From [Clostridium] celerecrescens 18A (lineage in GTDB: Bacteria; Bacillota; Clostridia; Lachnospirales; Lachnospiraceae): DNA of 64,000 nt. Where the stretch lies: positions 3,913,501-3,977,500 of the forward strand of contig NZ_PGET01000001.1 in the NCBI RefSeq assembly GCF_002797975.1, in the 5' to 3' direction. Positions 1 through 64,000 of this stretch are shown in pieces. The notes below the pieces were generated by a model. It saw nothing but the letters and a program-made list of their open reading frames with translations. It was not told the DNA's origin and searched no databases. Positions within the stretch are counted from its first letter, which is position 1. Every line of letters begins with the position of its first letter. Position numbers and translations under genes: made by a program.

Positions 1-101
1 TATAATTAATGATTTCATGTAATTCCTCCAAACTCAAGTCTCTTCCAATTATATCGTATTGTCCAGGTTATTACAACTTCTACATCATATCGAGCCGTGC
101 C

Positions 102-140
102 AAAAAAGCCGTTCCTGTCATGCGGTAACAGGAGCGGCTT
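102..140 (-). terminator. Rho-independent terminator after the MATE gene
   Basis: An inverted repeat of about 11-12 bp (arms near 107-118 and 128-139, one mismatch) is followed, on the minus strand, by a run of six T. It lies about 170 bp downstream of the minus-strand MATE gene. A second hairpin at about 223-245 (arms GTAGTTAG / CTAACTAC) has T residues only on its plus-strand side. Nothing else is recognisable in bases 1-306. Confidence 0.7.
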
Positions 141-306
141 ATTGGAGGAGTCATGATCCCTCACGGGTCAATTGAAGGTATCATCAGAGGGTTCGTCTGA
201 TGTATAGAATATTCACATGTAGTTAGTTCAAGCTAACTACTTTTATATTATCACAAACGAAAATGAAATACAAGAGATTTCTTGAAATTATTTCTCATTA
301 ACTTAT

Positions 307-1695
307 TTAATCTTCCTGCCCCAACACAATGTTATGGATCCACACGCCTTTTTTCACCAGCACAAAGCCAACAATGCATTTTATGATCTCCACCATCTGG
401 CACATGAAATATAGCGGTACGATAGGAATGATAGTATACCGGCTGAGAGTATAGGCAACCGGAATGCTGACCACCCACATGAAAACACTGTCAAACAAAA
501 AGGTGATAAACGTCTTTCCACCGGATCGCAGGGTAAAATAAGCCACGTTCATGAATGCGTTCATTGGCATACACAAAGCCAGTATGCGGATAAACTGGAC
601 GGCCAGGCTCCTGACCTCGTCCGTGGTATTGTAGATCATAGGGAACAGAGGGGCTGTGATTGCTAAAAGTCCTCCCATGAACACGCAAGAACCAATGGAA
701 AAGGCAATCAGTTTCGTGTCCGTATCCCTGGCTTCTTCCATTTTTCCGGCTCCTAAAAGCTGTCCCACAATGATAGAGACCGCACTTCCAAGGGCTAAGT
801 AAACCACATTAAATACATTTCCTATGGTTGAGGATATATTAAGGCCTGCCACAGCAGTCAATCCCCTCACAGAGTAGCACTGCATCAAAGTTGCCACTCC
901 CGCAGCCCAAAGGGCTTCGTTTACGATAAGAGGTGTCCCCTTAATAAAGATATTCCTCACAAGGCCAGCCGGTATATAAAAGCTGTTATAAGCTCCTGAA
1001 ATAAACGGATTCTTTTTCGGGTTCCTATGAGTCCAGACTATTATGACCGCTGCTTCTACGAATCTGGCCATAACGGTTGCTATTGCCGCCCCCATTACAC
1101 CCAGAACCGGGGCTCCAAGCTTTCCAAAAATCAGGATATAATTAAACACAAGATTTACCAGGACTGCCACAATTCCGGCTTTCATGGGTACTACCGTTTC
1201 CCCGCACTCCCTCAAAGTACTGACATAAGCCTGCTCAATCGCAAAGGGTACCAAACCAATCAGCATGACAAGCATATACCGCCTTCCATGCATCAGTGCT
1301 GTCGCAAGCTCCGCATCATTCCCCTCTCCATGGAGATACATGGCAATCATATCTTCTCCTAAGAAGTAGAACAAAGCCACTGCAACCGCAGACAGAAGCG
1401 CGCAGCAGATGATTTTAAACCGGAATGTATGCCGCACTCCGTCATGCCTTCCGCAGCCAAAGAACTGGGCGCCGAAGATACCTGCTCCCGATATGATTCC
1501 AAAAATACTGATGTTAAAGACAAAGATCAGCTGGTTTACAATAGCCACGCCGGACATCTGCTCTGTCCCTACCATACCCACCATAATATTATCCAGCAGG
1601 CTGACAAAGTTTGTGATCCCATTTTGAACCATAATGGGAATGGCGATTGTTAACACCATTCTGTAAAACGCCTTATTTCCGATAAATTTTTTCAT
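307..1695 (-). CDS. MATE-family multidrug/toxin efflux transporter
   Basis: This 462-residue polytopic membrane protein has the length and the two-bundle, 12-helix hydrophobic pattern of MATE exporters, which expel organic cations or drugs in exchange for Na+ or H+. The N-terminal segment (residues about 12-60, with AIPIMVQNGITNFVSLLDNI) matches the first MatE repeat. A second repeat begins near residue 245 with a similar GTPLIVNEALWAAG stretch. The start is the ATG at 1695, with only a weak ribosome site (GGAAG). It stands alone, with a terminator downstream and about 240 bp separating it from the ABC operon upstream, so substrate and regulation cannot be inferred. Confidence 0.9.
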   Translation of the reverse strand: MKKFIGNKAFYRMVLTIAIPIMVQNGITNFVSLLDNIMVGMVGTEQMSGVAIVNQLIFVFNISIFGIISGAGIFGAQFFGCGRHDGVRHTFRFKIICCALLSAVAVALFYFLGEDMIAMYLHGEGNDAELATALMHGRRYMLVMLIGLVPFAIEQAYVSTLRECGETVVPMKAGIVAVLVNLVFNYILIFGKLGAPVLGVMGAAIATVMARFVEAAVIIVWTHRNPKKNPFISGAYNSFYIPAGLVRNIFIKGTPLIVNEALWAAGVATLMQCYSVRGLTAVAGLNISSTIGNVFNVVYLALGSAVSIIVGQLLGAGKMEEARDTDTKLIAFSIGSCVFMGGLLAITAPLFPMIYNTTDEVRSLAVQFIRILALCMPMNAFMNVAYFTLRSGGKTFITFLFDSVFMWVVSIPVAYTLSRYTIIPIVPLYFMCQMVEIIKCIVGFVLVKKGVWIHNIVLGQED

Positions 1696-1811
1696 AAGTT
1701 CTTCCAGTAAAAGCGCGCTTTTCTGTTATACCTCCGTAACGTAGATTTTCTGCCTTAAACAGAGTATCATAACTTTAATATGGAACAAGGTCCTATGTCA
1801 ACAAAATCTGA

Positions 1812-1916
1812 TTATTTTACCCGGTTTTTCACTGAGAGTGACTGCGGATAATCAATAGACGGGAGCCTCTGTCCAACGGTCACAATCCCGTCAGGCAGCG
1901 GTTCCCGCCTATCCAT
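1812..1916 (-). other. Possible 34-codon small ORF or coding remnant downstream of yjfF
   Basis: In frame with the preceding permease gene, directly past its stop codon, the minus strand stays open for about 41 codons and contains an ATG at 1916 with an AAGAGAAAGAT stretch before it. The predicted peptide begins MDRREPLPDG and ends KNRVK. The composition looks protein-like (Pro, Gly and charged residues), but I recognise no family. It may be a short gene, a remnant, or an older C-terminal extension of the permease cut off by a stop. The remaining bases in 1696-1934 show nothing else I can name. Confidence 0.2.
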
Positions 1917-1934
1917 ATCTTTCTCTTGGGAATT

Positions 1935-2948
1935 TTACTTCTCCTTTGCCTTGGCAAACAGGCTTTGAAGAAGAATAAAAAATGCCAGCAGCGCCGCAAT
2001 GGTGATCTTCGTCCACCAGGATGAAAGCGTCCCCTGGAAGGTAATGAATGTCTCTATGGTTCCCTTTATTAAGACCCCAAACAGGCTTCCGAACACATTT
2101 CCCACACCTCCGGAAAGCAGTGTCCCCCCAATAACTGCCGATGCGATGGCTTCCATCTCAAAACCCTTTGCCTGTTCCACAAAGCCCGCACAGGTATTTA
2201 AACAGAACAGAAATCCGCCTAATGCACATAAAAAGCCGTTTATGACATACACCAAAAGCTTTGTGCGCTTTACATTTAGCCCCATCATCAGCGCAGATTG
2301 CTCGTTTCCGCCTACCGCATAAATCGTCCGCCCGAACTTCGTATATTTTAGAGCCACGAAGACCAGCACCAATACCACCAACGCGATGATAACGCTTGGA
2401 TAAAGGAAGGGATAGTTCACCACACCCTTTTTATTTACGGTTCCTCCGAGAAAGGTCAAATTAATTTTACTCTTCGCCCATTTTAAAAACAGCTCATTCT
2501 TTACGCTGATCATTTCCTGGCTGATGATGGCCGTCATGCCTCTGGCAAAGAACATTCCTGCCAGGGTCACGATAAATGGCTGTATTTTTAGGTATGCAAT
2601 AAAAAATCCCTGGGCCAGGCCAAAAAAGATGCCTATGACCAGAACAGTCAAAAGAGCCGGAACAGCTCCAATTCCCTTTACTTCCATCATCCAGGCCAGC
2701 ATCATGCAGGTAAGGGCCACCACAGAACCAACGGAAATATCAATCCCTCCTGTGATCATGACCATGGTCATGCCTGCCGCAATCACGATCAGACCGGCAT
2801 TGGAAATGAAAAGGTTTAAAAATACCTGGGGCTTTGCAAATCCTTTGCTGTTAAAAATTATGATTCCGGCTATGTACATTGTCACGAAAAGGGCAATGGT
2901 GATCATAAGCAGAAATATTTTTCCGTCTGTCTTCCCTCTGTTCTTCAT
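1935..2948 (-). CDS. yjfF: Sugar ABC transporter permease, YjfF type
   Basis: This 337-residue inner-membrane subunit belongs to the BPD_transp_2 (RbsC-like) permease family, as in galactofuranose and ribose importers. It has about ten hydrophobic segments and the family signature GGIDISVGSVVAL (residues about 66-78) in the ligand-channel half. A second conserved stretch near residues 269-285 reads AIASAVIGGTLLSGGVG. The ATG directly abuts the stop of the upstream permease (TAA-ATG), indicating translational coupling. It is the last gene of the regulator/kinase/binding-protein/ATPase/permease operon. The sugar is inferred from the binding protein; ribose or another furanose cannot be excluded. 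Confidence 0.88.
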   Translation of the reverse strand: MKNRGKTDGKIFLLMITIALFVTMYIAGIIIFNSKGFAKPQVFLNLFISNAGLIVIAAGMTMVMITGGIDISVGSVVALTCMMLAWMMEVKGIGAVPALLTVLVIGIFFGLAQGFFIAYLKIQPFIVTLAGMFFARGMTAIISQEMISVKNELFLKWAKSKINLTFLGGTVNKKGVVNYPFLYPSVIIALVVLVLVFVALKYTKFGRTIYAVGGNEQSALMMGLNVKRTKLLVYVINGFLCALGGFLFCLNTCAGFVEQAKGFEMEAIASAVIGGTLLSGGVGNVFGSLFGVLIKGTIETFITFQGTLSSWWTKITIAALLAFFILLQSLFAKAKEK

Positions 2949-4004
2949 TTATGCCACCTTCTTTCCCACTTCACGGCCTGTTTGGTATCTTTTTGCCATT
3001 TTTTTAAGCTCCGTTGACTGAAGGGCAACGATGATCACCACAACGATTGCCTTATAAACCGGTATCTGGTCCGGAGAGACTCCCATGGCGTATAAGGTGG
3101 TACTTAAAGCCTGAATGGTGTAGGCACCAATGACACTTCCAAGGAGAGAGAACTTACCGCCTCCCAGGCTATTGCCTCCTAATGCTACTGCAAGGATCGC
3201 ATCTAGCTCCAGATTAAGCCCGATGTTGTTGGCGTCTGCCGAATAGATTCTGGAAGATGCAACAAGGCCGGATACGCCGGCGCAAAGGCCGCAGAATACA
3301 TAGGACAGAAAGATGATCCTGGAAGATTTGATTCCCATGAGTCTGGAAGCCCTGGAGTTGATTCCTACCGTCTGGATATAAAGCCCCAGCGTAGTCTTTT
3401 TAAGTAATACGTAAGTAAGGATCACTACCAGAAGTGCCACGAATACGGGAGTTGGAACAGGAATCCCGGGAATGCTGGATCCCAGCATTTTATAAGATTC
3501 CACCCGAATGTAGGTGATCTGCCCTCTGGTGATCAGCTGTGCCATACCCCGACCTGCCGTAAACAGAATCAAGGTCGCTACCATGGGCTGGATCTTCATC
3601 TTCGCCACCAGGAATCCATTAAAGCATCCGCATAACATACCTGCAAAAACCGCTGCCAGCACACCTAATATATAGGGATTTTGAAACTCATTCACGGTCT
3701 GCAGCCCGCCTGCCAGAATATAGCAGCAAACGGCTCCGGCCACAGACATGACCGCTCCCACAGAAATATCCGTCCCCCCGGAAGCCGCTACAACCATGGT
3801 CATTCCCACAGACAGGATCACCAGATCACTAGCCCGGTTGATCACATCGATAATATAACCGTATAAAACACCGTTTTTTATTGTTACCTGAAAAAAAGTC
3901 GGTGTTTTGATAAGGTTTGACAACAGCACCAGAACAAGGCAGAACAGTGGCAGAAACAAGCGGGTTCCAGTTAGTTTCTTCACAAACACGATCAGCTTAT
4001 TCAT
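2949..4004 (-). CDS. ytfT: Sugar ABC transporter permease, YtfT type
   Basis: This is the first of two BPD_transp_2 permeases, 351 residues from the chosen start. The ATG at 4004 follows an AGGAGGTGCGGGAG ribosome site; an upstream in-frame start at 4022 has none. The start overlaps the end of the ATPase gene by 8 bp, a typical coupled arrangement. It has multiple membrane helices and the motif GGTDISVGAVMSVAGA near residue 75, the counterpart of the channel-lining motif in RbsC and YtfT. It would form the heterodimeric channel with the downstream YjfF-like protein. Neighbours and the YtfQ-like binding protein make a galactofuranose/galactose importer the best guess. Confidence 0.88.
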   Translation of the reverse strand: MNKLIVFVKKLTGTRLFLPLFCLVLVLLSNLIKTPTFFQVTIKNGVLYGYIIDVINRASDLVILSVGMTMVVAASGGTDISVGAVMSVAGAVCCYILAGGLQTVNEFQNPYILGVLAAVFAGMLCGCFNGFLVAKMKIQPMVATLILFTAGRGMAQLITRGQITYIRVESYKMLGSSIPGIPVPTPVFVALLVVILTYVLLKKTTLGLYIQTVGINSRASRLMGIKSSRIIFLSYVFCGLCAGVSGLVASSRIYSADANNIGLNLELDAILAVALGGNSLGGGKFSLLGSVIGAYTIQALSTTLYAMGVSPDQIPVYKAIVVVIIVALQSTELKKMAKRYQTGREVGKKVA

Positions 4005-5517
4005 CTCCCGCACCTCCTGCAATTGCCTTCATAATATTATTCTGGTCCAGTTCGCCTTCTTTAAGCTCTCCCACCTTCTGCCCATCCCGGAGTACGGCCA
4101 TACGACTGCAGGTACGCAGCATTTCCTCTACCTCCGAAGAGATAAACATTACGGCCTTGTCCTCCTCTGAAAGCTTTACCACCAATTTCTGAATCTCTGT
4201 CTTGGTACCGACATCGATCCCTCTGGTGGGTTCATCTAGTATGAGAAAATCCGGGTCCGTAAGGAGCCATCTTCCTAAAATCACCTTCTGCTGGTTTCCT
4301 CCACTTAAGCTTTTTACAGGAGTCTCCCTGTTAGCTGTCTTTATCTGTAATAGTTCTATATACTTATCTGCAAGCTCCTCCTGCTCTTTTTGTCCAAAAG
4401 GCCGGAACATTCCCTTCTTTGCCTGAAGCGCCAAAATCAAATTGTCACGTACCGATAGATCCGCCACGATCCCTTCCTCCTTCCGGTTTTCCGGAAGATA
4501 CGCCATACCAGCCATCATGGCGTCAAGGGGAGCCGCCACCGAAACCGGCCGGCCGTTTACTTTTAACGCCCCGCTGTCCGGCTTATCCGCTCCATAAAGG
4601 CTCCTGGCAAGCTCCGAGCGTCCGGATCCTAAAAGCCCGGTAAGGCCAATTACCTCCCCTTTACGGACCTTTAAGTCGTAGGGCTTTATAGTTCCCTGCT
4701 TCCCGATCCCCTGTGCATCGATCACCAATTCCCCGGACCGTTCCTTTGCCTCTCCACTTTTTTTTATGGCAGCCAGATCGTCAAAATCTTTTCCCATCAT
4801 CTTGGCTACCAGCTGTACTCTGGGCAGTTTTTCCGTTTCATACTCTCCAACCAGAGCCCCATTTCTCAAAACGGTGATCTTATCGCAGACCTCATATACC
4901 TGTTCCAGGAAATGTGTGACAAAAATGATTCCTACCCCTTCTGATTTGAGGCGGTCCATCAGACGGAATAGCTTCTCCACCTCATTGTCATCTAAGGAAG
5001 AGGTGGGTTCGTCAAGAATCAAAACCTTTGCGGACATATCCACTGCCCTGGCAATTGCAAACATCTGCTGCAAAGCGATGGAATAGTTCTCCAGAGCCCT
5101 TGTCACATCTATATGGATATCCAGACTCTCCATTAAATCTTTCGCTTTCTTGTTCATGGTTTTCCAGTCGATGATGCCTGCCCGCTTCGGCTCCCTGCCA
5201 ATGAATAAATTCTCGGCTACGGATAAATTGGGGCAGAGATTGACCTCCTGGTAGACCGTGCTGATCCCATGAGCCTGGGCCTCCTGGGGAGAATGATTGA
5301 TCATATTCCCTTTAAACCCGTCAATGGTGATTTCTCCTGATTCAAACTCCTCCACACCTGTCAGAACTTTAATAAGGGTGGATTTTCCGGCTCCGTTTTC
5401 CCCCATCAGCGCATGGATCTCTCCCCTTCTCAACGTGAAGTCTACATGATCAAGGGCCTGCACACCTGGAAATGTTTTTGATATACTTCGCATGGCTAAT
5501 ACGATTTCATTGGGCAT
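3997..5517 (-). CDS. ytfR: Sugar ABC transporter ATP-binding protein, YtfR type (two ATPase domains)
   Basis: This 506-residue protein has tandem ABC domains, as in RbsA, MglA and YtfR. The first carries a complete Walker A (GENGAGKSTL), a signature region (NYSIALQQMFAIARA) and Walker B (VLILDEPTSSL). The second has a Walker A-like GLLGSGRSEL, the signature LSGGNQQKVILGRW and Walker B FLILDEPTRGID. The ATG at 5517 is preceded by GGAGGAAAGGAAGGG; 14 further in-frame codons upstream have no ribosome site. It powers import through the two downstream permeases. A terminator-like hairpin separates it from the binding-protein gene, which probably lowers its expression relative to that gene. Confidence 0.93.
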   Translation of the reverse strand: MPNEIVLAMRSISKTFPGVQALDHVDFTLRRGEIHALMGENGAGKSTLIKVLTGVEEFESGEITIDGFKGNMINHSPQEAQAHGISTVYQEVNLCPNLSVAENLFIGREPKRAGIIDWKTMNKKAKDLMESLDIHIDVTRALENYSIALQQMFAIARAVDMSAKVLILDEPTSSLDDNEVEKLFRLMDRLKSEGVGIIFVTHFLEQVYEVCDKITVLRNGALVGEYETEKLPRVQLVAKMMGKDFDDLAAIKKSGEAKERSGELVIDAQGIGKQGTIKPYDLKVRKGEVIGLTGLLGSGRSELARSLYGADKPDSGALKVNGRPVSVAAPLDAMMAGMAYLPENRKEEGIVADLSVRDNLILALQAKKGMFRPFGQKEQEELADKYIELLQIKTANRETPVKSLSGGNQQKVILGRWLLTDPDFLILDEPTRGIDVGTKTEIQKLVVKLSEEDKAVMFISSEVEEMLRTCSRMAVLRDGQKVGELKEGELDQNNIMKAIAGGAGDE

Positions 5518-5570
5518 AGAATCCCTTCCTTTCCTCCCCCGTCCTGCTGAAACCGGCAAATTCAGGGATC

Positions 5571-5624
5571 AAAAAAGGTGCAGAGCGGAGGACTTTAAAC
5601 CTCCGTCCTCCATTCCCCTGCACC
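5571..5624 (-). terminator. Intercistronic hairpin (partial terminator) between ytfQ and ytfR
   Basis: Outer arms GGTGCAG (5577-5583) / CTGCACC (5618-5624) enclose a second pair GGAGGAC (5587-5593) / GTCCTCC (5605-5611). On the minus strand the structure is followed by CTTTTTTG. Such hairpins behind binding-protein genes typically protect the upstream mRNA and attenuate read-through; that role is inferred here. Confidence 0.65.
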
Positions 5625-5670
5625 TGTTTATCCAGATTCACTTCTGCTTACGGCTCTAAAGCCCTGTGGA

Positions 5671-6765
5671 TCAATAGGCTCTCTTTGGTTTTTCCTGAGC
5701 CGCCGTATCAGCCGGATATACTCCTTCCTGTACATAGGCGATCTTATCTACGCTTTCACCCTTTTCCAGCTTCTGAATGATTTCAGCCACGCGGGGGCCA
5801 TGAAGCGGGTTACATTCTACGGAAACGTTCATATCACCGGCAATCATGGAATCAAATGCAGCCGCAACCGCGTCAAAGGAAATGATGATGATATCGCCCT
5901 TGGGCCCGCAGGTCTTTCCTGCCGCCTTAATAGCGTCAATGGCTCCAAAGGCCATGTTGTCATTTTCTGCAATCACAACGTCAATATCTTGATAGGTCTT
6001 TAAGAAGGATTCCATTACTTCCTGTCCCTTGGCCTGAGTAAATTCTCCTGTCTGCCGCTCCAGCATCTTCCACTTTGGATAATCTTTCATCTTCTCTTCC
6101 ACGCCGTCGGTACGTCCGATCTGAGCAGAAGAACCAATGGTTCCCTGTAGAGTTACGATGTTGATGTCATCATCTGAACGGTTGTTTTTCTTTAAGTAAT
6201 CACCAAGCCATGCTACTGCATCATAACCTTCCTGAAGGAAATTGGAACCGACCCATGCAGTATAGAGGGAATCGTCGGAAACATCGATCATACGGTCAAC
6301 GATGATGACCGGAATCCCCGCATCCTTTGCTTCCTGTAAAACCGTATCCCAGCCCGTTTCCGTCACCGGTGCAATCACAATATAGTCCACATCCTGCTGG
6401 ATAAAGTTACGGACAGCCTTTAGCTGGTTTTCCTGCTTCTGCTGTGCATCATCGAATATCAACTTGTACCCGTTCGCTTCCGTAAACGTGGATTTCATGG
6501 ATTCCGTGTTAGCTGTTCTCCAGTCAGATTCCGCTCCTACCTGGGAAAAACCTACCACAAGCAAATCTTTTTTTTCTTCTGTCTTGGGTGCCTCTGTCTT
6601 GGCTGCCTCTGTCTTGGCTGCCTCAGTCTTAGCCGCCTCTGTTTTTGTTTCCCCTCCTGCCGGCGCCGCGGTGGTCGCTGCAGTCTGAGAACCGCTGCAT
6701 CCGGATAAAACCATAGCTGCAGTCATGGCAGCCGCCGTCATCATGCCCAGTAATCCTTTCTTCAT
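5671..6765 (-). CDS. ytfQ: Galactofuranose/galactose-type ABC substrate-binding lipoprotein, YtfQ-like
   Basis: This 364-residue lipoprotein starts MKKGLLGMMTAA and has a hydrophobic signal with lipobox VLSGC, so it should be lipid-anchored outside the membrane. A low-complexity linker (residues about 30-65) built of repeated AAKTE units joins the anchor to a periplasmic-binding-protein domain of the Peripla_BP_4 type. VGFSQVGAESDWRTANTESM and DAQQKQENQLKAV closely resemble the same stretches of E. coli YtfQ, the galactofuranose-binding protein. The start at 6765 follows GGAGGG; an in-frame codon at 6780 is less likely. It has its own promoter upstream (6819-6847). Sugar specificity is inferred from similarity. 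Confidence 0.88.
   Translation of the reverse strand: MKKGLLGMMTAAAMTAAMVLSGCSGSQTAATTAAPAGGETKTEAAKTEAAKTEAAKTEAPKTEEKKDLLVVGFSQVGAESDWRTANTESMKSTFTEANGYKLIFDDAQQKQENQLKAVRNFIQQDVDYIVIAPVTETGWDTVLQEAKDAGIPVIIVDRMIDVSDDSLYTAWVGSNFLQEGYDAVAWLGDYLKKNNRSDDDINIVTLQGTIGSSAQIGRTDGVEEKMKDYPKWKMLERQTGEFTQAKGQEVMESFLKTYQDIDVVIAENDNMAFGAIDAIKAAGKTCGPKGDIIIISFDAVAAAFDSMIAGDMNVSVECNPLHGPRVAEIIQKLEKGESVDKIAYVQEGVYPADTAAQEKPKRAY
6581..6640. repeat. Four 15-bp tandem repeats inside ytfQ coding the lipoprotein linker
   Basis: Units at 6581, 6596, 6611 and 6626 are each close to GTCTTGGCTGCCTCT on the plus strand. They encode the repeated five-residue AAKTE linker unit. A direct repeat of whole codons can change copy number without breaking the frame. 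Confidence 0.85.
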
Positions 6766-6818
6766 ATCCGTTCCCTCCAAAATGATAGATGTGTTTACTT
6801 TTCTTAGTAACTACCAGT

Positions 6819-6938
6819 ATCATAGCGGTTACCGGCTTTCTTCTCAATGCAATATCTTTTGTAAACGGTTGAGATTCTTACGCCTTTGCCGGTCATTCCA
6901 AAACAAGGTTGGATTTTTTCAGAAAAAGGTTGATTTTT
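6819..6938 (-). promoter_or_regulatory. ytfQ promoter with candidate YesN-type operator repeats
   Basis: On the minus strand there is a -35 TTGAGA (6847-6842), a 17-bp spacer and a -10 TATGAT (6824-6819), upstream of ytfQ. Further upstream, the plus-strand sequence AAGGTTGGATTTTT (6905-6918) recurs as AAGGTTGATTTTT (6926-6938), exactly 21 bp apart, with a looser copy ACGGTTGAGATT near 6865. Direct repeats two helical turns apart suit an AraC-type dimer such as the response regulator encoded in this operon. The distal copy overlaps the stop codon of the kinase gene. Confidence 0.5.
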
Positions 6939-8376
6939 ATCTGTTCCCCTTTAAAGCAGCCGGGATCCTGACGGTAACAGAGGTTCCCACCCCATACTCG
7001 CTTTCGATGGAAACCCCATAGGTTTCACCAAAATTAAGCCGGATCCTCTCTGCCACATTGGCAATTCCAAATCCTTCCCGCAACCCTAAGTCTTCCCCGC
7101 CGTTTCGCACTAGTCTCTGCATTTTTTCAAGTTCTTCCGGCTTCATTCCGATGCCGTTATCCTCCACCTTTAGCAGAATGTCCTCTTCCTCCTGCCAGCC
7201 GCTGATCTTTAGAAAGCCCTTTTTCCTGCAATTCTTAATCCCATGGTAAAGGGCATTCTCCACAATCGGCTGCAGAGTCAGTTTCAACGTAGAGAAGTCC
7301 ATGATCTGCTCCTTAAAATCGATCTCATAATCCATAATGTCCTCATAGCGGAAATGCTGGATCTGAAGGTAGCTCTTTACATGTTCCGCCTCCCCCCTGA
7401 TGGTGATAAAATCCTTTCCATTGTTAAGCCCCATCCGCAGAAAGGAAGAAAGGGCCGTAATCATGTCCACCACATCCTGATGACGTTTCCCCTCTGCCAG
7501 CCAGACGATAGTATCCAGGGTATTATAAAGAAAATGAGGATTGATCTGAGCCTGCAAAAGCTTTAATTCGGTTTTTCTCTTGAGCTCCTGTTCTTCCCTA
7601 ATATGTTCAATCAGCTCCCCGATCCGGATCACCATGTGATCATACTGGTCGCTTAGCATCTGGATCTCACGTATATTACTTTTGGGCGCATTGACCTTTA
7701 AGCTGCCGTTTGCAAGCACCATGGTATATTGACACAGTTCCTCAATGGGTTTTGTAATCTTCTTTCCAAAGGAAGAAAAAGAAACGATTAAAAACACGAT
7801 GATGTAAGCGGAAACCACGATACATGAGGCAATGACCCTCTTTGTCTGAGAGTCCAGCTTTAAACGGGTGGATTCTAAGGTCTTTGTTTCGTTGTAAATA
7901 TAATCGGACATGGTTTCTTGAATCAGTTCAGTGATTATGTAAATATCCTTATCCAGGCGCTCCATATTCCGGTCATAATCACCGATAATATTGCTGGTAC
8001 GGATGTCTTCAATCCTCTTTTCCAGAATTCCGATCAGAATGATGATCCCATCTAACCCCTTTTTGCTGTTTTCCTGAGGAGTGGAATCCTTTAACTGTTC
8101 AAACAATCTCCGGGAATTTTCCAGCTCTTCATAGGGATTTAAAGAATCAAAGGTGTCCGCGCCTATGACAATTCGGTACATCTTATAATCGATGTTGGAT
8201 TTAAAGTCAAAATTAAACTCCGTAGCCATAGTTAAGTTCCGGATGCTTTGCCGATACTGTTCATTCTGCCACGCCATCATATACAGCAATATCCCAATCA
8301 TAATAATGACCGGGATAAATACGATTGCCTGCATAGATTGTAATTTAGCTTTGATTGAATCACGTTTTCGTATCAT
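6937..8376 (-). CDS. Sensor histidine kinase, YesM-like
   Basis: This 479-residue membrane kinase has a hydrophobic helix near residues 17-36 and a second near 180-200 that flank an extracytoplasmic sensor region. A HAMP linker (KITKPIEELCQY) follows, then a His_kinase domain with NPHFLYNTLDTIVWLAEG holding the phospho-accepting histidine, and a HATPase_c domain (VENALYHGIKN; EDNGIGMKPEEL). The ATG at 8376 has an AGGAGG site and overlaps the regulator gene by 17 bp. YesM/YesN pairs next to sugar importers usually sense the transported sugar, directly or through the binding protein; that is inference here. Confidence 0.9.
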   Translation of the reverse strand: MIRKRDSIKAKLQSMQAIVFIPVIIMIGILLYMMAWQNEQYRQSIRNLTMATEFNFDFKSNIDYKMYRIVIGADTFDSLNPYEELENSRRLFEQLKDSTPQENSKKGLDGIIILIGILEKRIEDIRTSNIIGDYDRNMERLDKDIYIITELIQETMSDYIYNETKTLESTRLKLDSQTKRVIASCIVVSAYIIVFLIVSFSSFGKKITKPIEELCQYTMVLANGSLKVNAPKSNIREIQMLSDQYDHMVIRIGELIEHIREEQELKRKTELKLLQAQINPHFLYNTLDTIVWLAEGKRHQDVVDMITALSSFLRMGLNNGKDFITIRGEAEHVKSYLQIQHFRYEDIMDYEIDFKEQIMDFSTLKLTLQPIVENALYHGIKNCRKKGFLKISGWQEEEDILLKVEDNGIGMKPEELEKMQRLVRNGGEDLGLREGFGIANVAERIRLNFGETYGVSIESEYGVGTSVTVRIPAALKGNR

Positions 8377-9988
8377 TTCTGCCTCCTGACCGGAATGCTT
8401 TCGGCGTAATTCCATGAGTCTTTTTAAATATGTAGCTGAAATAGTGAGGATCTTTATACCCCACCTGATACCCGATTTCCGAGGCCCGAAGGTCTGTCTT
8501 TAAAAGCAGTTCCTTAGCCGCTTCCATACGGACCTTTGTTAAATATTCCACAAATGTAATACCCATTTCCTGACTGAATATGGTGCTGAAGTAATTAGGG
8601 CTTATATTCACGCTGGAGGCTACCACATTTAAAGAAATGTCCTCATCCTTATAGTGGCCTTCAATGTAATCCTTGGATCGATCAAGAACCAGGCGGTACT
8701 TTTTCTGAGAACAGGTGGTACGGAGGGTGATGGCCTTTTTAAGGATCTCCCTGGCGTACTTTACTGCCCCTTCCTCAGATCCCACACAAGGCTTTAAGGT
8801 CTTTCCATCTCCAAATTCCTTTAAAACCTGCTCCGGCTCAAAACCAAGCTGGGTGACAAAACCAATGACAGCAAGATAAACATCCATCAGCAAATACTGC
8901 CGGAAGATCAGGGACTTAAAATTACTGCCGCAAGCCTCTAAATATTCTTCCAGAAAATACTTTACCTCAGATATCGAACCATTTTTAAGGAAATTAGGAA
9001 CAATATCCCGGCTAAGTTTGGTTATGTCCATACCTTCCAGGCTGATGGTTCCTGAATCATCATGAAGCCGGACGGCTGCCTCTGCCGTAAGAAGCTGGTT
9101 GTATTCCAGCATGTAGCGGCAGGCGTAGGCTCTACTGGCCGCCTTAAAACAGGTTCTCAGTTCACTGAGCCTGTATACCGGAACGCCAATTCCCCCGAAA
9201 TATTCCATGCCTGGGCTGGACTCCACAAGTCGTACCAAAAGCTCCTGGCAGGCAGTGGTCTTTCTATCTAAGTCTTCCCAATCGTTTCCCATGACCAGAA
9301 ATGCATACCCTTCTGTCAGTCGGTTAAATACGATGACTTCTGCCCTGTTCTCAAATCGGTCCTTGATCATCTCATCAAACATAACAACCTGATCCGTAAA
9401 CTGCTCCTGACTGCCGGAGACCCTTGCCTGAAATAAAATCAGATTATACACCGGTGCGCTAAGGGACAGACTGTGTTCCCGGCCCTTTAAAAGGATCTCC
9501 TGAAGGCTTAAGATTCCTGATACAATGGTATCAAACAGCCGGTCCCGCTCCATCCGCTTTCTTTCCTCCTGCTGCTTTAGAAACTCCAATTTATAGCCCC
9601 TCTCACTTTTTTCCTGGATAATTGCTTCGCTCATACGCTCCAGAGCCTCTAACAGCTGGCTGCTGCTTACAGGCTTAAGAAGGTAATCCGCTGCGCCAAT
9701 CCTTATGGCCCGCTTTGCGTATTCAAAGTCATCATATCCGCTGAAAAACATGATGCGAAGGTCCGGAAGTTCTCTCTTTACCATCTCAGCCAGTTCAAGC
9801 CCATCCATAAAGGGCATTCGGATATCAGTAAGCAGAATATCAGGCTTTGCCTTTAGAATCAGAGGATATGCCAGCTCCCCATCCGGTGCTTCCCCTGCAA
9901 ACTCAAATCCGTATTTTTCCCACGGAATACCATTTTTAATTCCCTCACGGACTATTTTTTCATCCTCAGCAAGAAAAATCTTAACCAT
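8360..9988 (-). CDS. AraC-family response regulator, YesN-like
   Basis: This is a 542-residue two-component regulator. The N-terminal receiver has the acidic pair AEDE, the phospho-acceptor in LLTDIRMPFMDG and a conserved lysine (LLKPVSSSQL). A long middle region follows (residues about 150-430), with no family I can name beyond YesN-type linkers. The C-terminal AraC helix-turn-helix pair contains INPNYFSTIFSQEMG-like helices (VASSVNISPNYFSTIFSQ) and SEIGYQVGYKDPHYFS. The start MVKIFLAEDEK at 9988 is preferred over an in-frame upstream codon at 10018. It heads the ytf-type operon and probably activates it; the repeats upstream of ytfQ are plausible targets. Confidence 0.9.
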   Translation of the reverse strand: MVKIFLAEDEKIVREGIKNGIPWEKYGFEFAGEAPDGELAYPLILKAKPDILLTDIRMPFMDGLELAEMVKRELPDLRIMFFSGYDDFEYAKRAIRIGAADYLLKPVSSSQLLEALERMSEAIIQEKSERGYKLEFLKQQEERKRMERDRLFDTIVSGILSLQEILLKGREHSLSLSAPVYNLILFQARVSGSQEQFTDQVVMFDEMIKDRFENRAEVIVFNRLTEGYAFLVMGNDWEDLDRKTTACQELLVRLVESSPGMEYFGGIGVPVYRLSELRTCFKAASRAYACRYMLEYNQLLTAEAAVRLHDDSGTISLEGMDITKLSRDIVPNFLKNGSISEVKYFLEEYLEACGSNFKSLIFRQYLLMDVYLAVIGFVTQLGFEPEQVLKEFGDGKTLKPCVGSEEGAVKYAREILKKAITLRTTCSQKKYRLVLDRSKDYIEGHYKDEDISLNVVASSVNISPNYFSTIFSQEMGITFVEYLTKVRMEAAKELLLKTDLRASEIGYQVGYKDPHYFSYIFKKTHGITPKAFRSGGRNDTKT

Positions 9989-10115
9989 GTCCAATCCCCC
10001 TGTTTGCCCCACATTCATAAGTAGATTATATAAAATATAAAAAAGAAATATAAGAGAATAATTTCAGTCCCTGCATTTTCAATCGTAAAAAAATATACTA
10101 AAATCATAGTACCAC

Positions 10116-10170
10116 AAAAAGAGGACATCTTAAAGTTCCTGATTCATACAGAAACTTAAAATGTCCTCTT
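10116..10170 (-). terminator. Terminator downstream of the GH1 remnant
   Basis: A long inverted repeat with arms AAGAGGACAT (10119-10128) / ATGTCCTCTT (10161-10170) extends inward through TTAAAGTT / AACTTAA. On the minus strand it ends in TTTTT. It probably terminated the original beta-glucosidase gene whose 3' end survives next to it. A second small hairpin, CAGGGAAATCATCCCTG, lies at about 10194-10210. Confidence 0.7.
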
Positions 10171-10215
10171 CCTTACTCAGTCTTTTAATGAAGCAGGGAA
10201 ATCATCCCTGTTATT

Positions 10216-10422
<207 letters not shown>

Positions 10423-10470
10423 TAAACTTTCACGCCCGTATGCGCACTGGTTGGATAAATTGTCTATTAC

Positions 10471-11016
10471 TTAATAGTTCTCCGCGTGGATCTCGAAGTA
10501 GCTCTGCGGATGGTTGCAGGTCGGGCATACATCTGGGGCCTTGGCTCCAACCAAGATATGACCGCAGTTGCGGCACTCCCACACCTTAACTTCGCTCTTG
10601 GCAAAGACCTCCGCTATCTCCACATTGTGCAGCAGAGCGCGGTAGCGTTCTTCATGGTGTTTCTCCACCGCAGCTACGAGACGGAAACGCGCCGCAAGAT
10701 TTGTAAATCCTTCTTCCTCGGCAGTCTTGGCGAATCCGTTGTACATATCCGTCCACTCGTAGTTTTCACCCTCGGCAGCAGAAAGCAGATTTTCTTCAGT
10801 ATCGCCGATGCCTTCGAGTTCTTTGAACCAAAGCTTTGCGTGCTCCTTTTCGTTGTCTGCTGTTTTTAGGAACAGCGCGGCGATCTGCTCAAAGCCCTGC
10901 TTCTTAGCGACAGAGGCAAAGTAGGTATATTTGTTTCTCGCCTGAGACTCACCGGCAAACGCCTCCATCAGGTTTTTCTCGGTTTGTGTTCCTGCATACT
11001 TGTTGGTCTTGTTCAT
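10471..11016 (-). CDS. rbr: Rubrerythrin
   Basis: This 181-residue non-haem iron protein reduces hydrogen peroxide in anaerobes. The N-terminal ferritin-like four-helix domain (about 1-140) carries the di-iron ligand motifs ESQARNKY and [11 protein letters not shown] later helix has [11 protein letters not shown]. The C-terminal rubredoxin-like domain has two CxxC knuckles (WECRNCGHI and DVCPTCNHP) that bind one iron. It has the usual length and domain order. Upstream lies an unusual promoter: a perfect TATAAT -10 preceded by four 11-bp-spaced boxes (see 11061-11115), overlapped by an AT-rich sequence resembling a PerR box. Confidence 0.96.
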
Positions 11017-11060
11017 AGGCCATTTTCCGTTCTCTTTTTGATTTTAATGTTGATAAAATT

Positions 11061-11115
11061 ATTATATATCACTTTCCGTTCCAACTTCGTTCTTATTGCG
11101 TTCCTCTATCGTTCC
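11061..11115 (-). promoter_or_regulatory. Promoter of rubrerythrin with four 11-bp-phased GGAACG boxes
   Basis: On the plus strand CGTTCC/CGTTCT hexamers begin at 11077, 11088, 11099 and 11110, exactly 11 bp apart. Read toward the gene these are GGAACG, GGAACG, AGAACG, GGAACG. Ten bases after the last box comes TATAAT (11066-11061). There is no TTGACA-like -35 at the correct distance, as expected of an activator-dependent promoter. The same architecture recurs at 12392-12446. Confidence 0.7.
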
Positions 11116-11160
11116 AATTATTTTTTACAATTTTTCGACCCAGTGGCCCAATTCCGTATT

Positions 11161-11664
11161 TTACGTTCTTACGGTAATCTCTTTTATCATGCGCATCAGT
11201 TCTAAAGCACTTCGGAATGCTACATAATTTCTTGATGTCAGCCTGCCGGCCACTATTCCCTGCATACTGGCATTCTGGCGATGTTCTATTTTGACAATCA
11301 ATGTTTCTTTCGCATGAATCGCACGGGTACTTAAGGTCATAATATCCTGCAGCTGAATTTTTGCCTTTACTGGTATTTTGTTTTTTCCCTTAGTTCTGCG
11401 TGCATATTCTTCGGACATTTTTTTATTAAGAAACCTTGGATTAGTGGAAGGCTGGGGAGTTCCGACCCAGTCGCATATTTCATCCAGTTTAAGCATTAAA
11501 TCGCCCATATTGGAAAACTGCACAGGTCCGTCTATGTAGCAGTTAAGAATTTCACCATATAAATTTCCTTCTTTTTTTCCATGAAAACAAATGAGCATCG
11601 TACTGACCCGGTCTGTTACAGTCATGCTGCGGCAGATGTTCTGCATTTCTTCGCTTTTTATCAT
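11161..11664 (-). CDS. Conserved-looking hypothetical protein, 167 residues
   Basis: I do not recognise a family. The protein begins MIKSEEMQNICRSM, has no signal peptide or membrane helix, and is mixed alpha/beta in pattern. A central basic stretch (EEYARRTKGKNKIPVKAKIQ, residues about 86-105) is followed by LIVKIEHRQNASMQGIVAGR and an Arg-rich C-terminus, which might suggest nucleic-acid or phospholigand contact (speculative). It lies between rubrerythrin and the Spo0A-C-like gene on the same strand. Codon usage is normal and the frame is uninterrupted, so it is probably real. Confidence 0.6.
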   Translation of the reverse strand: MIKSEEMQNICRSMTVTDRVSTMLICFHGKKEGNLYGEILNCYIDGPVQFSNMGDLMLKLDEICDWVGTPQPSTNPRFLNKKMSEEYARRTKGKNKIPVKAKIQLQDIMTLSTRAIHAKETLIVKIEHRQNASMQGIVAGRLTSRNYVAFRSALELMRMIKEITVRT

Positions 11665-11930
11665 AGATTTATTATCCCCTTTTCTATCGTGCTTTGTAGG
11701 TCTTCTTTATAGAAAGGGAAAGCAAAGGATATGCACACTTTCCCTTTCCAGCAGATGAAAGTTGCAGTTTTATATTGTTCTAGAAGTATATTGGCATAAA
11801 TATTTCAACATGCAATAATGTATGGTTCCTGTATTTGTCATTTTCAAAATACTCACAAAGTAGTAAGCATGATCCGCCATAAAGTAATTTCTTTACTTAT
11901 AACTGGAAACATCTACTACACACCCTTATC
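11665..11930. other. Intergenic stretch without a recognisable gene
   Basis: It contains one inverted repeat, GAAAGGGAAA (11712-11721) / TTTCCCTTTC (11739-11748), without a clear T-run on either side. The rest is AT-rich and I see no coding signal in it. Confidence 0.4.
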
Positions 11931-12074
11931 CTAGACCACCGTAAGACTAGAGCCCGGCACATTGTTTTCTACCCCAGTATAGAGTGCCATATTTTCACAA
12001 TGCTCAATGAGATCTAAAGATAACTTGCAGTAAGTTTGCCACGGATCCTGTTTCGTATTGATAACTAGTAGCAT
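11931..12074 (-). CDS. Possible small protein, 47 residues, downstream of the Spo0A-C-like gene
   Basis: An ATG at 12074 follows TAGGTGGTTTTA, a plausible ribosome site 38 bp downstream of the Spo0A-C-like gene on the same strand. The frame runs 47 codons to a TAG at 11931. The peptide starts MLLVINTKQDPWQTYCKLSL and continues through DLIEHCENMALYTGVE. It has two cysteines, an aromatic-rich middle and no signal or membrane helix. I recognise no family. The balanced composition favours a real short gene, but a remnant of a longer gene is equally possible since two stop codons lie directly upstream in frame. Confidence 0.35.
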   Translation of the reverse strand: MLLVINTKQDPWQTYCKLSLDLIEHCENMALYTGVENNVPGSSLTVV

Positions 12075-12112
12075 TAAAACCACCTACTACAGGTAAGGCT
12101 GCACCAATCTGC

Positions 12113-12337
12113 TCAGGTTTTTTGCTTTGCTTCGTCCGCCAGAAGGCTTAGAACTTCTTCAGCTGTGGGGATGCGGCCATCTGGAAAGAGCTCCCGCCAT
12201 TTCGCTTGCACTGCTGGATCTGGATTGCTCATCCCCGTCTGGATCGCATGGTCGATTTCCATGCGTACCTCTTCGATGTTAGTTCCGTTTCTGGCCGCTA
12301 CCTGCTTTAAAGTTTTAGTCACCTTTTGTTTTCTCAT
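12113..12337 (-). CDS. Small Spo0A C-terminal-domain-like protein
   Basis: This 74-residue protein starts MRKQKVTKTLKQVAARNG and contains GTNIEEVRMEIDHAIQTGMSNPD followed by a tail TAEEVLSLLADEAK. Proteins of this size and pattern in clostridia are usually annotated as Spo0A C-terminal-domain-like; the helical pattern fits, but DNA binding is untested. The ATG at 12337 follows AGGAGG. An upstream in-frame ATG at 12379 has no ribosome site and would lie almost at the predicted transcription start. The promoter just upstream carries the same four-box, 11-bp array seen at rubrerythrin. Confidence 0.65.
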   Translation of the reverse strand: MRKQKVTKTLKQVAARNGTNIEEVRMEIDHAIQTGMSNPDPAVQAKWRELFPDGRIPTAEEVLSLLADEAKQKT

Positions 12338-12391
12338 GTTGTTATCCTCCTGGCTATCTGTTTTGATACTCTTTCCCATGATTGTGAATTA

Positions 12392-12446
12392 AGTATATAA
12401 TAAACAGTGTTCCAGATCCGTTCCACAGGCGTTCCTAAACCGTTCT
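12392..12446 (-). promoter_or_regulatory. Promoter of the Spo0A-C-like gene with four 11-bp-phased boxes
   Basis: Plus-strand hexamers TGTTCC, CGTTCC, CGTTCC and CGTTCT begin at 12408, 12419, 12430 and 12441, exactly 11 bp apart. In gene direction the boxes are AGAACG, GGAACG, GGAACG, GGAACA, followed by 10 bases and TATACT (12397-12392). Box sequence, period and distance to the -10 all equal those at 11061-11115. A predicted start near 12385 gives a leader of about 48 nt before the AGGAGG site. Confidence 0.7.
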
Positions 12447-12550
12447 TGTTTTGATTAATTAAAAAGAAAAAAGGCTCATCTGCAGTGTGCAAACGGCCCG
12501 CTTAGTTTAACTGTGTATCATTTGAAATATTCAAAAGCTTATGAAATGAA

Positions 12551-12586
12551 GCAAAAAAGGAGAGGATGCGCACGCAACCTCCCTCT
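12551..12586 (-). terminator. Terminator of the GGDEF gene
   Basis: On the minus strand GGGAGGTTGCG and CGCATCCTCTCC form an imperfect stem around a two-base loop, followed by TTTTTT. It lies about 60 bp past the stop of the GGDEF gene. Confidence 0.65.
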
Positions 12587-12644
12587 ATAATCTGATAGAC
12601 TTAAGAATTCTACCACTCTTAGAAAATAATTTATATGGTACATA

Positions 12645-14585
12645 TTATTCACCGCGCAAGGAGTTTAATTCAGGGAATGTAAATTCTCCCCAACTATAAT
12701 TCATCATATAAACTCCTTTAAATAGATGGGCATACTCTGCTTTTCCGGATAAATAATTATACAAGTCACAGCTCACCAGTCCGGTATTGAGTCTTCTTAA
12801 CCCTTTTTTCGACTCTACCAATTCTTCCAGATGATATTCCTTTAAGGTATTTCGAAGCAACATAAATACTTTTCTGCAACGCGCAAAGGTAGTCTGGTTG
12901 GCTTCTTCGCCTTCCCACAAACATGCAATGATTTCACCGGGAGATACGAAACCTCTGCGCCGGTCCACCAATAAGGCCAGCAACTCCTTTGCTTTTGGGT
13001 TTGGTATTAGAATCGCCTCCCCATTGTGGAATAGGTCAAAATAGCCAAATGTACGGATATAGAGTCCAGTATCAGACTGGCTTGGTTTTTCTATAGGTGT
13101 AACCATTGAACTTGCAGCTATGTTCTGCATTTGTTCATGGTAGATCACATATCTATTACGTCCGTTTAGTTTTGCGTGGTAAAGCGCGATGTCCGCCTTT
13201 TCGTAGAGCGTTTGAAAATTATCTCCATGTTTTGGGAATAATGCAATTCCAGCGCTCATGGAAACTTTAATTCCATGCTTTAATTCCCGGTAAATCGCTG
13301 CAATAATGATGCGAAGTCGCTCTTTGACGGATTCAAGATCTGAACTGTCATTGACATAAATTGCAAATTCATCTCCACCAATACGTGCAACCATATCTTC
13401 CGGCTCTATAACAAGTTTCAACGTTTTTGCAATATCTTTTAATACCTTGTCCCCGTAAGCATGACCCAGCACGTCATTGATCTGACCAAAACCATCGACA
13501 TCCAACATGATCAGAGCACGACAAATCCCATCCATCGTTATTGCACATTTTTCTTGAATCTTATCCATAAGTGCGGCCCGGTTGTAAATCTCCGTCACCG
13601 GATCGAATTGAGCTCGCTCCACTAGCTTCAGCGCCGATTCGTGTTCCTGGGTCACATCACGACAGGACAGCCATATGTTGACACACGCGTTATAAGGGTC
13701 ACGGAGCAGTTGGTACAGAATACGTACCCATGTTTGTTTTCCGTTGAAGTAGAGGGGGAATTCCAAAACATCATGGCTCACGCCATGAGAAAATGCGTCC
13801 CAAAGGACAGTTCTAGAAAAACTATTCAGAAAGGATTCCCGGTAGGAGGGAAGAATATCCTGCCCGAACCGTTGGATCGCTTCCGTATAAGAGGCCGTAA
13901 GTGCCTCTCGGTAGCAATCTGGAACTACTCCGTCACTTGATTCAAAAGAATCCTTAGTTAGATTATATTCAATATTGAGAACGACCTTGCGGGTCCCTAC
14001 CTCCAGCTTTTGTTTTCCCACCCGCATAAAATCACGAAAGCGTTGAGCTGCCAATACCTTATCACGTATTTCCGTGATATCCTTACAAAAAATGATAGCG
14101 TAAAGCGGAACCCGATTTTGATCAAAGGCAATTACGTATGTGCAGTGATACCATTGCCAGCTCTTGTTCTCTCTTTTAATTTTAATATTAATCTCACCTT
14201 TTGGGATCCCATTGCACATCTTATCTAAGAAGAGTCCCATTTCTTCTATATTTTCTTCTGCCACCAGTTTGGAATCCCGAAGTTGCCTCATTGTAAGCTT
14301 ACCAGACACACTAGAAAAGAATTCTCGTGCCACAGCCCCTATAGGTTCAAAATGATCGCTACAAAAGTCGTACTTTGCAATCACAGTACTCACATTATTG
14401 AGAACTCCCTGCAATAGCAGAGACGATTCTTTCAGAACAGAGATAAAATCGTCTACAGTCAAATCGCTCATTGGTGGGACATCATAATTCAGCAGCTTCA
14501 TCAGCTGAATGATTTCAAACTGAATTTCTGAGACATCTTTTGGTGAAAGATGCTCTCTGGTATTCCAAATATGTTTATCTTCCAT
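12645..14585 (-). CDS. PAS-PAS-GGDEF protein with a C-terminal SARP-like winged helix
   Basis: This 646-residue protein has no membrane helix. Two PAS-like regions (about 55-175 and 200-312, the second ending LSCRDVTQEHES) precede a complete GGDEF domain (about 320-485) with LDVDGFGQINDVLGHAYGD and the active-site motif GGDEF at 403-407. It should therefore make cyclic di-GMP. The inhibitory RxxD site is not evident: the arginine position is Glu. Unusually, residues about 507-605 form an OmpR/SARP-type winged helix (FGYFDLFHNGEAILIP, KAKELLALLVDRR, FVSPGEIIACLW), followed by a short BTAD-like tail (CDLYNYL, FKGVYMMNYSWGEF). The ATG at 14585 follows AAAGGTGG. It is probably a transcription factor as well as, or instead of, a cyclase. 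Confidence 0.88.
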   Translation of the reverse strand: MEDKHIWNTREHLSPKDVSEIQFEIIQLMKLLNYDVPPMSDLTVDDFISVLKESSLLLQGVLNNVSTVIAKYDFCSDHFEPIGAVAREFFSSVSGKLTMRQLRDSKLVAEENIEEMGLFLDKMCNGIPKGEINIKIKRENKSWQWYHCTYVIAFDQNRVPLYAIIFCKDITEIRDKVLAAQRFRDFMRVGKQKLEVGTRKVVLNIEYNLTKDSFESSDGVVPDCYREALTASYTEAIQRFGQDILPSYRESFLNSFSRTVLWDAFSHGVSHDVLEFPLYFNGKQTWVRILYQLLRDPYNACVNIWLSCRDVTQEHESALKLVERAQFDPVTEIYNRAALMDKIQEKCAITMDGICRALIMLDVDGFGQINDVLGHAYGDKVLKDIAKTLKLVIEPEDMVARIGGDEFAIYVNDSSDLESVKERLRIIIAAIYRELKHGIKVSMSAGIALFPKHGDNFQTLYEKADIALYHAKLNGRNRYVIYHEQMQNIAASSMVTPIEKPSQSDTGLYIRTFGYFDLFHNGEAILIPNPKAKELLALLVDRRRGFVSPGEIIACLWEGEEANQTTFARCRKVFMLLRNTLKEYHLEELVESKKGLRRLNTGLVSCDLYNYLSGKAEYAHLFKGVYMMNYSWGEFTFPELNSLRGE

Positions 14586-14611
14586 ACAGCCACCTTTCTC
14601 TACGACGCCAG

Positions 14612-14656
14612 CGTTCCAAAAAATTGATTCCAGCGTTCTAATTGTTAACTATTATA
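14612..14656 (-). promoter_or_regulatory. Leader of the GGDEF gene with two GGAACG boxes 22 bp apart
   Basis: Plus-strand CGTTCC (14612-14617) and CGTTCT (14634-14639) are exactly 22 bp (two periods of 11) apart, in the same orientation to the gene as the arrays at 11077 and 12408. The position between them does not match. A TATAAT (14656-14651 on the minus strand) lies upstream, so the boxes would fall just after the transcription start, suggesting negative autoregulation rather than activation. Confidence 0.45.
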
Positions 14657-14820
14657 TATAATTACTAAATAAAATTCTATATTTTCAACCAAAAAAATAC
14701 AAATGGAAGTAATGTATGCAGTACTGGATTTGCTGTAGAATCTACCAAAGAAAGCCCCATTTGACCTTTATCCACAAAATGATCCGCTGTGACATTCTAT
14801 CTTCACAATCATAGGATGGT

Positions 14821-14878
14821 ACAACCAGGACAGCACTTAATGCTTCTGCATAACCTGGCATATGGTCCTGGAGGTTGT
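14821..14878 (+). ncRNA. Structured 5' leader of the arylsulfotransferase-like gene
   Basis: ACAACCAGGAC (14821-14831) can pair with GTCCT-GGA-GGTTGT (14865-14878), an 11-bp stem with one 3-nt bulge. It encloses about 33 nt that contain smaller possible hairpins. The stem ends about 6 nt before the GAGAGGAGG ribosome site of the gene at 14902. It matches no riboswitch class I can name. Other bases in 14657-14820 show no gene. Confidence 0.4.
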
Positions 14879-14901
14879 ATCCGAGAGGAGGACACACAGC
14901 A

Positions 14902-16407
14902 ATGGAGGAACGGTATTTCGAAGCAGGACAAAAGATTAAAAAAGCAACTTCAAACCGTCAGGTGTGGAACTTTCATTCCGCCCCCTGCCTTCACCCAATG
15001 AAGGTCAAGATTAATGTAGACAGACCCGGAACCGCTCCTGGTTATCTGTTTGTAGCACCATATACGGGGTTTGGAGAAACTTTGGTCGGACAAACGGGGT
15101 CCCTAATTATGGATCAGACCGGCGATCCGGTCTGGTTCCGGCCCCTTAAAAGCCGGTATCTGCAGAACACTGACTTTAAGGTACAAAGATATAAAGGAAA
15201 ACCAGTTCTCACGATGTGGCAGGGCACTATTTCCGGTACCCAGACCGAAAATCCAAACCTGCCTGACGGAGATCCGGAACCGGGCGCTTATTTTCAGATA
15301 TTAGACCAGAATTATAAGGTGATTAAAAAACTTAAGGCAAAGAAAGGGTTTACCTCAGATGTTCACGAATTTACAATCACGAAACGCAATACTGCATTAT
15401 TTACCGCAGTAAAGCAGGTACCTGCAGATTTAACCAGATATGGCGGTCCGGCAGACGGTTATATAGACAATTACTCCATTCAGGAGGTTGATCCCGAAAC
15501 CGGAAAGCTTCTGTTCTTCTGGGATGTTCTGGCACACGTCGATCCGGCTGATTCCATGCTGCCGGCTTCCTCTGCATTGGAATCCAATAACATTTGGGAT
15601 TGCTATCACGTAAATTCCGCTGAGGAGGGATCGAACGGTACACTATTGATCAGCATGCGAAACATGTGGGCCATTTACCAGATCAATAAGCAAACAGGAG
15701 AAATTCTATGGCAGATGGGAGGAAAAAGGAGCGATTTTACCTTCGGTCCAAACGCAACATTTTCATGGCAGCATGACGCCCGCTACCGGACCAACGACAG
15801 AATCAGTTTGTTCGACGATGCCTGCTGCGCTTCATCTAGTTCCCCTCCAGATAATGTGGCGCGGGGCCTGATTCTTCATCTGGATTTTCATGACATGACG
15901 GCAACCGTATCAAGAACCTATTACCATGATCCGCTTTTGTTCGTCGCAAGCCAGGGAAATGTACAGCAATTGCCTGACTGCAATCAGCTGGTAGGGTGGG
16001 GACAGGAATCCTATCTCTCAGAGTTTAAATATGCAGGCAACACGGTTGCTGATCCATCGGTGAATTTTATTTACGATATGGAGTATCCCGGAGATAACAT
16101 CTCTTACCGTGCATTCAAATATTGTTGGAAGGGGACACCTGCCTGCCCGCCTGATATAGCCGTTCACTTATCCCCTCCCAATGCAGTTGTGTATGCCTCT
16201 TGGAATGGTTCCACAGAAACAGACGCCTGGCGGGTGCTCTCCGGCCCTGACCCGGATTCACTGGACATTGATATTTGCAGCACCCCCCGTACAGGATTCG
16301 AAACAAAAATAATCGTACCGTCTTTGGAACCATATTTTCAGGTGAAGGCATTGGATGCCAACGGCAAAATAATAGGAAAGTCAGAGATTGTCTGCCTGGA
16401 TTATTAG
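14902..16407 (+). CDS. Arylsulfotransferase (ASST)-like beta-propeller protein
   Basis: This 501-residue protein resembles the Arylsulfotran_2/ASST family, which in characterised members transfers sulfate between phenolic compounds through a histidine. Features include SDVHEFTITKRNTALFTAVK, IDNYSIQEVDPETGKLLFFW, the pair WDCYHVNS ... LLISMRNMWAIYQI, GEILWQMGGK and FSWQHDARY, with conserved His and Trp in the propeller blades. The ATG at 14902 follows GAGAGGAGG; an upstream in-frame start at 14875 has no such site. There is no signal peptide, whereas E. coli-type ASST is periplasmic, so a cytoplasmic or non-classically exported enzyme is implied. It is monocistronic and convergent with the symporter gene. 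Substrate unknown. Confidence 0.8.
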   Translation: MEERYFEAGQKIKKATSNRQVWNFHSAPCLHPMKVKINVDRPGTAPGYLFVAPYTGFGETLVGQTGSLIMDQTGDPVWFRPLKSRYLQNTDFKVQRYKGKPVLTMWQGTISGTQTENPNLPDGDPEPGAYFQILDQNYKVIKKLKAKKGFTSDVHEFTITKRNTALFTAVKQVPADLTRYGGPADGYIDNYSIQEVDPETGKLLFFWDVLAHVDPADSMLPASSALESNNIWDCYHVNSAEEGSNGTLLISMRNMWAIYQINKQTGEILWQMGGKRSDFTFGPNATFSWQHDARYRTNDRISLFDDACCASSSSPPDNVARGLILHLDFHDMTATVSRTYYHDPLLFVASQGNVQQLPDCNQLVGWGQESYLSEFKYAGNTVADPSVNFIYDMEYPGDNISYRAFKYCWKGTPACPPDIAVHLSPPNAVVYASWNGSTETDAWRVLSGPDPDSLDIDICSTPRTGFETKIIVPSLEPYFQVKALDANGKIIGKSEIVCLDY

Positions 16408-16457
16408 TTTTAGTCTTAAACTTACACTAATCTTCAAATGATAGTACCTTTACGCAA

Positions 16458-16500
16458 AAAGCAGGTAGGCTGCGAAATAGTTTCGCAGCCTACCTTTCCC
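16458..16500. terminator. Bidirectional terminator between the ASST-like and symporter genes
   Basis: This is a perfect 14-bp stem, GGTAGGCTGCGAAA (16464-16477) and TTTCGCAGCCTACC (16481-16494), with a 3-nt loop. A-rich sequence precedes it and short T-runs flank it on both strands. It lies between two convergent genes. Confidence 0.8.
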
Positions 16501-16573
16501 TGTTTAAATTCTATTATTCAATTTAACCTATCCATTCACCTATTAATAAATAGTTGTTTGCTTAAAAGGATAA

Positions 16574-18031
16574 TCAGTCATCTTCCTCTGGGATCAGTTC
16601 TGTAGTCTCCTCCTTAGGCGGCATGGCAAAGGAGAAAATAATAAAACAGATTAATGCAGCAATGAGCCCTGGTATAATAGGCTGGCTGAACTTGATCCCA
16701 AACAGCATGCCTTTGGAAATATGCTCCAGATATACGACAACGATAGTTCCTGCTATCAGAGAGGCGATGGTTCCTGCCGATGACGCCTTTTTCCAGTAGT
16801 GTCCCATAACATAGGGAAAGAAGGAGCCCGCCGCCCGAAGGGTAAAGCAAAACATAAGGATGGAAACGATACTCTGGGTATTAAATAAAGCAATCAGCAT
16901 GGATGCCACACCTACCAGACACATGACGATCTTTGTAACTCTCATAACAGACTGGCTGGAAGCATCCGGCTTTAGAACTGCCTTGTAAATATCGTTGGAA
17001 AAGATTGATCCCGCCCCCAGTAAGTCGGAATCGGAGCTGGACATAGTAGCCGAAATAATGCCGGAAAATAAAAGTCCGCAGACAACAGCCGGCATCGTAT
17101 TGATCGCAAGGATGGGAAGTGCATAGCGGGCTCCTACCTCTGCAAACTGCTCAGAGCTGAATTTCCCCATATTCATTAATGCCAGGGTAATAATACCGAG
17201 AATTGTGGGAATAAACGCATAGATGAAATTAATAAGTGCTGCCAGCCAGGCCCCTCCTCTTGCAGCCTTCTCATCTCTTGCGGCGTAAAATCGTGATACT
17301 GCCTCCTGTCCCACGGAAAACGTAGCGGTGTACATGATAATAAGAGAAATAATCCCAAATAAATCATAACCCTGGAACATGCTTAACGTCCCTTCCGGAA
17401 TATTAGCTGTCACATTGCTCCAGCCCCCCGCATACCGGAGTGCAAAAGGAACCGCTATAATCATACCGATAACAATCAGGAACACCTGGACAAAGTCAGT
17501 CAAAGTAACGCTCCATAAACCTCCCATTATGGAATAAACCGTTACCACCACCGCTACGATGATGACTGCCACCTGATAATCAATACCAAGCATGGTAGAC
17601 AATATGACCGCAGAAGCAATGAACTGCCCAGCCGTAAGCCCAACCAAAGGAAGAAGCATGATAATAGCCGTGATTATGCCACAGGTCTTATTGTAACGTC
17701 TCCGGAAATATTCCGGTACGGTCTTAACAGTTGCCGCCCTGAACCGCGGTGCAACAAAGCTTAAAATGGAAAATGCAATTCCCATCGTGATTATGTACCA
17801 GGCTGCACTGAGTCCAAAGCCTGACATCCCGTTCTGTACCACTCCAAGTGAGCTTCCGCCCCCAATTTCCGTGGCGGCCAGTGTTCCGGCCATAAGCAGC
17901 GGCCCAAGACGGCGGCCCGCCACCAGAAAATCTGTGTTAGACGAAATCTTGGTGGATGAATACCATCCGATCCACAGCATGAGCAGCAGATAAACGATAA
18001 CAATGGCAGTTACAACTACATTTGCTCCCAT
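16574..18031 (-). CDS. Sodium:solute symporter (SSS family)
   Basis: This 485-residue transporter has about 13 hydrophobic helices and SSS-family features: WIGWYSSTKISSNTDFLVAGRRLGP at the N-terminus, and LSFVAPRFRAATVKTVPEYFRRRY, which is the usual loop after the early helices. FSGIISATMSSSDSDLLGAGSIFSNDIYK matches the conserved Na+-site region of helix 8. The ATG at 18031 has an AGGAGGGG site; upstream in-frame codons lack one. It would import a small solute with Na+ (acetate, proline, pantothenate and sugars are all known for the family); the substrate is undetermined. The divergent LytTR/GHKL pair may regulate it. Confidence 0.9.
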   Translation of the reverse strand: MGANVVVTAIVIVYLLLMLWIGWYSSTKISSNTDFLVAGRRLGPLLMAGTLAATEIGGGSSLGVVQNGMSGFGLSAAWYIITMGIAFSILSFVAPRFRAATVKTVPEYFRRRYNKTCGIITAIIMLLPLVGLTAGQFIASAVILSTMLGIDYQVAVIIVAVVVTVYSIMGGLWSVTLTDFVQVFLIVIGMIIAVPFALRYAGGWSNVTANIPEGTLSMFQGYDLFGIISLIIMYTATFSVGQEAVSRFYAARDEKAARGGAWLAALINFIYAFIPTILGIITLALMNMGKFSSEQFAEVGARYALPILAINTMPAVVCGLLFSGIISATMSSSDSDLLGAGSIFSNDIYKAVLKPDASSQSVMRVTKIVMCLVGVASMLIALFNTQSIVSILMFCFTLRAAGSFFPYVMGHYWKKASSAGTIASLIAGTIVVVYLEHISKGMLFGIKFSQPIIPGLIAALICFIIFSFAMPPKEETTELIPEEDD

Positions 18032-18154
18032 ATAAACCCCTCCTGTTTTCTGTATGAAAATTCTTTTGTAAATCCAGTTTAACATACTCACCAGCCCGGT
18101 CACACATCCGATTCTGTCAATTACCCACCAAATATGCAGATTCCTTCTCTTGTC

Positions 18155-18183
18155 TTGACTTCTGCCGGAAATCTAAATACAAT
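18155..18183 (+). promoter_or_regulatory. Promoter of the LytTR/GHKL operon
   Basis: TTGACT (18155-18160), a 17-bp spacer and TACAAT (18178-18183) make a good housekeeping promoter. The predicted start is near 18190, just before the CGGAGG ribosome site of the response-regulator gene. It shares the 178-bp interval with the divergent symporter promoter. Confidence 0.65.
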
Positions 18184-18208
18184 GGAATGAGATCGGAGGG
18201 ACTTTTCT

Positions 18209-18916
18209 ATGCTGCGAATTGCCGTCTGTGACGACAGCAGAGAAGACAGGAAGACAATTCTTGACTTTGTATGCGACTACTATAAAAAGCTTGATATGGA
18301 TGCTCAGATTGATGACTTTGAAACTGCCGGAAAGTTACTTTCCGCAGAGGAGACTTATGACATCTATCTGTTAGATGTCTTTATGCCAGACATGACCGGC
18401 ATAGAAACAGCCAAACGCCTGCTTAAAAAGAACGAAGCTCCAGTAATCATATTTATCACTTCTTCTTTGGAATCCGCCGTGGACGGTTACAGGGTCAGCG
18501 CCGCAGGCTTCGTCTTAAAACCTTTAATCCAACAGGATTTCGAGGAAACCTTAAGGCGGGTTATGGAACAACATTTCAAATCCAGGGAATCCTCTATTTC
18601 CATAGTACATAACCGGGTCCCCATGGAGCTGAAGCTAAGCCGGATCCTGTATTTTGAAAACAGGCTGCACCGGGTCTACATTATCCTTAGAAACGGAGAT
18701 ATCCTTTCCATCCACCAAAAGCTTAATGAGCTTCAGGAAGAATTAAAGCCTCAGACCTGTTTTCTACGGTGCCACCAAAGCTATATCGTAAATCTAAACT
18801 ATGTAGAAACCCTGGGACCTATGGGGTTTTTGATGATAAACGGACAGTCTGTTCCCGTTTCCCGCAATTTTTACAAAGAATGCAAGCAAGTTTACTACCA
18901 TTTTCAATTAAAGTGA
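18209..18916 (+). CDS. LytTR-family response regulator
   Basis: This is a 235-residue AgrA/LytR-type regulator. The N-terminal receiver (1-120) has acidic residues in AVCDDSREDR, the phospho-acceptor Asp in YLLDVFMPDMTGIE and the lysine in FVLKPLIQQD. The C-terminal LytTR DNA-binding domain (about 135-235) has RILYFENRLHRVYIILRNGDI and LRCHQSYIVNLNYVE, the usual end of that fold. It has a CGGAGG ribosome site. The kinase gene follows after 7 bp. Its targets may include the divergent symporter gene. Confidence 0.93.
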   Translation: MLRIAVCDDSREDRKTILDFVCDYYKKLDMDAQIDDFETAGKLLSAEETYDIYLLDVFMPDMTGIETAKRLLKKNEAPVIIFITSSLESAVDGYRVSAAGFVLKPLIQQDFEETLRRVMEQHFKSRESSISIVHNRVPMELKLSRILYFENRLHRVYIILRNGDILSIHQKLNELQEELKPQTCFLRCHQSYIVNLNYVETLGPMGFLMINGQSVPVSRNFYKECKQVYYHFQLK

Positions 18917-18923
18917 GGCCGAC

Positions 18924-20228
18924 ATGAATGAAGCAGCATGTAACGTTGTACTGAATCTGATCAATCTTGCAGTCCGCATGATGCCTATTTTTGTTTGTCT
19001 GGAACCAAAGAGAAAGAACCGTGAAAACATTGCGGCTGTTTCCGCATATCTCTGGGTCATCATGGTTTCCCTCCAATCCCTGTTTCAAATCAGGGAACCA
19101 ATTTTTCTCATTGTCCAGGGGATATTTTCCTGCCTCTTTTTTCTTCTGCTCCTCATATTTTTTAACGGGGAATTGATGAAAAAAGTATTTCTCTACTTAT
19201 CTGCCTGGCTTTTTGCAGTTCTGTCCATGTCATTAAATGAGTTTGCCGCCTCGGTTCTTGGGAGATCCATATTCCTTTCCTATAGCCAGATCTGCGTCAT
19301 TGTCTCTCTCCTGTCTGCCTGCGGTTTCTATATCTTTGTCCGCTACTGGCTGAAAGACATGACCAGCCAGCTGTTCATTCAGCTGTCCAAACGTTCCAAC
19401 CTGCTCCTGACCGCCTATCCGGCTATTTCCCTTGCCATTTCCCTGTTTGGCACCTCCACCATTTTCTCCAGAGAATCCCTGACGAAAAGAGGGTTTGAAG
19501 ACGTTGTATTTTATCTTGCATTCTGCACTATGATCCTTGTTCTTTATGTCATGACTCTAGCCGGTACCCTGGAGGCTGTTTCAAGAAAAAAGACGGAGGA
19601 AGAACTTTTATTTGCAAGACAGTTGATTGGAAAACAGAGGGATCATTATAACCAGATGCTGGAACATGCCGAGGAGCTTCGGATTATCCGTCATGATTTC
19701 AGACACCACATCCACGCCCTTCTCAATATGGACAGGAATGAGCAGAGGAAATACCTCCTTGACTTAAATAAAGAACTGGACACCTCAAGGGAACAAATTT
19801 ACTGCGAAAACCCTGCCGTCAATCAGATCCTGCAGGAATATGGAATCCGCTGCCAGGAAAACCAGATTGAATTTGTGGCAGGCCTGGATATATCCGCCCA
19901 TATCCCCATTGATGATCTGACCCTTTGCATTGTCATTGGAAACTTGCTGGAAAACTCCATGGAAGCCTCTATGAAGCTAAAGGAGAACCGCTTTATCCAT
20001 TTACAGGCAAGGTGGATGCAGGATCACCTGATGATGCTGGCGGAGAATTCCTATAACGGCCAGATCAAAGAAAGCGGGGGGAAACTTTTATCCAGCAAGC
20101 AGGATGGCGGCCTGGGACTTTTAAGCATACGCAGGATATTAAACCGGCCTGGTGATGATTTTGACGTGTACTTCAATGAAACCATCTTTACTGCCATGGT
20201 AAATATCATGGGCCGTTCCGGTATTTAA
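18924..20228 (+). CDS. AgrC-like GHKL sensor histidine kinase
   Basis: This 434-residue protein has six or seven N-terminal hydrophobic segments (about 1-215) making the sensor. A coiled region follows (KKTEEELLFARQLIGKQRDHYNQML), then the phospho-acceptor helix IIRHDFRHHIHALLNM. The GHKL ATPase has its N box in IVIGNLLENSMEAS and its G2-like box GGLGLLSIRRIL. The lack of a large extracellular loop suggests recognition of a small or membrane-associated signal, as in AgrC and CitA-type variants. It is co-transcribed with the LytTR regulator and closed by a terminator at 20249-20294. No peptide precursor gene is visible nearby, so it is probably not a quorum system. Confidence 0.9.
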   Translation: MNEAACNVVLNLINLAVRMMPIFVCLEPKRKNRENIAAVSAYLWVIMVSLQSLFQIREPIFLIVQGIFSCLFFLLLLIFFNGELMKKVFLYLSAWLFAVLSMSLNEFAASVLGRSIFLSYSQICVIVSLLSACGFYIFVRYWLKDMTSQLFIQLSKRSNLLLTAYPAISLAISLFGTSTIFSRESLTKRGFEDVVFYLAFCTMILVLYVMTLAGTLEAVSRKKTEEELLFARQLIGKQRDHYNQMLEHAEELRIIRHDFRHHIHALLNMDRNEQRKYLLDLNKELDTSREQIYCENPAVNQILQEYGIRCQENQIEFVAGLDISAHIPIDDLTLCIVIGNLLENSMEASMKLKENRFIHLQARWMQDHLMMLAENSYNGQIKESGGKLLSSKQDGGLGLLSIRRILNRPGDDFDVYFNETIFTAMVNIMGRSGI

Positions 20229-20244
20229 TTGATATAAAAAATTA

Positions 20245-20298
20245 AAATATAAGCATGAAAAATTACGGGAAAGACTGATATTTTTCATGCTTATTTTA
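20245..20298. terminator. Terminator between convergent kinase and BadF-type kinase genes
   Basis: ATAAGCATGAAAAAT (20249-20263) and ATTTTTCATGCTTAT (20280-20294) form a perfect 15-bp stem flanked by A- and T-rich tails. It could serve both the plus-strand histidine kinase gene and the minus-strand BadF-type gene. Confidence 0.75.
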
Positions 20299-20334
20299 TC
20301 ACTTAAATTATAATATGGAAAATACGCCAGTAAT

Positions 20335-21255
20335 TTAACGTTTCGCTAATTCCAAAGCTGTATCCAGTGCGGACAGTTCAGGAATTTTAATGATAATCTT
20401 TGGAAATTCATGATCAATGATCTGAGACAATTCAGCCCCCATTATCTTATTATTTAACAGCACACTTCCCCAGAACCATAATTCTACGGGTTTTTCTCCC
20501 TTATACTTATGAAGCCCGGCTTTATGATAAACATCTCTGACAAGGGCAAACAGCTCATCCCTGCACTCCCTGATGATCTTTAATCCCGCTTCCTCTCCCA
20601 TAATACAGGCCTTTTCTGCAAGAATTGAATAGGAGGCAATTTCCGCCTTCTCCATCAGCCTGTCATTAACAAAAACATTTATCTCATCCAATGTTGTTAA
20701 GCCGCTTTTCTCTGCAAATAACTGATACAGAACAGGACAGTTCTGCCTTCCGTCAATATGACTGGCCGCTTCTTTTATTACTTTCATTCCCATATGAAAG
20801 CCGCTTCCCTCGTCACTGAGCACATGACCCCAGCCACCACAGCGTATAATCTCACCGGACCCCCCTCTGGCAAATGCAATGGAACCGGTGCCGCTTATCA
20901 GTACAATTGCCGGTCCTGAGGACATATGAAGAAAAATCTCACAATCATTATGGACTGCTATGCTTTCCTGTTTAAACCCCATTTCTGTAAAAGATCTTCT
21001 GCATTCCTCTTCCTGCCTTTTGGAATCAATTCCGCTGGCAGCAATGCAAATCCGTATACAATCTTCTGCTTTTAAGTGATTTTCTTTCAGAACCGGCAGA
21101 ATAAACTTACGGTACTTTTCATTGCATAGCTCAAACCCATCTGTATTCATGGTACCTCCCGTACCATAAAACTCTCCTATGACATTGCCCTCAGCAGATT
21201 CAATCTTCATTCGCGCCACAGATCCGCCTATGTCTAAACCAGCATAGTATTTCAT
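20335..21255 (-). CDS. BadF/BcrA-type ATPase, probable glucosamine/N-acetylglucosamine kinase
   Basis: This 306-residue sugar kinase-like protein has the actin/hsp70-type ATPase fold. Its phosphate-1 motif is YAGLDIGGSVARMKI, its phosphate-2 region is VLISGTGSIAFARG, and WGHVLSDEGSGFHMGMKVIK matches N-acetylglucosamine/glucosamine kinases of the BadF family. It follows the SIS-domain gene by 14 bp, so the two are co-transcribed. With the GH9 glycosidase and the importers nearby, the likely role is to phosphorylate an amino sugar released inside the cell. Glucosamine versus N-acetylglucosamine cannot be decided from sequence. AGGAGG precedes the ATG at 21255. Confidence 0.82.
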   Translation of the reverse strand: MKYYAGLDIGGSVARMKIESAEGNVIGEFYGTGGTMNTDGFELCNEKYRKFILPVLKENHLKAEDCIRICIAASGIDSKRQEEECRRSFTEMGFKQESIAVHNDCEIFLHMSSGPAIVLISGTGSIAFARGGSGEIIRCGGWGHVLSDEGSGFHMGMKVIKEAASHIDGRQNCPVLYQLFAEKSGLTTLDEINVFVNDRLMEKAEIASYSILAEKACIMGEEAGLKIIRECRDELFALVRDVYHKAGLHKYKGEKPVELWFWGSVLLNNKIMGAELSQIIDHEFPKIIIKIPELSALDTALELAKR

Positions 21256-21269
21256 TATACCCTCCTAAA

Positions 21270-22340
21270 TTATGCCTTTGTGTTCATTACCCGGTAAAAA
21301 TCATGAAATTTGGGGGTATCACATTCAATGCATTTTCGTTCTGATCCATAAACACTCATGATCTGAAAAGCGAGCAGAGCCTGGAACATGGAAAAGTAAG
21401 GTTCTTTGCTTCCGGACAGATTTAAAATATGACTGCCGCTCTCAAAGTCCAGGGAGGTTATGACAAAATTAATACAGCCCTTTTCCCTGGAATATCTCTC
21501 TAAGACTGCCATACGTTCTGAATTATGTGGCCCTGCAGGCAAAAACAGATTGCAAAGTCCAGGCTCAATGGTGTTATTAATTCCATGCAAATACTCCTCA
21601 AATTCATAAGCCGCAGCAGGTACATACAAAGTTTCCAGGATTTTAAGAGCCCCCTCCTGGACCGTATGATATCCTGCCTCCTCTGATATCAGGGTAAAAT
21701 GCTGCATGGACGCTAGCAGGTCTTCATTTCTTTTGCAAAATTCTATGGCTGCCTCTATATTGGAAGGCGCTGCCTTTATGGATTTATTTATTTCAGCCAG
21801 GAAATGATGATACTGTTCTTCCTCCACCCGGTTCCAGCACTGCCCCAGTACCAGACCCATGAAGGATAGAGTTAAAACCGTTCCAGTCATTCCTTTGGTC
21901 TTAGGCCCTACAGTTTCTTCCCCGCATGCGATAAGCTGATGAAGGTTTCCTTGTAAAGCGACAGGTGACTTGGGATCAGATGTTACAGTTATAACTGTAA
22001 ATCCATGTTCTCTCCATTCTTTTACTGCCGATATGGTCGAAGTACTTTTTCCTGACTGGGATACCGCTATGACCAGAGTATCTTCAGGCTTCAAAACCTT
22101 TATAAAACCATTTAAACGGGTAGGTACTGCTGCAGTTGTTTCAATCCCAAGAATCTTCTCCATAAAGTCTGCCGCTGCCATTGATGCAATGTAAGAGCTG
22201 CCTGAACCAATGATCAGAATCCGATTTACAGGGTTTAATTCACATTCCTTCAGTTCCCGGAAAATATCCTCTCTTTCCTCTGCCATTCTTGCCCATATTG
22301 CGGGTTGTTCCTTAATGTATTCCATCATTTTCTGTGCCAT
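21270..22340 (-). CDS. SIS-domain phosphosugar isomerase/deaminase-like protein
   Basis: This 356-residue protein has two SIS (sugar isomerase) domains in the arrangement of GlmS C-terminal halves and FrlB/AgaS proteins. The first has LIIGSGSSYIASMAAADF and IAVSQSGKSTSTISAV, the phosphosugar-binding Ser/Thr loops. The second spans about residues 190-350, with a conserved Glu region (YEFEEYLHGINN) typical of the deaminating isomerases. The ATG at 22340 follows AAGGAGGAACAC. It is probably the step after the adjacent BadF-type kinase, converting a phosphorylated amino sugar toward fructose 6-phosphate. It is divergent from the ROK regulator. Confidence 0.85.
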   Translation of the reverse strand: MAQKMMEYIKEQPAIWARMAEEREDIFRELKECELNPVNRILIIGSGSSYIASMAAADFMEKILGIETTAAVPTRLNGFIKVLKPEDTLVIAVSQSGKSTSTISAVKEWREHGFTVITVTSDPKSPVALQGNLHQLIACGEETVGPKTKGMTGTVLTLSFMGLVLGQCWNRVEEEQYHHFLAEINKSIKAAPSNIEAAIEFCKRNEDLLASMQHFTLISEEAGYHTVQEGALKILETLYVPAAAYEFEEYLHGINNTIEPGLCNLFLPAGPHNSERMAVLERYSREKGCINFVITSLDFESGSHILNLSGSKEPYFSMFQALLAFQIMSVYGSERKCIECDTPKFHDFYRVMNTKA

Positions 22341-22371
22341 GTGTTCCTCCTTGTAGAAAGCTGAAAAGCGT

Positions 22372-22411
22372 TTGACTGACTGTAGTTCTAATGCTATGAT
22401 TCTAGTATAAT
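22372..22411 (+). promoter_or_regulatory. Promoter of the ROK regulator gene
   Basis: TTGACT (22372-22377), a 17-bp spacer and TATGAT (22395-22400) form a good promoter. A perfect TATAAT at 22406-22411 is a possible alternative. It lies in the 95-bp divergent gap with the SIS gene, where an autoregulatory operator would be expected, but I see no clear palindrome. Confidence 0.5.
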
Positions 22412-22435
22412 GATACCGCAGAAGGGAGCTTCGCC

Positions 22436-23587
22436 TTGAACCAATACATGCCAAGATATCTTAAAACCAAAAACCGTATGATGATTTTTGACTTATTCCG
22501 AAACCAGCAACTTATGAGCCGGGCAGAATTGGTCCGTATTACAGGCATCAGCTTTCCCACTGTTTCAAAAATTGTAGATAAACTGCTGGAGCTGGGCATT
22601 GTCATTGAGTTAGAAGAGACAGAGCAAAGCTCCGGAGCTGGGCGGAAGGGCCATCTCCTTAAGTTTAACCCTAGAGCCTGTTATGCCATTGGCATTGAAT
22701 TTGAAGGCCAGGTTGTTCATCTGGGACTGGTTGATATGCTGGGCACCTGCCAGTACTGCAGATCTATTTATCTACCCGCTCAGAATCATACCCTGAAATT
22801 ATCTAAGCTGACAAAAGAAATCAATACCTTAATGACCCTGGCTGACAATGACCACATTCCGGTTTTGGGTATTGGAATCGGTTTTCCTGCTATGATAAAT
22901 CCCGAGACAAACAGCATTATTCATATGTCAGGAATGAATATTGATCATGAAGTTCCATTTGTAGAAGCATTTTCGGAATTTGCCTCAACTTTGACAGTTC
23001 CATTTTTTCTTGACAATGATGTTAAGTTTGCCTGTCAGGGAGAGGCCTTCTTACGCCGTAAGAATCCGGAATACCAGGATCTCATATATTTCACCCTGGG
23101 TACAGGCTGTGGTGTCAGCTATATGATGAATGGGGAGCTGTGGTACGGCGCCACACATAAATCCGGAGAGATCGGAAACATGATGATCAGCTCCTGCCAG
23201 ATACCGGGAACAGAGGTGCCTGAACCAACTCCGTTTGAGCAGTTAATTAACTTAAATGCCATATATAAGCATTTTCAGATCAGTCTCCAGCAGAATCCTG
23301 GCCTGCCGGAGTCCATACGGGAAGATATCATTAATTATCTCTGCCCCTATTTAAGCTTTACCCTGTCCAACATATCCTATCTTTTGGATATCCAGCATTG
23401 TGTACTCACAGGAATTGTACCTCTTGCTTTAGGAGAGGGCTTGCTGCAGAAAATACAGAATACGCTCCGCACTACCCTGACACAAAACACCCTCCTGATT
23501 GAGCCTTCCATCAGCCGTGACGCAGGCATTATCGGCGCTGCTGTCACAGTGTTTAACAAACGTCTGGAGGCTCTGTTCAAGGATTAA
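22436..23587 (+). CDS. ROK-family transcriptional regulator (NagC/XylR type)
   Basis: This 383-residue protein begins at a TTG codon preceded by AAGGGA. Residues about 10-60 form a winged helix (RAELVRITGISFPTVSKIVDKLLELG), and the rest is a ROK sugar-kinase-like domain with VLGIGIGFPAMINPETN and YFTLGTGCGVSYMMNG. The usual ROK zinc motif (CxCGxxGCxE) is not present; after HKSGEIGN the equivalent stretch reads SSCQIPGTEVPEP. Loss of the zinc site points to a pure repressor rather than a kinase. It probably controls the divergent SIS/BadF genes and the GH9-ABC-MFS operon. Confidence 0.87.
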   Translation: MNQYMPRYLKTKNRMMIFDLFRNQQLMSRAELVRITGISFPTVSKIVDKLLELGIVIELEETEQSSGAGRKGHLLKFNPRACYAIGIEFEGQVVHLGLVDMLGTCQYCRSIYLPAQNHTLKLSKLTKEINTLMTLADNDHIPVLGIGIGFPAMINPETNSIIHMSGMNIDHEVPFVEAFSEFASTLTVPFFLDNDVKFACQGEAFLRRKNPEYQDLIYFTLGTGCGVSYMMNGELWYGATHKSGEIGNMMISSCQIPGTEVPEPTPFEQLINLNAIYKHFQISLQQNPGLPESIREDIINYLCPYLSFTLSNISYLLDIQHCVLTGIVPLALGEGLLQKIQNTLRTTLTQNTLLIEPSISRDAGIIGAAVTVFNKRLEALFKD

Positions 23588-23590
23588 TTC

Positions 23591-25348
23591 CTATCTCCGT
23601 TTAAAGGCTTGTGCGAGAATAAACCATGATACATGAGGAATCCATTGTTCCGCCCAGCGCCAGTTATCACCCACTGTGCCGCCTGGTTCCCGGATAAATG
23701 CGATTCCTTCTTCATTGGTCTCATCGCTTGTGATTCCATTGCAGATCCCCCCCGGGCAATTCATAAAATCATACCGGTCTTTGAAGAAGTACTGGATATT
23801 ATTCTTACCGTAGCCATCCATCATACAGGAATCAAAGGGATTTAATCCCATGATCCAGTTAATCTGGTTATCTGCAAAATACTCCAGCTGGACCTTTAAT
23901 TCTTCATCATCCGTAACTCTTAAAAGAGTCCTGGCCGCTGCAGATAAGGAAGCAATCCTGGCATTCTCTCCCTGCCACCATGGTTCTACTGTTGTATGAT
24001 GCGGGAAAAAGAATTGGATCTTTTTCCCCCCATCACTGTCCTCAAAAAGAAATCTCGGATAGCCGAAGGGATTAGAAACAGAATATGTAATATTAAGAAT
24101 GTGCCTCATTATCATTTCTGATGTTCTCACGGCTTTTTCAGACTTCTCCCTGTTCTTTTCTATTGAAGCATATTCAAGAAGTGCAATGACAGGGAGCCCT
24201 TCATCGGCTGCATGATAATAAGGGAGGTTACCAGAAGAGGTCAGATAAGCTGCCGTATCCCCCTCCATAACAAGACGCACATATATACGCTCCGCCATAT
24301 CTCCTGCCTGTGACAGGTACTCATACTCTTTACTGGCCTTATAAAGCTCTGCCAATGCCAGTAAAGCACAGTATTCATCAATCAGATTCCATTCCCCATC
24401 ATTGGTATACCTTTCATTATTTGCTGACAGGTAATGCCATGCATCTTTTGCTGCCAGAAGATATTCATCCCTTGTGAAATCGGTTCCCGGATAAAAATGT
24501 CTGGAGGCTGCTGCCAACGCTGCAATTGCAGTTCCTCCTCCTGACCGCAGACTGGTTTCATAATTCGCATCCTCAACAGTCTCTGCATCTGCAGTTGCTG
24601 CCTTTTCACTGAACTGGGAGCTGGAACCATGATATTCAAATCCGATTTTTCTGTTTCCTCTCACATGATCCAGGGCATTTCCCCTGTTAATTGAACGGTA
24701 AAAGCTTCCAGAGGGAGCGCGCATCCGCATAAGAAAATCCGCCCCATAAGTTCCTTCATCCAGCATCCTTCGTTTTATCATGGTATATTCCTCATTACAG
24801 GAGGCCTCCAGCTCTTCCGCTGCTTTAAAAAATGCATAAGCACTGAAAGAAGCCTGCTGAGGATTATGCACGGTTCCATGTGATAAATGAGATAAATGGA
24901 TTCCATAATCTCCAGTAGCATCAAACCAGCCTCCATGAGCATCAACCTGCCCCTGCCGCTCTCCTGCAAAGCCCAGCTTCCGGTCCTCAAAGAGCCATTC
25001 TCCACTGGATCTCTGGGCTTTAAAATAGTAGCCTGCCGCATTTAACAGCCTCATGGTAATTAAGGATTCTCTGATTTCAAATACATCACTTTTTACAGGT
25101 CCTCTTTTTGTTTCAATATGTAACTGAAATTTACCGGAACCCTTCCATTCTGAAAAGTCAAGGGTCCAGTAATATCCGGTTTCCCACTGTGCCACAGTTC
25201 CCCATTCCTTTACCCCGCCTTCAAGGACAACCGTTCCATCAGCTTTAGAAAGCTTGAATCCTCGAAGGCAATCCTCTTTCTTCCCCTGATAAACCGCCAT
25301 TTTCTTACCGGATGTATCATAACCCAAATGATTGACAAGTAATTCCAT
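23591..25348 (-). CDS. Intracellular glycoside hydrolase family 9 enzyme
   Basis: This 585-residue protein has an N-terminal immunoglobulin-like CelD_N domain (about 1-92; NHLGYDTSGKKMAVYQG) and a GH9 (alpha/alpha)6 catalytic domain. The catalytic aspartates lie in HGGWFDATGDYGIHLSH (D143 and D147), and the acid is probably E567 in WAEQWIPHVSWF at the C-terminus. There is no signal peptide, so it acts in the cytoplasm on imported oligosaccharides. In Vibrio-type chitin loci a GH9 enzyme beside a BadF glucosamine kinase is an exo-beta-glucosaminidase; a cellodextrinase is the alternative. AGGAGG precedes the ATG. It is the last gene of the ABC operon and converges with the ROK gene 3 bp away. 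Confidence 0.9.
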   Translation of the reverse strand: MELLVNHLGYDTSGKKMAVYQGKKEDCLRGFKLSKADGTVVLEGGVKEWGTVAQWETGYYWTLDFSEWKGSGKFQLHIETKRGPVKSDVFEIRESLITMRLLNAAGYYFKAQRSSGEWLFEDRKLGFAGERQGQVDAHGGWFDATGDYGIHLSHLSHGTVHNPQQASFSAYAFFKAAEELEASCNEEYTMIKRRMLDEGTYGADFLMRMRAPSGSFYRSINRGNALDHVRGNRKIGFEYHGSSSQFSEKAATADAETVEDANYETSLRSGGGTAIAALAAASRHFYPGTDFTRDEYLLAAKDAWHYLSANNERYTNDGEWNLIDEYCALLALAELYKASKEYEYLSQAGDMAERIYVRLVMEGDTAAYLTSSGNLPYYHAADEGLPVIALLEYASIEKNREKSEKAVRTSEMIMRHILNITYSVSNPFGYPRFLFEDSDGGKKIQFFFPHHTTVEPWWQGENARIASLSAAARTLLRVTDDEELKVQLEYFADNQINWIMGLNPFDSCMMDGYGKNNIQYFFKDRYDFMNCPGGICNGITSDETNEEGIAFIREPGGTVGDNWRWAEQWIPHVSWFILAQAFKRR

Positions 25349-25368
25349 AAAACATCCTCCTTACATCT

Positions 25369-26211
25369 CTAACCTTTTACAGCCCCTGCTGTAAGACCTT
25401 TGATAACCTGTTCCTGGGATATAACATATAAAACAAGCAGCGGTACAATTGTAACAATAATCGCTGCCATCATGCTGCCGTAATCCGTTCCAAACATATT
25501 GCTGACCATTGATAAGATCACACAGACTGGCTGTTTCGACCTTTGGGAAAGATATACCATAGAAGTCAGCAGATCATTATAAGACCATATAAAAACCATG
25601 ATTCCCACAGTTGCAAACATAGGCCTGGATAATGGCATGGTAATATGAGTTAATACATAAAACGGTGAGGCACCATCTATAATCGCTGCCTCATCCAATT
25701 CATCCGGCAGAGAGCGCATAAATCCAGTCAGTAATGTAATAGAAAAACAAAGATTCCCTGCAATCTGAGGAATAACAGCCGCTGCATGAGTTCCACGGAC
25801 AGGCAGCTTACTGATCGTCACAAAGTTTGGAATCATAGTGGCAAAGGACGGAACCAGAAGACAGGCAATCAATACTGCATCTGCATACTTCGTCCATTTA
25901 AACCGGTATCTTCCCAGTGAAAATGCTGCTAATCCAGCGATTAACACAACACCGATTACAACAGAGCCTGAGATAATGAAACTGTTAATAAAGGCCCTGG
26001 ACATACTTAGATCCGGGTAGCTCATAATGGTTTTATAATTGATAAGCTGTATGGCCGCAGGAAGTGCTACTCCGTTTTTTACAATTTCTTCTGAAGTTTT
26101 AAAGGAATTAATAAGCACCCATAAAAGCGGAATGATGGTAGTTAACGCCCAGAAAATTAAAATTATATATTTTAGTACCCTGGCAGCCAGTTCTTTCCCT
26201 TCCTCATGCAT
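25369..26211 (-). CDS. Carbohydrate ABC transporter permease (MalG type)
   Basis: This 280-residue CUT1-family permease starts MHEEGKELAARVL and has six hydrophobic helices. The cytoplasmic EAA loop near residue 180, DELDEAAIIDGASPFYVLTHITMPLSRP, contacts the shared ATPase. The ATG at 26211 overlaps the end of the upstream permease gene by 8 bp and has a GAGG site within it; an upstream in-frame start would extend far into that gene. Its partner is the MalF-type permease. No ATPase gene is in the operon, so a genome-encoded MsmX-like ATPase is presumably used. Confidence 0.92.
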   Translation of the reverse strand: MHEEGKELAARVLKYIILIFWALTTIIPLLWVLINSFKTSEEIVKNGVALPAAIQLINYKTIMSYPDLSMSRAFINSFIISGSVVIGVVLIAGLAAFSLGRYRFKWTKYADAVLIACLLVPSFATMIPNFVTISKLPVRGTHAAAVIPQIAGNLCFSITLLTGFMRSLPDELDEAAIIDGASPFYVLTHITMPLSRPMFATVGIMVFIWSYNDLLTSMVYLSQRSKQPVCVILSMVSNMFGTDYGSMMAAIIVTIVPLLVLYVISQEQVIKGLTAGAVKG

Positions 26212-27073
26212 CCTCTTCACCTCCCTGCAGCATCTTTCTAAGCACACTGGTTACCGCAACTCCAAGAACGATCATGACTATGGCTATGGAACTGGCATAT
26301 CCCCCATTGCCCCTTGCAAATGCCTTCTGATACATATAAGTGCTCAAAAGCTGGCTGGAATCCAAAGGGCCGCCATTGGTAACCATAAAAATAATATCAA
26401 ATACTTTAAAGCATCCGGAGACTACAAGAACAATCGAAGATGTAAGAACACTGCGCAGCATCGGCACGGTGATATAAACAGCTTTCTGCACCGGTCTGAT
26501 ACCATCCAACATGGCTGATTCATAAATATCAGAGGATATGTTTGATATGCCTGTAAGAAAAATCACAAAATAAAATCCGACATACTGCCACACAACAGGA
26601 ATCAAGGCAAGGTAAATGGAAGTCCTTTCATTGATCCATACCTGCTTTTCCCCTCCAAATAAGGTAATGAAATAGTTGAGAAGCCCATATTCATACTTAT
26701 AAATCAGGGTAAACATAAGACCGATTGCAGTCGCTGATATTACAATCGGGAAAAAATAGATTGTTCGGAAAAACTTAAAGCAATGCCTGACTCCATCTAC
26801 CAGTATCGCCAGAATCAGAGCAAAGCCAATCTGAAATAAGAGAACCCCTGCCATCAGAATCGCTGTATTGCGAAGCGCGGTTCTTACAACCGGATCTCTG
26901 ATTAAATCTTTATAATTTTTCAGGCCAATAAACGTCTGTACCGCCGAGAAATTATACCAGGCTGTAAAACTGTAATAAATCGTCTTTCCCAACGGGTATA
27001 TCATGAAGCATATCAAAAGAACTACCGCCGGAAGCAAAAACAGTATGGCAGTCCGTTGTCTTTTCGACTTCAT
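26204..27073 (-). CDS. Carbohydrate ABC transporter permease (MalF type)
   Basis: This 289-residue CUT1 permease has six membrane segments, the N-terminal helix AILFLLPAVVLLICFMIYPLG, and the EAA loop ISSDIYESAMLDGIRPVQKAVYITVPMLRS. It has GGGGGAGG as ribosome site. It follows the binding-protein gene by 77 bp, which contain a terminator-like hairpin, and overlaps the MalG-type gene. Together they form the membrane channel for the oligosaccharide captured by the lipoprotein. Confidence 0.92.
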   Translation of the reverse strand: MKSKRQRTAILFLLPAVVLLICFMIYPLGKTIYYSFTAWYNFSAVQTFIGLKNYKDLIRDPVVRTALRNTAILMAGVLLFQIGFALILAILVDGVRHCFKFFRTIYFFPIVISATAIGLMFTLIYKYEYGLLNYFITLFGGEKQVWINERTSIYLALIPVVWQYVGFYFVIFLTGISNISSDIYESAMLDGIRPVQKAVYITVPMLRSVLTSSIVLVVSGCFKVFDIIFMVTNGGPLDSSQLLSTYMYQKAFARGNGGYASSIAIVMIVLGVAVTSVLRKMLQGGEEDA

Positions 27074-27099
27074 GGAACCTCCCCCTTTCTATCCTTTTA

Positions 27100-27134
27100 A
27101 AAGGAGTGGCAGAATCTATAACTCTTCTGCCACT
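27100..27134 (-). terminator. Attenuator hairpin between binding-protein and permease genes
   Basis: AGTGGCAGAA (27105-27114) / TTCTGCCACT (27125-27134) is a perfect 10-bp stem. On the minus strand it is followed by CCTTTTAAAAG. It probably gives more binding-protein mRNA than permease mRNA. Confidence 0.6.
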
Positions 27135-27150
27135 TTCCCCTCCCTCTCTT

Positions 27151-28464
27151 CTATTTGCTGGTAGCCTCCAAGATCTTTCGTGCCTCAGCCAGTAGTTCCA
27201 GGCTGGTCTTCTTTCCTTCTACCAGATACGGTGCTCCGTCATCTGCAATAGCCATCCAGGCCTCCCGGCTTATCTGGGAATCAATAGCAGTATCCGTATA
27301 AGATGCCTTATTTAACATCTCGACCGCACTCTTCTTCAAAAGAGAGGCGCCTTCCGGTACTGGGCATTCAATTGCTGAGCTTCCGCCTACCGCAATAAAT
27401 CTCTGGACGATTTCCGGTGATGTTAGATATTTTAAGAGCTTTAGTGTTTCATCACTGCGCTCGGCTGCCTTTTTACTAAAGAACCAGCCAGAACCAAAGC
27501 CTGCAATTACGCAGTCTTCTCCTCCTTTGCCTCCGGGGAATGCAGGCATTGCAATAAGGCGCATATTTTCATTGTCCTCCAAAGCATTGACACACCAGGA
27601 ACCATTAACCATCATGGCTGCTTTTCCTTCTTTAAACATCAGACGGATATCATCCTCTGAAATCGTCATGGTATCCTTTGGAAAGGCCCCCATCTGGTAC
27701 CATTCTGCAATACTGTCAAGTGCCGGTGCCCAGCTGTCATCAAAGTAATTCTTATGTCCTTCTCCGCCCGACTGAGCCAGAATCGAAAGCTCCAGCAGAT
27801 AAGAGGGTTTTGCTATGGAAGAAGCAAATGCAGGAATATCATTTTCAGCAAATACCTTAATGGCTTTCATGATATTATCATAAGACACAGGCTCCTCAAG
27901 GCCGTATTTCTCAAATAATTCTTTATTATAAAACAGGCCCTCATAATATCCCAGATAAGGAAGACTATACTGCACTCCATCATATTTCTGACTGTCAAGA
28001 GCTGACTGTTTAAAGTTTCCAGACCACTTCCCGTCGTCTTTCATATAAGTTTCAAAATCAACAAACAGTCCGGAGTCCACCAGCGGCTTTCCATCTGCTC
28101 CCGTATAAAAAATCGATAAATCAGCCGGTGTTCCAGCCGCTATATCTGCCTGCATCTTCGTTCGGAATACATCATTTACTCCTGCTGTTGGAGCTGATTC
28201 GTCTAAAATCTCAATATCAGGGTTGGCCGCCATATACTCAGCGATAACTTCAGACCAGACCGGCGCCCATTGGTCAGAGCCTGTAAAAAAAGTAAATACC
28301 CTGATCTTTTCTTTTCCCCCTGATGCGGCCTTACCCGCATCAGCAGCCTCCGTTCCAGTATTCGTCCCCCCGGTCTGTGGTGCAGACTGACTGCAGCCTG
28401 CAAGAGATAATGACAACATGGTTGATCCTGCAAGTACCGCTAACACTTTTTTCATTTTTTTCAT
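27151..28464 (-). CDS. Extracellular carbohydrate-binding lipoprotein (CUT1)
   Basis: This 437-residue lipoprotein starts MKKMKKVLAVLAGS and has a lipobox LSLAGC. The mature part is a type-I extracellular solute-binding protein (SBP_bac_1) with FTFFTGSDQWAPVWSEVIAEYM, GTPADLSIFYTGADGKPLVD and GYYEGLFYNKELFEKYGL. The ATG at 28464 follows AAAAGGAGAGGGA. It captures an oligosaccharide for the two downstream permeases. The chemical nature of the ligand is suggested only by the neighbours (GH9 glycosidase, BadF kinase, SIS protein, ROK regulator). It starts 51 bp past the MFS gene and is probably co-transcribed with it. Confidence 0.9.
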   Translation of the reverse strand: MKKMKKVLAVLAGSTMLSLSLAGCSQSAPQTGGTNTGTEAADAGKAASGGKEKIRVFTFFTGSDQWAPVWSEVIAEYMAANPDIEILDESAPTAGVNDVFRTKMQADIAAGTPADLSIFYTGADGKPLVDSGLFVDFETYMKDDGKWSGNFKQSALDSQKYDGVQYSLPYLGYYEGLFYNKELFEKYGLEEPVSYDNIMKAIKVFAENDIPAFASSIAKPSYLLELSILAQSGGEGHKNYFDDSWAPALDSIAEWYQMGAFPKDTMTISEDDIRLMFKEGKAAMMVNGSWCVNALEDNENMRLIAMPAFPGGKGGEDCVIAGFGSGWFFSKKAAERSDETLKLLKYLTSPEIVQRFIAVGGSSAIECPVPEGASLLKKSAVEMLNKASYTDTAIDSQISREAWMAIADDGAPYLVEGKKTSLELLAEARKILEATSK

Positions 28465-28514
28465 GTTCCCTCTCCTTTTCATTCCTTTATTACCTTTAAA
28501 AGCAGTAACAACTG

Positions 28515-29684
28515 CTAAAAAGACAACTCCCTGCCTTTTCCTCTGCACCATACCCCAAAGAACAGTGTGGCAAATCCTATGATTATGGCTGAGCAGGCCA
28601 TCATGGAACCACCTCCCCATAATTCAAAAGCAGCCCCTCCAATATACCCGAATACCAGCTTACTGAATACAGTACTCATGGTTGCATTTAATACCTGGCT
28701 GCTGGCCCTTAGATCCGGCGGTACCCTTCGGTTAATGTAATTCAACAAGCAATAACTGATTCCTGTAAAACTGAATCCATGAAGCAGGTTTGTAAGAATA
28801 ATCAGCATAGGCGCGGTTAAAAAATAGAGAAGGGTCCATCGGATGCAGGTAAGAACTCCGGACAAAATAAGCACCCCGGACATCCCTATCTTTTTCACAA
28901 GCCTGTGCATGACCATGAGACAGGGAACCTCGGCAACAGAACAAGCGAACATCATCCAGCCAACCAGCTTGCTGTTTCCCCCAATCTGCACAAAATGAAT
29001 GGGGTAAAAGTTATAGAAAAAACTGGTTCCCAGCCCATACATTAAATTAAAACCAATCAGTACAACCAGAGTCTTATCGGATAATACCTCCCATATAGAA
29101 GATTTATTTTTCTTTTCTTTAAAGCCCTTTACCGGCGGGATGGATAAGGAGAAGATCAGACATAAGAACATGGCTGCTGCCACAATCCAAAAGATAGAGG
29201 AATACTCATCCTTTAAAAAATACCCAGCCAAAACAACGGTTACAGCATAACCGATGGTCCCTCCCAGCCGGATTCTTCCATAATCCCATTTGCTGCCGGT
29301 CAGGGACTCTAAGGTAATATTATCATTCAAAGGAATAATGGGAACAAAAAAGGCACTAAAGGCAGCCACAAGAAATAACACATGCCAGTAACTATTCGTA
29401 AGGTAAAAACCCAGCGCTGAAATAATGGAAGCAATGTAGAGAAAAGCAACCACTCCATTTTTTCTCTCTGCCCTGTCACTGATACTTCCCCAAAAGGTCT
29501 GTGCTATCAGCAGCACGATTGTGGATATGGATATCATGCTGCCAATCTGAGTTGTAGAAAAACCGATCTGAGCCAGATATAAGTTTAAATATGTATTATA
29601 GATTGCCTGCCCTGAAAAAAATACAAGATACACACAGAACAGTCCCCTGGGAAAGCTCATGCTTTTCTTTTCCTCTCTCACCAT
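28515..29684 (-). CDS. MFS transporter (oligosaccharide/nucleoside H+ symporter-like)
   Basis: This 389-residue major facilitator has 12 predicted helices. LYLAQIGFSTTQIGSMISISTIVLL and FWGSISDRAERKNG mark the first helices and the conserved loop 2-3, and a second bundle starts near residue 205. The architecture resembles the LacY/NupG-like and MFS_1 sugar permeases. The ATG at 29684 is chosen; the TTG 15 bp upstream is a weaker alternative. It heads the operon with the binding protein, permeases and GH9 gene, so it likely moves a related sugar (import or export). Confidence 0.8.
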   Translation of the reverse strand: MVREEKKSMSFPRGLFCVYLVFFSGQAIYNTYLNLYLAQIGFSTTQIGSMISISTIVLLIAQTFWGSISDRAERKNGVVAFLYIASIISALGFYLTNSYWHVLFLVAAFSAFFVPIIPLNDNITLESLTGSKWDYGRIRLGGTIGYAVTVVLAGYFLKDEYSSIFWIVAAAMFLCLIFSLSIPPVKGFKEKKNKSSIWEVLSDKTLVVLIGFNLMYGLGTSFFYNFYPIHFVQIGGNSKLVGWMMFACSVAEVPCLMVMHRLVKKIGMSGVLILSGVLTCIRWTLLYFLTAPMLIILTNLLHGFSFTGISYCLLNYINRRVPPDLRASSQVLNATMSTVFSKLVFGYIGGAAFELWGGGSMMACSAIIIGFATLFFGVWCRGKGRELSF

Positions 29685-29725
29685 GCAACTCCATTCCAAT
29701 TATTAAACTTTGTTTATTAATTATG

Positions 29726-29764
29726 TGTTGACAACAGTATAACATAGGCGAAACAGAAATTCAA
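29726..29764 (-). promoter_or_regulatory. Promoter and palindromic operator candidate of the MFS-ABC-GH9 operon
   Basis: On the minus strand TTGAAT (29764-29759), a 17-bp spacer and TATACT (29741-29736) form a promoter. A perfect-arm palindrome, TGTTG-A-CAACA (29726-29736), abuts the -10 and is well placed to bind a repressor such as the ROK protein; that link is speculative. Confidence 0.5.
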
Positions 29765-29956
29765 GTTGATGACTATCGTGTTTTTTTATGATTTTTCTTA
29801 TAATTCTATGTATATAATGCACAATAACATCTGTATTTCGTTGCCCTCATCGCTTTCTGTTTACCAACGAATCTCCATTTAATTTTTTTATTTTTATTTC
29901 AATTTTTAAAGTTTATTAACTATATAAAATATTGTCGAATTCATACAAGAACATAC

Positions 29957-30016
29957 AAAAAGGGCTATATCAAATAATCTGTACTTTATTATACAGTCTA
30001 TTTGACATACCCCTTT
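29957..30016 (-). terminator. Terminator downstream of the GlsB/YeaQ gene
   Basis: A long imperfect inverted repeat is built from AAAAGGG / CCCTTTT outer arms, TCAAATA / TATTTGA and CTGTA / TACAG inner arms around a TTTATTA loop. On the minus strand it ends in CCCTTTTTG. Bases 29765-29956 show AT-rich sequence and no gene. Confidence 0.65.
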
Positions 30017-30087
30017 TGATTAAGCAAGCGTATCCGGATCGCTTCAGGATATTTTTTTCTTATGGCGTGTCAGCCATGTAAACTATT

Positions 30088-30348
30088 TTACTCAGTCTTT
30101 TGTCTTCTCACTGCATTTACAATCCATAATAAAATAACGGAACCAACGATAGATACGATCAAGCTCCAGACATTAAATCCGGTAATGCCGGTTCCTCCCA
30201 GAAGGCCCATCAAAAACCCGCCGATTAAACCGCCGATGATCCCTACCACGATATTGGCGCCAGCACCCATACTTTTATTATTACCAGTGAACATACTGGC
30301 AATCCAACCGGCAAGAGCACCAATAATAATCCAACTTATAATTCCCAT
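30088..30348 (-). CDS. GlsB/YeaQ/YmgE-family small membrane protein
   Basis: This 86-residue, glycine-rich membrane protein has three hydrophobic helices (SWIIIGALAGWIASMFTG, GANIVVGIIGGLIGGFLMGL, WSLIVSIVGSVILLWIVNAV), the signature of the transglycosylase-associated (YeaQ) family. Members are stress-induced in many bacteria but have no settled biochemical function. The ATG at 30348 follows AGAGAGGT. It appears monocistronic with the terminator described at 29957-30016. Confidence 0.92.
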   Translation of the reverse strand: MGIISWIIIGALAGWIASMFTGNNKSMGAGANIVVGIIGGLIGGFLMGLLGGTGITGFNVWSLIVSIVGSVILLWIVNAVRRQKTE

Positions 30349-30622
30349 CGTTTATTACCTCTCTTTAAAAGAATTATTTATAATGAAATACATCATTATT
30401 TGTGTAAAAACCTGTCAGTCAATAAATTCAAAATAACTCAAATCATCTTGAATTATTATAAAACCAAATAAGCATCCTCGTAAGACATACGGGACACCAT
30501 ATATAAGTTTTGTCCTCATCAGGTATTTATAGTTAGTTTGTACCATAAATGTATTTTTTATACATAGCGTAAAAAAGGTACTGTTTCCAGCACCTTTTGG
30601 ATCGACCCCATGATCTCATTAT
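30349..30622. other. Intergenic stretch, promoter region only
   Basis: AT-rich sequence lies between the lipoprotein stop and the YeaQ gene. An AAAAAAGGTACTG...CAGCACCTTTT-like hairpin at about 30570-30598 (GGTACTGTTTCCAGCACC) lies just past the lipoprotein gene and may be its terminator. I see no gene. Confidence 0.35.
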
Positions 30623-31375
30623 TTACTCTTCGCTAAGATTTATTCCCATGATTCCAGCCTGCACTTCATTAATCCTGTCATTGGCAATAATTGCTTTCCC
30701 ATTTACACCCTCCAGACTATTTATTATCTCTCCATCCGGCACATTGGAGTAAGCACCATTCTTATACTTCAATACAGAATACTGAGCCTTGTTTTCGTTA
30801 TAATACGGAACAATTAATTCATGATATCCGTTTTCTAACTTATCACTGACAATGATTGGTTCATTGATTAATGTAAACTCCTGAACAACGTGCAGCTTTC
30901 CACCATTTTCGGATAACAGCAATGCACTGCTTCCGCCGGAGCCGCTGGTATAAGGACCTGTTACCATTACAAATATTTCATCCTTCCCATCATCATTTAA
31001 ATCAATATAGTTATAAAAATAATTTGTCGTTTCATAATATTCCTCTGGCACCTCCATGTCTTCAATGATCAGATCTCTTAGTTCTTTCAACGGTTTAGAC
31101 TCCGCCTTCATGCCTGATATGCCCTTGGGTAACTTAAGCATTGGTACTTCATCGGTTCCGCTGTTATTAGCAGCCGATGTTTCATTAGAGCCAGTATTCT
31201 CAGAATATGTACTTTCTGACTGGGCTGGCTCCTTCTGGGTTACTTCCTCTGTTATTACTGCAGACCCAGTATCCTTTTGCGTGTTTAATGCTCTATTTCC
31301 GCATGCACTTATGGACAATGTTACTGTAATTGCAAGGCTTCCTAATAGCAGCATCCCGTATTTTTTGTTTTTCAT
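30623..31375 (-). CDS. Secreted lipoprotein of unknown function with a calcium-like repeat
   Basis: This 250-residue protein starts MKNKKYGMLLLG with lipobox SISAC, so it should be lipid-anchored outside. A Ser/Thr/Glu-rich linker (about 25-75) precedes a beta-rich domain with YIDLNDDGKDEIFVMVTG, an FG-GAP/dockerin-like calcium loop pattern, and GYHELIVPYYNENKAQYSVL. GGAGG precedes the ATG at 31375. I recognise no enzymatic motif. It lies just downstream of the histidine kinase cluster on the same strand, so it may be an output gene of that system or an unrelated surface protein. Confidence 0.75.
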   Translation of the reverse strand: MKNKKYGMLLLGSLAITVTLSISACGNRALNTQKDTGSAVITEEVTQKEPAQSESTYSENTGSNETSAANNSGTDEVPMLKLPKGISGMKAESKPLKELRDLIIEDMEVPEEYYETTNYFYNYIDLNDDGKDEIFVMVTGPYTSGSGGSSALLLSENGGKLHVVQEFTLINEPIIVSDKLENGYHELIVPYYNENKAQYSVLKYKNGAYSNVPDGEIINSLEGVNGKAIIANDRINEVQAGIMGINLSEE

Positions 31376-31446
31376 CTGAATATCCTCCATTTGTTTTTAA
31401 GTTATACTGTATTCTCACAAATAAATGTAACAAACTTGTATTATGC

Positions 31447-31995
31447 CTACGGGTTTTTTAAATATTTTTCCCACTGCATTTTCAAAATATCATTTTTTTC
31501 TCCCACTGGCTCAATGATTAATATCTTGCCGCTTTCCTCTTCCAGAGTGATTTGATATTTGATATCCTTTATTGTCAGAGAGCCTTTCCATATAAGCATG
31601 GAGTTCGACGGTGTCTCTGAGTCAATTAAAAGGTAAGGAGTTATATCAATCTCTCTTAATATAGGACCATATATAGTAATCTCTAAAACAGGAATCTTTC
31701 CCAGTTCCCGAAAACATTGCCTGCGCGCCTCATATAAACTAAACCTGTCTCCTGTTTTAAGTTCAATAAGCTTTAGGTTTGCATTGCCGTCTGTTAACAG
31801 CATCATTTTTTCCTCTAGTGTTAACGCATTGTTTTCTATTTTATCCATCTGAAAAACATTCATATCCATTTCTTTTGTCTCACTTAACAGCTTCCTGTCC
31901 TGATACTGGAAATAAAGATATGGAAAGATCAAGATTGCCAAGGCTAAAGCGGCTGCCTTGGCCAGATATAATACATAATTAGATGTCCTGTTCAT
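31447..31995 (-). CDS. Membrane-anchored protein of unknown function in the kinase operon
   Basis: This 182-residue protein has one N-terminal hydrophobic helix (YVLYLAKAAALALAILIFPYLYF, residues about 7-29) and a charged extracytoplasmic domain ending MQWEKYLKNP. It overlaps the histidine kinase gene by 17 bp, so it is translationally coupled to it. I recognise no family. Position and topology make it a candidate accessory sensor or modulator of the kinase, as seen for coupled membrane proteins in other two-component operons; this is inference. Confidence 0.65.
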   Translation of the reverse strand: MNRTSNYVLYLAKAAALALAILIFPYLYFQYQDRKLLSETKEMDMNVFQMDKIENNALTLEEKMMLLTDGNANLKLIELKTGDRFSLYEARRQCFRELGKIPVLEITIYGPILREIDITPYLLIDSETPSNSMLIWKGSLTIKDIKYQITLEEESGKILIIEPVGEKNDILKMQWEKYLKNP

Positions 31996-33397
31996 CGATA
32001 CTTCCTTTCCATACCAATGTCACTGTAGTCCCTTTACCCACTTCACTCTCAAACAAAATTTCTCCTTTATGAATCTTCATAATATTAGAACAAATTGCTA
32101 ATCCCAGGCCAGCTCCCCCATCTGCTCTGGAACGGGATTTATCCACCCGGTAAAAGGCTTCCTGAATTTTTGAAATCTCCTCTTTTGGCATACCCATCCC
32201 GTTATCCGTTATTGATATCCATACATTACCACCCTTACAGCCGGATTCTATTGTAATCTCACCATTCATGCCGGCTGCTTTTCCACCATTATCTAATATA
32301 TTTAATAAAACATTTTTCATAAGCTCCATATCTGCTCTGATTGGAAAATCAACAGTAGATTTTTTTACGGTAATTTTCTTTTTGTCAAATACAGGCTTCA
32401 TTGCTTCCAGGGCATCTTCCACCAAATCCTGAACTGTACTGGCGGAATAATTGGGTATTGCATTCTTTTCTATTAATAACTGCATCATCCTGTTAGATAG
32501 TGCTTCCAGTCTCTTTCCTTCCGAAATAATATAGTCCACGGCATATAGGAAATCCTGCTCCTCCATTTTGCTTCTCTTTATTAAATCCGCATATCCTATC
32601 ATGGCAGTAAGAGGCGTTCTGATTTCATGCGCCAAACTGCCTGCCAGTTCTTCCTGCTTTTTTGCAGTTTCCTTCAGCAGCTGTATTTTCTCCTCTAATT
32701 GTTCCGCCATTCCATTAAAATCGGATGCCAAAATGCCAACCTCGTCTTTCTCCTTATATTCCACTCTTTCCGTATAATCTCCAGACCTGATTTTTTTCAC
32801 CGCATAAATTAATTTATGAATTGGATTCGTTAATTTTATAACATTTGCAGCGTTTAGCAATGCGCTTATGGCCCCCACTACAATTATGGTTATTATAAAT
32901 ATTCTTTGCTGATCCTCTTTCTCTAAAAAAACCTGTGTGAGATCTTTATGAACCTCAATTATAATAGGCCGTCCAAGCAGCTCTGTCAGAACTGACATTT
33001 GTAAAAAATAACCCTTAGCATTTTTTTCTACCCGATATACAATCCTATAAAGAGATAATTCACTACTCTTTTTATCTAAAAATCCTGCATCATCATTCTG
33101 ATATAATATCTTTCCATTTTCATCGCGTATTCTATAAGATTCTCCATTCCAATTGTTTTTTAAAATATCAATTGCTTCCTCAATACTTTCTGTTAGTTCC
33201 TTATACAATGTACTGCTGTCATTCGCAAGCAGCGTTACCAGATCCCGATGAATGCTTTCGATATTTTCTTTTTCCCTCTCAACCTCCAGCAAATATGCTT
33301 TATGGAATGTCATTGACAGCAGTACAACGCCCTCTAATGTCAATGCGAACAGAACGACAAGAAATGTATTTGAGAATATCTTCCAGGAAAGTTTCAT
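31979..33397 (-). CDS. Sensor histidine kinase (EnvZ/PhoR type)
   Basis: This is a 472-residue membrane kinase. Helix 1 (about 10-30) and helix 2 (about 168-190) flank an extracellular sensor region of about 135 residues. A HAMP domain (KLIYAVKKIRSGDYTERVEYKEKDEVG) follows. HisKA has LAGSLAHEIRTPLTAMIGYADLI with the phospho-accepting His. HATPase_c has LLNILDNGGKAA, ITDNGMGMPKEEI and GLGLAICSNIMKIHKGE. The ATG at 33397 directly follows the regulator stop. The signal is unknown. Confidence 0.95.
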   Translation of the reverse strand: MKLSWKIFSNTFLVVLFALTLEGVVLLSMTFHKAYLLEVEREKENIESIHRDLVTLLANDSSTLYKELTESIEEAIDILKNNWNGESYRIRDENGKILYQNDDAGFLDKKSSELSLYRIVYRVEKNAKGYFLQMSVLTELLGRPIIIEVHKDLTQVFLEKEDQQRIFIITIIVVGAISALLNAANVIKLTNPIHKLIYAVKKIRSGDYTERVEYKEKDEVGILASDFNGMAEQLEEKIQLLKETAKKQEELAGSLAHEIRTPLTAMIGYADLIKRSKMEEQDFLYAVDYIISEGKRLEALSNRMMQLLIEKNAIPNYSASTVQDLVEDALEAMKPVFDKKKITVKKSTVDFPIRADMELMKNVLLNILDNGGKAAGMNGEITIESGCKGGNVWISITDNGMGMPKEEISKIQEAFYRVDKSRSRADGGAGLGLAICSNIMKIHKGEILFESEVGKGTTVTLVWKGSIDEQDI

Positions 33398-34051
33398 TTA
33401 ATCCTCCAAACGGTATCCAATTTTAAATACAGATACCAATTGATCATATAGATCTAATTTTTTACGCAGCCTTTGTATATGCATATCAACCGTTCTGCTA
33501 TCTCCAGTATACTCCCCTTCCCATACTCTCTCATAAATCTGTTCTCTAAATAATGCCAAATTCTTATTCTTAATAAATAGCACCAATAATTTAAACTCTT
33601 TCTCTGTTAATGTAATCTCCTTCTCATCCTTTGTCACCTTGTGTGATGATACATCCACGGAAATATTTCTGCAAGACAGGATTTCGTCTGTTTTGTAATA
33701 CCGCCTGAGCACGTTTTCAATCCTGGCCTGCAATTCCTCTATCTGAAATGGCTTTGTCAAGTAATCATCAGCGCCTAACTTGAAGCCCTTTACTTTGTCC
33801 TGCACACTTCCTTTTGCAGTCAAAAATATTACCGGAATCTCCATTGGACGGATAAATTCCATTAATTCAAATCCATTGGCCTTTGGCAGCATGATATCCA
33901 GAAGAATCAACGAATATCTTTTTTCCAAAACTTTATTTGCAGCCGCTTCCCCGTCATAGACCTGTTCACATTCATATCCCATCGTTCTCAAGCTTAGCTT
34001 AATAAAATCAGATATAGGTTTTTCATCTTCAACAATTAAAATATTATGCAT
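33398..34051 (-). CDS. OmpR-family response regulator
   Basis: This is a 217-residue regulator with a receiver domain (LIVEDEKPIS, phospho-acceptor in LILLDIMLPKANGFE, YLTKPFQIEEL) and an OmpR winged helix (about 125-217) with EKEFKLLVLFIKNKN and RTVDMHIQRLRKKL. The ATG lies 345 bp downstream of the GH1 gene's terminator element. It is the first gene of the three-gene operon with the kinase and the membrane protein. Confidence 0.95.
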   Translation of the reverse strand: MHNILIVEDEKPISDFIKLSLRTMGYECEQVYDGEAAANKVLEKRYSLILLDIMLPKANGFELMEFIRPMEIPVIFLTAKGSVQDKVKGFKLGADDYLTKPFQIEELQARIENVLRRYYKTDEILSCRNISVDVSSHKVTKDEKEITLTEKEFKLLVLFIKNKNLALFREQIYERVWEGEYTGDSRTVDMHIQRLRKKLDLYDQLVSVFKIGYRLED

Positions 34052-34254
34052 TTTTATTTCCTTTCTATCCAGTTTCCCTTTTTCATTAAAAAGCCAGGTC
34101 CCGAATCCGATTATGGTACCTGTTAATAATTTTCTTCTTATTATTTCATATTGTACGTCTTACTATATAAAAAAACATATGGATGTATCAATCTTGTAAA
34201 AAACCGGCAGACAACATAGTTAAATATAATACGTGATTTTATAAATTACAACAT

Positions 34255-34345
34255 AAAAAGGGCTCCACACTCTCATGTGAAGTCCTTTTTATCACGGAGC
34301 TCTCTTTCCGGCCGCAAATGCAGCCGAAAAAATTATCCTGGTTTT
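34255..34345. repeat. Dispersed terminator-containing repeat, copy 1
   Basis: Bases 34255-34290 form a hairpin (AAAAAGGGCTCCACA ... TGTGAAGTCCTTTTT) that acts as the minus-strand terminator of the GH1 gene. The following ATCACGGAGCTCTCTTTCCGG-like stretch resembles the sequence at 55910-55960, and the hairpin itself resembles 55195-55230 and 55875-55905. No other gene is seen in 34052-34399. Confidence 0.6.
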
Positions 34346-34399
34346 TCAAACTTTTTATAAGTTTCTTACGCTTTCCGCAATTCCTCAGCTTATTAATTA

Positions 34400-37238
<2,839 letters not shown>

Positions 37239-37291
37239 TTTTCTTTCCTCTCTTATAAATTAATGAATTCGCATAGTTTTTGCTGATTGTG

Positions 37292-37320
37292 ATTATACTG
37301 TTTATCAGGTTTCTTGTCAT
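37292..37320 (-). promoter_or_regulatory. Promoter of the PTS-GH1 operon
   Basis: On the minus strand -35 ATGACA (37320-37315), a 17-bp spacer and a perfect -10 TATAAT (37297-37292) place transcription start near 37285. The neighbouring RpiR regulator is the obvious candidate to control it. I see no RAT/BglG-type antiterminator leader. Confidence 0.75.
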
Positions 37321-37334
37321 TAGTTCTAAGGTGC

Positions 37335-37370
37335 AAAAAAACAAGTGACGTCAATTCTCACTTGTTTTTT
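37335..37370 (-). terminator. Terminator of the RpiR regulator gene
   Basis: AAAAAACAAGTGA (37335-37347) and TCACTTGTTTTTT (37358-37370) form a perfect 13-bp stem. It separates the RpiR gene from the PTS promoter. A small palindrome, GTAACAGTATGTTAC, follows at 37376-37390. Confidence 0.75.
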
Positions 37371-37406
37371 ATACGTAACAGTATGTTACTTCAATTCATA
37401 ACTTTT

Positions 37407-38156
37407 CTAATTTGAATTATGATCCATTTCTTCGGATGTATACCGGTACAGCTTCTTCCCCAGCCGTTCTATAATACTAATTGCAGGCATTTGAGTGGTA
37501 ATATCATACACCTTTAGCCTCGTATACGTCACATAATAAGCTATGTTATAGTCCGATAACTTCGCCACAGTACAATTTTCCGTATTGGTCACACTGAAAA
37601 TCTGGCAATTTTGTTCCTTAAAACGAATCACATGACCAATGGTATCATTCGACTCTCCAGAAACTGAAAATACAATGACCAGGGCATTTTCAAAAAATCT
37701 GCTCTCCGTGGGATAATGAGGTTCGTCAATATAAAGACAAAACTTTCCCATACTGGAAAAATACCTTGCCCCATATTTTGCCACAATCCCGGACATGCCG
37801 CTGCCCACAAAAATAATACGGTTTGCACGGACAATCACTTCCGTCAGCATATCCAGCTTTTTCTCAAATTCTTCCGAAGTTGTTTTCTTTAAAAAGTCAA
37901 TGACTTCAGTCACATCGTCCGCAGCAGATATTTCTTTTCCCTTTTCAAAATGCTGCTTTAACTTTACCTTAAACTCGGCATAACCATTACAATCCATTTT
38001 CTTACAAAAGCGCAGTACCGTAGAAGTGGAAACATGGGCTTCCTGAGCCAATTCCCGAATTCTCATGTACTTCACTTTATCATAATTTTTCGTCACATAT
38101 TGATATACTTCCATTTCCAGATCATTCAGTGACTTAACCTGCTCCACACGAAACAT
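37407..38156 (-). CDS. MurR/RpiR-family transcriptional regulator
   Basis: This 249-residue regulator has an N-terminal helix-turn-helix (about 1-75; RIRELAQEAHVSTSTVLRFCKKM) and a C-terminal SIS domain (about 105-240) with IIFVGSGMSGIVAKYGARY and VIVFSVSGESNDTIGHV, which binds phosphosugars. It is upstream of, and on the same strand as, the beta-glucoside PTS operon, from which a terminator separates it. It probably senses a 6-phosphoglucoside or glucose phosphate. Confidence 0.93.
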   Translation of the reverse strand: MFRVEQVKSLNDLEMEVYQYVTKNYDKVKYMRIRELAQEAHVSTSTVLRFCKKMDCNGYAEFKVKLKQHFEKGKEISAADDVTEVIDFLKKTTSEEFEKKLDMLTEVIVRANRIIFVGSGMSGIVAKYGARYFSSMGKFCLYIDEPHYPTESRFFENALVIVFSVSGESNDTIGHVIRFKEQNCQIFSVTNTENCTVAKLSDYNIAYYVTYTRLKVYDITTQMPAISIIERLGKKLYRYTSEEMDHNSN

Positions 38157-38214
38157 CCCTGTTCTCCCTTCTATGAAATACTCTTGCCTGTCCTATTTCA
38201 TTTCTTTGTCTATC

Positions 38215-38289
38215 TTACCATAGGATAGCAAGTCCCACGGGTCTTCCTTCCGGATCAAGAACAGCCAAATCCAATTCAGGGTCATACCC
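38215..38289 (-). pseudogene. C-terminal scrap of a GNAT acetyltransferase gene
   Basis: On the minus strand the sequence YDPELDLAVLDPEGRPVGLA is readable in one frame and ends ILW-stop (TAA at 38215-38217). This pattern is the core beta-strand region of GNAT acetyltransferases. Nothing upstream continues it, so it is a remnant about 24 codons long. It sits in the gap between the RpiR gene and the next gene. Confidence 0.4.
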
Positions 38290-38322
38290 TTACAGCATTA
38301 ATCTCTCGGTTTGCTCTTATCT

Positions 38323-38706
38323 TTACGAAATAAGCCACTCTTTCGCCTTTTCCAAATCATCTATGCAAGTCATCATAAATGTTATATCTGCTTTTCTCTT
38401 TTTAATATAGTTTTTCATTTTTATATCCAAACCGACAAATACTACTTTACGCAGCGGCTTCTTTAGCATAACAAAATTATCAACGATCAATTCTAAAATT
38501 TCTTTGTCAACTTCCGAATCATCAAGGACAACTGCAATAAAGGAGCTCGTAGACGGTCTGCTGATTTCTATTAGATCCCGTTTAAATTTCTGCTTTAACA
38601 ATTCCGTTTCACCATAAAGGGAATCCAAATGTTCGCACCAAACTTCTCCGCCATTATAAAATAAGGAAAAAGACTTTTTATTTAAGCCAAGCTCATACTT
38701 CTCCAT
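38323..38706 (-). CDS. Hypothetical protein, 127 residues
   Basis: The start ATG at 38706 (MEKYELGLNKKSF) follows GGGGGATTTATTTT; an earlier in-frame start would overlap the upstream acetyltransferase gene. The protein is soluble with an alternating beta/alpha pattern in its second half (SFIAVVLDDSEVDKEILELI, LRKVVFVGLDIKMKNYI, FMMTCIDDLEKAKEWL), which resembles a STAS-like fold without clear signature residues. No function is assigned. It follows the MmcQ-GNAT gene by 25 bp and is probably co-transcribed. Confidence 0.6.
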   Translation of the reverse strand: MEKYELGLNKKSFSLFYNGGEVWCEHLDSLYGETELLKQKFKRDLIEISRPSTSSFIAVVLDDSEVDKEILELIVDNFVMLKKPLRKVVFVGLDIKMKNYIKKRKADITFMMTCIDDLEKAKEWLIS

Positions 38707-38731
38707 AAAATAAATCCCCCAATATTCCCCA

Positions 38732-39571
38732 TCAAATTTTTCGTTCCATACAAATCGAATCCGGCATATCCGCGTACTGCCCATAGTTCGGCATAATTTT
38801 GTATCCTGCCTTTTTGTACATATAACAGGCTGCTTCTAACGGTTTACCAGTCTCTAAAATGCACCATCGATATCCTTTAATCTTTGCCTTTGCCTCTAAT
38901 CTCCGAACCAATTCTGCACCCAATCCCATGTTTCGATACGATGGTTCTACATAAATTCGTTTTAACTCTGCATGATCTTCATCATACATTTTAAAGGAAC
39001 CACACCCAATCGGTTTGCCTTCCCGATAAGCCACGATCACGTCATGGATACAATCCCTTTGATTAAATTGTTCATACTGGCTTCTTTGAAATTTACCCCC
39101 AACGATCTCATCAAGAGCATTGTCCAATCGATTGCAAAGCTTTGCAAAATCCTGATCTTCCCCATCCGTGTCCTTAAACTCCAATTCAGAAAGATTCAGC
39201 AGCTCCGCCTTTGCCTTTTTGCTGAACTTATTAATTACAGCATCATATGCTTCATCAATCATCTGAAACAGCATGTCCAGATCGAAGAAAGCATCCAGAT
39301 TTATAGTATTCCAATAGGGCTGCTGAACCGGCGGGCAGTGATATCCGCGTACTACAACCCCTGGATAAAGCTGCCGGTAAAGACTTGCTTTATCCGGCAC
39401 ACATTTTAACGTTATCTTGTAAAACTTTTCCTCAGGATTAAGTTGTACAAAGATCTTTCCCATAACCTTATAGCAGATTGGATATTCACCAAATGGCCTT
39501 GCCTCATATGCACTTGGGTGCTTTAAACAGTATTTTTCTATAGCCTGAATTACTTTTGCATTGTTCTCCAT
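38732..39571 (-). CDS. Fusion of an MmcQ/YjbR domain to a GNAT acetyltransferase
   Basis: This 279-residue protein starts MENNAKVIQAIEKY at 39571. Residues about 1-110 match the MmcQ/YjbR (DUF419) fold with PSAYEARPFGEYPICYKVMGKIFVQL and a PYWNTINLD stretch. Residues about 125-279 form a GNAT N-acetyltransferase with VAYREGKPIGCGSFKMYDED, the acetyl-CoA loop VEPSYRNMGLGAELVRRLEA and a C-terminal YMYKKAGYKIMPNYG. The fusion suggests the MmcQ domain supplies substrate recognition. GNAT family members act on very different amines, so no substrate can be named. Confidence 0.85.
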   Translation of the reverse strand: MENNAKVIQAIEKYCLKHPSAYEARPFGEYPICYKVMGKIFVQLNPEEKFYKITLKCVPDKASLYRQLYPGVVVRGYHCPPVQQPYWNTINLDAFFDLDMLFQMIDEAYDAVINKFSKKAKAELLNLSELEFKDTDGEDQDFAKLCNRLDNALDEIVGGKFQRSQYEQFNQRDCIHDVIVAYREGKPIGCGSFKMYDEDHAELKRIYVEPSYRNMGLGAELVRRLEAKAKIKGYRWCILETGKPLEAACYMYKKAGYKIMPNYGQYADMPDSICMERKI

Positions 39572-39595
39572 ATATTGTCTCCTGACTTGAAGCAA

Positions 39596-40029
39596 AACCT
39601 GTAAGGTTCACGATTAATTCCCTACGGTTATATTAAATGGGATATTGCTGATAAGTATTCATTTCATCTCTAGTGTCAGAACCTTTAGGCCCTTCTCTAT
39701 AGCTTCATAATTATTATAAATTGAGCTTTTCATTATTACTATAACATAATATTTTATTAATTAGCAATTATAACTACCATATTACAATAATGTAATTTCA
39801 AATAATTATACATTTAATTATCCCATGAAATAAACCTAATGATATCCATATAATAACATGTTCTCTTCTATAATGGAGGCATACCATCGCCCTAACATGT
39901 TCTCTGAACTTATTATATTTGTAATTCTCGACACCTTGTAAACTTTTTTCCCCAATAGAATACCAAAGAATCCACAAAGTCATGATAATATCATGATTTT
40001 GTGGATTCTCCTTAAATTTTTCTTACTCC
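39596..40029. other. Long AT-rich intergenic region with a 13-bp direct repeat and a terminator
   Basis: The identical sequence TAACATGTTCTCT occurs at 39854-39866 and 39893-39905. The minus-strand terminator of the deoD operon is AGAATCCACAAA (39967-39978) / TTTGTGGATTCT (39998-40009), with a second paired segment TCATGA inside. Short frames here have poor composition and no ribosome site, so I call no gene. Confidence 0.5.
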
Positions 40030-40761
40030 TTAAATAATAGAAAGTGCCAGTTCCATCATCCTGGTAAAAGAATTCTGCCTGCCTTCAGCAGAGATTTCTT
40101 CTTCTTCAAACGGCGAATCTGAAATCGTTAAAATACACAATGCATTTGCTTTTCCATAGGCCGCATTCGCATAAAGAGCAGTAGACTCCATCTCACACGC
40201 CAGAACCCCCATATCTGCCCATGATACACCTGTTTTCGGCAAGTCGGGTTTATAAAATGTATCTGTGCACAGAATATTGCCAACATGATACGGCAGGTCC
40301 ATTTCTTCCGCGCACTGTACTGCCTGACGCAGCAATTTGTAACTCGCTGTACAGGAATAATCTCCCGGCAGCTGGTATGTTGCCAGATAGTTCGTCTCCG
40401 TACAACTGCCGATGGCAATGATTACATCCCGCAGCTTCACTTGCGGCTGCATCGATCCGGCAGTTCCGATCCGGATTAAATTCTTCACACCGTAATAATG
40501 AATCAGCTCATAGGAATAGATCCCAATAGACGGGCAGCCCATTCCAGTTCCCATTACCGATATCCGTTTGCCCATAAAGTAACCGGTATACCCCAGCATT
40601 CCTCTTGTATGATTAAACTGTGTTACATTTTCCAGAAAATTATCAGCAATAAACTTCGCCCGCAGCGGATCCCCCGGAAGCAGGATTGATTCTGCAACAT
40701 CTCCTGGTCCTGCATCAATATGAGGAGTTGGTGTGTGTTTCATAGCATTATTTTCATTCAT
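40030..40761 (-). CDS. deoD: Purine-nucleoside phosphorylase, DeoD type
   Basis: This 243-residue enzyme phosphorolyses purine nucleosides to base and ribose 1-phosphate. It shows the trimeric-type PNP/UDP phosphorylase motifs: the N-terminal PHIDAGPGDVAESILLPGDP, RIGTAGSMQPQV, the substrate-binding CEMESTALYANAAYG and the catalytic Asp stretch TISDSPF. Length is normal. GGGAG precedes the ATG. It is the last gene of the nucleoside operon, 4 bp after the ribokinase gene. Confidence 0.96.
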   Translation of the reverse strand: MNENNAMKHTPTPHIDAGPGDVAESILLPGDPLRAKFIADNFLENVTQFNHTRGMLGYTGYFMGKRISVMGTGMGCPSIGIYSYELIHYYGVKNLIRIGTAGSMQPQVKLRDVIIAIGSCTETNYLATYQLPGDYSCTASYKLLRQAVQCAEEMDLPYHVGNILCTDTFYKPDLPKTGVSWADMGVLACEMESTALYANAAYGKANALCILTISDSPFEEEEISAEGRQNSFTRMMELALSII

Positions 40762-40765
40762 CCTT

Positions 40766-41677
40766 TTATCTCCCTTCCTTTTTGTTTTTTATCACTTCTT
40801 CCACTTCTTTTCGTTCCGGAATTGATGCTGCCGCCCCCGGCCTTGTTACTGCAATGGCCGAGGCAACCGACGCCCGATGCAAAACATCCTCGATCTTTTC
40901 ATCTTTCATGATTCCAGAGATAAAATATCCTGAATATGTATCTCCTGCCGCCGTTGTATCAACCGCTTCCGCTCTTACCGCCTCCTGGCGGTAAATCTGC
41001 TGTCCATCCCAGTAAAAGGATCCTTTTTCCCCAAGTGTCATGACTACTTTGGCATCAGGAAATTTCGCCGCCAGCTTTACCAGCACTGCTTCATCACTTT
41101 CGCCCGATGTTTCTGCTAAAGATGCTGCTTCCGCCTCGTTTACAAGAAAGTAATTTACCAGGTTTAACGGTAATTCTAAAACCTTATGATCCATTGGTGA
41201 AGGATTTAAAACAATCGTCATACCTCTTTCATGTGCCCTGCTGATGATATATTCCAGTTCACTGATCTCATTTTGAAGAACAATAAAATCCCCTGCGCAA
41301 AAACCAGACAGAACCTGTTCAACCTGTTCTTTACCAATCATTTGATTCGCCCCACCAAATAGAATGATGCAGTTATCCCCTTCACTGTCATTCTGAATAA
41401 TAGCATGACCGGTCTGCACTTCATCCAGGATTGTAATACAGCCGGTATCTACTCCCGCCCGACTAAGGATCTCTAACAAAAATTCGCCTTCACTCCCGAT
41501 AGCCCCGGCATGATATACCTGCTCCCCCGCTCTGGCCAAGGCAATCGACTGATTTAATCCCTTCCCGCCACCGAACACATTTAAACTTTCTGAAGATATG
41601 GTTTCTCCTTTGCGAACAAAGTGTTCTACTTTATATACATAATCAATGTTCATTGAGCCAAAATTTAATAGTTTCAT
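40766..41677 (-). CDS. rbsK: Ribokinase (PfkB family)
   Basis: This 303-residue PfkB kinase has the N-terminal motif GGKGLNQSIALARAG and the C-terminal anion-hole/catalytic motif TTAAGDTYSGYF, in which the Asp is the base. It phosphorylates ribose released by the nucleoside hydrolases. One base separates it from the nucleoside hydrolase gene. A second ribokinase domain is fused to the LacI regulator across the divergent promoter. Confidence 0.94.
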   Translation of the reverse strand: MKLLNFGSMNIDYVYKVEHFVRKGETISSESLNVFGGGKGLNQSIALARAGEQVYHAGAIGSEGEFLLEILSRAGVDTGCITILDEVQTGHAIIQNDSEGDNCIILFGGANQMIGKEQVEQVLSGFCAGDFIVLQNEISELEYIISRAHERGMTIVLNPSPMDHKVLELPLNLVNYFLVNEAEAASLAETSGESDEAVLVKLAAKFPDAKVVMTLGEKGSFYWDGQQIYRQEAVRAEAVDTTAAGDTYSGYFISGIMKDEKIEDVLHRASVASAIAVTRPGAAASIPERKEVEEVIKNKKEGR

Positions 41678-41678
41678 A

Positions 41679-42650
41679 TTATACCTCGTAGCTTATTATG
41701 GTTTGGATCAGCAATTTTTTAAAACGTGTCTTATCAAATTCCATTGCAACAAGTACATTCTTTTCAATACCATCTACTGGATAGCAGACTTCTCTGCCAA
41801 TATCCTCCTTTGGCGCCATGCCTATATAATCACGGTAATCGCAGACAGTCATTCCCCTTGTAAACTCTCCCTTTGTCTCCACATCTACATGCATTGGCAA
41901 TGCACAGGTAATAATCGCCGGATCAATCAACCATGCTATCGCACAAGCATCACATAGCTGCGATTGACGTCCCTGATTGACTGAATATTCCAGTAAATCT
42001 GCTGCCGTTGCCGCTACCAGCCCCGGCAGCGCCTTAAGCTGTTTCACTTCATCTATTGTCATGGAATTCTGACGGCACAGATTAAGCCCGACCATCCGGA
42101 TCGGAATTCCGGATTCGAAAACAATCTTTGCTGCTTCCGGGTCAACAACTATATTAAATTCTGCGCAGGCATTATAATTCCCGGTCGTAACCGAGCCCCC
42201 CATGGAGATGATTTCCGGAATCCTATGTTTTAGCTCCGGCTCCTTTAAAAGCGCCTGTGCCACATTAGTCAATGGTCCCAGCGTTACCAGCGTCATGTCT
42301 GTCTGATAGCGAAAAGCATCAATCAGCGCATCCACCGCATGTTTTCTACTCTGAGCTTCTTTCAGCCTCGGCACCATGATATTCCCCAACCCACTGCTGC
42401 CATGAACATATTCAGCTCGTTCAGGTTTTGCAAACATCGGCATATCGTAGCCGGCATAAACCGGAATATCACCATGTCCCGCCAGCTCCGTCACATATCT
42501 GGCATTATGAAATGTATGATCAAGTCCGGTATTTCCCCCAACTGCCGAGATTCCGACAACAGAAAGATGCTTCATTGCCAGCAGCAGTGCAAAACTGTCA
42601 TCAATTCCCGGATCACAGTCAATCCATACTTTCTTACTTGTTTCCATCAT
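41679..42650 (-). CDS. Ribonucleoside hydrolase (inosine-uridine preferring family)
   Basis: This 323-residue enzyme hydrolyses nucleosides to base and ribose. The calcium-binding signature VWIDCDPGIDDSFALLLAM (residues about 8-26) is intact, and TLGPLTNVAQALLKEP and the EFNIVVDPEAAKIVFESG region match the family. The ATG directly abuts the upstream permease stop (TAA-ATG). It is one of two nucleoside hydrolases in the operon, so they may differ in base preference. Confidence 0.94.
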   Translation of the reverse strand: MMETSKKVWIDCDPGIDDSFALLLAMKHLSVVGISAVGGNTGLDHTFHNARYVTELAGHGDIPVYAGYDMPMFAKPERAEYVHGSSGLGNIMVPRLKEAQSRKHAVDALIDAFRYQTDMTLVTLGPLTNVAQALLKEPELKHRIPEIISMGGSVTTGNYNACAEFNIVVDPEAAKIVFESGIPIRMVGLNLCRQNSMTIDEVKQLKALPGLVAATAADLLEYSVNQGRQSQLCDACAIAWLIDPAIITCALPMHVDVETKGEFTRGMTVCDYRDYIGMAPKEDIGREVCYPVDGIEKNVLVAMEFDKTRFKKLLIQTIISYEV

Positions 42651-43595
42651 TTATGCACCTTCTCTCTTCAGTCCTTTTTCTATCCTCCTCCTCTGATTGA
42701 TCCGAATCATATTAATCAATACAAGGGCAATTATAGTTGCTGCATAGGGAATCATTTCAATAAACTCCGTCGGAAAATTAGTTCCCTGACTTTTTAGAGT
42801 AGTCGCCAAGGCATCGGAAAAGCCAAAGAAAACTGCTGATACCGCGGTTCCGATCGGATTACTTCCGGCTATATTCATCGCCGATAAACCGATATATCCT
42901 CTGCCGTTTGTCATATTCTTCATAAAGAAACTAACCCACCCCATTGACATGAATGCTCCTGCAAAACCGCAAAGTACTCCCGAAACCAGAAATGATATAT
43001 AACCAATCTTTTTTACATTAATACCCACCGATGCCGCAGCCTGCGGGTTTTCCCCAACTGCCCGCATCCTGAGTCCCAACCGGGTCCGATATAAGAAGAA
43101 CCATACGAAGTAGATGCTCAAGAATGCCAGATAAGTAAGTAGGTTATGTCCCGACAGTACCTGTCCTAAAAACGGGATCGTATCAATTATCGGTATAACC
43201 ACCGAGGGAATCGTATAGGCCTTAATTGCTGCCGAAGTGGCCGCCTTTTCTCCGGTCAACAAATACATGACAAATACTGTGCCGCCGCTGGCAACCAGGT
43301 TAAACGCAATACAAGTCAGGTAAAGATCTGTTTTACCGGAGAGATTGGACAACGCCAGTACCCCGCCGGAAAGAACACCAAAGATAATGGCTCCCAGTAA
43401 GCCAATCCAAACATTCCCGGAAAAACCGGCAAAAATCACACCTGCCAGTGCTGCCGAAAGCATCATTCCTTCCAGTGCCATGTTAAGCATTCCGGCTTTC
43501 CGGTTAATGACCGCTGCCAATGCAACGAAAATCAGCGGTGTTGATAAACGCAGTACTGAAAACCCAAAATTTGCAAACCATTCTATTGTAAACAT
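42651..43595 (-). CDS. nupQ: Nucleoside ABC transporter permease, NupQ type
   Basis: This 314-residue permease starts MFTIEWFANFGFSVLRL at 43595; an upstream in-frame start overlaps NupP without a ribosome site. It has about nine helices and the BPD_transp_2 motif GGNLAXX-like stretch AVINRKAGMLNMALEGMML, as in BmpA-linked nucleoside importers. Together with NupP it forms the channel for the BMP lipoprotein. Confidence 0.9.
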   Translation of the reverse strand: MFTIEWFANFGFSVLRLSTPLIFVALAAVINRKAGMLNMALEGMMLSAALAGVIFAGFSGNVWIGLLGAIIFGVLSGGVLALSNLSGKTDLYLTCIAFNLVASGGTVFVMYLLTGEKAATSAAIKAYTIPSVVIPIIDTIPFLGQVLSGHNLLTYLAFLSIYFVWFFLYRTRLGLRMRAVGENPQAAASVGINVKKIGYISFLVSGVLCGFAGAFMSMGWVSFFMKNMTNGRGYIGLSAMNIAGSNPIGTAVSAVFFGFSDALATTLKSQGTNFPTEFIEMIPYAATIIALVLINMIRINQRRRIEKGLKREGA

Positions 43596-43614
43596 ATGCG
43601 TTCCTGCATGGATC

Positions 43615-44760
43615 TTACCCCACGCTCTCCTTTCCGGCTTCTGCTGCATTTTCTACCAAAATTTCCTTTGCTTCTTTTTCCCGGTCCATTTTCATGTCTT
43701 TCTGAGCCGCTTTATAGATCAGTTTTTTCTTATATCTTCCCATGAATTCTTCAGCCGCTACCAGAAGAATAACGATTCCCTGGATAACCGTAATGAACTC
43801 AATCGGAATATCACCTTTGGAGTTTACAACATCAGCACCGATCCGGATATATGCCAGCAGAATCGCCGCTACCGGAACCAGGATCGGATTCCTTCTCGCC
43901 AAAACAGCAACCATCAGACCATCAAAACCGTGCTGGGTACTAACGACCCACTTGTAACGATCATAATTGCCCAGGATCTCACACGTACCGCCCATGCCGG
44001 CAAAGATACCGCCAACTAACTGAGCCAAAATAATCGTCCCATTCATGTTGATACCGCTTGCCCTCGCGAAGTTCGGATTACTTCCCACAACCCGCATTTT
44101 ATATCCAAAAATGGTCTTATAAAACAAAACTCCAACGAAAGCCACAGCAATCAAAGCCACAAAGAATCCTGACTGGACCCGGAACTTTCCAAAGATCATG
44201 GGAAGCTTTGCCGTCTCCGGAATCATATAAGACCCCAGCGAACCAATTGATGGATCCCGCATGAAATACTTCAGCACCCAGATCGATAAAAATGCCAAAA
44301 TGCTGTTAAGCATCAGGGAGACCACCACAATATTGGCCTTAAACTTAACATCCAGCCATGCCGGAATCAGGGAAACCAAGAACCCGACTGCCGCACCAAC
44401 TGCCAGCAGGATCAAAAGCATAACCGGTGTCGGCAGGCCCGCTCCGCCTAATGAAATAGCAGCCAGAGACACAATACACCCTGAAAACATAAAAATGCCT
44501 TCACCGGAGAGATTAAACTTATTTACTGCATACATAAAACAAAAACATAAACCGGTAAATGTAAACGGAATGGCCAGATTAATTATGCTTCCGACTCTCC
44601 GTACGGAAGAAAACGGGCCTAAGACAAATTGCCTGATAACATAGACCGGATCATCACTGATGGCAAACAGAGTAACGAGAGCAATTCCATAAGCAATGCC
44701 GATAGCAGCAAGGATTCGTACCAATTCGACTGTTGTTTCTATTCGTCTTGTTTTACTCAT
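43615..44760 (-). CDS. nupP: Nucleoside ABC transporter permease, NupP type
   Basis: This 381-residue permease has about ten helices. Conserved regions include NKFNLSGEGIFMFSGCIVSL and RVVGSNPNFARASGINMNG, typical of the YufP/NupP branch of BPD_transp_2. It overlaps the ATPase stop by 4 bp (ATGA). The hydrophilic C-terminal tail (about 345-381) is charged. It pairs with the NupQ-type permease. Confidence 0.92.
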   Translation of the reverse strand: MSKTRRIETTVELVRILAAIGIAYGIALVTLFAISDDPVYVIRQFVLGPFSSVRRVGSIINLAIPFTFTGLCFCFMYAVNKFNLSGEGIFMFSGCIVSLAAISLGGAGLPTPVMLLILLAVGAAVGFLVSLIPAWLDVKFKANIVVVSLMLNSILAFLSIWVLKYFMRDPSIGSLGSYMIPETAKLPMIFGKFRVQSGFFVALIAVAFVGVLFYKTIFGYKMRVVGSNPNFARASGINMNGTIILAQLVGGIFAGMGGTCEILGNYDRYKWVVSTQHGFDGLMVAVLARRNPILVPVAAILLAYIRIGADVVNSKGDIPIEFITVIQGIVILLVAAEEFMGRYKKKLIYKAAQKDMKMDREKEAKEILVENAAEAGKESVG

Positions 44761-46307
44761 AGCACAGCCTCCATTTCTTTTGCTGTCATTGTCTTAATAC
44801 CCAGCATATATTCTCCTAATTCGTCTTCAGAAACAAGGTTCGCCTGCTTAAATGCTGCTACAACCTTCCCTTTCCGCATAACCAGCAGCCTGTCAGAGCA
44901 CTCCAGTACTTCATTCAAATCGGCTGAGATCAGCAGGGAAGCCGTCTTTTCTTCCCTTGATTTACGGACAATCGTCTTGCGAATCATTTCCGCTGCACCG
45001 ACGTCAATTCCCCTGGTCGGCTGATTAGCAAGAATAAAATTACTGCCGGAAGTAAACTCTCTTGCCACCACCACCTTCTGGATATTACCACCGGAAAGCA
45101 TCCGTACCGGCTGGTTTCTATCATCACAGGCAATATCAAATTCTTTAATGCACTGATCTACAATCTGGTCAATATATTTTCGGTTAATAAACGGGCCCTT
45201 CCGGTACTGCGGCTGAAAATAGCGGTCCGAAATAATATTATCCCGAATTGACATATCTCCGGCACAGCCAAAATCCATTCTGTCTTCCGGAATAAATGCC
45301 AGCCCCAACTGTCGGATCTGATGAACGGTTTTTCCTGATATACTGGCTCCGTTAATGGATACTTCACCGGAGGAGAAGATGCCAAGTCCTGATAACACAT
45401 CGGAAAGTTCACTCTGGCCATTTCCTTCTACACCGGCAATGCCCACTACTTCACCTGCACGAATATCAAGAGAGACTCCATCCAGTACGGTCTTGCCCAT
45501 TTCGTTGATCTTGACCAGATTTTTGATATGTACTACAACTTCTCCGGGCTTCGGCTGCTCTTTATCAATCCTAAGTACGACATCCCGGCCGACCATCAGT
45601 CTTGAGATATCTGCTTCACTCATATCCTCCAGTTCATAACTGCCCAGACAAAAACCATGGCGCAGGACCGTAACACGGCTGCAGATTCGTTTTACTTCTT
45701 CCAGCTTGTGCGAGATAAAGATAATCGAATGCCCGCTCTTCCTTAACAGAATCAGCTGTTCAAACAATTCATCTGTCTCCTGGGGCGTTAAGACTGCCGT
45801 CGGTTCATCCAAAATAATAATTTTCGCTCCGCGGATCAATACTTTCATGATCTCAACTTTTTGCATCTGACCAACCGAAAGGTCCATTACTTTCATCTTG
45901 GGATCAATATTAAAATTATACTTTTCTGCTACTTCTCTGGTCATCTCCACCGCTTTGTTATAATCAAACGTCCCCTTTTTCATCGGTTCGATTCCCAAAG
46001 CCACATTCTCCGCTACAGTCAGTGACGGTACCAGCATAAAATGCTGATGTACCATTCCAATGCCTTTATCAATGGCATCCAGTGTATTTTGAATCTGAAC
46101 CTCCTGCTCCTGTACGAGAACACGTCCGGACTGGGCATTTTCCAACCCGAAGAGAACTTTCATCAACGTCGTTTTTCCTGCTCCGTTTTCCCCAACCAGA
46201 GCCAGAATCTCTCCTTCATTCAGCCAAAAGGTAATGTCCTTATTGGCGACAAATCCATTGCTGTAAATCTTAGTAATGTTCTCCATTCTCAAAACTTCAC
46301 CAGACAT
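44757..46307 (-). CDS. nupO: Nucleoside ABC transporter ATP-binding protein, NupO type
   Basis: This 516-residue protein has two ABC domains. The first is canonical: GENGAGKTTLMKVLFG, signature LSVGQMQKVEIMKVL and Walker B IIILDEPTAVLTP. The second is degenerate at Walker A (GVEGNGQSELSDV) and lacks the Walker B Asp (FILANQPTRGID), but keeps LSGGNIQKVVVAREF. That asymmetry is usual for YufO/NupO proteins of BMP-dependent nucleoside importers. AGGAGG precedes the ATG. Confidence 0.94.
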   Translation of the reverse strand: MSGEVLRMENITKIYSNGFVANKDITFWLNEGEILALVGENGAGKTTLMKVLFGLENAQSGRVLVQEQEVQIQNTLDAIDKGIGMVHQHFMLVPSLTVAENVALGIEPMKKGTFDYNKAVEMTREVAEKYNFNIDPKMKVMDLSVGQMQKVEIMKVLIRGAKIIILDEPTAVLTPQETDELFEQLILLRKSGHSIIFISHKLEEVKRICSRVTVLRHGFCLGSYELEDMSEADISRLMVGRDVVLRIDKEQPKPGEVVVHIKNLVKINEMGKTVLDGVSLDIRAGEVVGIAGVEGNGQSELSDVLSGLGIFSSGEVSINGASISGKTVHQIRQLGLAFIPEDRMDFGCAGDMSIRDNIISDRYFQPQYRKGPFINRKYIDQIVDQCIKEFDIACDDRNQPVRMLSGGNIQKVVVAREFTSGSNFILANQPTRGIDVGAAEMIRKTIVRKSREEKTASLLISADLNEVLECSDRLLVMRKGKVVAAFKQANLVSEDELGEYMLGIKTMTAKEMEAVL

Positions 46308-46373
46308 ATCTTCCTCCTACGGCAAACTGCCGAAATTTCTGTAAAAAATCCCGGCAGTTTACACTTTGTTCTG

Positions 46374-47528
46374 TTAAGGTGCTACACTGTCAAGCATTGC
46401 CTGATACTCGGCCTCATCCGCAAAATCATAGTAAGATTTCACTGACTTTTCGCCACTGACGATCTTGGACTGTGCCTCTTTCATCTTCTGACGCACTTCT
46501 TCCGGAACGGTTTCTTTGAAGAAATCATTATCAACATATCCAACGGAACTTTCTGACAGACCCAGACGGTTTACTTTCTTCCATACATCTTTTCCAGCCT
46601 CAACATCATGGAAAAATGATACAAATGAATCACCGACATTTTTCAGCATGGAGGTTAAAATCACATCGGCAAGTTCCGGATTCTCAGAATTTTTATAATA
46701 CTGATACTGATCAGAATCCACACCAATTGCCCAGGTGTTCAGTTCTTTACAGGCTTCAAACAAACCACCACCGGCTCCTCCGGCCACCTGATAGAATACA
46801 TCGGCTTTTTTATCTCTTGCCTGAGAGAGACAAAGCTCTTTCATCTTGGCCGGATCCGTCCAGGAACCAACTGCTGCCTTAACAACTTTGCATTCCGGAT
46901 CGTAATCCTGAACACCATTTACAAAACCGGTGACAAAGTCAGCAATAACCGGATTATCCATTCCCACATTAACTGCTACTACTTTTGATTCAGACATACC
47001 GGCTGCCAGCTGTCCTACCATGTAAGAACCCTCATTCTGGGCATAGAAAATCAGAGCCATGTTTTCCGGTATCTCAGATTCATCCATAGAATCATCAAAA
47101 CATACAAACTTAATCTCCGGATATTCCTTCGCCAAGCGGATTAAAATATCACGATACGTAGAGGATGCCACAATATATTCATAGCCTTCGTCAATGGTAT
47201 CCAGCATGGCATCTTCCCATTTATCCGCTTTTGTCTCATCGCCGGCTTCAACCGTCTTGCAATCCCAGCCTTCCGAACGCAGAATTTTCATTCCCTCTTC
47301 ACCGGAATCGTTAAAAGACTTGTCCCCCAGATTTCCTACAATATAGGCAATCCGCCCTTTTTCGCCGTCTTTTGCAGCCGGAGCCCCGCTTTCGGTTTTC
47401 GTTTCCTGGCTTCCGGTATCAACTGCACTTGATGATTTTGTTGTTCCTCCTGAACCACAGGCTGTAAGACCTGCTGCCATTGCCATGGCTATCACAACCG
47501 CGATTACTTTCTTTACACTTTTTTTCAT
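46374..47528 (-). CDS. bmpA: BMP-family nucleoside-binding lipoprotein
   Basis: This 384-residue lipoprotein has a signal ending in the lipobox GLTACG. The mature domain is of the Bmp family (PnrA-like purine nucleoside receptor), with IAYIVGNLGDKSFNDSGEEGM, VFYQVAGGAGGGLFEAC and AIGVDSDQYQYY. It starts 40 bp after the MATE gene and feeds the NupO/P/Q importer. Ligand: nucleosides, by family and by neighbours. Confidence 0.93.
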   Translation of the reverse strand: MKKSVKKVIAVVIAMAMAAGLTACGSGGTTKSSSAVDTGSQETKTESGAPAAKDGEKGRIAYIVGNLGDKSFNDSGEEGMKILRSEGWDCKTVEAGDETKADKWEDAMLDTIDEGYEYIVASSTYRDILIRLAKEYPEIKFVCFDDSMDESEIPENMALIFYAQNEGSYMVGQLAAGMSESKVVAVNVGMDNPVIADFVTGFVNGVQDYDPECKVVKAAVGSWTDPAKMKELCLSQARDKKADVFYQVAGGAGGGLFEACKELNTWAIGVDSDQYQYYKNSENPELADVILTSMLKNVGDSFVSFFHDVEAGKDVWKKVNRLGLSESSVGYVDNDFFKETVPEEVRQKMKEAQSKIVSGEKSVKSYYDFADEAEYQAMLDSVAP

Positions 47529-47568
47529 ATAAATCCTCCTCTTTTTTGTTTGATTTCTTGCTTTATTT

Positions 47569-48948
47569 TCAGCACGACGTCAGGTTGCGAATCCATTTCA
47601 TGGATCGAATCCGCCAAACTCCCACCAGTGCTTCTAATACAATATTAAATTTAATGATTCCAATCACCGCTGCCGCCGGCCAGTCGAAGACAAAAGCGCC
47701 TAATGATGCCAGGGGTATGGTAATCAGCCACATCGTAAAGATATCCGTAACCAGCCCAGTCTTCCCGTCTCCCCCGGCCCGCAGAGTGGCAATGATTCCG
47801 GTCATCTCCACACCAGAAAACGGCCAGATCAGTGCCAGAATCGCCATAAATTGTATGGCATAAGCCCGGGTCTCATCGGTCAGCCGGTAAAGCTTTGTAA
47901 ACGGTATCCCAAACAGAATCATTATCATACCCAGTATCGTCCCTCCGACAAAGCCAAGAGCCAGAACACTGTAAGCCTGCTTTTTAATCTCCGTCTTTTT
48001 CATACCCGATCCGATCGCTTTACCAATCACAACACTGCTGGCTTGCAGAATTCCATTCATGACGCAGGCAACCAATTGGTAGAATGTGTTTGCAATATTA
48101 TATCCGCCGACTACACTGATGCTCATCTGACCGGTGATAGCACTTCCTGCTGTCGTTCCCGTTGACCAGATGAACTCATGGACAACAATCGGAATACCAA
48201 TCAAGTAAAAATTCCTGCTTAACCGTTTGTCCGATTTCAGCAAATCTCTTACTTTCATCTGAATTCTTTTTTCCTTCTTAAAGACAAATACTACCAGGAT
48301 AGTAAATTCCACCAATCTGGCAATCACGGCGCCCAGGGCCGCCCCCTGAATCCCCATACCAGGAAATCCGAACTTACCAAAAATCAGACAATAATCCAGC
48401 AAAATATTTATCGGATATGAAATCACATTGGCAATAAATGATATCTTAACCTGTTCAATTCCCCGGCAACAGGCAAACATCATAGTGCTCATGCCACACG
48501 GAAGATACATGAAAGCCGCGATCCGCAGGTAAGAAGTCCCCAATTCGATGATAGTAGGGTCACTGCTGTAAATCCGCATAAATATCTGTGGAAATGTCAG
48601 TACCAGAAGTGAAATCACTGTTCCGAAAACAGCAACTGCCCGGATACCTGTCGCAAATAGTATTCTTATCTCTTCCTTGCCCTGGCGCCCCCAATATTGA
48701 GCAACCAGTACGCAGCATCCGGCTGAAAAGCCATTGCATAAAGTATAAAAAATAAAAAATATCTGCTGTGCCTGGGAAACTGCTGACATTTGTACCTGGT
48801 CAATTCGTCCCAGCATAATGCTGTCTGCCGTATCGACACTAACCCGCAGAAATTGTTGCAGAATGATGGGTACCCCTAACATTAGGATCCTGGAATAAAA
48901 CTGAGCCTCCCTAATAACTGGAAAGTTTATTCTTTTTACTAAACTCAT
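47569..48948 (-). CDS. MATE-family transporter inside the nucleoside operon
   Basis: This 459-residue MATE exporter has two MatE repeats (ILMLGVPIILQQFLRVSVDTADSIMLGR in the first; a second from about residue 235). It overlaps the nucleoside hydrolase gene by 4 bp (ATGA), so it is translated with it. MATE proteins export organic cations or drugs; in this setting it may expel surplus nucleobases or toxic analogues (inference). It resembles the first MATE gene of the window (307-1695) only in family. Confidence 0.9.
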   Translation of the reverse strand: MSLVKRINFPVIREAQFYSRILMLGVPIILQQFLRVSVDTADSIMLGRIDQVQMSAVSQAQQIFFIFYTLCNGFSAGCCVLVAQYWGRQGKEEIRILFATGIRAVAVFGTVISLLVLTFPQIFMRIYSSDPTIIELGTSYLRIAAFMYLPCGMSTMMFACCRGIEQVKISFIANVISYPINILLDYCLIFGKFGFPGMGIQGAALGAVIARLVEFTILVVFVFKKEKRIQMKVRDLLKSDKRLSRNFYLIGIPIVVHEFIWSTGTTAGSAITGQMSISVVGGYNIANTFYQLVACVMNGILQASSVVIGKAIGSGMKKTEIKKQAYSVLALGFVGGTILGMIMILFGIPFTKLYRLTDETRAYAIQFMAILALIWPFSGVEMTGIIATLRAGGDGKTGLVTDIFTMWLITIPLASLGAFVFDWPAAAVIGIIKFNIVLEALVGVWRIRSMKWIRNLTSC

Positions 48949-49880
48949 AGTTCACGGCTGTTTCCAATGCAGCCAATCAACCACTCCTTAAATAAATCGA
49001 CATGGATATCCATTGCTACTTTCACATTGGGCTTCCGGCCTAGTTTATTTCTTAAATCTACTGCCGTATGTCCCACTGTATAAGAATCCATACACTCAAC
49101 ATCGACAAAGTAATCATTACATATCAGACACTGCGGACACAATGCAGCAGCCAGAGCCAGGGCATCATGCATCACCGCAGCTTCGCCGCCTTTTTCATGC
49201 CGTCTGAACATATAATCCAGAATATCGGCTGTCAGCAGCGCAGCTCTCGTTCCCATACTTCTTAAAACTTCTGCATCCTGATGATTCATAATTGCCAGTT
49301 CCGTCACATCCAGGCCAACCATAGTGCAGGGAATCCCGGATGCCAGAACCAGCCTGGCGGCAACCGGATCCACCCAGATATTAAATTCAGATGCGGTGGA
49401 AACATTCCCTCCTTTTACCGCCCCACCCATAAACCAGATGTGCTTGATCTTTTCTGCAATATCCGGATAAAGCGAAAGAGCAATCGCAATATTGGTCATC
49501 GGACCTATGACAAGCAGTTCCAACTCACCATTCCGTTCATCTGCGTACCGGCGGATCACCTCAATTGCATTTTCTTTTGCAAAATCACTGTCCACGGCAG
49601 TTGGCAGTACAATATCGCCAAGCCCTGTCCGGCCGTGAGTGTCACCATAGTACGGCGCTCTTAGAAACAGGGGCTTCTCAGCTCCCCGGGCAACCATAAT
49701 ATCAGCGCCAAGATACTCCATCAGGTTCAGATTATTCTGTGAGGTGTACTGGTGCGATACATTACCATTTACCGAAGTAATAGCCGCCAGTTCAATCTCC
49801 TGGCTGTATAAAGCAGCTATAATCGCAATTGCATCATCAGTTCCCGTATCACAGTCAATAATAAATGTTCTCTTTGCCAT
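48945..49880 (-). CDS. Nucleoside hydrolase, first gene of the nucleoside operon
   Basis: This 311-residue enzyme starts MAKRTFIIDCDTGTDDAIA, the calcium-binding signature of the inosine-uridine nucleoside hydrolase family. EFNIWVDPVAARLVLASG and LLVIGPMTNIAIALSL follow. The ATG at 49880 has GAGGTTGACGGCA upstream; a second in-frame ATG at 49901 is a weaker option. It is the promoter-proximal gene of the operon, overlapped by the MATE gene. Confidence 0.92.
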   Translation of the reverse strand: MAKRTFIIDCDTGTDDAIAIIAALYSQEIELAAITSVNGNVSHQYTSQNNLNLMEYLGADIMVARGAEKPLFLRAPYYGDTHGRTGLGDIVLPTAVDSDFAKENAIEVIRRYADERNGELELLVIGPMTNIAIALSLYPDIAEKIKHIWFMGGAVKGGNVSTASEFNIWVDPVAARLVLASGIPCTMVGLDVTELAIMNHQDAEVLRSMGTRAALLTADILDYMFRRHEKGGEAAVMHDALALAAALCPQCLICNDYFVDVECMDSYTVGHTAVDLRNKLGRKPNVKVAMDIHVDLFKEWLIGCIGNSREL

Positions 49881-49930
49881 TGCCGTCAACCTCGCTTCCA
49901 TCTTATTCCTTTGAACTATTTTAATAGGAT

Positions 49931-49988
49931 AACGCTTTCCGAAAGTGTTTATTTTATTAAATAATATCACCTTTTTTGCATTTGTCAA
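49931..49988 (-). promoter_or_regulatory. Promoter and LacI-type operator of the nucleoside operon
   Basis: On the minus strand -35 TTGACA (49988-49983), a 16-bp spacer and -10 TATTAT (49966-49961) face the nucleoside operon. Just downstream lies the near-palindrome AACGCTTTCCGAAAGTGTT (49931-49949; 16 of 19 positions symmetric), the sort of sequence LacI-family proteins bind as a roadblock. The LacI-ribokinase gene across the gap is its obvious partner. Confidence 0.65.
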
Positions 49989-50072
49989 TTACTATTATAT
50001 ATTTTTAATAAAAATATACTTTACGAAAACTATTTATTATGTACTTTTTTACATCTTTCCCTATCTTCGTCG

Positions 50073-50101
50073 TTGACAAATATATCTTTCTGTATCATAA
50101 T
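50073..50101 (+). promoter_or_regulatory. Promoter of the LacI-ribokinase gene
   Basis: TTGACA (50073-50078), a 17-bp spacer and CATAAT (50096-50101) give a start near 50108, about 24 bases before the ATG. A second weak LacI-like sequence (TTTACGAAAAC at 50019-50029) lies upstream. Confidence 0.65.
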
Positions 50102-50131
50102 TCATTTATAACAATGAAATGGAGAGTTCTC

Positions 50132-50781
50132 ATGACAATCAAAGAAATTGCCCAATTAGCGGGTGTATCGATATCAACCGTTTCAAAAATCGTAAACGGC
50201 AAGGATGACAGCATTAATCCAAAAACACGAGAGCGTGTTCTCGAGATTGTAAAAGAATATAACTATACTCCTTATGCCAGTGTCAAACTTGTTTCTGAGG
50301 CCAAGACTTTTGTATTGGGGGTATTACTTAATTCCTTCACCAGATCGAGCCTGTTTTTAAATGGCGCTATTGCTGTTGCTCAAAAAAACGGCTATGGACT
50401 TCTGGTCTACGACAGTCTGGGGTCACTGGAAACCGAACTAAAAAACATCACTACACTATGTAAAAGCCAGGTAGACGGTGTAATCTGGGAACCGGTGAAT
50501 AACGAAAGCAAAGAACAAGTGCATTATTTTAAAAAATATAAAATTGAAGTCTGCCTCATTAATGCCCCATTTGACTCGAATCATTATTTTATCGATTTTA
50601 CCCAAATCAGCTATGAGGCGACCAAACTCCTCCTTTCTTATGGTCATACAAAAGTAGGCTGCCTGATCAGGCGTGGCAGTATCCGATCAAAATTAGCCCT
50701 TGAAGGTTTCAAAAAGTGTCTTCTCGAACATGGGATTCCTTTTCGGGATAACATGATTCTTCCCGAGGAAAAGTTTGAAAC
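50132..50781 (+). pseudogene. 5' part of an interrupted LacI-ribokinase fusion gene
   Basis: The ATG at 50132 starts MTIKEIAQLAGVSISTVSKIVNGKDDSI, the LacI-family helix-turn-helix. The ligand-binding domain follows (TFVLGVLLNSFTRSSLF, DGVIWEPVNNES) and breaks at residue 216-217, where the IS110 element begins. Reading on into the element adds only KK before a stop at 50789-50791. The truncated protein keeps DNA binding but loses the second half of the core, so it should not sense ligand normally. Confidence 0.9.
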
Positions 50782-50784
50782 TAA
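50780..50784. repeat. Left 5-bp repeat (ACTAA) flanking the IS110 element
   Basis: ACTAA at 50780-50784 recurs at 52377-52381. The exact junction is ambiguous within these five bases. The repeat contains the core dinucleotide at which IS110-type recombination would occur. Confidence 0.7.
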
Positions 50785-50874
50785 AAAGTAGTGGGTAGTC
50801 AATAAAATGGCGTATAGCAAACAAGCCATTCACGATTAGTGGATGAAAAAATAGTTACTATTATAGAATCAGGA

Positions 50875-52128
50875 TTAAACAGTTACAGCAGGATCATCAA
50901 TGATTGTGTAACCTCTTTTCCTGAACAGTTCCAGAGCCTGTGACCTTGTCAGAATCTTGGATTCATTGACAGGGCGATGCTCTAAAAAACCTTCAGAGGT
51001 ATATGGCTCCAGCTTGCTTAAGATGTTCCAGATAGCGGTCAGGAGCATCTTGCAGACAGCAATGACAGCCTTTTTGTGTCCCCTGCGGGTTTTGATTCTG
51101 TGATACCTTTCTTTGAATTCAGGATGCTTTTTGGATTTGAGAAGTGCATTGGCAATCTGAACAAGAAGAGGTTTCAAATAACAGCCGGCGCGGGAAATAC
51201 GTGTGGATTTCACTTTTCCTGCACTCTGGTCATTGCGTGGACAGCAACCAGCCCATGAGACGAGATTCTTAGATGACTCAAACACCGACATGTCGGGACC
51301 AATCTCAGAGAGAATGGCAATAGCGGTCATCGGATTTTTATCGAATCCGGGAATGGTGTAAAGCAAATCCAGAACAGCAGAAAAGGGATCCACAAGCAGA
51401 AGTATTTCCTGCTCGATTTCCTTTTTGTGGGCTTCAAGCTCATCGATGTGTGCGAGACATTGACGAAGCTTGACAGCCTGCTCAGGGGAAATGGCACCGT
51501 CAACGGCAGCCTGTATTTCTTCAACAGGGGTCTTGCATCGTCTATCGACAAAGGGAGCAACATCAAACGTTTTGCCCGGATGGTCGAGCATGTAATTGGT
51601 AATGGAACGGGAAGATTTACCAAAAACATCGCTGAAAACATCATCAAGTTTTAAGTTGGAAACAGTAAGACAGTTCTGAGCCCGGTTTTTTTCACCGGTC
51701 AGCATGTTGGTAAGCTTGAAGCGATAGCGTATCAGGTCACGAAGCTGACGGATTTCAGGGGAAGGAATAAAACTGGGTTTGATCATGTCACACATGAAAA
51801 GGTCACAAATCCATTTGGCATCTTTTCGGTCGGTCTTATTGCCTTTCTGAGGTTTGGTGTATTTGGGATGGGCAAGTGTAACAAAACAGGTTTTTTCAAG
51901 GATGTTAAAGACCGGGATCCAAAACTTACCGGAAGATTCCATACAGACTTCAGAACAGTTATATTTAGCAAGCCAGTCAGCTAAGTCTCTAAGACCTTTA
52001 GAAAAGGAAGAGAAGCGGGCTTGCTTATAATCGGTCCGTCCGTTTGTATCAGTGATACCGATACAGGCATAAATCCAGGTTTTGTGGACATCAAGACCAC
52101 AACAGATTTTACGAAAGATTTTGAACAT
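50875..52128 (-). CDS. IS110-family DEDD transposase
   Basis: This 417-residue recombinase has an N-terminal RuvC-like DEDD domain with D13 (GLDVHK), E64 (CMESSG), D100 and D103 (NKTDRKDAKW). A coiled middle follows (about 215-245; EQAVKLRQCLAHIDELEAHKKEIEQ). The C-terminal Transposase_20 domain (about 255-345) has TIPGFDKNPMTAIAILSEIG, WAGCCPRNDQSAGK with the catalytic serine at 302, and STRISRAGCYLKPLL. AGGAGG precedes the ATG. All key residues are present, so it is probably active. IS110 enzymes are guided by an RNA encoded in the element. Confidence 0.96.
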   Translation of the reverse strand: MFKIFRKICCGLDVHKTWIYACIGITDTNGRTDYKQARFSSFSKGLRDLADWLAKYNCSEVCMESSGKFWIPVFNILEKTCFVTLAHPKYTKPQKGNKTDRKDAKWICDLFMCDMIKPSFIPSPEIRQLRDLIRYRFKLTNMLTGEKNRAQNCLTVSNLKLDDVFSDVFGKSSRSITNYMLDHPGKTFDVAPFVDRRCKTPVEEIQAAVDGAISPEQAVKLRQCLAHIDELEAHKKEIEQEILLLVDPFSAVLDLLYTIPGFDKNPMTAIAILSEIGPDMSVFESSKNLVSWAGCCPRNDQSAGKVKSTRISRAGCYLKPLLVQIANALLKSKKHPEFKERYHRIKTRRGHKKAVIAVCKMLLTAIWNILSKLEPYTSEGFLEHRPVNESKILTRSQALELFRKRGYTIIDDPAVTV

Positions 52129-52129
52129 A

Positions 52130-52356
52130 GAATACCTCCTGCAAAAATATTAGCAGTGCTGGCAGGGACTGGCCGTCCGGCGAAATCGAGTCAACTTCGG
52201 AAGAGATAAGTTTACGGGCTGTTTGTTAGCGCCATTCATTGATGCCTTAACGGACGGCCGACACCATATAACGATACGGGGTTGCCGCTATAGAGCCCCG
52301 CCACTCACCTCCCCGGGTTCTGTAGTATGCCAGCGGCCTGCAAAAGGAGTATAACA
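52130..52356 (-). ncRNA. Putative IS110 bridge RNA with its promoter
   Basis: On the minus strand an extended -10 TGTTATACT (52356-52348) lies close to the element's 5' end. The downstream 200 nt are GC-rich and highly paired, in contrast to the AT-rich end. CGGACGGCC (52251-52259) pairs perfectly with GGCCGTCCG (52171-52179) around a 71-nt internal region; CGGGG (52277-52281) / CCCCG (52296-52300) is a second hairpin. The position 5' of the transposase fits the IS110 subgroup, where the bridge RNA is made from the left-end non-coding region. Guide segments could not be assigned by eye. Confidence 0.6.
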
Positions 52357-52376
52357 CAAAAACAACAAGCGAGAGT

Positions 52377-52381
52377 ACTAA
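52377..52381. repeat. Right 5-bp repeat (ACTAA) flanking the IS110 element
   Basis: This is the second copy of ACTAA, identical to 50780-50784; see that entry. Confidence 0.7.
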
Positions 52382-53717
52382 GGGGCAAAACTGTTTCATA
52401 ACCCCATTGGTGCCTTTCGCAGAAAGGCGGATTTATAACGATGAATGGCACAATCAGATCTTTGCACATTTACTGACCGGCATTATCAGTACCCATTTTA
52501 CTTCCGCTCAATTGCTGGTAGAAGATTTAGAAAAGAAAAGACTGCAGATGCCATATAACCTTTCACTAATCAGCTTAAGGGATGATCTGCGGGGGATTAC
52601 CCAGCCTTCAAAAATATCCAGCATCCGCATTCCTAATTATGAATTTGGTTCTTTTGTTTGTGAACGTCTCATTGAAAAATGCGAAAAGAGGCAGTTCCAT
52701 ACAGAAAATTTCCAGACCGCTTATCCGTTAGAGAACACACACAGCCTGGATGTTCCTTATTTTTCCCAGACCAAGCAGATTGTTGTGGTCGGAAGTATAA
52801 ACATAGATGTAATCCTGAATGTAACCGAGCTGCCGCAGCCAGGCCAGGTTGCCAGTACAAATACCAGCTTTACCAGCCCCGGCGGAAAAGGTGCCAATCA
52901 GGCCGTCGCTGTCGCCAAGCTGGGACATCAAGTGTCCCTGATTGGAAAAGTAGGTAACGATTACGACTCGGCTCTTGTTTATTCCATCATAGAAGAAAAC
53001 CACGTAAACACTCTGGGAATCCTACGCGACCCCCAGGCCGAGACCGGCAAAGCATATATCCACCTTCAGGACAACGGCGAAAGCACGATTACAATTTTGA
53101 ACGGTGCCAACGAAACTCTATGCCCGGAAGAAATCCTGATGCATAAGGATCTCTTCCAAAATACCAGCTATTGCTTATTACAAACGGAAATCCCGGAAAA
53201 TGCCGTCGAAGCAGCCGCCCATCTGGCTCATGAATGCGGTGTAAAAACCATCCTGAAACCAGCTGTAATGAAACAGTTACACACGTCCTTAATGAAATAC
53301 ATCGATATCTTTGTGCCAAATAAGACAGAAGCAGAGCTGCTATGTCCGGAAGAAACCACAATTGAGGAAAAAGCAGAAGCATTTATCAGGCATGGTGCAA
53401 AATCCGTTATTATTACCCTAGGACATTTGGGATGTTATATCAAAGATCCGACTTTTACCGGATACCTGCCAGCGGTTCATTTTTCAACGATTGATACCAC
53501 TGGAGCCGCCGATGCTTTCATTGGTGCATTGGCAGCTTACTTAACTGATGGGTATCCGATTGAGCACGCTGCCCGAATCGCAACCTATGCTGCCGCCTTC
53601 AGCGTTGCCAGACAAGGCGTTATACCTGCACTGATCGACCGCAATTCGCTGGAAGCTTACATCAAAAAAATGGAACCCGACATTATTCAGTTTGGAAATA
53701 GGGAGGATATTACATGA
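52379..53717 (+). pseudogene. 3' part of the interrupted LacI-ribokinase fusion gene
   Basis: The frame enters from the element end without a stop. It encodes the rest of the LacI core (TGIISTHFTSAQLLVEDLEKK, PYNLSLISLRDD) and then a full ribokinase domain: QIVVVGSINIDVILNVTELP, GGKGANQAVAVAKLG, and DTTGAADAFIGAL in place of the usual GAGD. A TTG at 52407 could start a free ribokinase-containing fragment, but no strong ribosome site is seen. The stop overlaps the next gene by 4 bp. In the intact state this was a 662-residue repressor with a C-terminal kinase, a known architecture in the LacI family. Confidence 0.88.
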
Positions 53718-54985
53718 GAATAAAAAAACAGATGCTGACCGTTTCCTTAGAAAAACAAAAACTAGAATTAAAAGAGCTGGGCCGGACACTTTTTGCCTGT
53801 CCTGAAGTTGGATTTAAGGAAGAAAAGACCTCCGCTTATCTCCTGTCATTTTTTCAAAAAAACGGAATCTCCTGTCAGGGTAATCAATCCCTGACCGGTG
53901 TCCGCGCAGAAATCGGAGAGCGAAATGGCTCCGGTTATCACATTGCCCTGGTCGCCGATATGGATGCTGTTTATGCCGGTAACGGCGATAAAAAACAAGC
54001 GATTCACTCCTGCGGCCACAGCATCCAAGTTGCCGATATGGCTTTTTCCATGAAGCTGATAAAAGAAAGCGGACTGCTGGATGAAACCGGGGGCAGCGTT
54101 ACTTTTATCGCAACCCCCGCCGAAGAATTCATTGATCTCGATTATCGGGAAGCCCTTGTACAGGCAGGAAAAGTTCGTTTTTATTCAGGAAAGCAGAATC
54201 TGATTGCAGATGGTTTCTTTGATGACATTGACTGCATTATATCAGCTCATGTTAATAGCGAAGAACATACCCTCTTTGATATCGGCAGCAGCCTTACTGG
54301 TTTTACAAAAAAGCGAATTATTTTTACCGGGCAGGCAGCACATTCCGGAGCATTGGCACACCAGGGGCGCAATGCAATGCATGGAGCCGCGTTATTTATG
54401 AATGCATTGTCCTTTTTAAAGGAACAGTTTCCACCAGAAAAGGGAATTCACATTGCTCCGATCATCACAGCATGCAGCGGCAGTGTAAACACCGTCCCAG
54501 ACCAGGCTGTTTTAGAGACCTATATCCGGGCCAATTCGATCAGCAGCCTTCTTGAAGCCAGCCTGTCACTGGATAGCTGTGCCAGTCATTGTGCTCATGC
54601 ACTTAATTTAAAAAGTTCGATTGAAAATCAGACCGGATATATGCCGCTTCAACAGTCTGAGCCGCTGCTTAAAGTTGTTTACCAGAATATGCTCAACGTT
54701 TGCCCGCCCGAACTGATTCTTAAAAATCAAGTTTCCGGAGCCTCCGGTGACATTGGTGATTTGAGTTACCTCATCCCCTCCGTGCAATTCGGTTTTTCCG
54801 GTATTGAGGGACAGATCCACAGTGCCAATTTCAAGATTCGTGATGAAGAAAATGTCTACACAAATGTGGTTCAAGTGGTTTTAGGAACTATATATGATCT
54901 GCTGACCAAGAAAGAACTACAGATAAAATATGATGATTATGAAATTCGTAAAAATACATACTTAACGGACTGGCTGGGGATTTAA
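53714..54985 (+). CDS. M20-family metal-dependent amidohydrolase
   Basis: This 423-residue enzyme belongs to the M20D amidohydrolases (AbgB/hippurate hydrolase type). Metal ligands appear in VADMDAVY, HSCGHSIQVADM, ATPAEEF and the later H in SAHVNSEEH; the C-terminal domain ends with GIEGQIHSANFKI. The ATG overlaps the LacI-ribokinase stop (ATGA), so it was co-translated with it; the IS element upstream may now reduce its expression. The substrate is unknown; a carbamoyl or N-acyl compound is typical. Confidence 0.85.
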   Translation: MRIKKQMLTVSLEKQKLELKELGRTLFACPEVGFKEEKTSAYLLSFFQKNGISCQGNQSLTGVRAEIGERNGSGYHIALVADMDAVYAGNGDKKQAIHSCGHSIQVADMAFSMKLIKESGLLDETGGSVTFIATPAEEFIDLDYREALVQAGKVRFYSGKQNLIADGFFDDIDCIISAHVNSEEHTLFDIGSSLTGFTKKRIIFTGQAAHSGALAHQGRNAMHGAALFMNALSFLKEQFPPEKGIHIAPIITACSGSVNTVPDQAVLETYIRANSISSLLEASLSLDSCASHCAHALNLKSSIENQTGYMPLQQSEPLLKVVYQNMLNVCPPELILKNQVSGASGDIGDLSYLIPSVQFGFSGIEGQIHSANFKIRDEENVYTNVVQVVLGTIYDLLTKKELQIKYDDYEIRKNTYLTDWLGI

Positions 54986-55251
54986 AAAGATTTTTTAGCC
55001 CATAATTTTCTTCTAAATCAGCTATGATACTGTTCTCCATACAAGAACCTCCTTCTTTTAGACATCCCGCTATTACTACAATAAGAGTATATAAAATTAA
55101 ATACGTATCATAATTGCCATATTCTCCTTACCAGTTAGCCTACTACCACTAACAAGCGAAACAGCTAAACAATGTAACCATAAACAAGGTCAACAAAAAA
55201 GGGCCCCGCACTCTCATGTGAGGTCCTTTTCTATCACCGAACATCTTTAAA
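54986..55251. other. Intergenic region holding the second dispersed repeat
   Basis: A repeat copy lies at 55195-55240. Upstream of it I see only AT-rich sequence. The plus-strand M20 gene and the minus-strand GyrI-like gene converge here. Confidence 0.4.
55195..55240. repeat. Dispersed terminator-containing repeat, copy 2
   Basis: AAAAAAGGGCCCCGCACTCT through ATGTGAGGTCCTTTT is nearly the same as 34255-34290. On the minus strand it ends in CCCTTTTTTG and probably terminates the GyrI-like gene. Confidence 0.6.
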
Positions 55252-55779
55252 TTAAGTCCAATTACTTTTCTTAACGGGCATAAGGTAGTCTATGATAACC
55301 TTTTCACCCCGTTGAAGCGGCTCCGAATAACGTTGACGGGTATAAACTTCGCACCAATAGAAATTTTCATAGTCAATTGCTCCACCGGATTTTTCAATAG
55401 CTTCCGCAATCATCAAATATGCTGAATCTAGTATATCTGCAATATTATCGCCTTCGATTTGAACATGCGCGATTAAACCTTTAGGAATATGTTTAGCAAA
55501 CAGTCCTTCTGGTATTTTTGCATTGATTTGTACAAAGTCACCTATGATGATATTGAAGTTCTGTTTATCGCTAAAATTATACATGAAGCCTATTCCGTCA
55601 TTTTCGTCTATATCATCACAGCATTTGACATCTGACAGCCTGTTAAGTTTCTCAAATGTATCTCCTTGAAAAAAGTCTTGCCATACTTGACCTGCATTTG
55701 AAAAAGAGGTTTCCCGGAACATACCAACCATTAGGCGTTCGTCAGCTTCCTTATAGATGATTTTTTTCATTTCTGCCAT
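55252..55779 (-). CDS. GyrI-like small-molecule-binding protein
   Basis: This 175-residue protein starts MAEMKKIIYKEADERLMVGM at 55779 after TTGGAGG. It has the alternating fold of AraC effector-binding/GyrI-like domains, with GIGFMYNFSDKQNFNIIIGDFV, IPEGLFAKHIPKGLIAHVQIEGDNI and a C-terminal YENFYWCEVYTRQRYSEPLQRGEKVIIDYLMPV, where the Glu/Trp-rich strand lines the ligand pocket. It has no DNA-binding domain, so it may bind a drug or metabolite on its own. It is a single gene, with a repeat-type terminator downstream. Confidence 0.75.
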   Translation of the reverse strand: MAEMKKIIYKEADERLMVGMFRETSFSNAGQVWQDFFQGDTFEKLNRLSDVKCCDDIDENDGIGFMYNFSDKQNFNIIIGDFVQINAKIPEGLFAKHIPKGLIAHVQIEGDNIADILDSAYLMIAEAIEKSGGAIDYENFYWCEVYTRQRYSEPLQRGEKVIIDYLMPVKKSNWT

Positions 55780-55874
55780 AATTTGTTTTCCTCCAATAAA
55801 TCTCATATCTGAAAAGTTAATCGGAAGGTTATCATTGAGTTTTGTAACATCATTGGAATATGCTTTTTATGAAT

Positions 55875-55965
55875 AAAAAAGACCCCACATTTATGCGAAG
55901 TCTTTCCATATCACGAAACTCTATTCCCGGCTGAAAACCAGCCCAGAAAAATCATCCCGATTCAA
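55875..55965. repeat. Dispersed terminator-containing repeat, copy 3
   Basis: AAAAAAGACCCCACATTTAT and GCGAAGTCTTT form a hairpin similar to copies 1 and 2. It is followed by ATCACGAAACTCTATTCCC, CGGCTGAAAACCAGCCC and AAAAATCATCCCGATT, close to the sequence past copy 1. On the minus strand it lies between rpsR and the GyrI-like gene. A separate hairpin overlapping the rpsR stop (CCTTAT / ATAAGG, 56005-56019) may also help terminate. Confidence 0.6.
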
Positions 55966-56021
55966 TTATTTTTTGAGTAAAAATCCTTTACCCTACTCAC
56001 AAACCCTTATAAAATAAGGAT

Positions 56022-56288
56022 TTACTCCATAGTGTAAGGCATAAGAGCGATATGTCTAGCTCTCTTAATTGCAACAGTAAGCGCTCTCTGATGCTTTGCG
56101 CAGTTGCCAGTGATACGTCTAGGAAGGATTTTTCCTCTCTCAGACACATATCTTTTTAATTTATTTACATCCTTATAATCAATAACGCCGTTCTTCTCTC
56201 CGCAGAATACGCATACTTTTTTTCTTCTGCGCATGCCGCCTCTTTTGAACTTAGCGCCATCAGCTTTGTCATTCTTATTATATGCCAT
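56022..56288 (-). CDS. rpsR: 30S ribosomal protein S18
   Basis: This 88-residue protein has a basic N-terminus and the S18 core: [66 protein letters not shown] sequence (quoted in parts: [41 protein letters not shown]). The CxxC and NC residues suggest the zinc-binding form. It pairs with S6 in the 30S subunit. AGGAGG precedes the ATG. It is the third gene of the rpsF-ssb-rpsR operon. Confidence 0.98.
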
Positions 56289-56309
56289 TGGTACTACCTC
56301 CTGTTAGAT

Positions 56310-56765
56310 TTAGTTGAATGGAAGCCCTTCGTCTTCGACTCCATCCGGAATATTCATAAATCCATCGCCGATTGCACTGGAGGGTGCCGGTCTGGAGACT
56401 GGCTGATAACCGCCGCCGCCTTCTCCGGGAGCTCCGCCCTTGCTGTCTGCGAATTCCTGATCTTCTACAACGATATCTGTTGTATAAACCTTAATGCCGT
56501 CTTTATTCGTATAACTTCCAGTCTGGATCCTTCCGGAAATCAGTACTCTCATGCCCTGACGGAAATATTTCTCCGCAAACTCTCCTGCTCTGTCAAATGC
56601 AACGCAATTGATAAAATCAGCTGTCTGCTCATTGCCGTCCTGATTCCTGCGGCCTCTGCGGTCAACTGCAAGGGTATACCTTGCGACTGCCATAGCACGC
56701 TCTCCCTGGGAATATCTTACTTCTGGATCACGGGTCAATCTGCCCATAAGGATTACTTTGTTCAT
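56310..56765 (-). CDS. ssb: Single-stranded DNA-binding protein
   Basis: This 151-residue protein has an OB-fold (1-108; MNKVILMGRLTRDPEVRYSQG, DFINCVAFDRAGEFAEKYF, VLISGRIQTGSYTNKDG), a Gly-rich linker and an acidic tail DEGLPFN. The tip ends in -PFN rather than the common DDDIPF, so partner binding through the tail could differ a little. It binds single-stranded DNA in replication and repair. It sits between rpsF and rpsR as usual in Firmicutes. Confidence 0.97.
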   Translation of the reverse strand: MNKVILMGRLTRDPEVRYSQGERAMAVARYTLAVDRRGRRNQDGNEQTADFINCVAFDRAGEFAEKYFRQGMRVLISGRIQTGSYTNKDGIKVYTTDIVVEDQEFADSKGGAPGEGGGGYQPVSRPAPSSAIGDGFMNIPDGVEDEGLPFN

Positions 56766-56787
56766 ACGATCACGCTTTCTTTATCTA

Positions 56788-57075
56788 TTATGCCTCTTGT
56801 CTTACGCATAAGTATCTGATGACAGGTTCCATAATACGAATGTGTGCTTCCAACTCGTTGGGAGTTGTGGAATCGCCATCAAATTTGATGAAGTAGTAGA
56901 ATCCTTCTTTCATTTTCTGAATCTCGTAAGCTAATCTCTTCTTACCCCATTCATCAACGTTTGTTACAGCGCCGCCGAAACGTGTGATATAACCTGTAAC
57001 TTTTTCGATCGCTGCTGCTCTCTCTTCATCCTCGAGCTTTACGTTAAGAACAACGGCTAACTCATACTTGTTCAT
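56788..57075 (-). CDS. rpsF: 30S ribosomal protein S6
   Basis: This 95-residue protein starts MNKYELAVVLNVKLEDEERA and has the S6 core VDEWGKKRLAYEIQKMKEGFYYFIKF and the end RIMEPVIRYLCVRQEA. It forms the S6:S18 pair of the 30S platform. AAGGAGG precedes the ATG. A TATAAT -10 lies about 78 bp upstream. The leader could carry an S6:S18 autoregulatory element, though I could not define the CCG loop with confidence. Confidence 0.98.
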   Translation of the reverse strand: MNKYELAVVLNVKLEDEERAAAIEKVTGYITRFGGAVTNVDEWGKKRLAYEIQKMKEGFYYFIKFDGDSTTPNELEAHIRIMEPVIRYLCVRQEA

Positions 57076-57152
57076 GCTTCTTTACCTCCTTGTGGTCTCT
57101 GGCCCCTGCTTTCAGTTTCAGGAGCAAGGAATCTATATGTCACGGATTAATA

Positions 57153-57181
57153 TTATACCGGAAACATCTGACAAAAGCAAG
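57153..57181 (-). promoter_or_regulatory. Promoter of the rpsF-ssb-rpsR operon
   Basis: On the minus strand TTGCTT (57181-57176), a 17-bp spacer and TATAAT (57158-57153) lie upstream of rpsF. Only the -10 is strong. About 70 nt of leader separates it from the ribosome site. Confidence 0.5.
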
Positions 57182-57226
57182 TCCTTTTCTCATTTTCCCG
57201 AACTTTTTCCTTTGATTTCCAGCATT

Positions 57227-57424
57227 TTAGGTCTTCGGCAGACCATCCTGCCCTTTTAGGCCCCTGGTGTTCTTCTCCACCAGTTTCCTTGGCACCATCA
57301 CCTGATGGCTGCAGCCCATGCATTTTAATCGGAAATCCGCACCGACTCTCAAAATTTCCCACTCCTGGCTTCCGCAGGGATGGGGCTTTTTAAGTTTCAC
57401 AATATCTCCAACCTCGTAATTCAT
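57227..57424 (-). CDS. DUF951 family protein
   Basis: This 65-residue protein starts MNYEVGDIVKLKKPHPCGSQ and matches the DUF951 family found upstream of rpsF in Firmicutes. It has a CG..W..LRVGADFRLKC pattern and CMGCSHQVMVPR, a possible zinc-binding or nucleic-acid-binding fold. Function unknown. The ATG at 57424 is chosen with AGGTG six bases before it; a GTG at 57433 is an alternative. Confidence 0.9.
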   Translation of the reverse strand: MNYEVGDIVKLKKPHPCGSQEWEILRVGADFRLKCMGCSHQVMVPRKLVEKNTRGLKGQDGLPKT

Positions 57425-57473
57425 ATCCTTCACCTGCCCCTTCCGTCCATATCAATTTTCCCCTGCTGCCTGC

Positions 57474-58463
57474 TTATTTTAAAATAGAATCGATCTTATC
57501 TAATTCTTCCTTTGTAAATTTAAGATTGTTAAGACAAGCCGTACTGTCCTCCAGTTGTTTCACGCTGCTGGCACCAATCAGAACGGAAGTCACTGCCTCT
57601 TCTCGAAGCACCCAGGAAAGAGCCATACGAGCCAGTGTCTGTCCACGCTCCAGGGCCAGATCATTTAACTGCCTGATCTGATCCAGTTTTTCTTCTGACA
57701 GATATCGCCCGCCTACGGTCGTTCCCTGCCTTGCCGCTCTGGATTCCTGAGGAATGCCCTTTAAGTACTTGTCAGTCAAGGCTCCCTGGGCCAGAGGACT
57801 GTAGCAGATGCAGCCTACACCGTTTTCAAGGAGAGTGGAAAACAGCCCATCTTCTGCCGCTCTTTCAAACATGTTATATCTTGGCTGATCAATCAGGCAT
57901 GGAACTCCCATTTCTTTTAACATAAGAACCGCTTTCCTTGCCTCATGATCCCCGTAATTGGAGATTCCCACATAAAGAGCCTTTCCCTGCCTCACAATAT
58001 CAGCAAGCGTTCTCATGGTTTCCTCTAATGGGGTCTCCGGATCCGGCCTGTGGTGGTAGAAAATGTCCACATATTCCAGCCCCATCCGTTTTAAGCTTTG
58101 ATCCAGGCTGGCCATTAAGTACTTTCTGGAGCCCCAGTTTCCATACGGTCCGGGCCACATATCAAATCCGGCCTTGGTGGAAATGAGCAGCTCATCCCGG
58201 TAATTTCCCAAATCGCCTTTTAAAATCGCTCCGAAATTCTCCTCCGCTTTTCCTAATGCCGGAGAACCGTAGTTATTGGCCAGATCAAAATGGGTGATTC
58301 CCATATCAAATGCCCTTAAAAGAATTTCCCGCTGCTCCTGTAAAGGCTTTTCCATGCCAAAATTCTGCCATAAACCCAGGGATACTTTTGGAAGCAACAC
58401 TCCGCTTCTTCCGCAACGCTTGTATTCCATTTTCTCATATCTGTTTTCCGCTGCCTGATACAT
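57474..58463 (-). CDS. Aldo/keto reductase, YghZ-like
   Basis: This 329-residue NAD(P)H-dependent reductase has the TIM-barrel catalytic tetrad stretches: FDLANNYGSPALGKAEENFG (Asp, Tyr), LLISTKAG (Lys) and DIFYHHRPDPETP (His). The size and the motif VSLGLWQNFGMEKPL place it close to YghZ/L-glyceraldehyde 3-phosphate reductases. AGAGGTGAAATAGGT precedes the ATG. Physiological substrate unknown. A plus-strand terminator-like hairpin with T-run (58500-58528) lies upstream. Confidence 0.92.
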   Translation of the reverse strand: MYQAAENRYEKMEYKRCGRSGVLLPKVSLGLWQNFGMEKPLQEQREILLRAFDMGITHFDLANNYGSPALGKAEENFGAILKGDLGNYRDELLISTKAGFDMWPGPYGNWGSRKYLMASLDQSLKRMGLEYVDIFYHHRPDPETPLEETMRTLADIVRQGKALYVGISNYGDHEARKAVLMLKEMGVPCLIDQPRYNMFERAAEDGLFSTLLENGVGCICYSPLAQGALTDKYLKGIPQESRAARQGTTVGGRYLSEEKLDQIRQLNDLALERGQTLARMALSWVLREEAVTSVLIGASSVKQLEDSTACLNNLKFTKEELDKIDSILK

Positions 58464-58499
58464 ACCTATTTCACCTCTTATTTATTTTTATACTTCGCA

Positions 58500-58562
58500 C
58501 GGCATCGATTTCTGATGCCGGTTTTTTTCTAAAATATAAGGCGGATTCAAGCGAACCCGCCA
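58500..58562. terminator. Two hairpins between the acetyltransferase and reductase genes
   Basis: CGGCATC / GATGCCG (58500-58520) is followed on the plus strand by TTTTTTT. GGCGG-A-TTC / GAA-C-CCGCC (58540-58561) is followed on the minus strand by TTATATTTT, so it can end the acetyltransferase operon. No plus-strand gene is seen that would need the first one. Confidence 0.5.
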
Positions 58563-58597
58563 AAACTGACCTGCTTCATTCTCCTTTAACGAAAGCT

Positions 58598-59647
58598 TTA
58601 AGTAATTTCGTTAAAAAAGACTCCCTTTAAAGGCCTGATCCGTTCAACCAGAGACCTTCTGTCCTCAGGCACCGTAGGCATACTATATCCAAACAGCCAG
58701 GAGGTCATTTCGCTGATCCCCATGGACAAATGTGGCTTGATCCCGGATCCATCCTTTACCGGAATAAGGGAGGAACTATCCTGCCCCAGCTTCCACCGGA
58801 ACACTCCATCATTCTGGCGGATAAAGTCATCCTTTACCTCAATCAAAAGTTCCATCTCGCTGATCGGGCACTCCTCTTTTAATCGTATCACGGAAACAAA
58901 CTGTTCCAAATGAATGATCCTGCCCATAACAGCCGGTTTTAAGGGCCCTGTTTTCTTTATAAAATCAGGCAGACATATAAGCTCCCGCTGATTTTCTGCT
59001 GTCTCTCCGTAATAAGCCCACACACCGGCCAGTCTTTCTCTCTCATCCCGTGTAAAAAGAAGAATCAGATCTCCTCTGTCGCTTCTGACTTCTCTGCTTA
59101 AGTTCAGGTAATATTCCTCATCCCTGAGTGCATAGACCTCATATTTCTTTTCCAACTGCCTTCCTACGAATCTTGCAGCTTCCCTGCATTCATCCGACCG
59201 CTCCACAAAAGCACGGCGGCTTAAATGCAGCCGTCCTTTTTCGCTCAGCGCCACTTCCGGAAGATCGCAGATATAGGTAAAATCAAAAGGAAAGTATATC
59301 GCCGGATTAGCGGGCACAAGAAAGCAAAATCCCATCCGCTCCATATACATATCAGAAAAACAACGGCTCAAAAGCCGCCTCATATATCCCTGATGGCGGC
59401 AATCCGGATCCGTAGCAACACCGGCAATGTAATCAATCTTCCATAAACGGTCCTTGACCACCACCTCATAAGGATTGCGGTGCAGCATAGCTACCACCCG
59501 GTCCTCATTCCAGGCAGTTAGAATCTTATTCTTCCGCACCCTGTCCGAATAATAATAATCCATAAAGCTTTGGGAATCTTCAGAAAAAACCTTCTCCCAC
59601 AACGCCCGGCTCTCGCCTTTTTCTTCCTGCTTCAAATACCGTATCAT
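58598..59647 (-). CDS. GNAT-family N-acetyltransferase
   Basis: This 349-residue protein has an N-terminal GNAT domain (about 1-135) with LTAWNEDRVVAMLHRNPYEVV, the acetyl-CoA loop GVATDPDCRHQGYMRRLLSRC and FLVPANPAIYFPFDF. A C-terminal region of about 200 residues carries a second, weaker GNAT-like fold (MGISEMTSWLFGY), similar to Eis-type two-domain acetyltransferases. Substrate unknown. Its ATG lies 2 bp after the stop of the DUF2156 gene, in one operon. Confidence 0.85.
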   Translation of the reverse strand: MIRYLKQEEKGESRALWEKVFSEDSQSFMDYYYSDRVRKNKILTAWNEDRVVAMLHRNPYEVVVKDRLWKIDYIAGVATDPDCRHQGYMRRLLSRCFSDMYMERMGFCFLVPANPAIYFPFDFTYICDLPEVALSEKGRLHLSRRAFVERSDECREAARFVGRQLEKKYEVYALRDEEYYLNLSREVRSDRGDLILLFTRDERERLAGVWAYYGETAENQRELICLPDFIKKTGPLKPAVMGRIIHLEQFVSVIRLKEECPISEMELLIEVKDDFIRQNDGVFRWKLGQDSSSLIPVKDGSGIKPHLSMGISEMTSWLFGYSMPTVPEDRRSLVERIRPLKGVFFNEIT

Positions 59648-59649
59648 AA

Positions 59650-60570
59650 TTAAAAGCCCTTCTGAACGACTCCGTATTTTCTTGCAAAGTTAATGGGGTA
59701 ATAAGACATTTTCGCCTTTCGCAGGCCTTCCATCCCAACATCGTCCTCCCGGTTGATAAGCACCGGATTTTCCGGGAATGCGTGGATCAAAAACTGCTGG
59801 TTAATAAACTGGTAAAGCCCTTTCACATTGGGGTCAGCCTTTTCAATGTGGATGACTGCCATGTTTTCAAAGGGATTGTAAGTGCCGATGGTAAAGGCCT
59901 TTAAAATACCGTCGATATAAACACCCGCCATCCTTACGTTAAGCACAGAACAGTTCTTCAAAATATCATGGATGCCCATAACCTCATAATCCAACTGTCG
60001 GACGAATTCTGCGGCTTCTACCTTATTCTCCCACCATTCATCCAGAAATTCCAGCACATTATCCCGGTCTGAACAGCAAAGGGTTCGGTATTCATACCTG
60101 CCCTCATATTCCCTTAAAAATGAGTTTAAATGATTTTTCTTCTTATGGAGCTTTTTCCCTGCCAGGGTTCTCATGGCCTCCCCATCGTATAGATAATCCT
60201 TTAAGTCTTCTTGTTCTATGACCTCAAACTTTTCCGGATCCAGCTTTAAGAAATTAATTGCCTCTTCATCCGCAAGATAGATGCGTAGAGGCTTTTTTAA
60301 TACCTGATTAAAATAATCTACCATTTCCTGAAAATAATGAGGAAGATCCTCTTCTCTGCACATAGGCATTGCAGAAAATGGCTCTCCGTCCTTTTCCATT
60401 AAAAACAACAATGCCTTATCATCACTTATAGCATACTTTACATGATAATAATTTCTCCAGATAAAACTGTCTAAATATACACTGTCACAGGTTTTGTTGG
60501 GCCGCAAGGCATAAAAAGGCGTTATTTTCTTTATGTCCTCTGCCTCAATCGGCTTAAATTGTAAATTCAT
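59650..60570 (-). CDS. DUF2156 (phosphatidylglycerol lysyltransferase C-terminal-like) protein
   Basis: This 306-residue soluble protein resembles the DUF2156 domain of MprF-type aminoacyl-phosphatidylglycerol synthases but lacks the membrane part. Features include YALRPNKTCDSVYLDSFIWRNYYH, LAGKKLHKKKNHLNSFLREY, AFTIGTYNPFENMAVIHIEKADPNVKGLYQFINQQF and the basic REDDVGMEGLRKAK motif. It may be a GNAT-fold enzyme using aminoacyl-tRNA or an unknown donor. It is encoded just ahead of a GNAT acetyltransferase, so the two may act together. Start at 60570. Confidence 0.85.
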   Translation of the reverse strand: MNLQFKPIEAEDIKKITPFYALRPNKTCDSVYLDSFIWRNYYHVKYAISDDKALLFLMEKDGEPFSAMPMCREEDLPHYFQEMVDYFNQVLKKPLRIYLADEEAINFLKLDPEKFEVIEQEDLKDYLYDGEAMRTLAGKKLHKKKNHLNSFLREYEGRYEYRTLCCSDRDNVLEFLDEWWENKVEAAEFVRQLDYEVMGIHDILKNCSVLNVRMAGVYIDGILKAFTIGTYNPFENMAVIHIEKADPNVKGLYQFINQQFLIHAFPENPVLINREDDVGMEGLRKAKMSYYPINFARKYGVVQKGF

Positions 60571-60593
60571 AGTCGTTCCCTTCTATATTACTG

Positions 60594-60998
60594 TTAACTT
60601 TTTTTTATAAAATCGATGCCGCATTTTGGACAATGAATGCTGATCTTTCCTTTTCCCCTGGGAATCCTGATTTTCTGCCTGCAATTTGGGCATTTGTAAA
60701 TATGATATTTCCTGCTTTGCTGAAGCTTAAAACGACATCTCCGGAATACTTCCGAGATCCGAAACCAAATGCGTTCAAATTTTTGATTTTCTTCGAAACG
60801 CTTTCCGATATTTTTTGAGAACACGCGAAAATAGCATAAAAATAAAAAAACCAAAGCCGCAATGTTCACCCAACTACTCCGGCTGAACAATCCGGCCGCA
60901 AGAAAAACACAAGCTACGGCGTTTAAAAACTGTCCCAGCCTGTCCATACCGTATCTTCCGATCATAAAACGTGTAAAACGTTCTCTAAATCCATTCAT
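60594..60998 (-). CDS. Small membrane protein with a C-terminal zinc ribbon
   Basis: This 134-residue protein starts MNGFRERFTRF; a GTG 24 bp upstream with AAGG is an alternative. It has two hydrophobic helices (AVACVFLAAGLFSRSSWVNIAALVFLFLCYF) and a C-terminal domain with four cysteines in CPNCRQKIRIP ... CPKCGIDF, forming a zinc ribbon. It is 23 bp upstream of the DUF2156 gene on the same strand. I do not recognise a family and assign no function. Confidence 0.75.
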   Translation of the reverse strand: MNGFRERFTRFMIGRYGMDRLGQFLNAVACVFLAAGLFSRSSWVNIAALVFLFLCYFRVFSKNIGKRFEENQKFERIWFRISEVFRRCRFKLQQSRKYHIYKCPNCRQKIRIPRGKGKISIHCPKCGIDFIKKS

Positions 60999-61088
60999 CC
61001 TGTATCTGCCGCCTCTTTTCACTTTGCCTTAACTATAATAACGTATTGGATGAAAGTCAATGTTCCTGATAAATATTTCATAATCTTT

Positions 61089-62018
61089 TCAGAATTGGTT
61101 CTTAGTCATATCCCTGTACTGCTTGGGCGTCAGGCCATACCGCTCCTTAAACAACCGGTGAAAATAACTGTTGTTTTCATAACCCACTTCTGCAATGATC
61201 TCTTCCACTGGCTTCGACGTGGAAGTAAGATAATTTGCTGCCCTCATCATCCGGATAAGCTGCAGGCATTCCGTAAATGTCACTTGATAATGCCGTTTAA
61301 ACAAACGGCTGATATAATAAGACGGCTGCATGGACAGAGCTGAAAACTCCTCTAAAGTTGCGGTTGGATAATTGTTTTCTAAATATTGATATGCAGTCAT
61401 TGCGATCTTTTCCTCATATTGGGCCATATCATGCAATTCTGCCTTATCTACATTATAGAACAGCTCCATGATCAATATTCCCATGGTAGCCTGATTAATT
61501 TCCTCCCTGCCTTTTTTATCTCCCATCATCGACCAGATCATATTCTCCAGCAAATTCTTTGCAGGCAGCATATCCTGCAAATGAAAATGAAGGTAATCCG
61601 CCACAGAATGCTTCCCTGACGCAGACCCGGTAAAAAAGCGGCGCAGAACGCCTCCGTCCTCTATTGTCAGCTCCAGATGGAAGAAAAATTCCGGCAGCAG
61701 AAAGAAATGTACAGCAATATCCTCCCTTTCTGCAGGTTCAACGGCATGTCTTGTCCCCTGCCTTATGAGTAAAAGATCATTGGTATCCAGACGGACAATA
61801 CTGCTCCCATTGATCACATGAACCGTAGACCCGCTGCACATATAAACCAGCTCTATATAATTATGGCAATGATCTGGAATCGGAACCTTGTGAGGCTGGC
61901 AGCAAATATCCATCAGCTTTCTCCGGCCCATAGCAGCATCCTCATCAGCCAGGCCTCTCCTTATGTCATTATTGCCTTCTGATGCGCTCCTTAAATATTC
62001 CAGAAGTTCTTTTTCCAT
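61089..62018 (-). CDS. AraC-family transcriptional regulator
   Basis: This 309-residue regulator starts MEKELLEYL at 62018 after GGAGGG; a TTG 12 bp upstream overlaps that site and is rejected. The N-terminal cupin (about 40-130; VPIPDHCHNYIELVYMCSG) senses a small molecule. The C-terminal AraC pair has FSALSMQPSYYISRLFKRHYQ and IIAEVGYENNSYFHRLFKERYG. It is divergent from the HPr-like gene. Confidence 0.92.
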   Translation of the reverse strand: MEKELLEYLRSASEGNNDIRRGLADEDAAMGRRKLMDICCQPHKVPIPDHCHNYIELVYMCSGSTVHVINGSSIVRLDTNDLLLIRQGTRHAVEPAEREDIAVHFFLLPEFFFHLELTIEDGGVLRRFFTGSASGKHSVADYLHFHLQDMLPAKNLLENMIWSMMGDKKGREEINQATMGILIMELFYNVDKAELHDMAQYEEKIAMTAYQYLENNYPTATLEEFSALSMQPSYYISRLFKRHYQVTFTECLQLIRMMRAANYLTSTSKPVEEIIAEVGYENNSYFHRLFKERYGLTPKQYRDMTKNQF

Positions 62019-62199
62019 GCTTCCCTCCAAATGACAAATTTAATGCTTTACCCCGGGCTATTATACCACCATCTCCTCATTATTTGCAAGAAAGGACGGT
62101 TTTTATACAAATTTAGACATGGCTTATTTATTATATATTACATATAATCAGCTTGGAATTTTATTCTTATACAAACATCTTTTTTACGAGGTGAGCCAC

Positions 62200-62442
62200 A
62201 TGAAAAGGTACCCCATCCGCTTAGGAAGTGTTGACGAAGTGACCGCATTCGTCAAAGCAGTCAATCAGTATGACTGCGACATGGATTTATGCAAAGGAAG
62301 CGTTATCATTGATGCAAAGTCCTTTCTCGGCCTTATGACCATTTGTCCGGATGCCGATTTGGAGCTTATCATCCATAACAATGACCACAAGGAAATTCTG
62401 GACTCTCTGTCCGATTTTCTGCTTGACCAAAAAACAGCATAA
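62200..62442 (+). CDS. HPr-like domain protein lacking the catalytic histidine (Crh-like)
   Basis: This 80-residue protein starts MKRYPIRLGSVDEVTAFVKA at 62200 with a GAGGTG site; upstream in-frame codons lack one. It has the HPr fold: NQYDCDMDLCKGSVIIDAKSFLGLM aligns with the HPr region around Ser46, and the serine is kept. The stretch where HPr has GLHARPA reads GSVDEVTAF, so the phosphorylatable His15 is absent. As in Bacillus Crh, a regulatory role through Ser phosphorylation and CcpA is likely, not PTS phosphotransfer. Confidence 0.82.
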   Translation: MKRYPIRLGSVDEVTAFVKAVNQYDCDMDLCKGSVIIDAKSFLGLMTICPDADLELIIHNNDHKEILDSLSDFLLDQKTA

Positions 62443-62457
62443 CCAATACAGAGGTAT

Positions 62458-62502
62458 AAAAAGGAGGCCCGGTAATCCAACGATTTACCGGGCCTCCTTT
62501 TT
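62458..62502. terminator. Bidirectional terminator between HPr-like and chemotaxis genes
   Basis: AAAAAGGAGGCCCGGTAA (62458-62475) and TTACCGGGCCTCCTTTTT (62485-62502) form a perfect 18-bp stem with a 9-nt loop and A/T tails on both strands. Confidence 0.9.
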
Positions 62503-62510
62503 ATGGTTTC

Positions 62511-64000
62511 TCAATGAAACTTAAATTCATTTACCAAATCCTTTAACATCTCTGCCTGGTCGGAAAGCTCCTCGCTTGCAGCTGCCCCTTCCTCCGCAGT
62601 CGCCGAATTGGTCTGAACTACGCCTGATATCTGATCAATTCCTACAGATACCTGGCGGATCGCCTCCGACTGCTGTACCGAAGCCTCCGATACCCTTCCT
62701 ATCATTTCGGAAACAGAATGTGTACTGTCCACAGCATTTGCCAGGGATTCAGCCGCTTCATCCACAAGTCTGGAGCCATTTGCCACTGCTAGAACGGACC
62801 CTTCAATCAAATGGGTTGTGCTTTTTGCTGCTTCTGAGCTTTTGGAAGCCAGATTCCTCACCTCATCAGCAACTACTGCAAATCCTTTTCCAGCCTCTCC
62901 CGCACGGGCCGCTTCCACCGCCGCATTTAAGGCCAGAATATTCGTCTGGAAGGCAATATCCTCAATAGCCTTAATGATCTTCCCTATCTCGCCGGAGCTT
63001 TCATTAATCTCCGCCATGGCTGAGACCAGCTCCCTCATGTGATGGTTGCTGGTTTCCAGCTCCCTGGAGGCAAGGAGTGCCAGTTCATTGGCCCCTGTGG
63101 AATCTTTTGCATTCTGCTCGATCTTATGGGAAATATCACCAATTGTTGCCGCCAGTTCTTCCACGGAACTGGCCTGTTCTGTTGCTCCCTGTGCCAGAGC
63201 CTGAGAGCTGGCCGAAATGCTTTGGGAACCGTATGCCACCTGCTCAGAAGTTATGGTGATCCGATTCATAGTAGTGGTGAGCGTATCTCTGATCTTGAGC
63301 AGGGATCTTTTGATCTTCTCAAAATCCCCCTTATAATCGTACTGAAGCTGGAAAACCAGATCTTTCTCCGCAATCTGGTTTAATACCGCGGCGATTTCAT
63401 CGATGTAATTCACATAATTCTTCAACTGGCTTACCGTATTCCCCAGGGATGCTGCTACCATACCGATCTCATCATCGCCGGATACATCCACTTGAAGATC
63501 AAGCTCTCCCTCAGCAATCCGCTCCGCAATGACGGATAATTTTCTAAGGGGATTGGATATCCCCCTGGCCATTACAAAGATGATCAGAAAAAGGACAAAA
63601 GAGCCCAGAGTAAAGATCGTGGTTATAATGCCTATCACCTCTTTTTTAGAGGAAAGCACCTCCGACTGGTGTATGCTTGATAAAACAAGCCAACCCGAAT
63701 CCCCTACCCGGTTTATGGAGCCGAAATACGGAACCTTTTCCATGGTATAATCGTAATTTCCAACCTCCTGGCCTGCAAATGCATCCTTGATGTTCTGGGA
63801 AACGTCAATCTCAGAAATCGTCTTCTGGATCAGATCATTGTTGGGGTGATACACAATCTGGCCGCCTTCTGTTGCCAGGATAACGGAGCCGGTCTTCCCT
63901 ATCTTATAATTGCCTAAAATCGTAACTAACTGGGATAATTTTATATCAACCCCCATCACACCTAAGGGCTCCCCTGTTTTGCTGTTAAACACTCCGCTGA
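62511..64000 (-). CDS. Methyl-accepting chemotaxis protein (5' end outside the window)
   Basis: At least 495 residues are visible; the frame is open to the window end, so the N-terminus is missing (a GTG at 63992 is not the start). The visible part begins in a Cache-type sensor ([34 protein letters not shown]). A membrane helix (about 120-142), HAMP ([23 protein letters not shown]), a coiled-coil and the highly conserved MCP hairpin tip ([37 protein letters not shown]) follow. It would transmit a ligand signal to CheA. It is convergent with the HPr-like gene across a terminator. Confidence 0.96.

What the first reader, a model, noticed from the sequence alone, without database searches (positions are those of the whole stretch)
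11061..14656. Four-box, 11-bp-phased promoter arrays next to a GGDEF protein with a SARP-like DNA-binding domain: a candidate new regulon
Seen: GGAACG-type hexamers occur four times at exact 11-bp steps upstream of rubrerythrin (plus-strand starts 11077, 11088, 11099, 11110) and upstream of the Spo0A-C-like gene (12408, 12419, 12430, 12441). In both, exactly 10 bases separate the last box from a good -10 (TATAAT; TATACT) and no -35 is present. Two more boxes, 22 bp apart (14612, 14634), precede the GGDEF gene. Known: SARP regulators bind direct repeats spaced 11 or 22 bp a few bases from the -10. Inference: the GGDEF protein, which ends in a SARP-like winged helix, binds these arrays, links PAS sensing and possibly cyclic di-GMP to peroxide defence and a Spo0A-like protein, and controls itself.
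Basis: partly seen in the sequence, partly recalled or inferred. Interest (0 to 1): 0.88.

Follow-up and report, generated by a model that had tools for sequence, protein, structure and literature searches.

The report
Sensor-activator and its four-box promoter arrays
A sensory protein with a DNA-binding tail very probably switches on nearby genes through a four-fold repeated DNA tag; relatives of the protein go together with the same tag at the fatty-acid-synthesis operon of many gut Clostridia, so this looks like a widespread regulatory system that we did not find described.

Summary
The arrays are real: with up to one mismatch the 3-box pattern occurs in this 5.27-Mb genome only at these two promoters. 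The C-terminal winged helix of the GGDEF protein has 720 relatives at E<=1e-3. DNA around 80 of them held 15 arrays of the same design: GGAAC boxes at 11-bp steps, 9-10 nt, a TATAAT-like -10. A profile of these arrays tracks the regulator in whole genomes. Class sample: 7 of 391 genomes have an array, the same 7 have a close winged helix. Family sample of 397: 11 of 12 array genomes have it. Of 59 unique arrays, 50 precede the acpP-fabK fatty-acid operon; the window's two and seven others precede different genes. Clostridium porci keeps regulator, array, Spo0A_C-like gene and the two boxes before the regulator gene. Those boxes lie downstream of the -10, suggesting self-repression. The rubrerythrin array has no counterpart there. 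It works like a SARP activator but no BTA domain was found. Binding, activation and any role of c-di-GMP are untested.

The parts
12645..14585 (-). Gene of the 646-aa regulator: sensor region with a weak PAS match, GGDEF domain (residues 325-478, RIGGDEF intact, no Arg at the place of the RxxD inhibitory site), C-terminal OmpR-type winged helix
   Evidence: the place of the inhibitory site is recalled
12648..13079 (-). Codons of the C-terminal winged-helix domain (conserved K.KELLALL and NYSWGE stretches)
12408..12446 (-). Four-box array (AGAACG, GGAACG, GGAACG, GGAACA at 11-bp steps) before the Spo0A_C-like gene
12392..12397 (-). -10 TATACT, 10 bases after the last box; no convincing -35
12113..12337 (-). 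Spo0A_C-like small protein (74 aa from the ATG at 12337; the mechanical ORF starts at 12379, 88 aa); C. porci homologue 49% identical, in the operon behind an array
11077..11115 (-). Four-box array (GGAACG, GGAACG, AGAACG, GGAACG at 11-bp steps) before rubrerythrin
11061..11066 (-). -10 TATAAT, 10 bases after the last box; no convincing -35
10471..11016 (-). Rubrerythrin gene (181 aa), predicted target
14634..14639 (-). First self box AGAACG, 11 bases downstream of the regulator gene's own -10
14612..14617 (-). Second self box GGAACG, 22 bp from the first; a like pair at a like place in C. porci
14651..14656 (-). -10 TATAAT of the regulator gene, upstream of the two self boxes

Best explanation
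The GGDEF protein is a one-component transcriptional activator. Its C-terminal OmpR/SARP-type winged helix binds GGAACG boxes side by side, one per helical turn, in a four-box array that takes the place of a -35 element and ends 9-10 nt before a strong -10, so that the bound protein brings in RNA polymerase. In this genome it drives the Spo0A_C-like and rubrerythrin promoters, and it probably limits its own synthesis through two boxes just downstream of its own -10. It belongs to a family of which another large branch does the same at the acpP-fabK fatty-acid operon of Clostridia. Shown here: the arrays, their design, their co-occurrence with and closeness to the regulator, and conservation of array and self pair in one other species. 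Inferred: binding, activation, self-repression. Unknown: what the sensor part senses and whether the cyclase affects DNA binding.
For: Co-occurrence (array at E<=1e-3): class sample 7 of 7 genomes with a close winged helix (>=173 bits) against 0 of 384 without; family sample 11 of 21 (>=183 bits) against 1 of 376; 31 of 45 further genomes that have the winged helix but no counted array in the stretch first fetched. More distant winged helices do not bring arrays: 119 further family genomes match A1 at lower scores and none of them is among the 12 array genomes. Design: 59 unique arrays, -10 TATAAT or one or two bases off, best -35 match 4 of 6 (the scan itself asked for a -10). Place: of 26 loci with both, 4 have the array divergent from the regulator gene, 4 directly behind it (93-449 nt; one is L091's weak one), the others upstream on the same strand. 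Target swap: regulator and array stay together while the target changes, fab against Spo0A_C-like, rubrerythrin, ThrE and others. C. porci: regulator 59% identical, Spo0A_C-like 49%, array between them, like self pair. One family member at E<=1e-10 in this genome. The domain profile matches ArlR and AfsR winged helices; SARP promoters have repeats 11 or 22 bp apart, the last 8 bp from the -10 (PMC10936776, passages).
Against: No binding or expression data. Of the 21 family genomes with a close winged helix, 5 have no array match even at E 0.1 (G055, G065, G290, G354, G233), G256 has only a partial one at 0.095, and G154, G249, G361, G013 only weak ones (0.002-0.035); several are fragmented. 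G400 has an array-like match (E 7e-4) without a winged-helix match. The plain 3-box pattern with one mismatch is uninformative elsewhere: 12 of 200 family genomes match it, and about 26 match its reversed control (my count). The rubrerythrin array has no conserved counterpart; in the 24 other genus genomes no best match reaches past residue 516 of the regulator (list cut) and none has such an array. The window domain's own match to Trans_reg_C is weak (E 0.055). No structure model could be made.
Confidence: 0.83

Rival explanations
1. The arrays are bound by another OmpR/PhoB-type regulator that uses 11-bp direct repeats, and the GGDEF protein is only a neighbour.
For: OmpR-family regulators also read direct repeats about one helical turn apart (recalled). 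In fab loci the regulator lies in the same gene cluster, so linkage alone could give co-occurrence.
Against: Arrays are missing where the close winged helix is missing: 0 of 384 and 1 of 376 genomes. In the window, C. porci and other non-fab loci, regulator and array stay together although the genes behind the array differ.
Confidence: 0.07
2. The protein does bind the arrays, but as a repressor: the array lies where sigma region 4 would sit and keeps polymerase off.
For: The array covers the -35 region, and the self boxes suggest that the protein can repress as well.
Against: The 59 array promoters have good -10 hexamers and no convincing -35, as activator-dependent promoters do. SARP repeats at nearly the same distance from the -10 serve activation (PMC10936776, passages).
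Confidence: 0.12
3. The arrays are chance or repeat-derived DNA without function.
For: Short boxes; only two arrays in the genome and none in the rest of the genus.
Against: No match of the reversed control in this genome at one mismatch; the same design, with different spacer bases, before genes in other lineages; co-occurrence with the regulator.
Confidence: 0.01

Closest known systems
SARP activators (AfsR, EmbR; ActII-4 and PimR recalled or seen in a listing) of Actinobacteria
   Same: OmpR-type winged helix; direct repeats 11 or 22 bp apart; last repeat close to 8 bp from the -10; poor -35
   Different: No BTA domain found; the sensor part (PAS, GGDEF) is N-terminal; hosts mostly Clostridia; array before fatty-acid, rubrerythrin and Spo0A_C-like genes; up to four boxes instead of two or three
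OmpR/PhoB-family response regulators (ArlR and others)
   Same: Winged helix of the Trans_reg_C kind; direct-repeat boxes (recalled for this family)
   Different: No receiver domain; one-component protein
FapR and FabT, known regulators of fatty-acid synthesis in Bacillota
   Same: For the fab-linked branch: the same operon to control
   Different: They are repressors with other folds and palindromic sites (recalled; FabT and FapR papers seen only in listings); here direct-repeat arrays and PAS-wHTH proteins
Diguanylate cyclases with PAS sensors
   Same: Intact RIGGDEF motif
   Different: Fused to a DNA-binding domain; 14 of the 18 search hits P0008-P0025 lack the GG(D/E)EF motif

Membership tests
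SARP | OmpR-type winged-helix DNA-binding domain | tested here: met
   Profile A1 matches AfsR (E 0.0075) and the relative P0028 the NCBIfam AfsR model (E 0.0046, far below its cut-off); Trans_reg_C in 13 of 16 members at E<=1, best 9.5e-7. Weak for the window's own domain (E 0.055).
SARP | All-helical BTA domain directly after the winged helix | tested here: not met
   No BTAD among the Pfam matches of 16 members at E<=1 or of the whole protein at E<=0.01; only some tens of residues follow the winged helix. A remnant below detection is not excluded.
SARP | Direct repeats 11 or 22 bp apart | tested here: met
   11 bp in both arrays, 22 bp in the self pair
SARP | Last repeat about 8 bp from the -10 | tested here: met
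   9-10 nt after the 6-bp box, that is 7-8 nt if the unit is 8 bp
SARP | Activates transcription by contacts with sigma region 4 and RNA polymerase | not testable with these tools
   No bench data
OmpR/PhoB response regulators | N-terminal receiver domain | tested here: not met
   PAS_9 (below cut-off) and GGDEF, no Response_reg
Diguanylate cyclase | GG(D/E)EF motif | tested here: met
   RIGGDEF; Pfam GGDEF 131 bits
Diguanylate cyclase | Makes cyclic di-GMP | not testable with these tools
   No bench data
FapR or FabT (fab-linked branch) | FapR or MarR-type DNA-binding protein | tested here: not met
   Pfam domains recorded for the 120 listed relatives are PAS kinds, GGDEF kinds and PF00486; some have none recorded

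The most novel reading that the evidence does not exclude
A family of PAS-wHTH one-component activators is the main switch of fatty-acid synthesis in many Clostridia, in the role that FapR and FabT have elsewhere. A side branch with a live diguanylate cyclase in the same chain has been re-aimed at other genes, so that a cyclic di-GMP enzyme is itself a sequence-specific promoter activator and represses its own gene.
Probability: 0.5. Interest if true: 0.9.

Novelty: new variant of a known kind. Interest (0 to 1): 0.82.

Why it matters
It pairs an unnamed regulator family with its DNA code across Clostridia, predicts what controls the fatty-acid operon in many uncultured gut bacteria, and shows a regulator whose targets changed while its code stayed. 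It also offers a direct test of whether a diguanylate cyclase can act as its own transcription factor.

Tried and rejected
Three-box scans with one mismatch: 12 of 200 family genomes matched (reversed control about 26, my count) and 4 of 25 genus genomes matched (reversed control 12, my count). Outside this genome the printed matches looked coding by eye or lay in other repeats, such as an AGAATGGTGTG-like repeat before a terminator in G221 and G222. Viral contigs: no match. Plasmids, near mode: no match. A de novo search for 3-box repeats in the 80 loci stood out at period 12 (45 places), which I trace at least in part to a simple tandem repeat in L091. In my four-box scan, control periods 8-14 other than 11 reached at most 24.0 (two places at period 12) and reversed sequence 22.2; the 15 arrays scored 24.0 to 28.0, the lowest two 24.0 and 24.1, so the lowest end alone is not clear of the controls. 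Of the 8 exact two-box matches, 6 belong to the 15 arrays; L094 (no -10) and L127 were dropped. L091 has a weak stretch without a -10 (E 0.05) and was not counted as an array. L179 (G400) was left out of the tally. The tally of 59 includes 17 training arrays, and L180, L183, L184, whose profile E-values are above 1e-3.

Literature: seven answered searches on SARP, GGDEF and fatty-acid regulators and one on PhoP repeats listed no description of this family or of its fab link; I read passages of PMC10936776 and nothing else beyond listings. The library holds no subscription papers and no preprints.

The class and family samples share genomes. Training arrays come back in G000 (both samples) and G607 (class); without these the counts are 5 of 5 and 10 of 20. 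The 7 class genomes are of 5 genera.
Full report
OBSERVATION. In the whole genome the 3-box pattern with up to one mismatch occurs only in these two arrays (4 overlapping matches; control 0 in this genome); at three mismatches it is at noise (23 against 25 for the reversed control). In the 24 other genomes of the genus there is no such array: the matches are one in G202, which looks coding, and an unrelated repeat in G221 and G222. No best match there reaches past residue 516 of the regulator (its list is cut), and the Spo0A_C-like protein has relatives of at most 41% identity in 4 of the 24. The unit is thus peculiar to this species within the held genomes of its genus, and conservation had to be sought further away.

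THE PROTEIN. Pfam sees GGDEF and a weak PAS match but no DNA-binding domain. Residues 488-646 alone find 720 proteins at E<=1e-3; most of the 120 listed carry PAS or PAS and GGDEF domains, some PF00486, some nothing recorded. Sixteen aligned domains share the K.KEL.AL and NYSWGE stretches; 13 of 16 match Trans_reg_C at E<=1. The profile matches solved winged helices of ArlR (E 0.004) and of AfsR, a SARP (E 0.0075). In the alignment with AfsR the conserved Trp, the acidic loop after it and the basic recognition helix line up with AfsR W74, E76-E77 and R87-K95 (my numbering). The paper names W74, R87, T88, S91, R92, R94 and K95 as DNA contacts and mentions E76 and E77 in the passage on the sigma contact, which was cut in my view; E77A alone had no obvious effect on transcription (PMC10936776, passages). 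No BTA domain was found.

THE LINK. The search for related loci kept 80 of 467 relatives in genome contigs. In these 1.09 Mb the exact two-box pattern occurs 8 times and its reverse 0 times. A four-box plus -10 scan found 15 arrays at a score of 24.0 or more; controls reached 24.0 at one other period. I aligned these 15 with the two window arrays, built a sequence-only profile R1 and searched whole genomes. Family sample, 397 genomes: R1 at E<=1e-3 in 12 (67 at E<=0.1, mostly partial); A1 at E<=1e-10 in 140, of which 21 score 183 bits or more, the next 155; array and close winged helix together in 11, array without it in 1 (Fisher p 5e-15). Class sample, 391 genomes: R1 at E<=1e-3 in 7; A1 at E<=1e-40 in 8, of which 7 score 173 bits or more and one 140; the 7 are the same genomes as the array genomes (p 4e-15). 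The score limits were set after seeing the gaps. Further genomes: of the 65 loci without a counted array I gave 45 to the search (44 and L091); 31 of the 45 genomes have an array at E<=1e-3 elsewhere. The Fisher value for this used 31 of 44 and compares different samples, so I do not lean on it.

TARGETS. Of 30 array loci fetched, 5 hold training arrays; the other 25 lead into acpP and/or fabK, by short sequence motifs. Over unique arrays were tallied: 50 before acpP/fabK and 9 before other genes, the window's two among them. Fab arrays mostly have 9 nt before the -10 (41 of 50), the others mostly 10 (7 of 9). Box 3 is the least kept (GGAAC in 13 of 50 and 3 of 9). No array has a convincing -35 (best match 4 of 6 bases, in 5 arrays). 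Of 99 loci with a located winged-helix gene, 20 show the fab genes together and all 20 have the array: 4 divergent from the regulator gene, 16 on the same strand 5.4-12 kb upstream of it; 6 others have an array or, in L091, a weak stretch; 73 have none in the stretch held. Some of the 99 loci are two stretches of one genome. A tree of 113 winged helices puts the 35 fab-linked rows in one supported group of 72 (99) and the window in another group of 28 (95) with three further array-bearing non-fab rows, L088, L089 and L090; two more, L101 and L115, lie outside both on long branches. The tree has few columns and 56 of 101 forks are open.

C. PORCI. Its regulator is 59% identical over 599 residues. 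Behind it, 93 nt after the gene, lies an array leading into a 177-aa protein and a Spo0A_C-like protein 49% identical to the window's. Before the regulator gene a TATAAT is followed, 13 bases on, by two GGAACGC boxes 22 bp apart, as in the window (11 bases); the second box overlaps the mechanical ORF start, but the likely start codon (MNRPII) lies further down. Of 76 upstream regions looked at, only these two have a 22-bp pair; the regions were set by mechanical ORF starts. The rubrerythrin of C. porci, 41% identical, lies nearby without an array, and its genome has no second array at E<=0.1. L115 has single boxes on both sides of a -10 before its regulator gene.

MECHANISM. SARP promoters have direct repeats 11 or 22 bp apart, the last 8 bp from the -10, and AfsR binds the repeats and sigma region 4 together (PMC10936776, passages). 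The geometry here is nearly the same, so activation at promoters without a -35 is the likeliest reading. The self boxes, in the early transcribed region, would instead block transcription. The GGDEF motif is intact in the window protein (also P0001) and in P0002-P0007; 14 of the next 18 search hits lack it. Whether c-di-GMP matters is open.

LIMITS. Everything is comparative. Samples overlap in part and genomes within them are related. Fragmented genomes may hide arrays. Fab genes were recognised by short motifs.

Noticed in passing
L169-L178, L248-L277, L278-L280, L283: GGAAC arrays head the acpP-fabK fatty-acid operon in many Clostridia that carry a PAS-wHTH protein; no paper describing this was found in the searches made.
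   Followed up: yes
L281 and L282: In family f66 the array, directly behind a relative with an open frame of about 1110 aa, leads into a coiled-coil-like protein and a gene that looks like a signal peptidase (by eye, not searched).
   Followed up: partly
L089 about 4821-8423: Butyricicoccus pullicaecorum: an array precedes the regulator's own reading frames, which appear as two (298 and 758 aa); possible positive self-control.
   Followed up: no
window 11161-11664: 167-aa protein between the two arrays with no Pfam or NCBIfam match at the limits used; not similar to the 177-aa protein of the C. porci operon.
   Followed up: partly
window 14875-16407: Arylsulfotransferase-like gene divergent from the regulator gene.
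   Followed up: no
G221 and G222 (L047-L050): AGAATGGTGTG-like 11-bp repeat units before a terminator-like sequence in two genomes of the genus; not a promoter array.
   Followed up: no
L091 about 581: 12-bp simple tandem repeat (ACCATTACCGTT).
   Followed up: no
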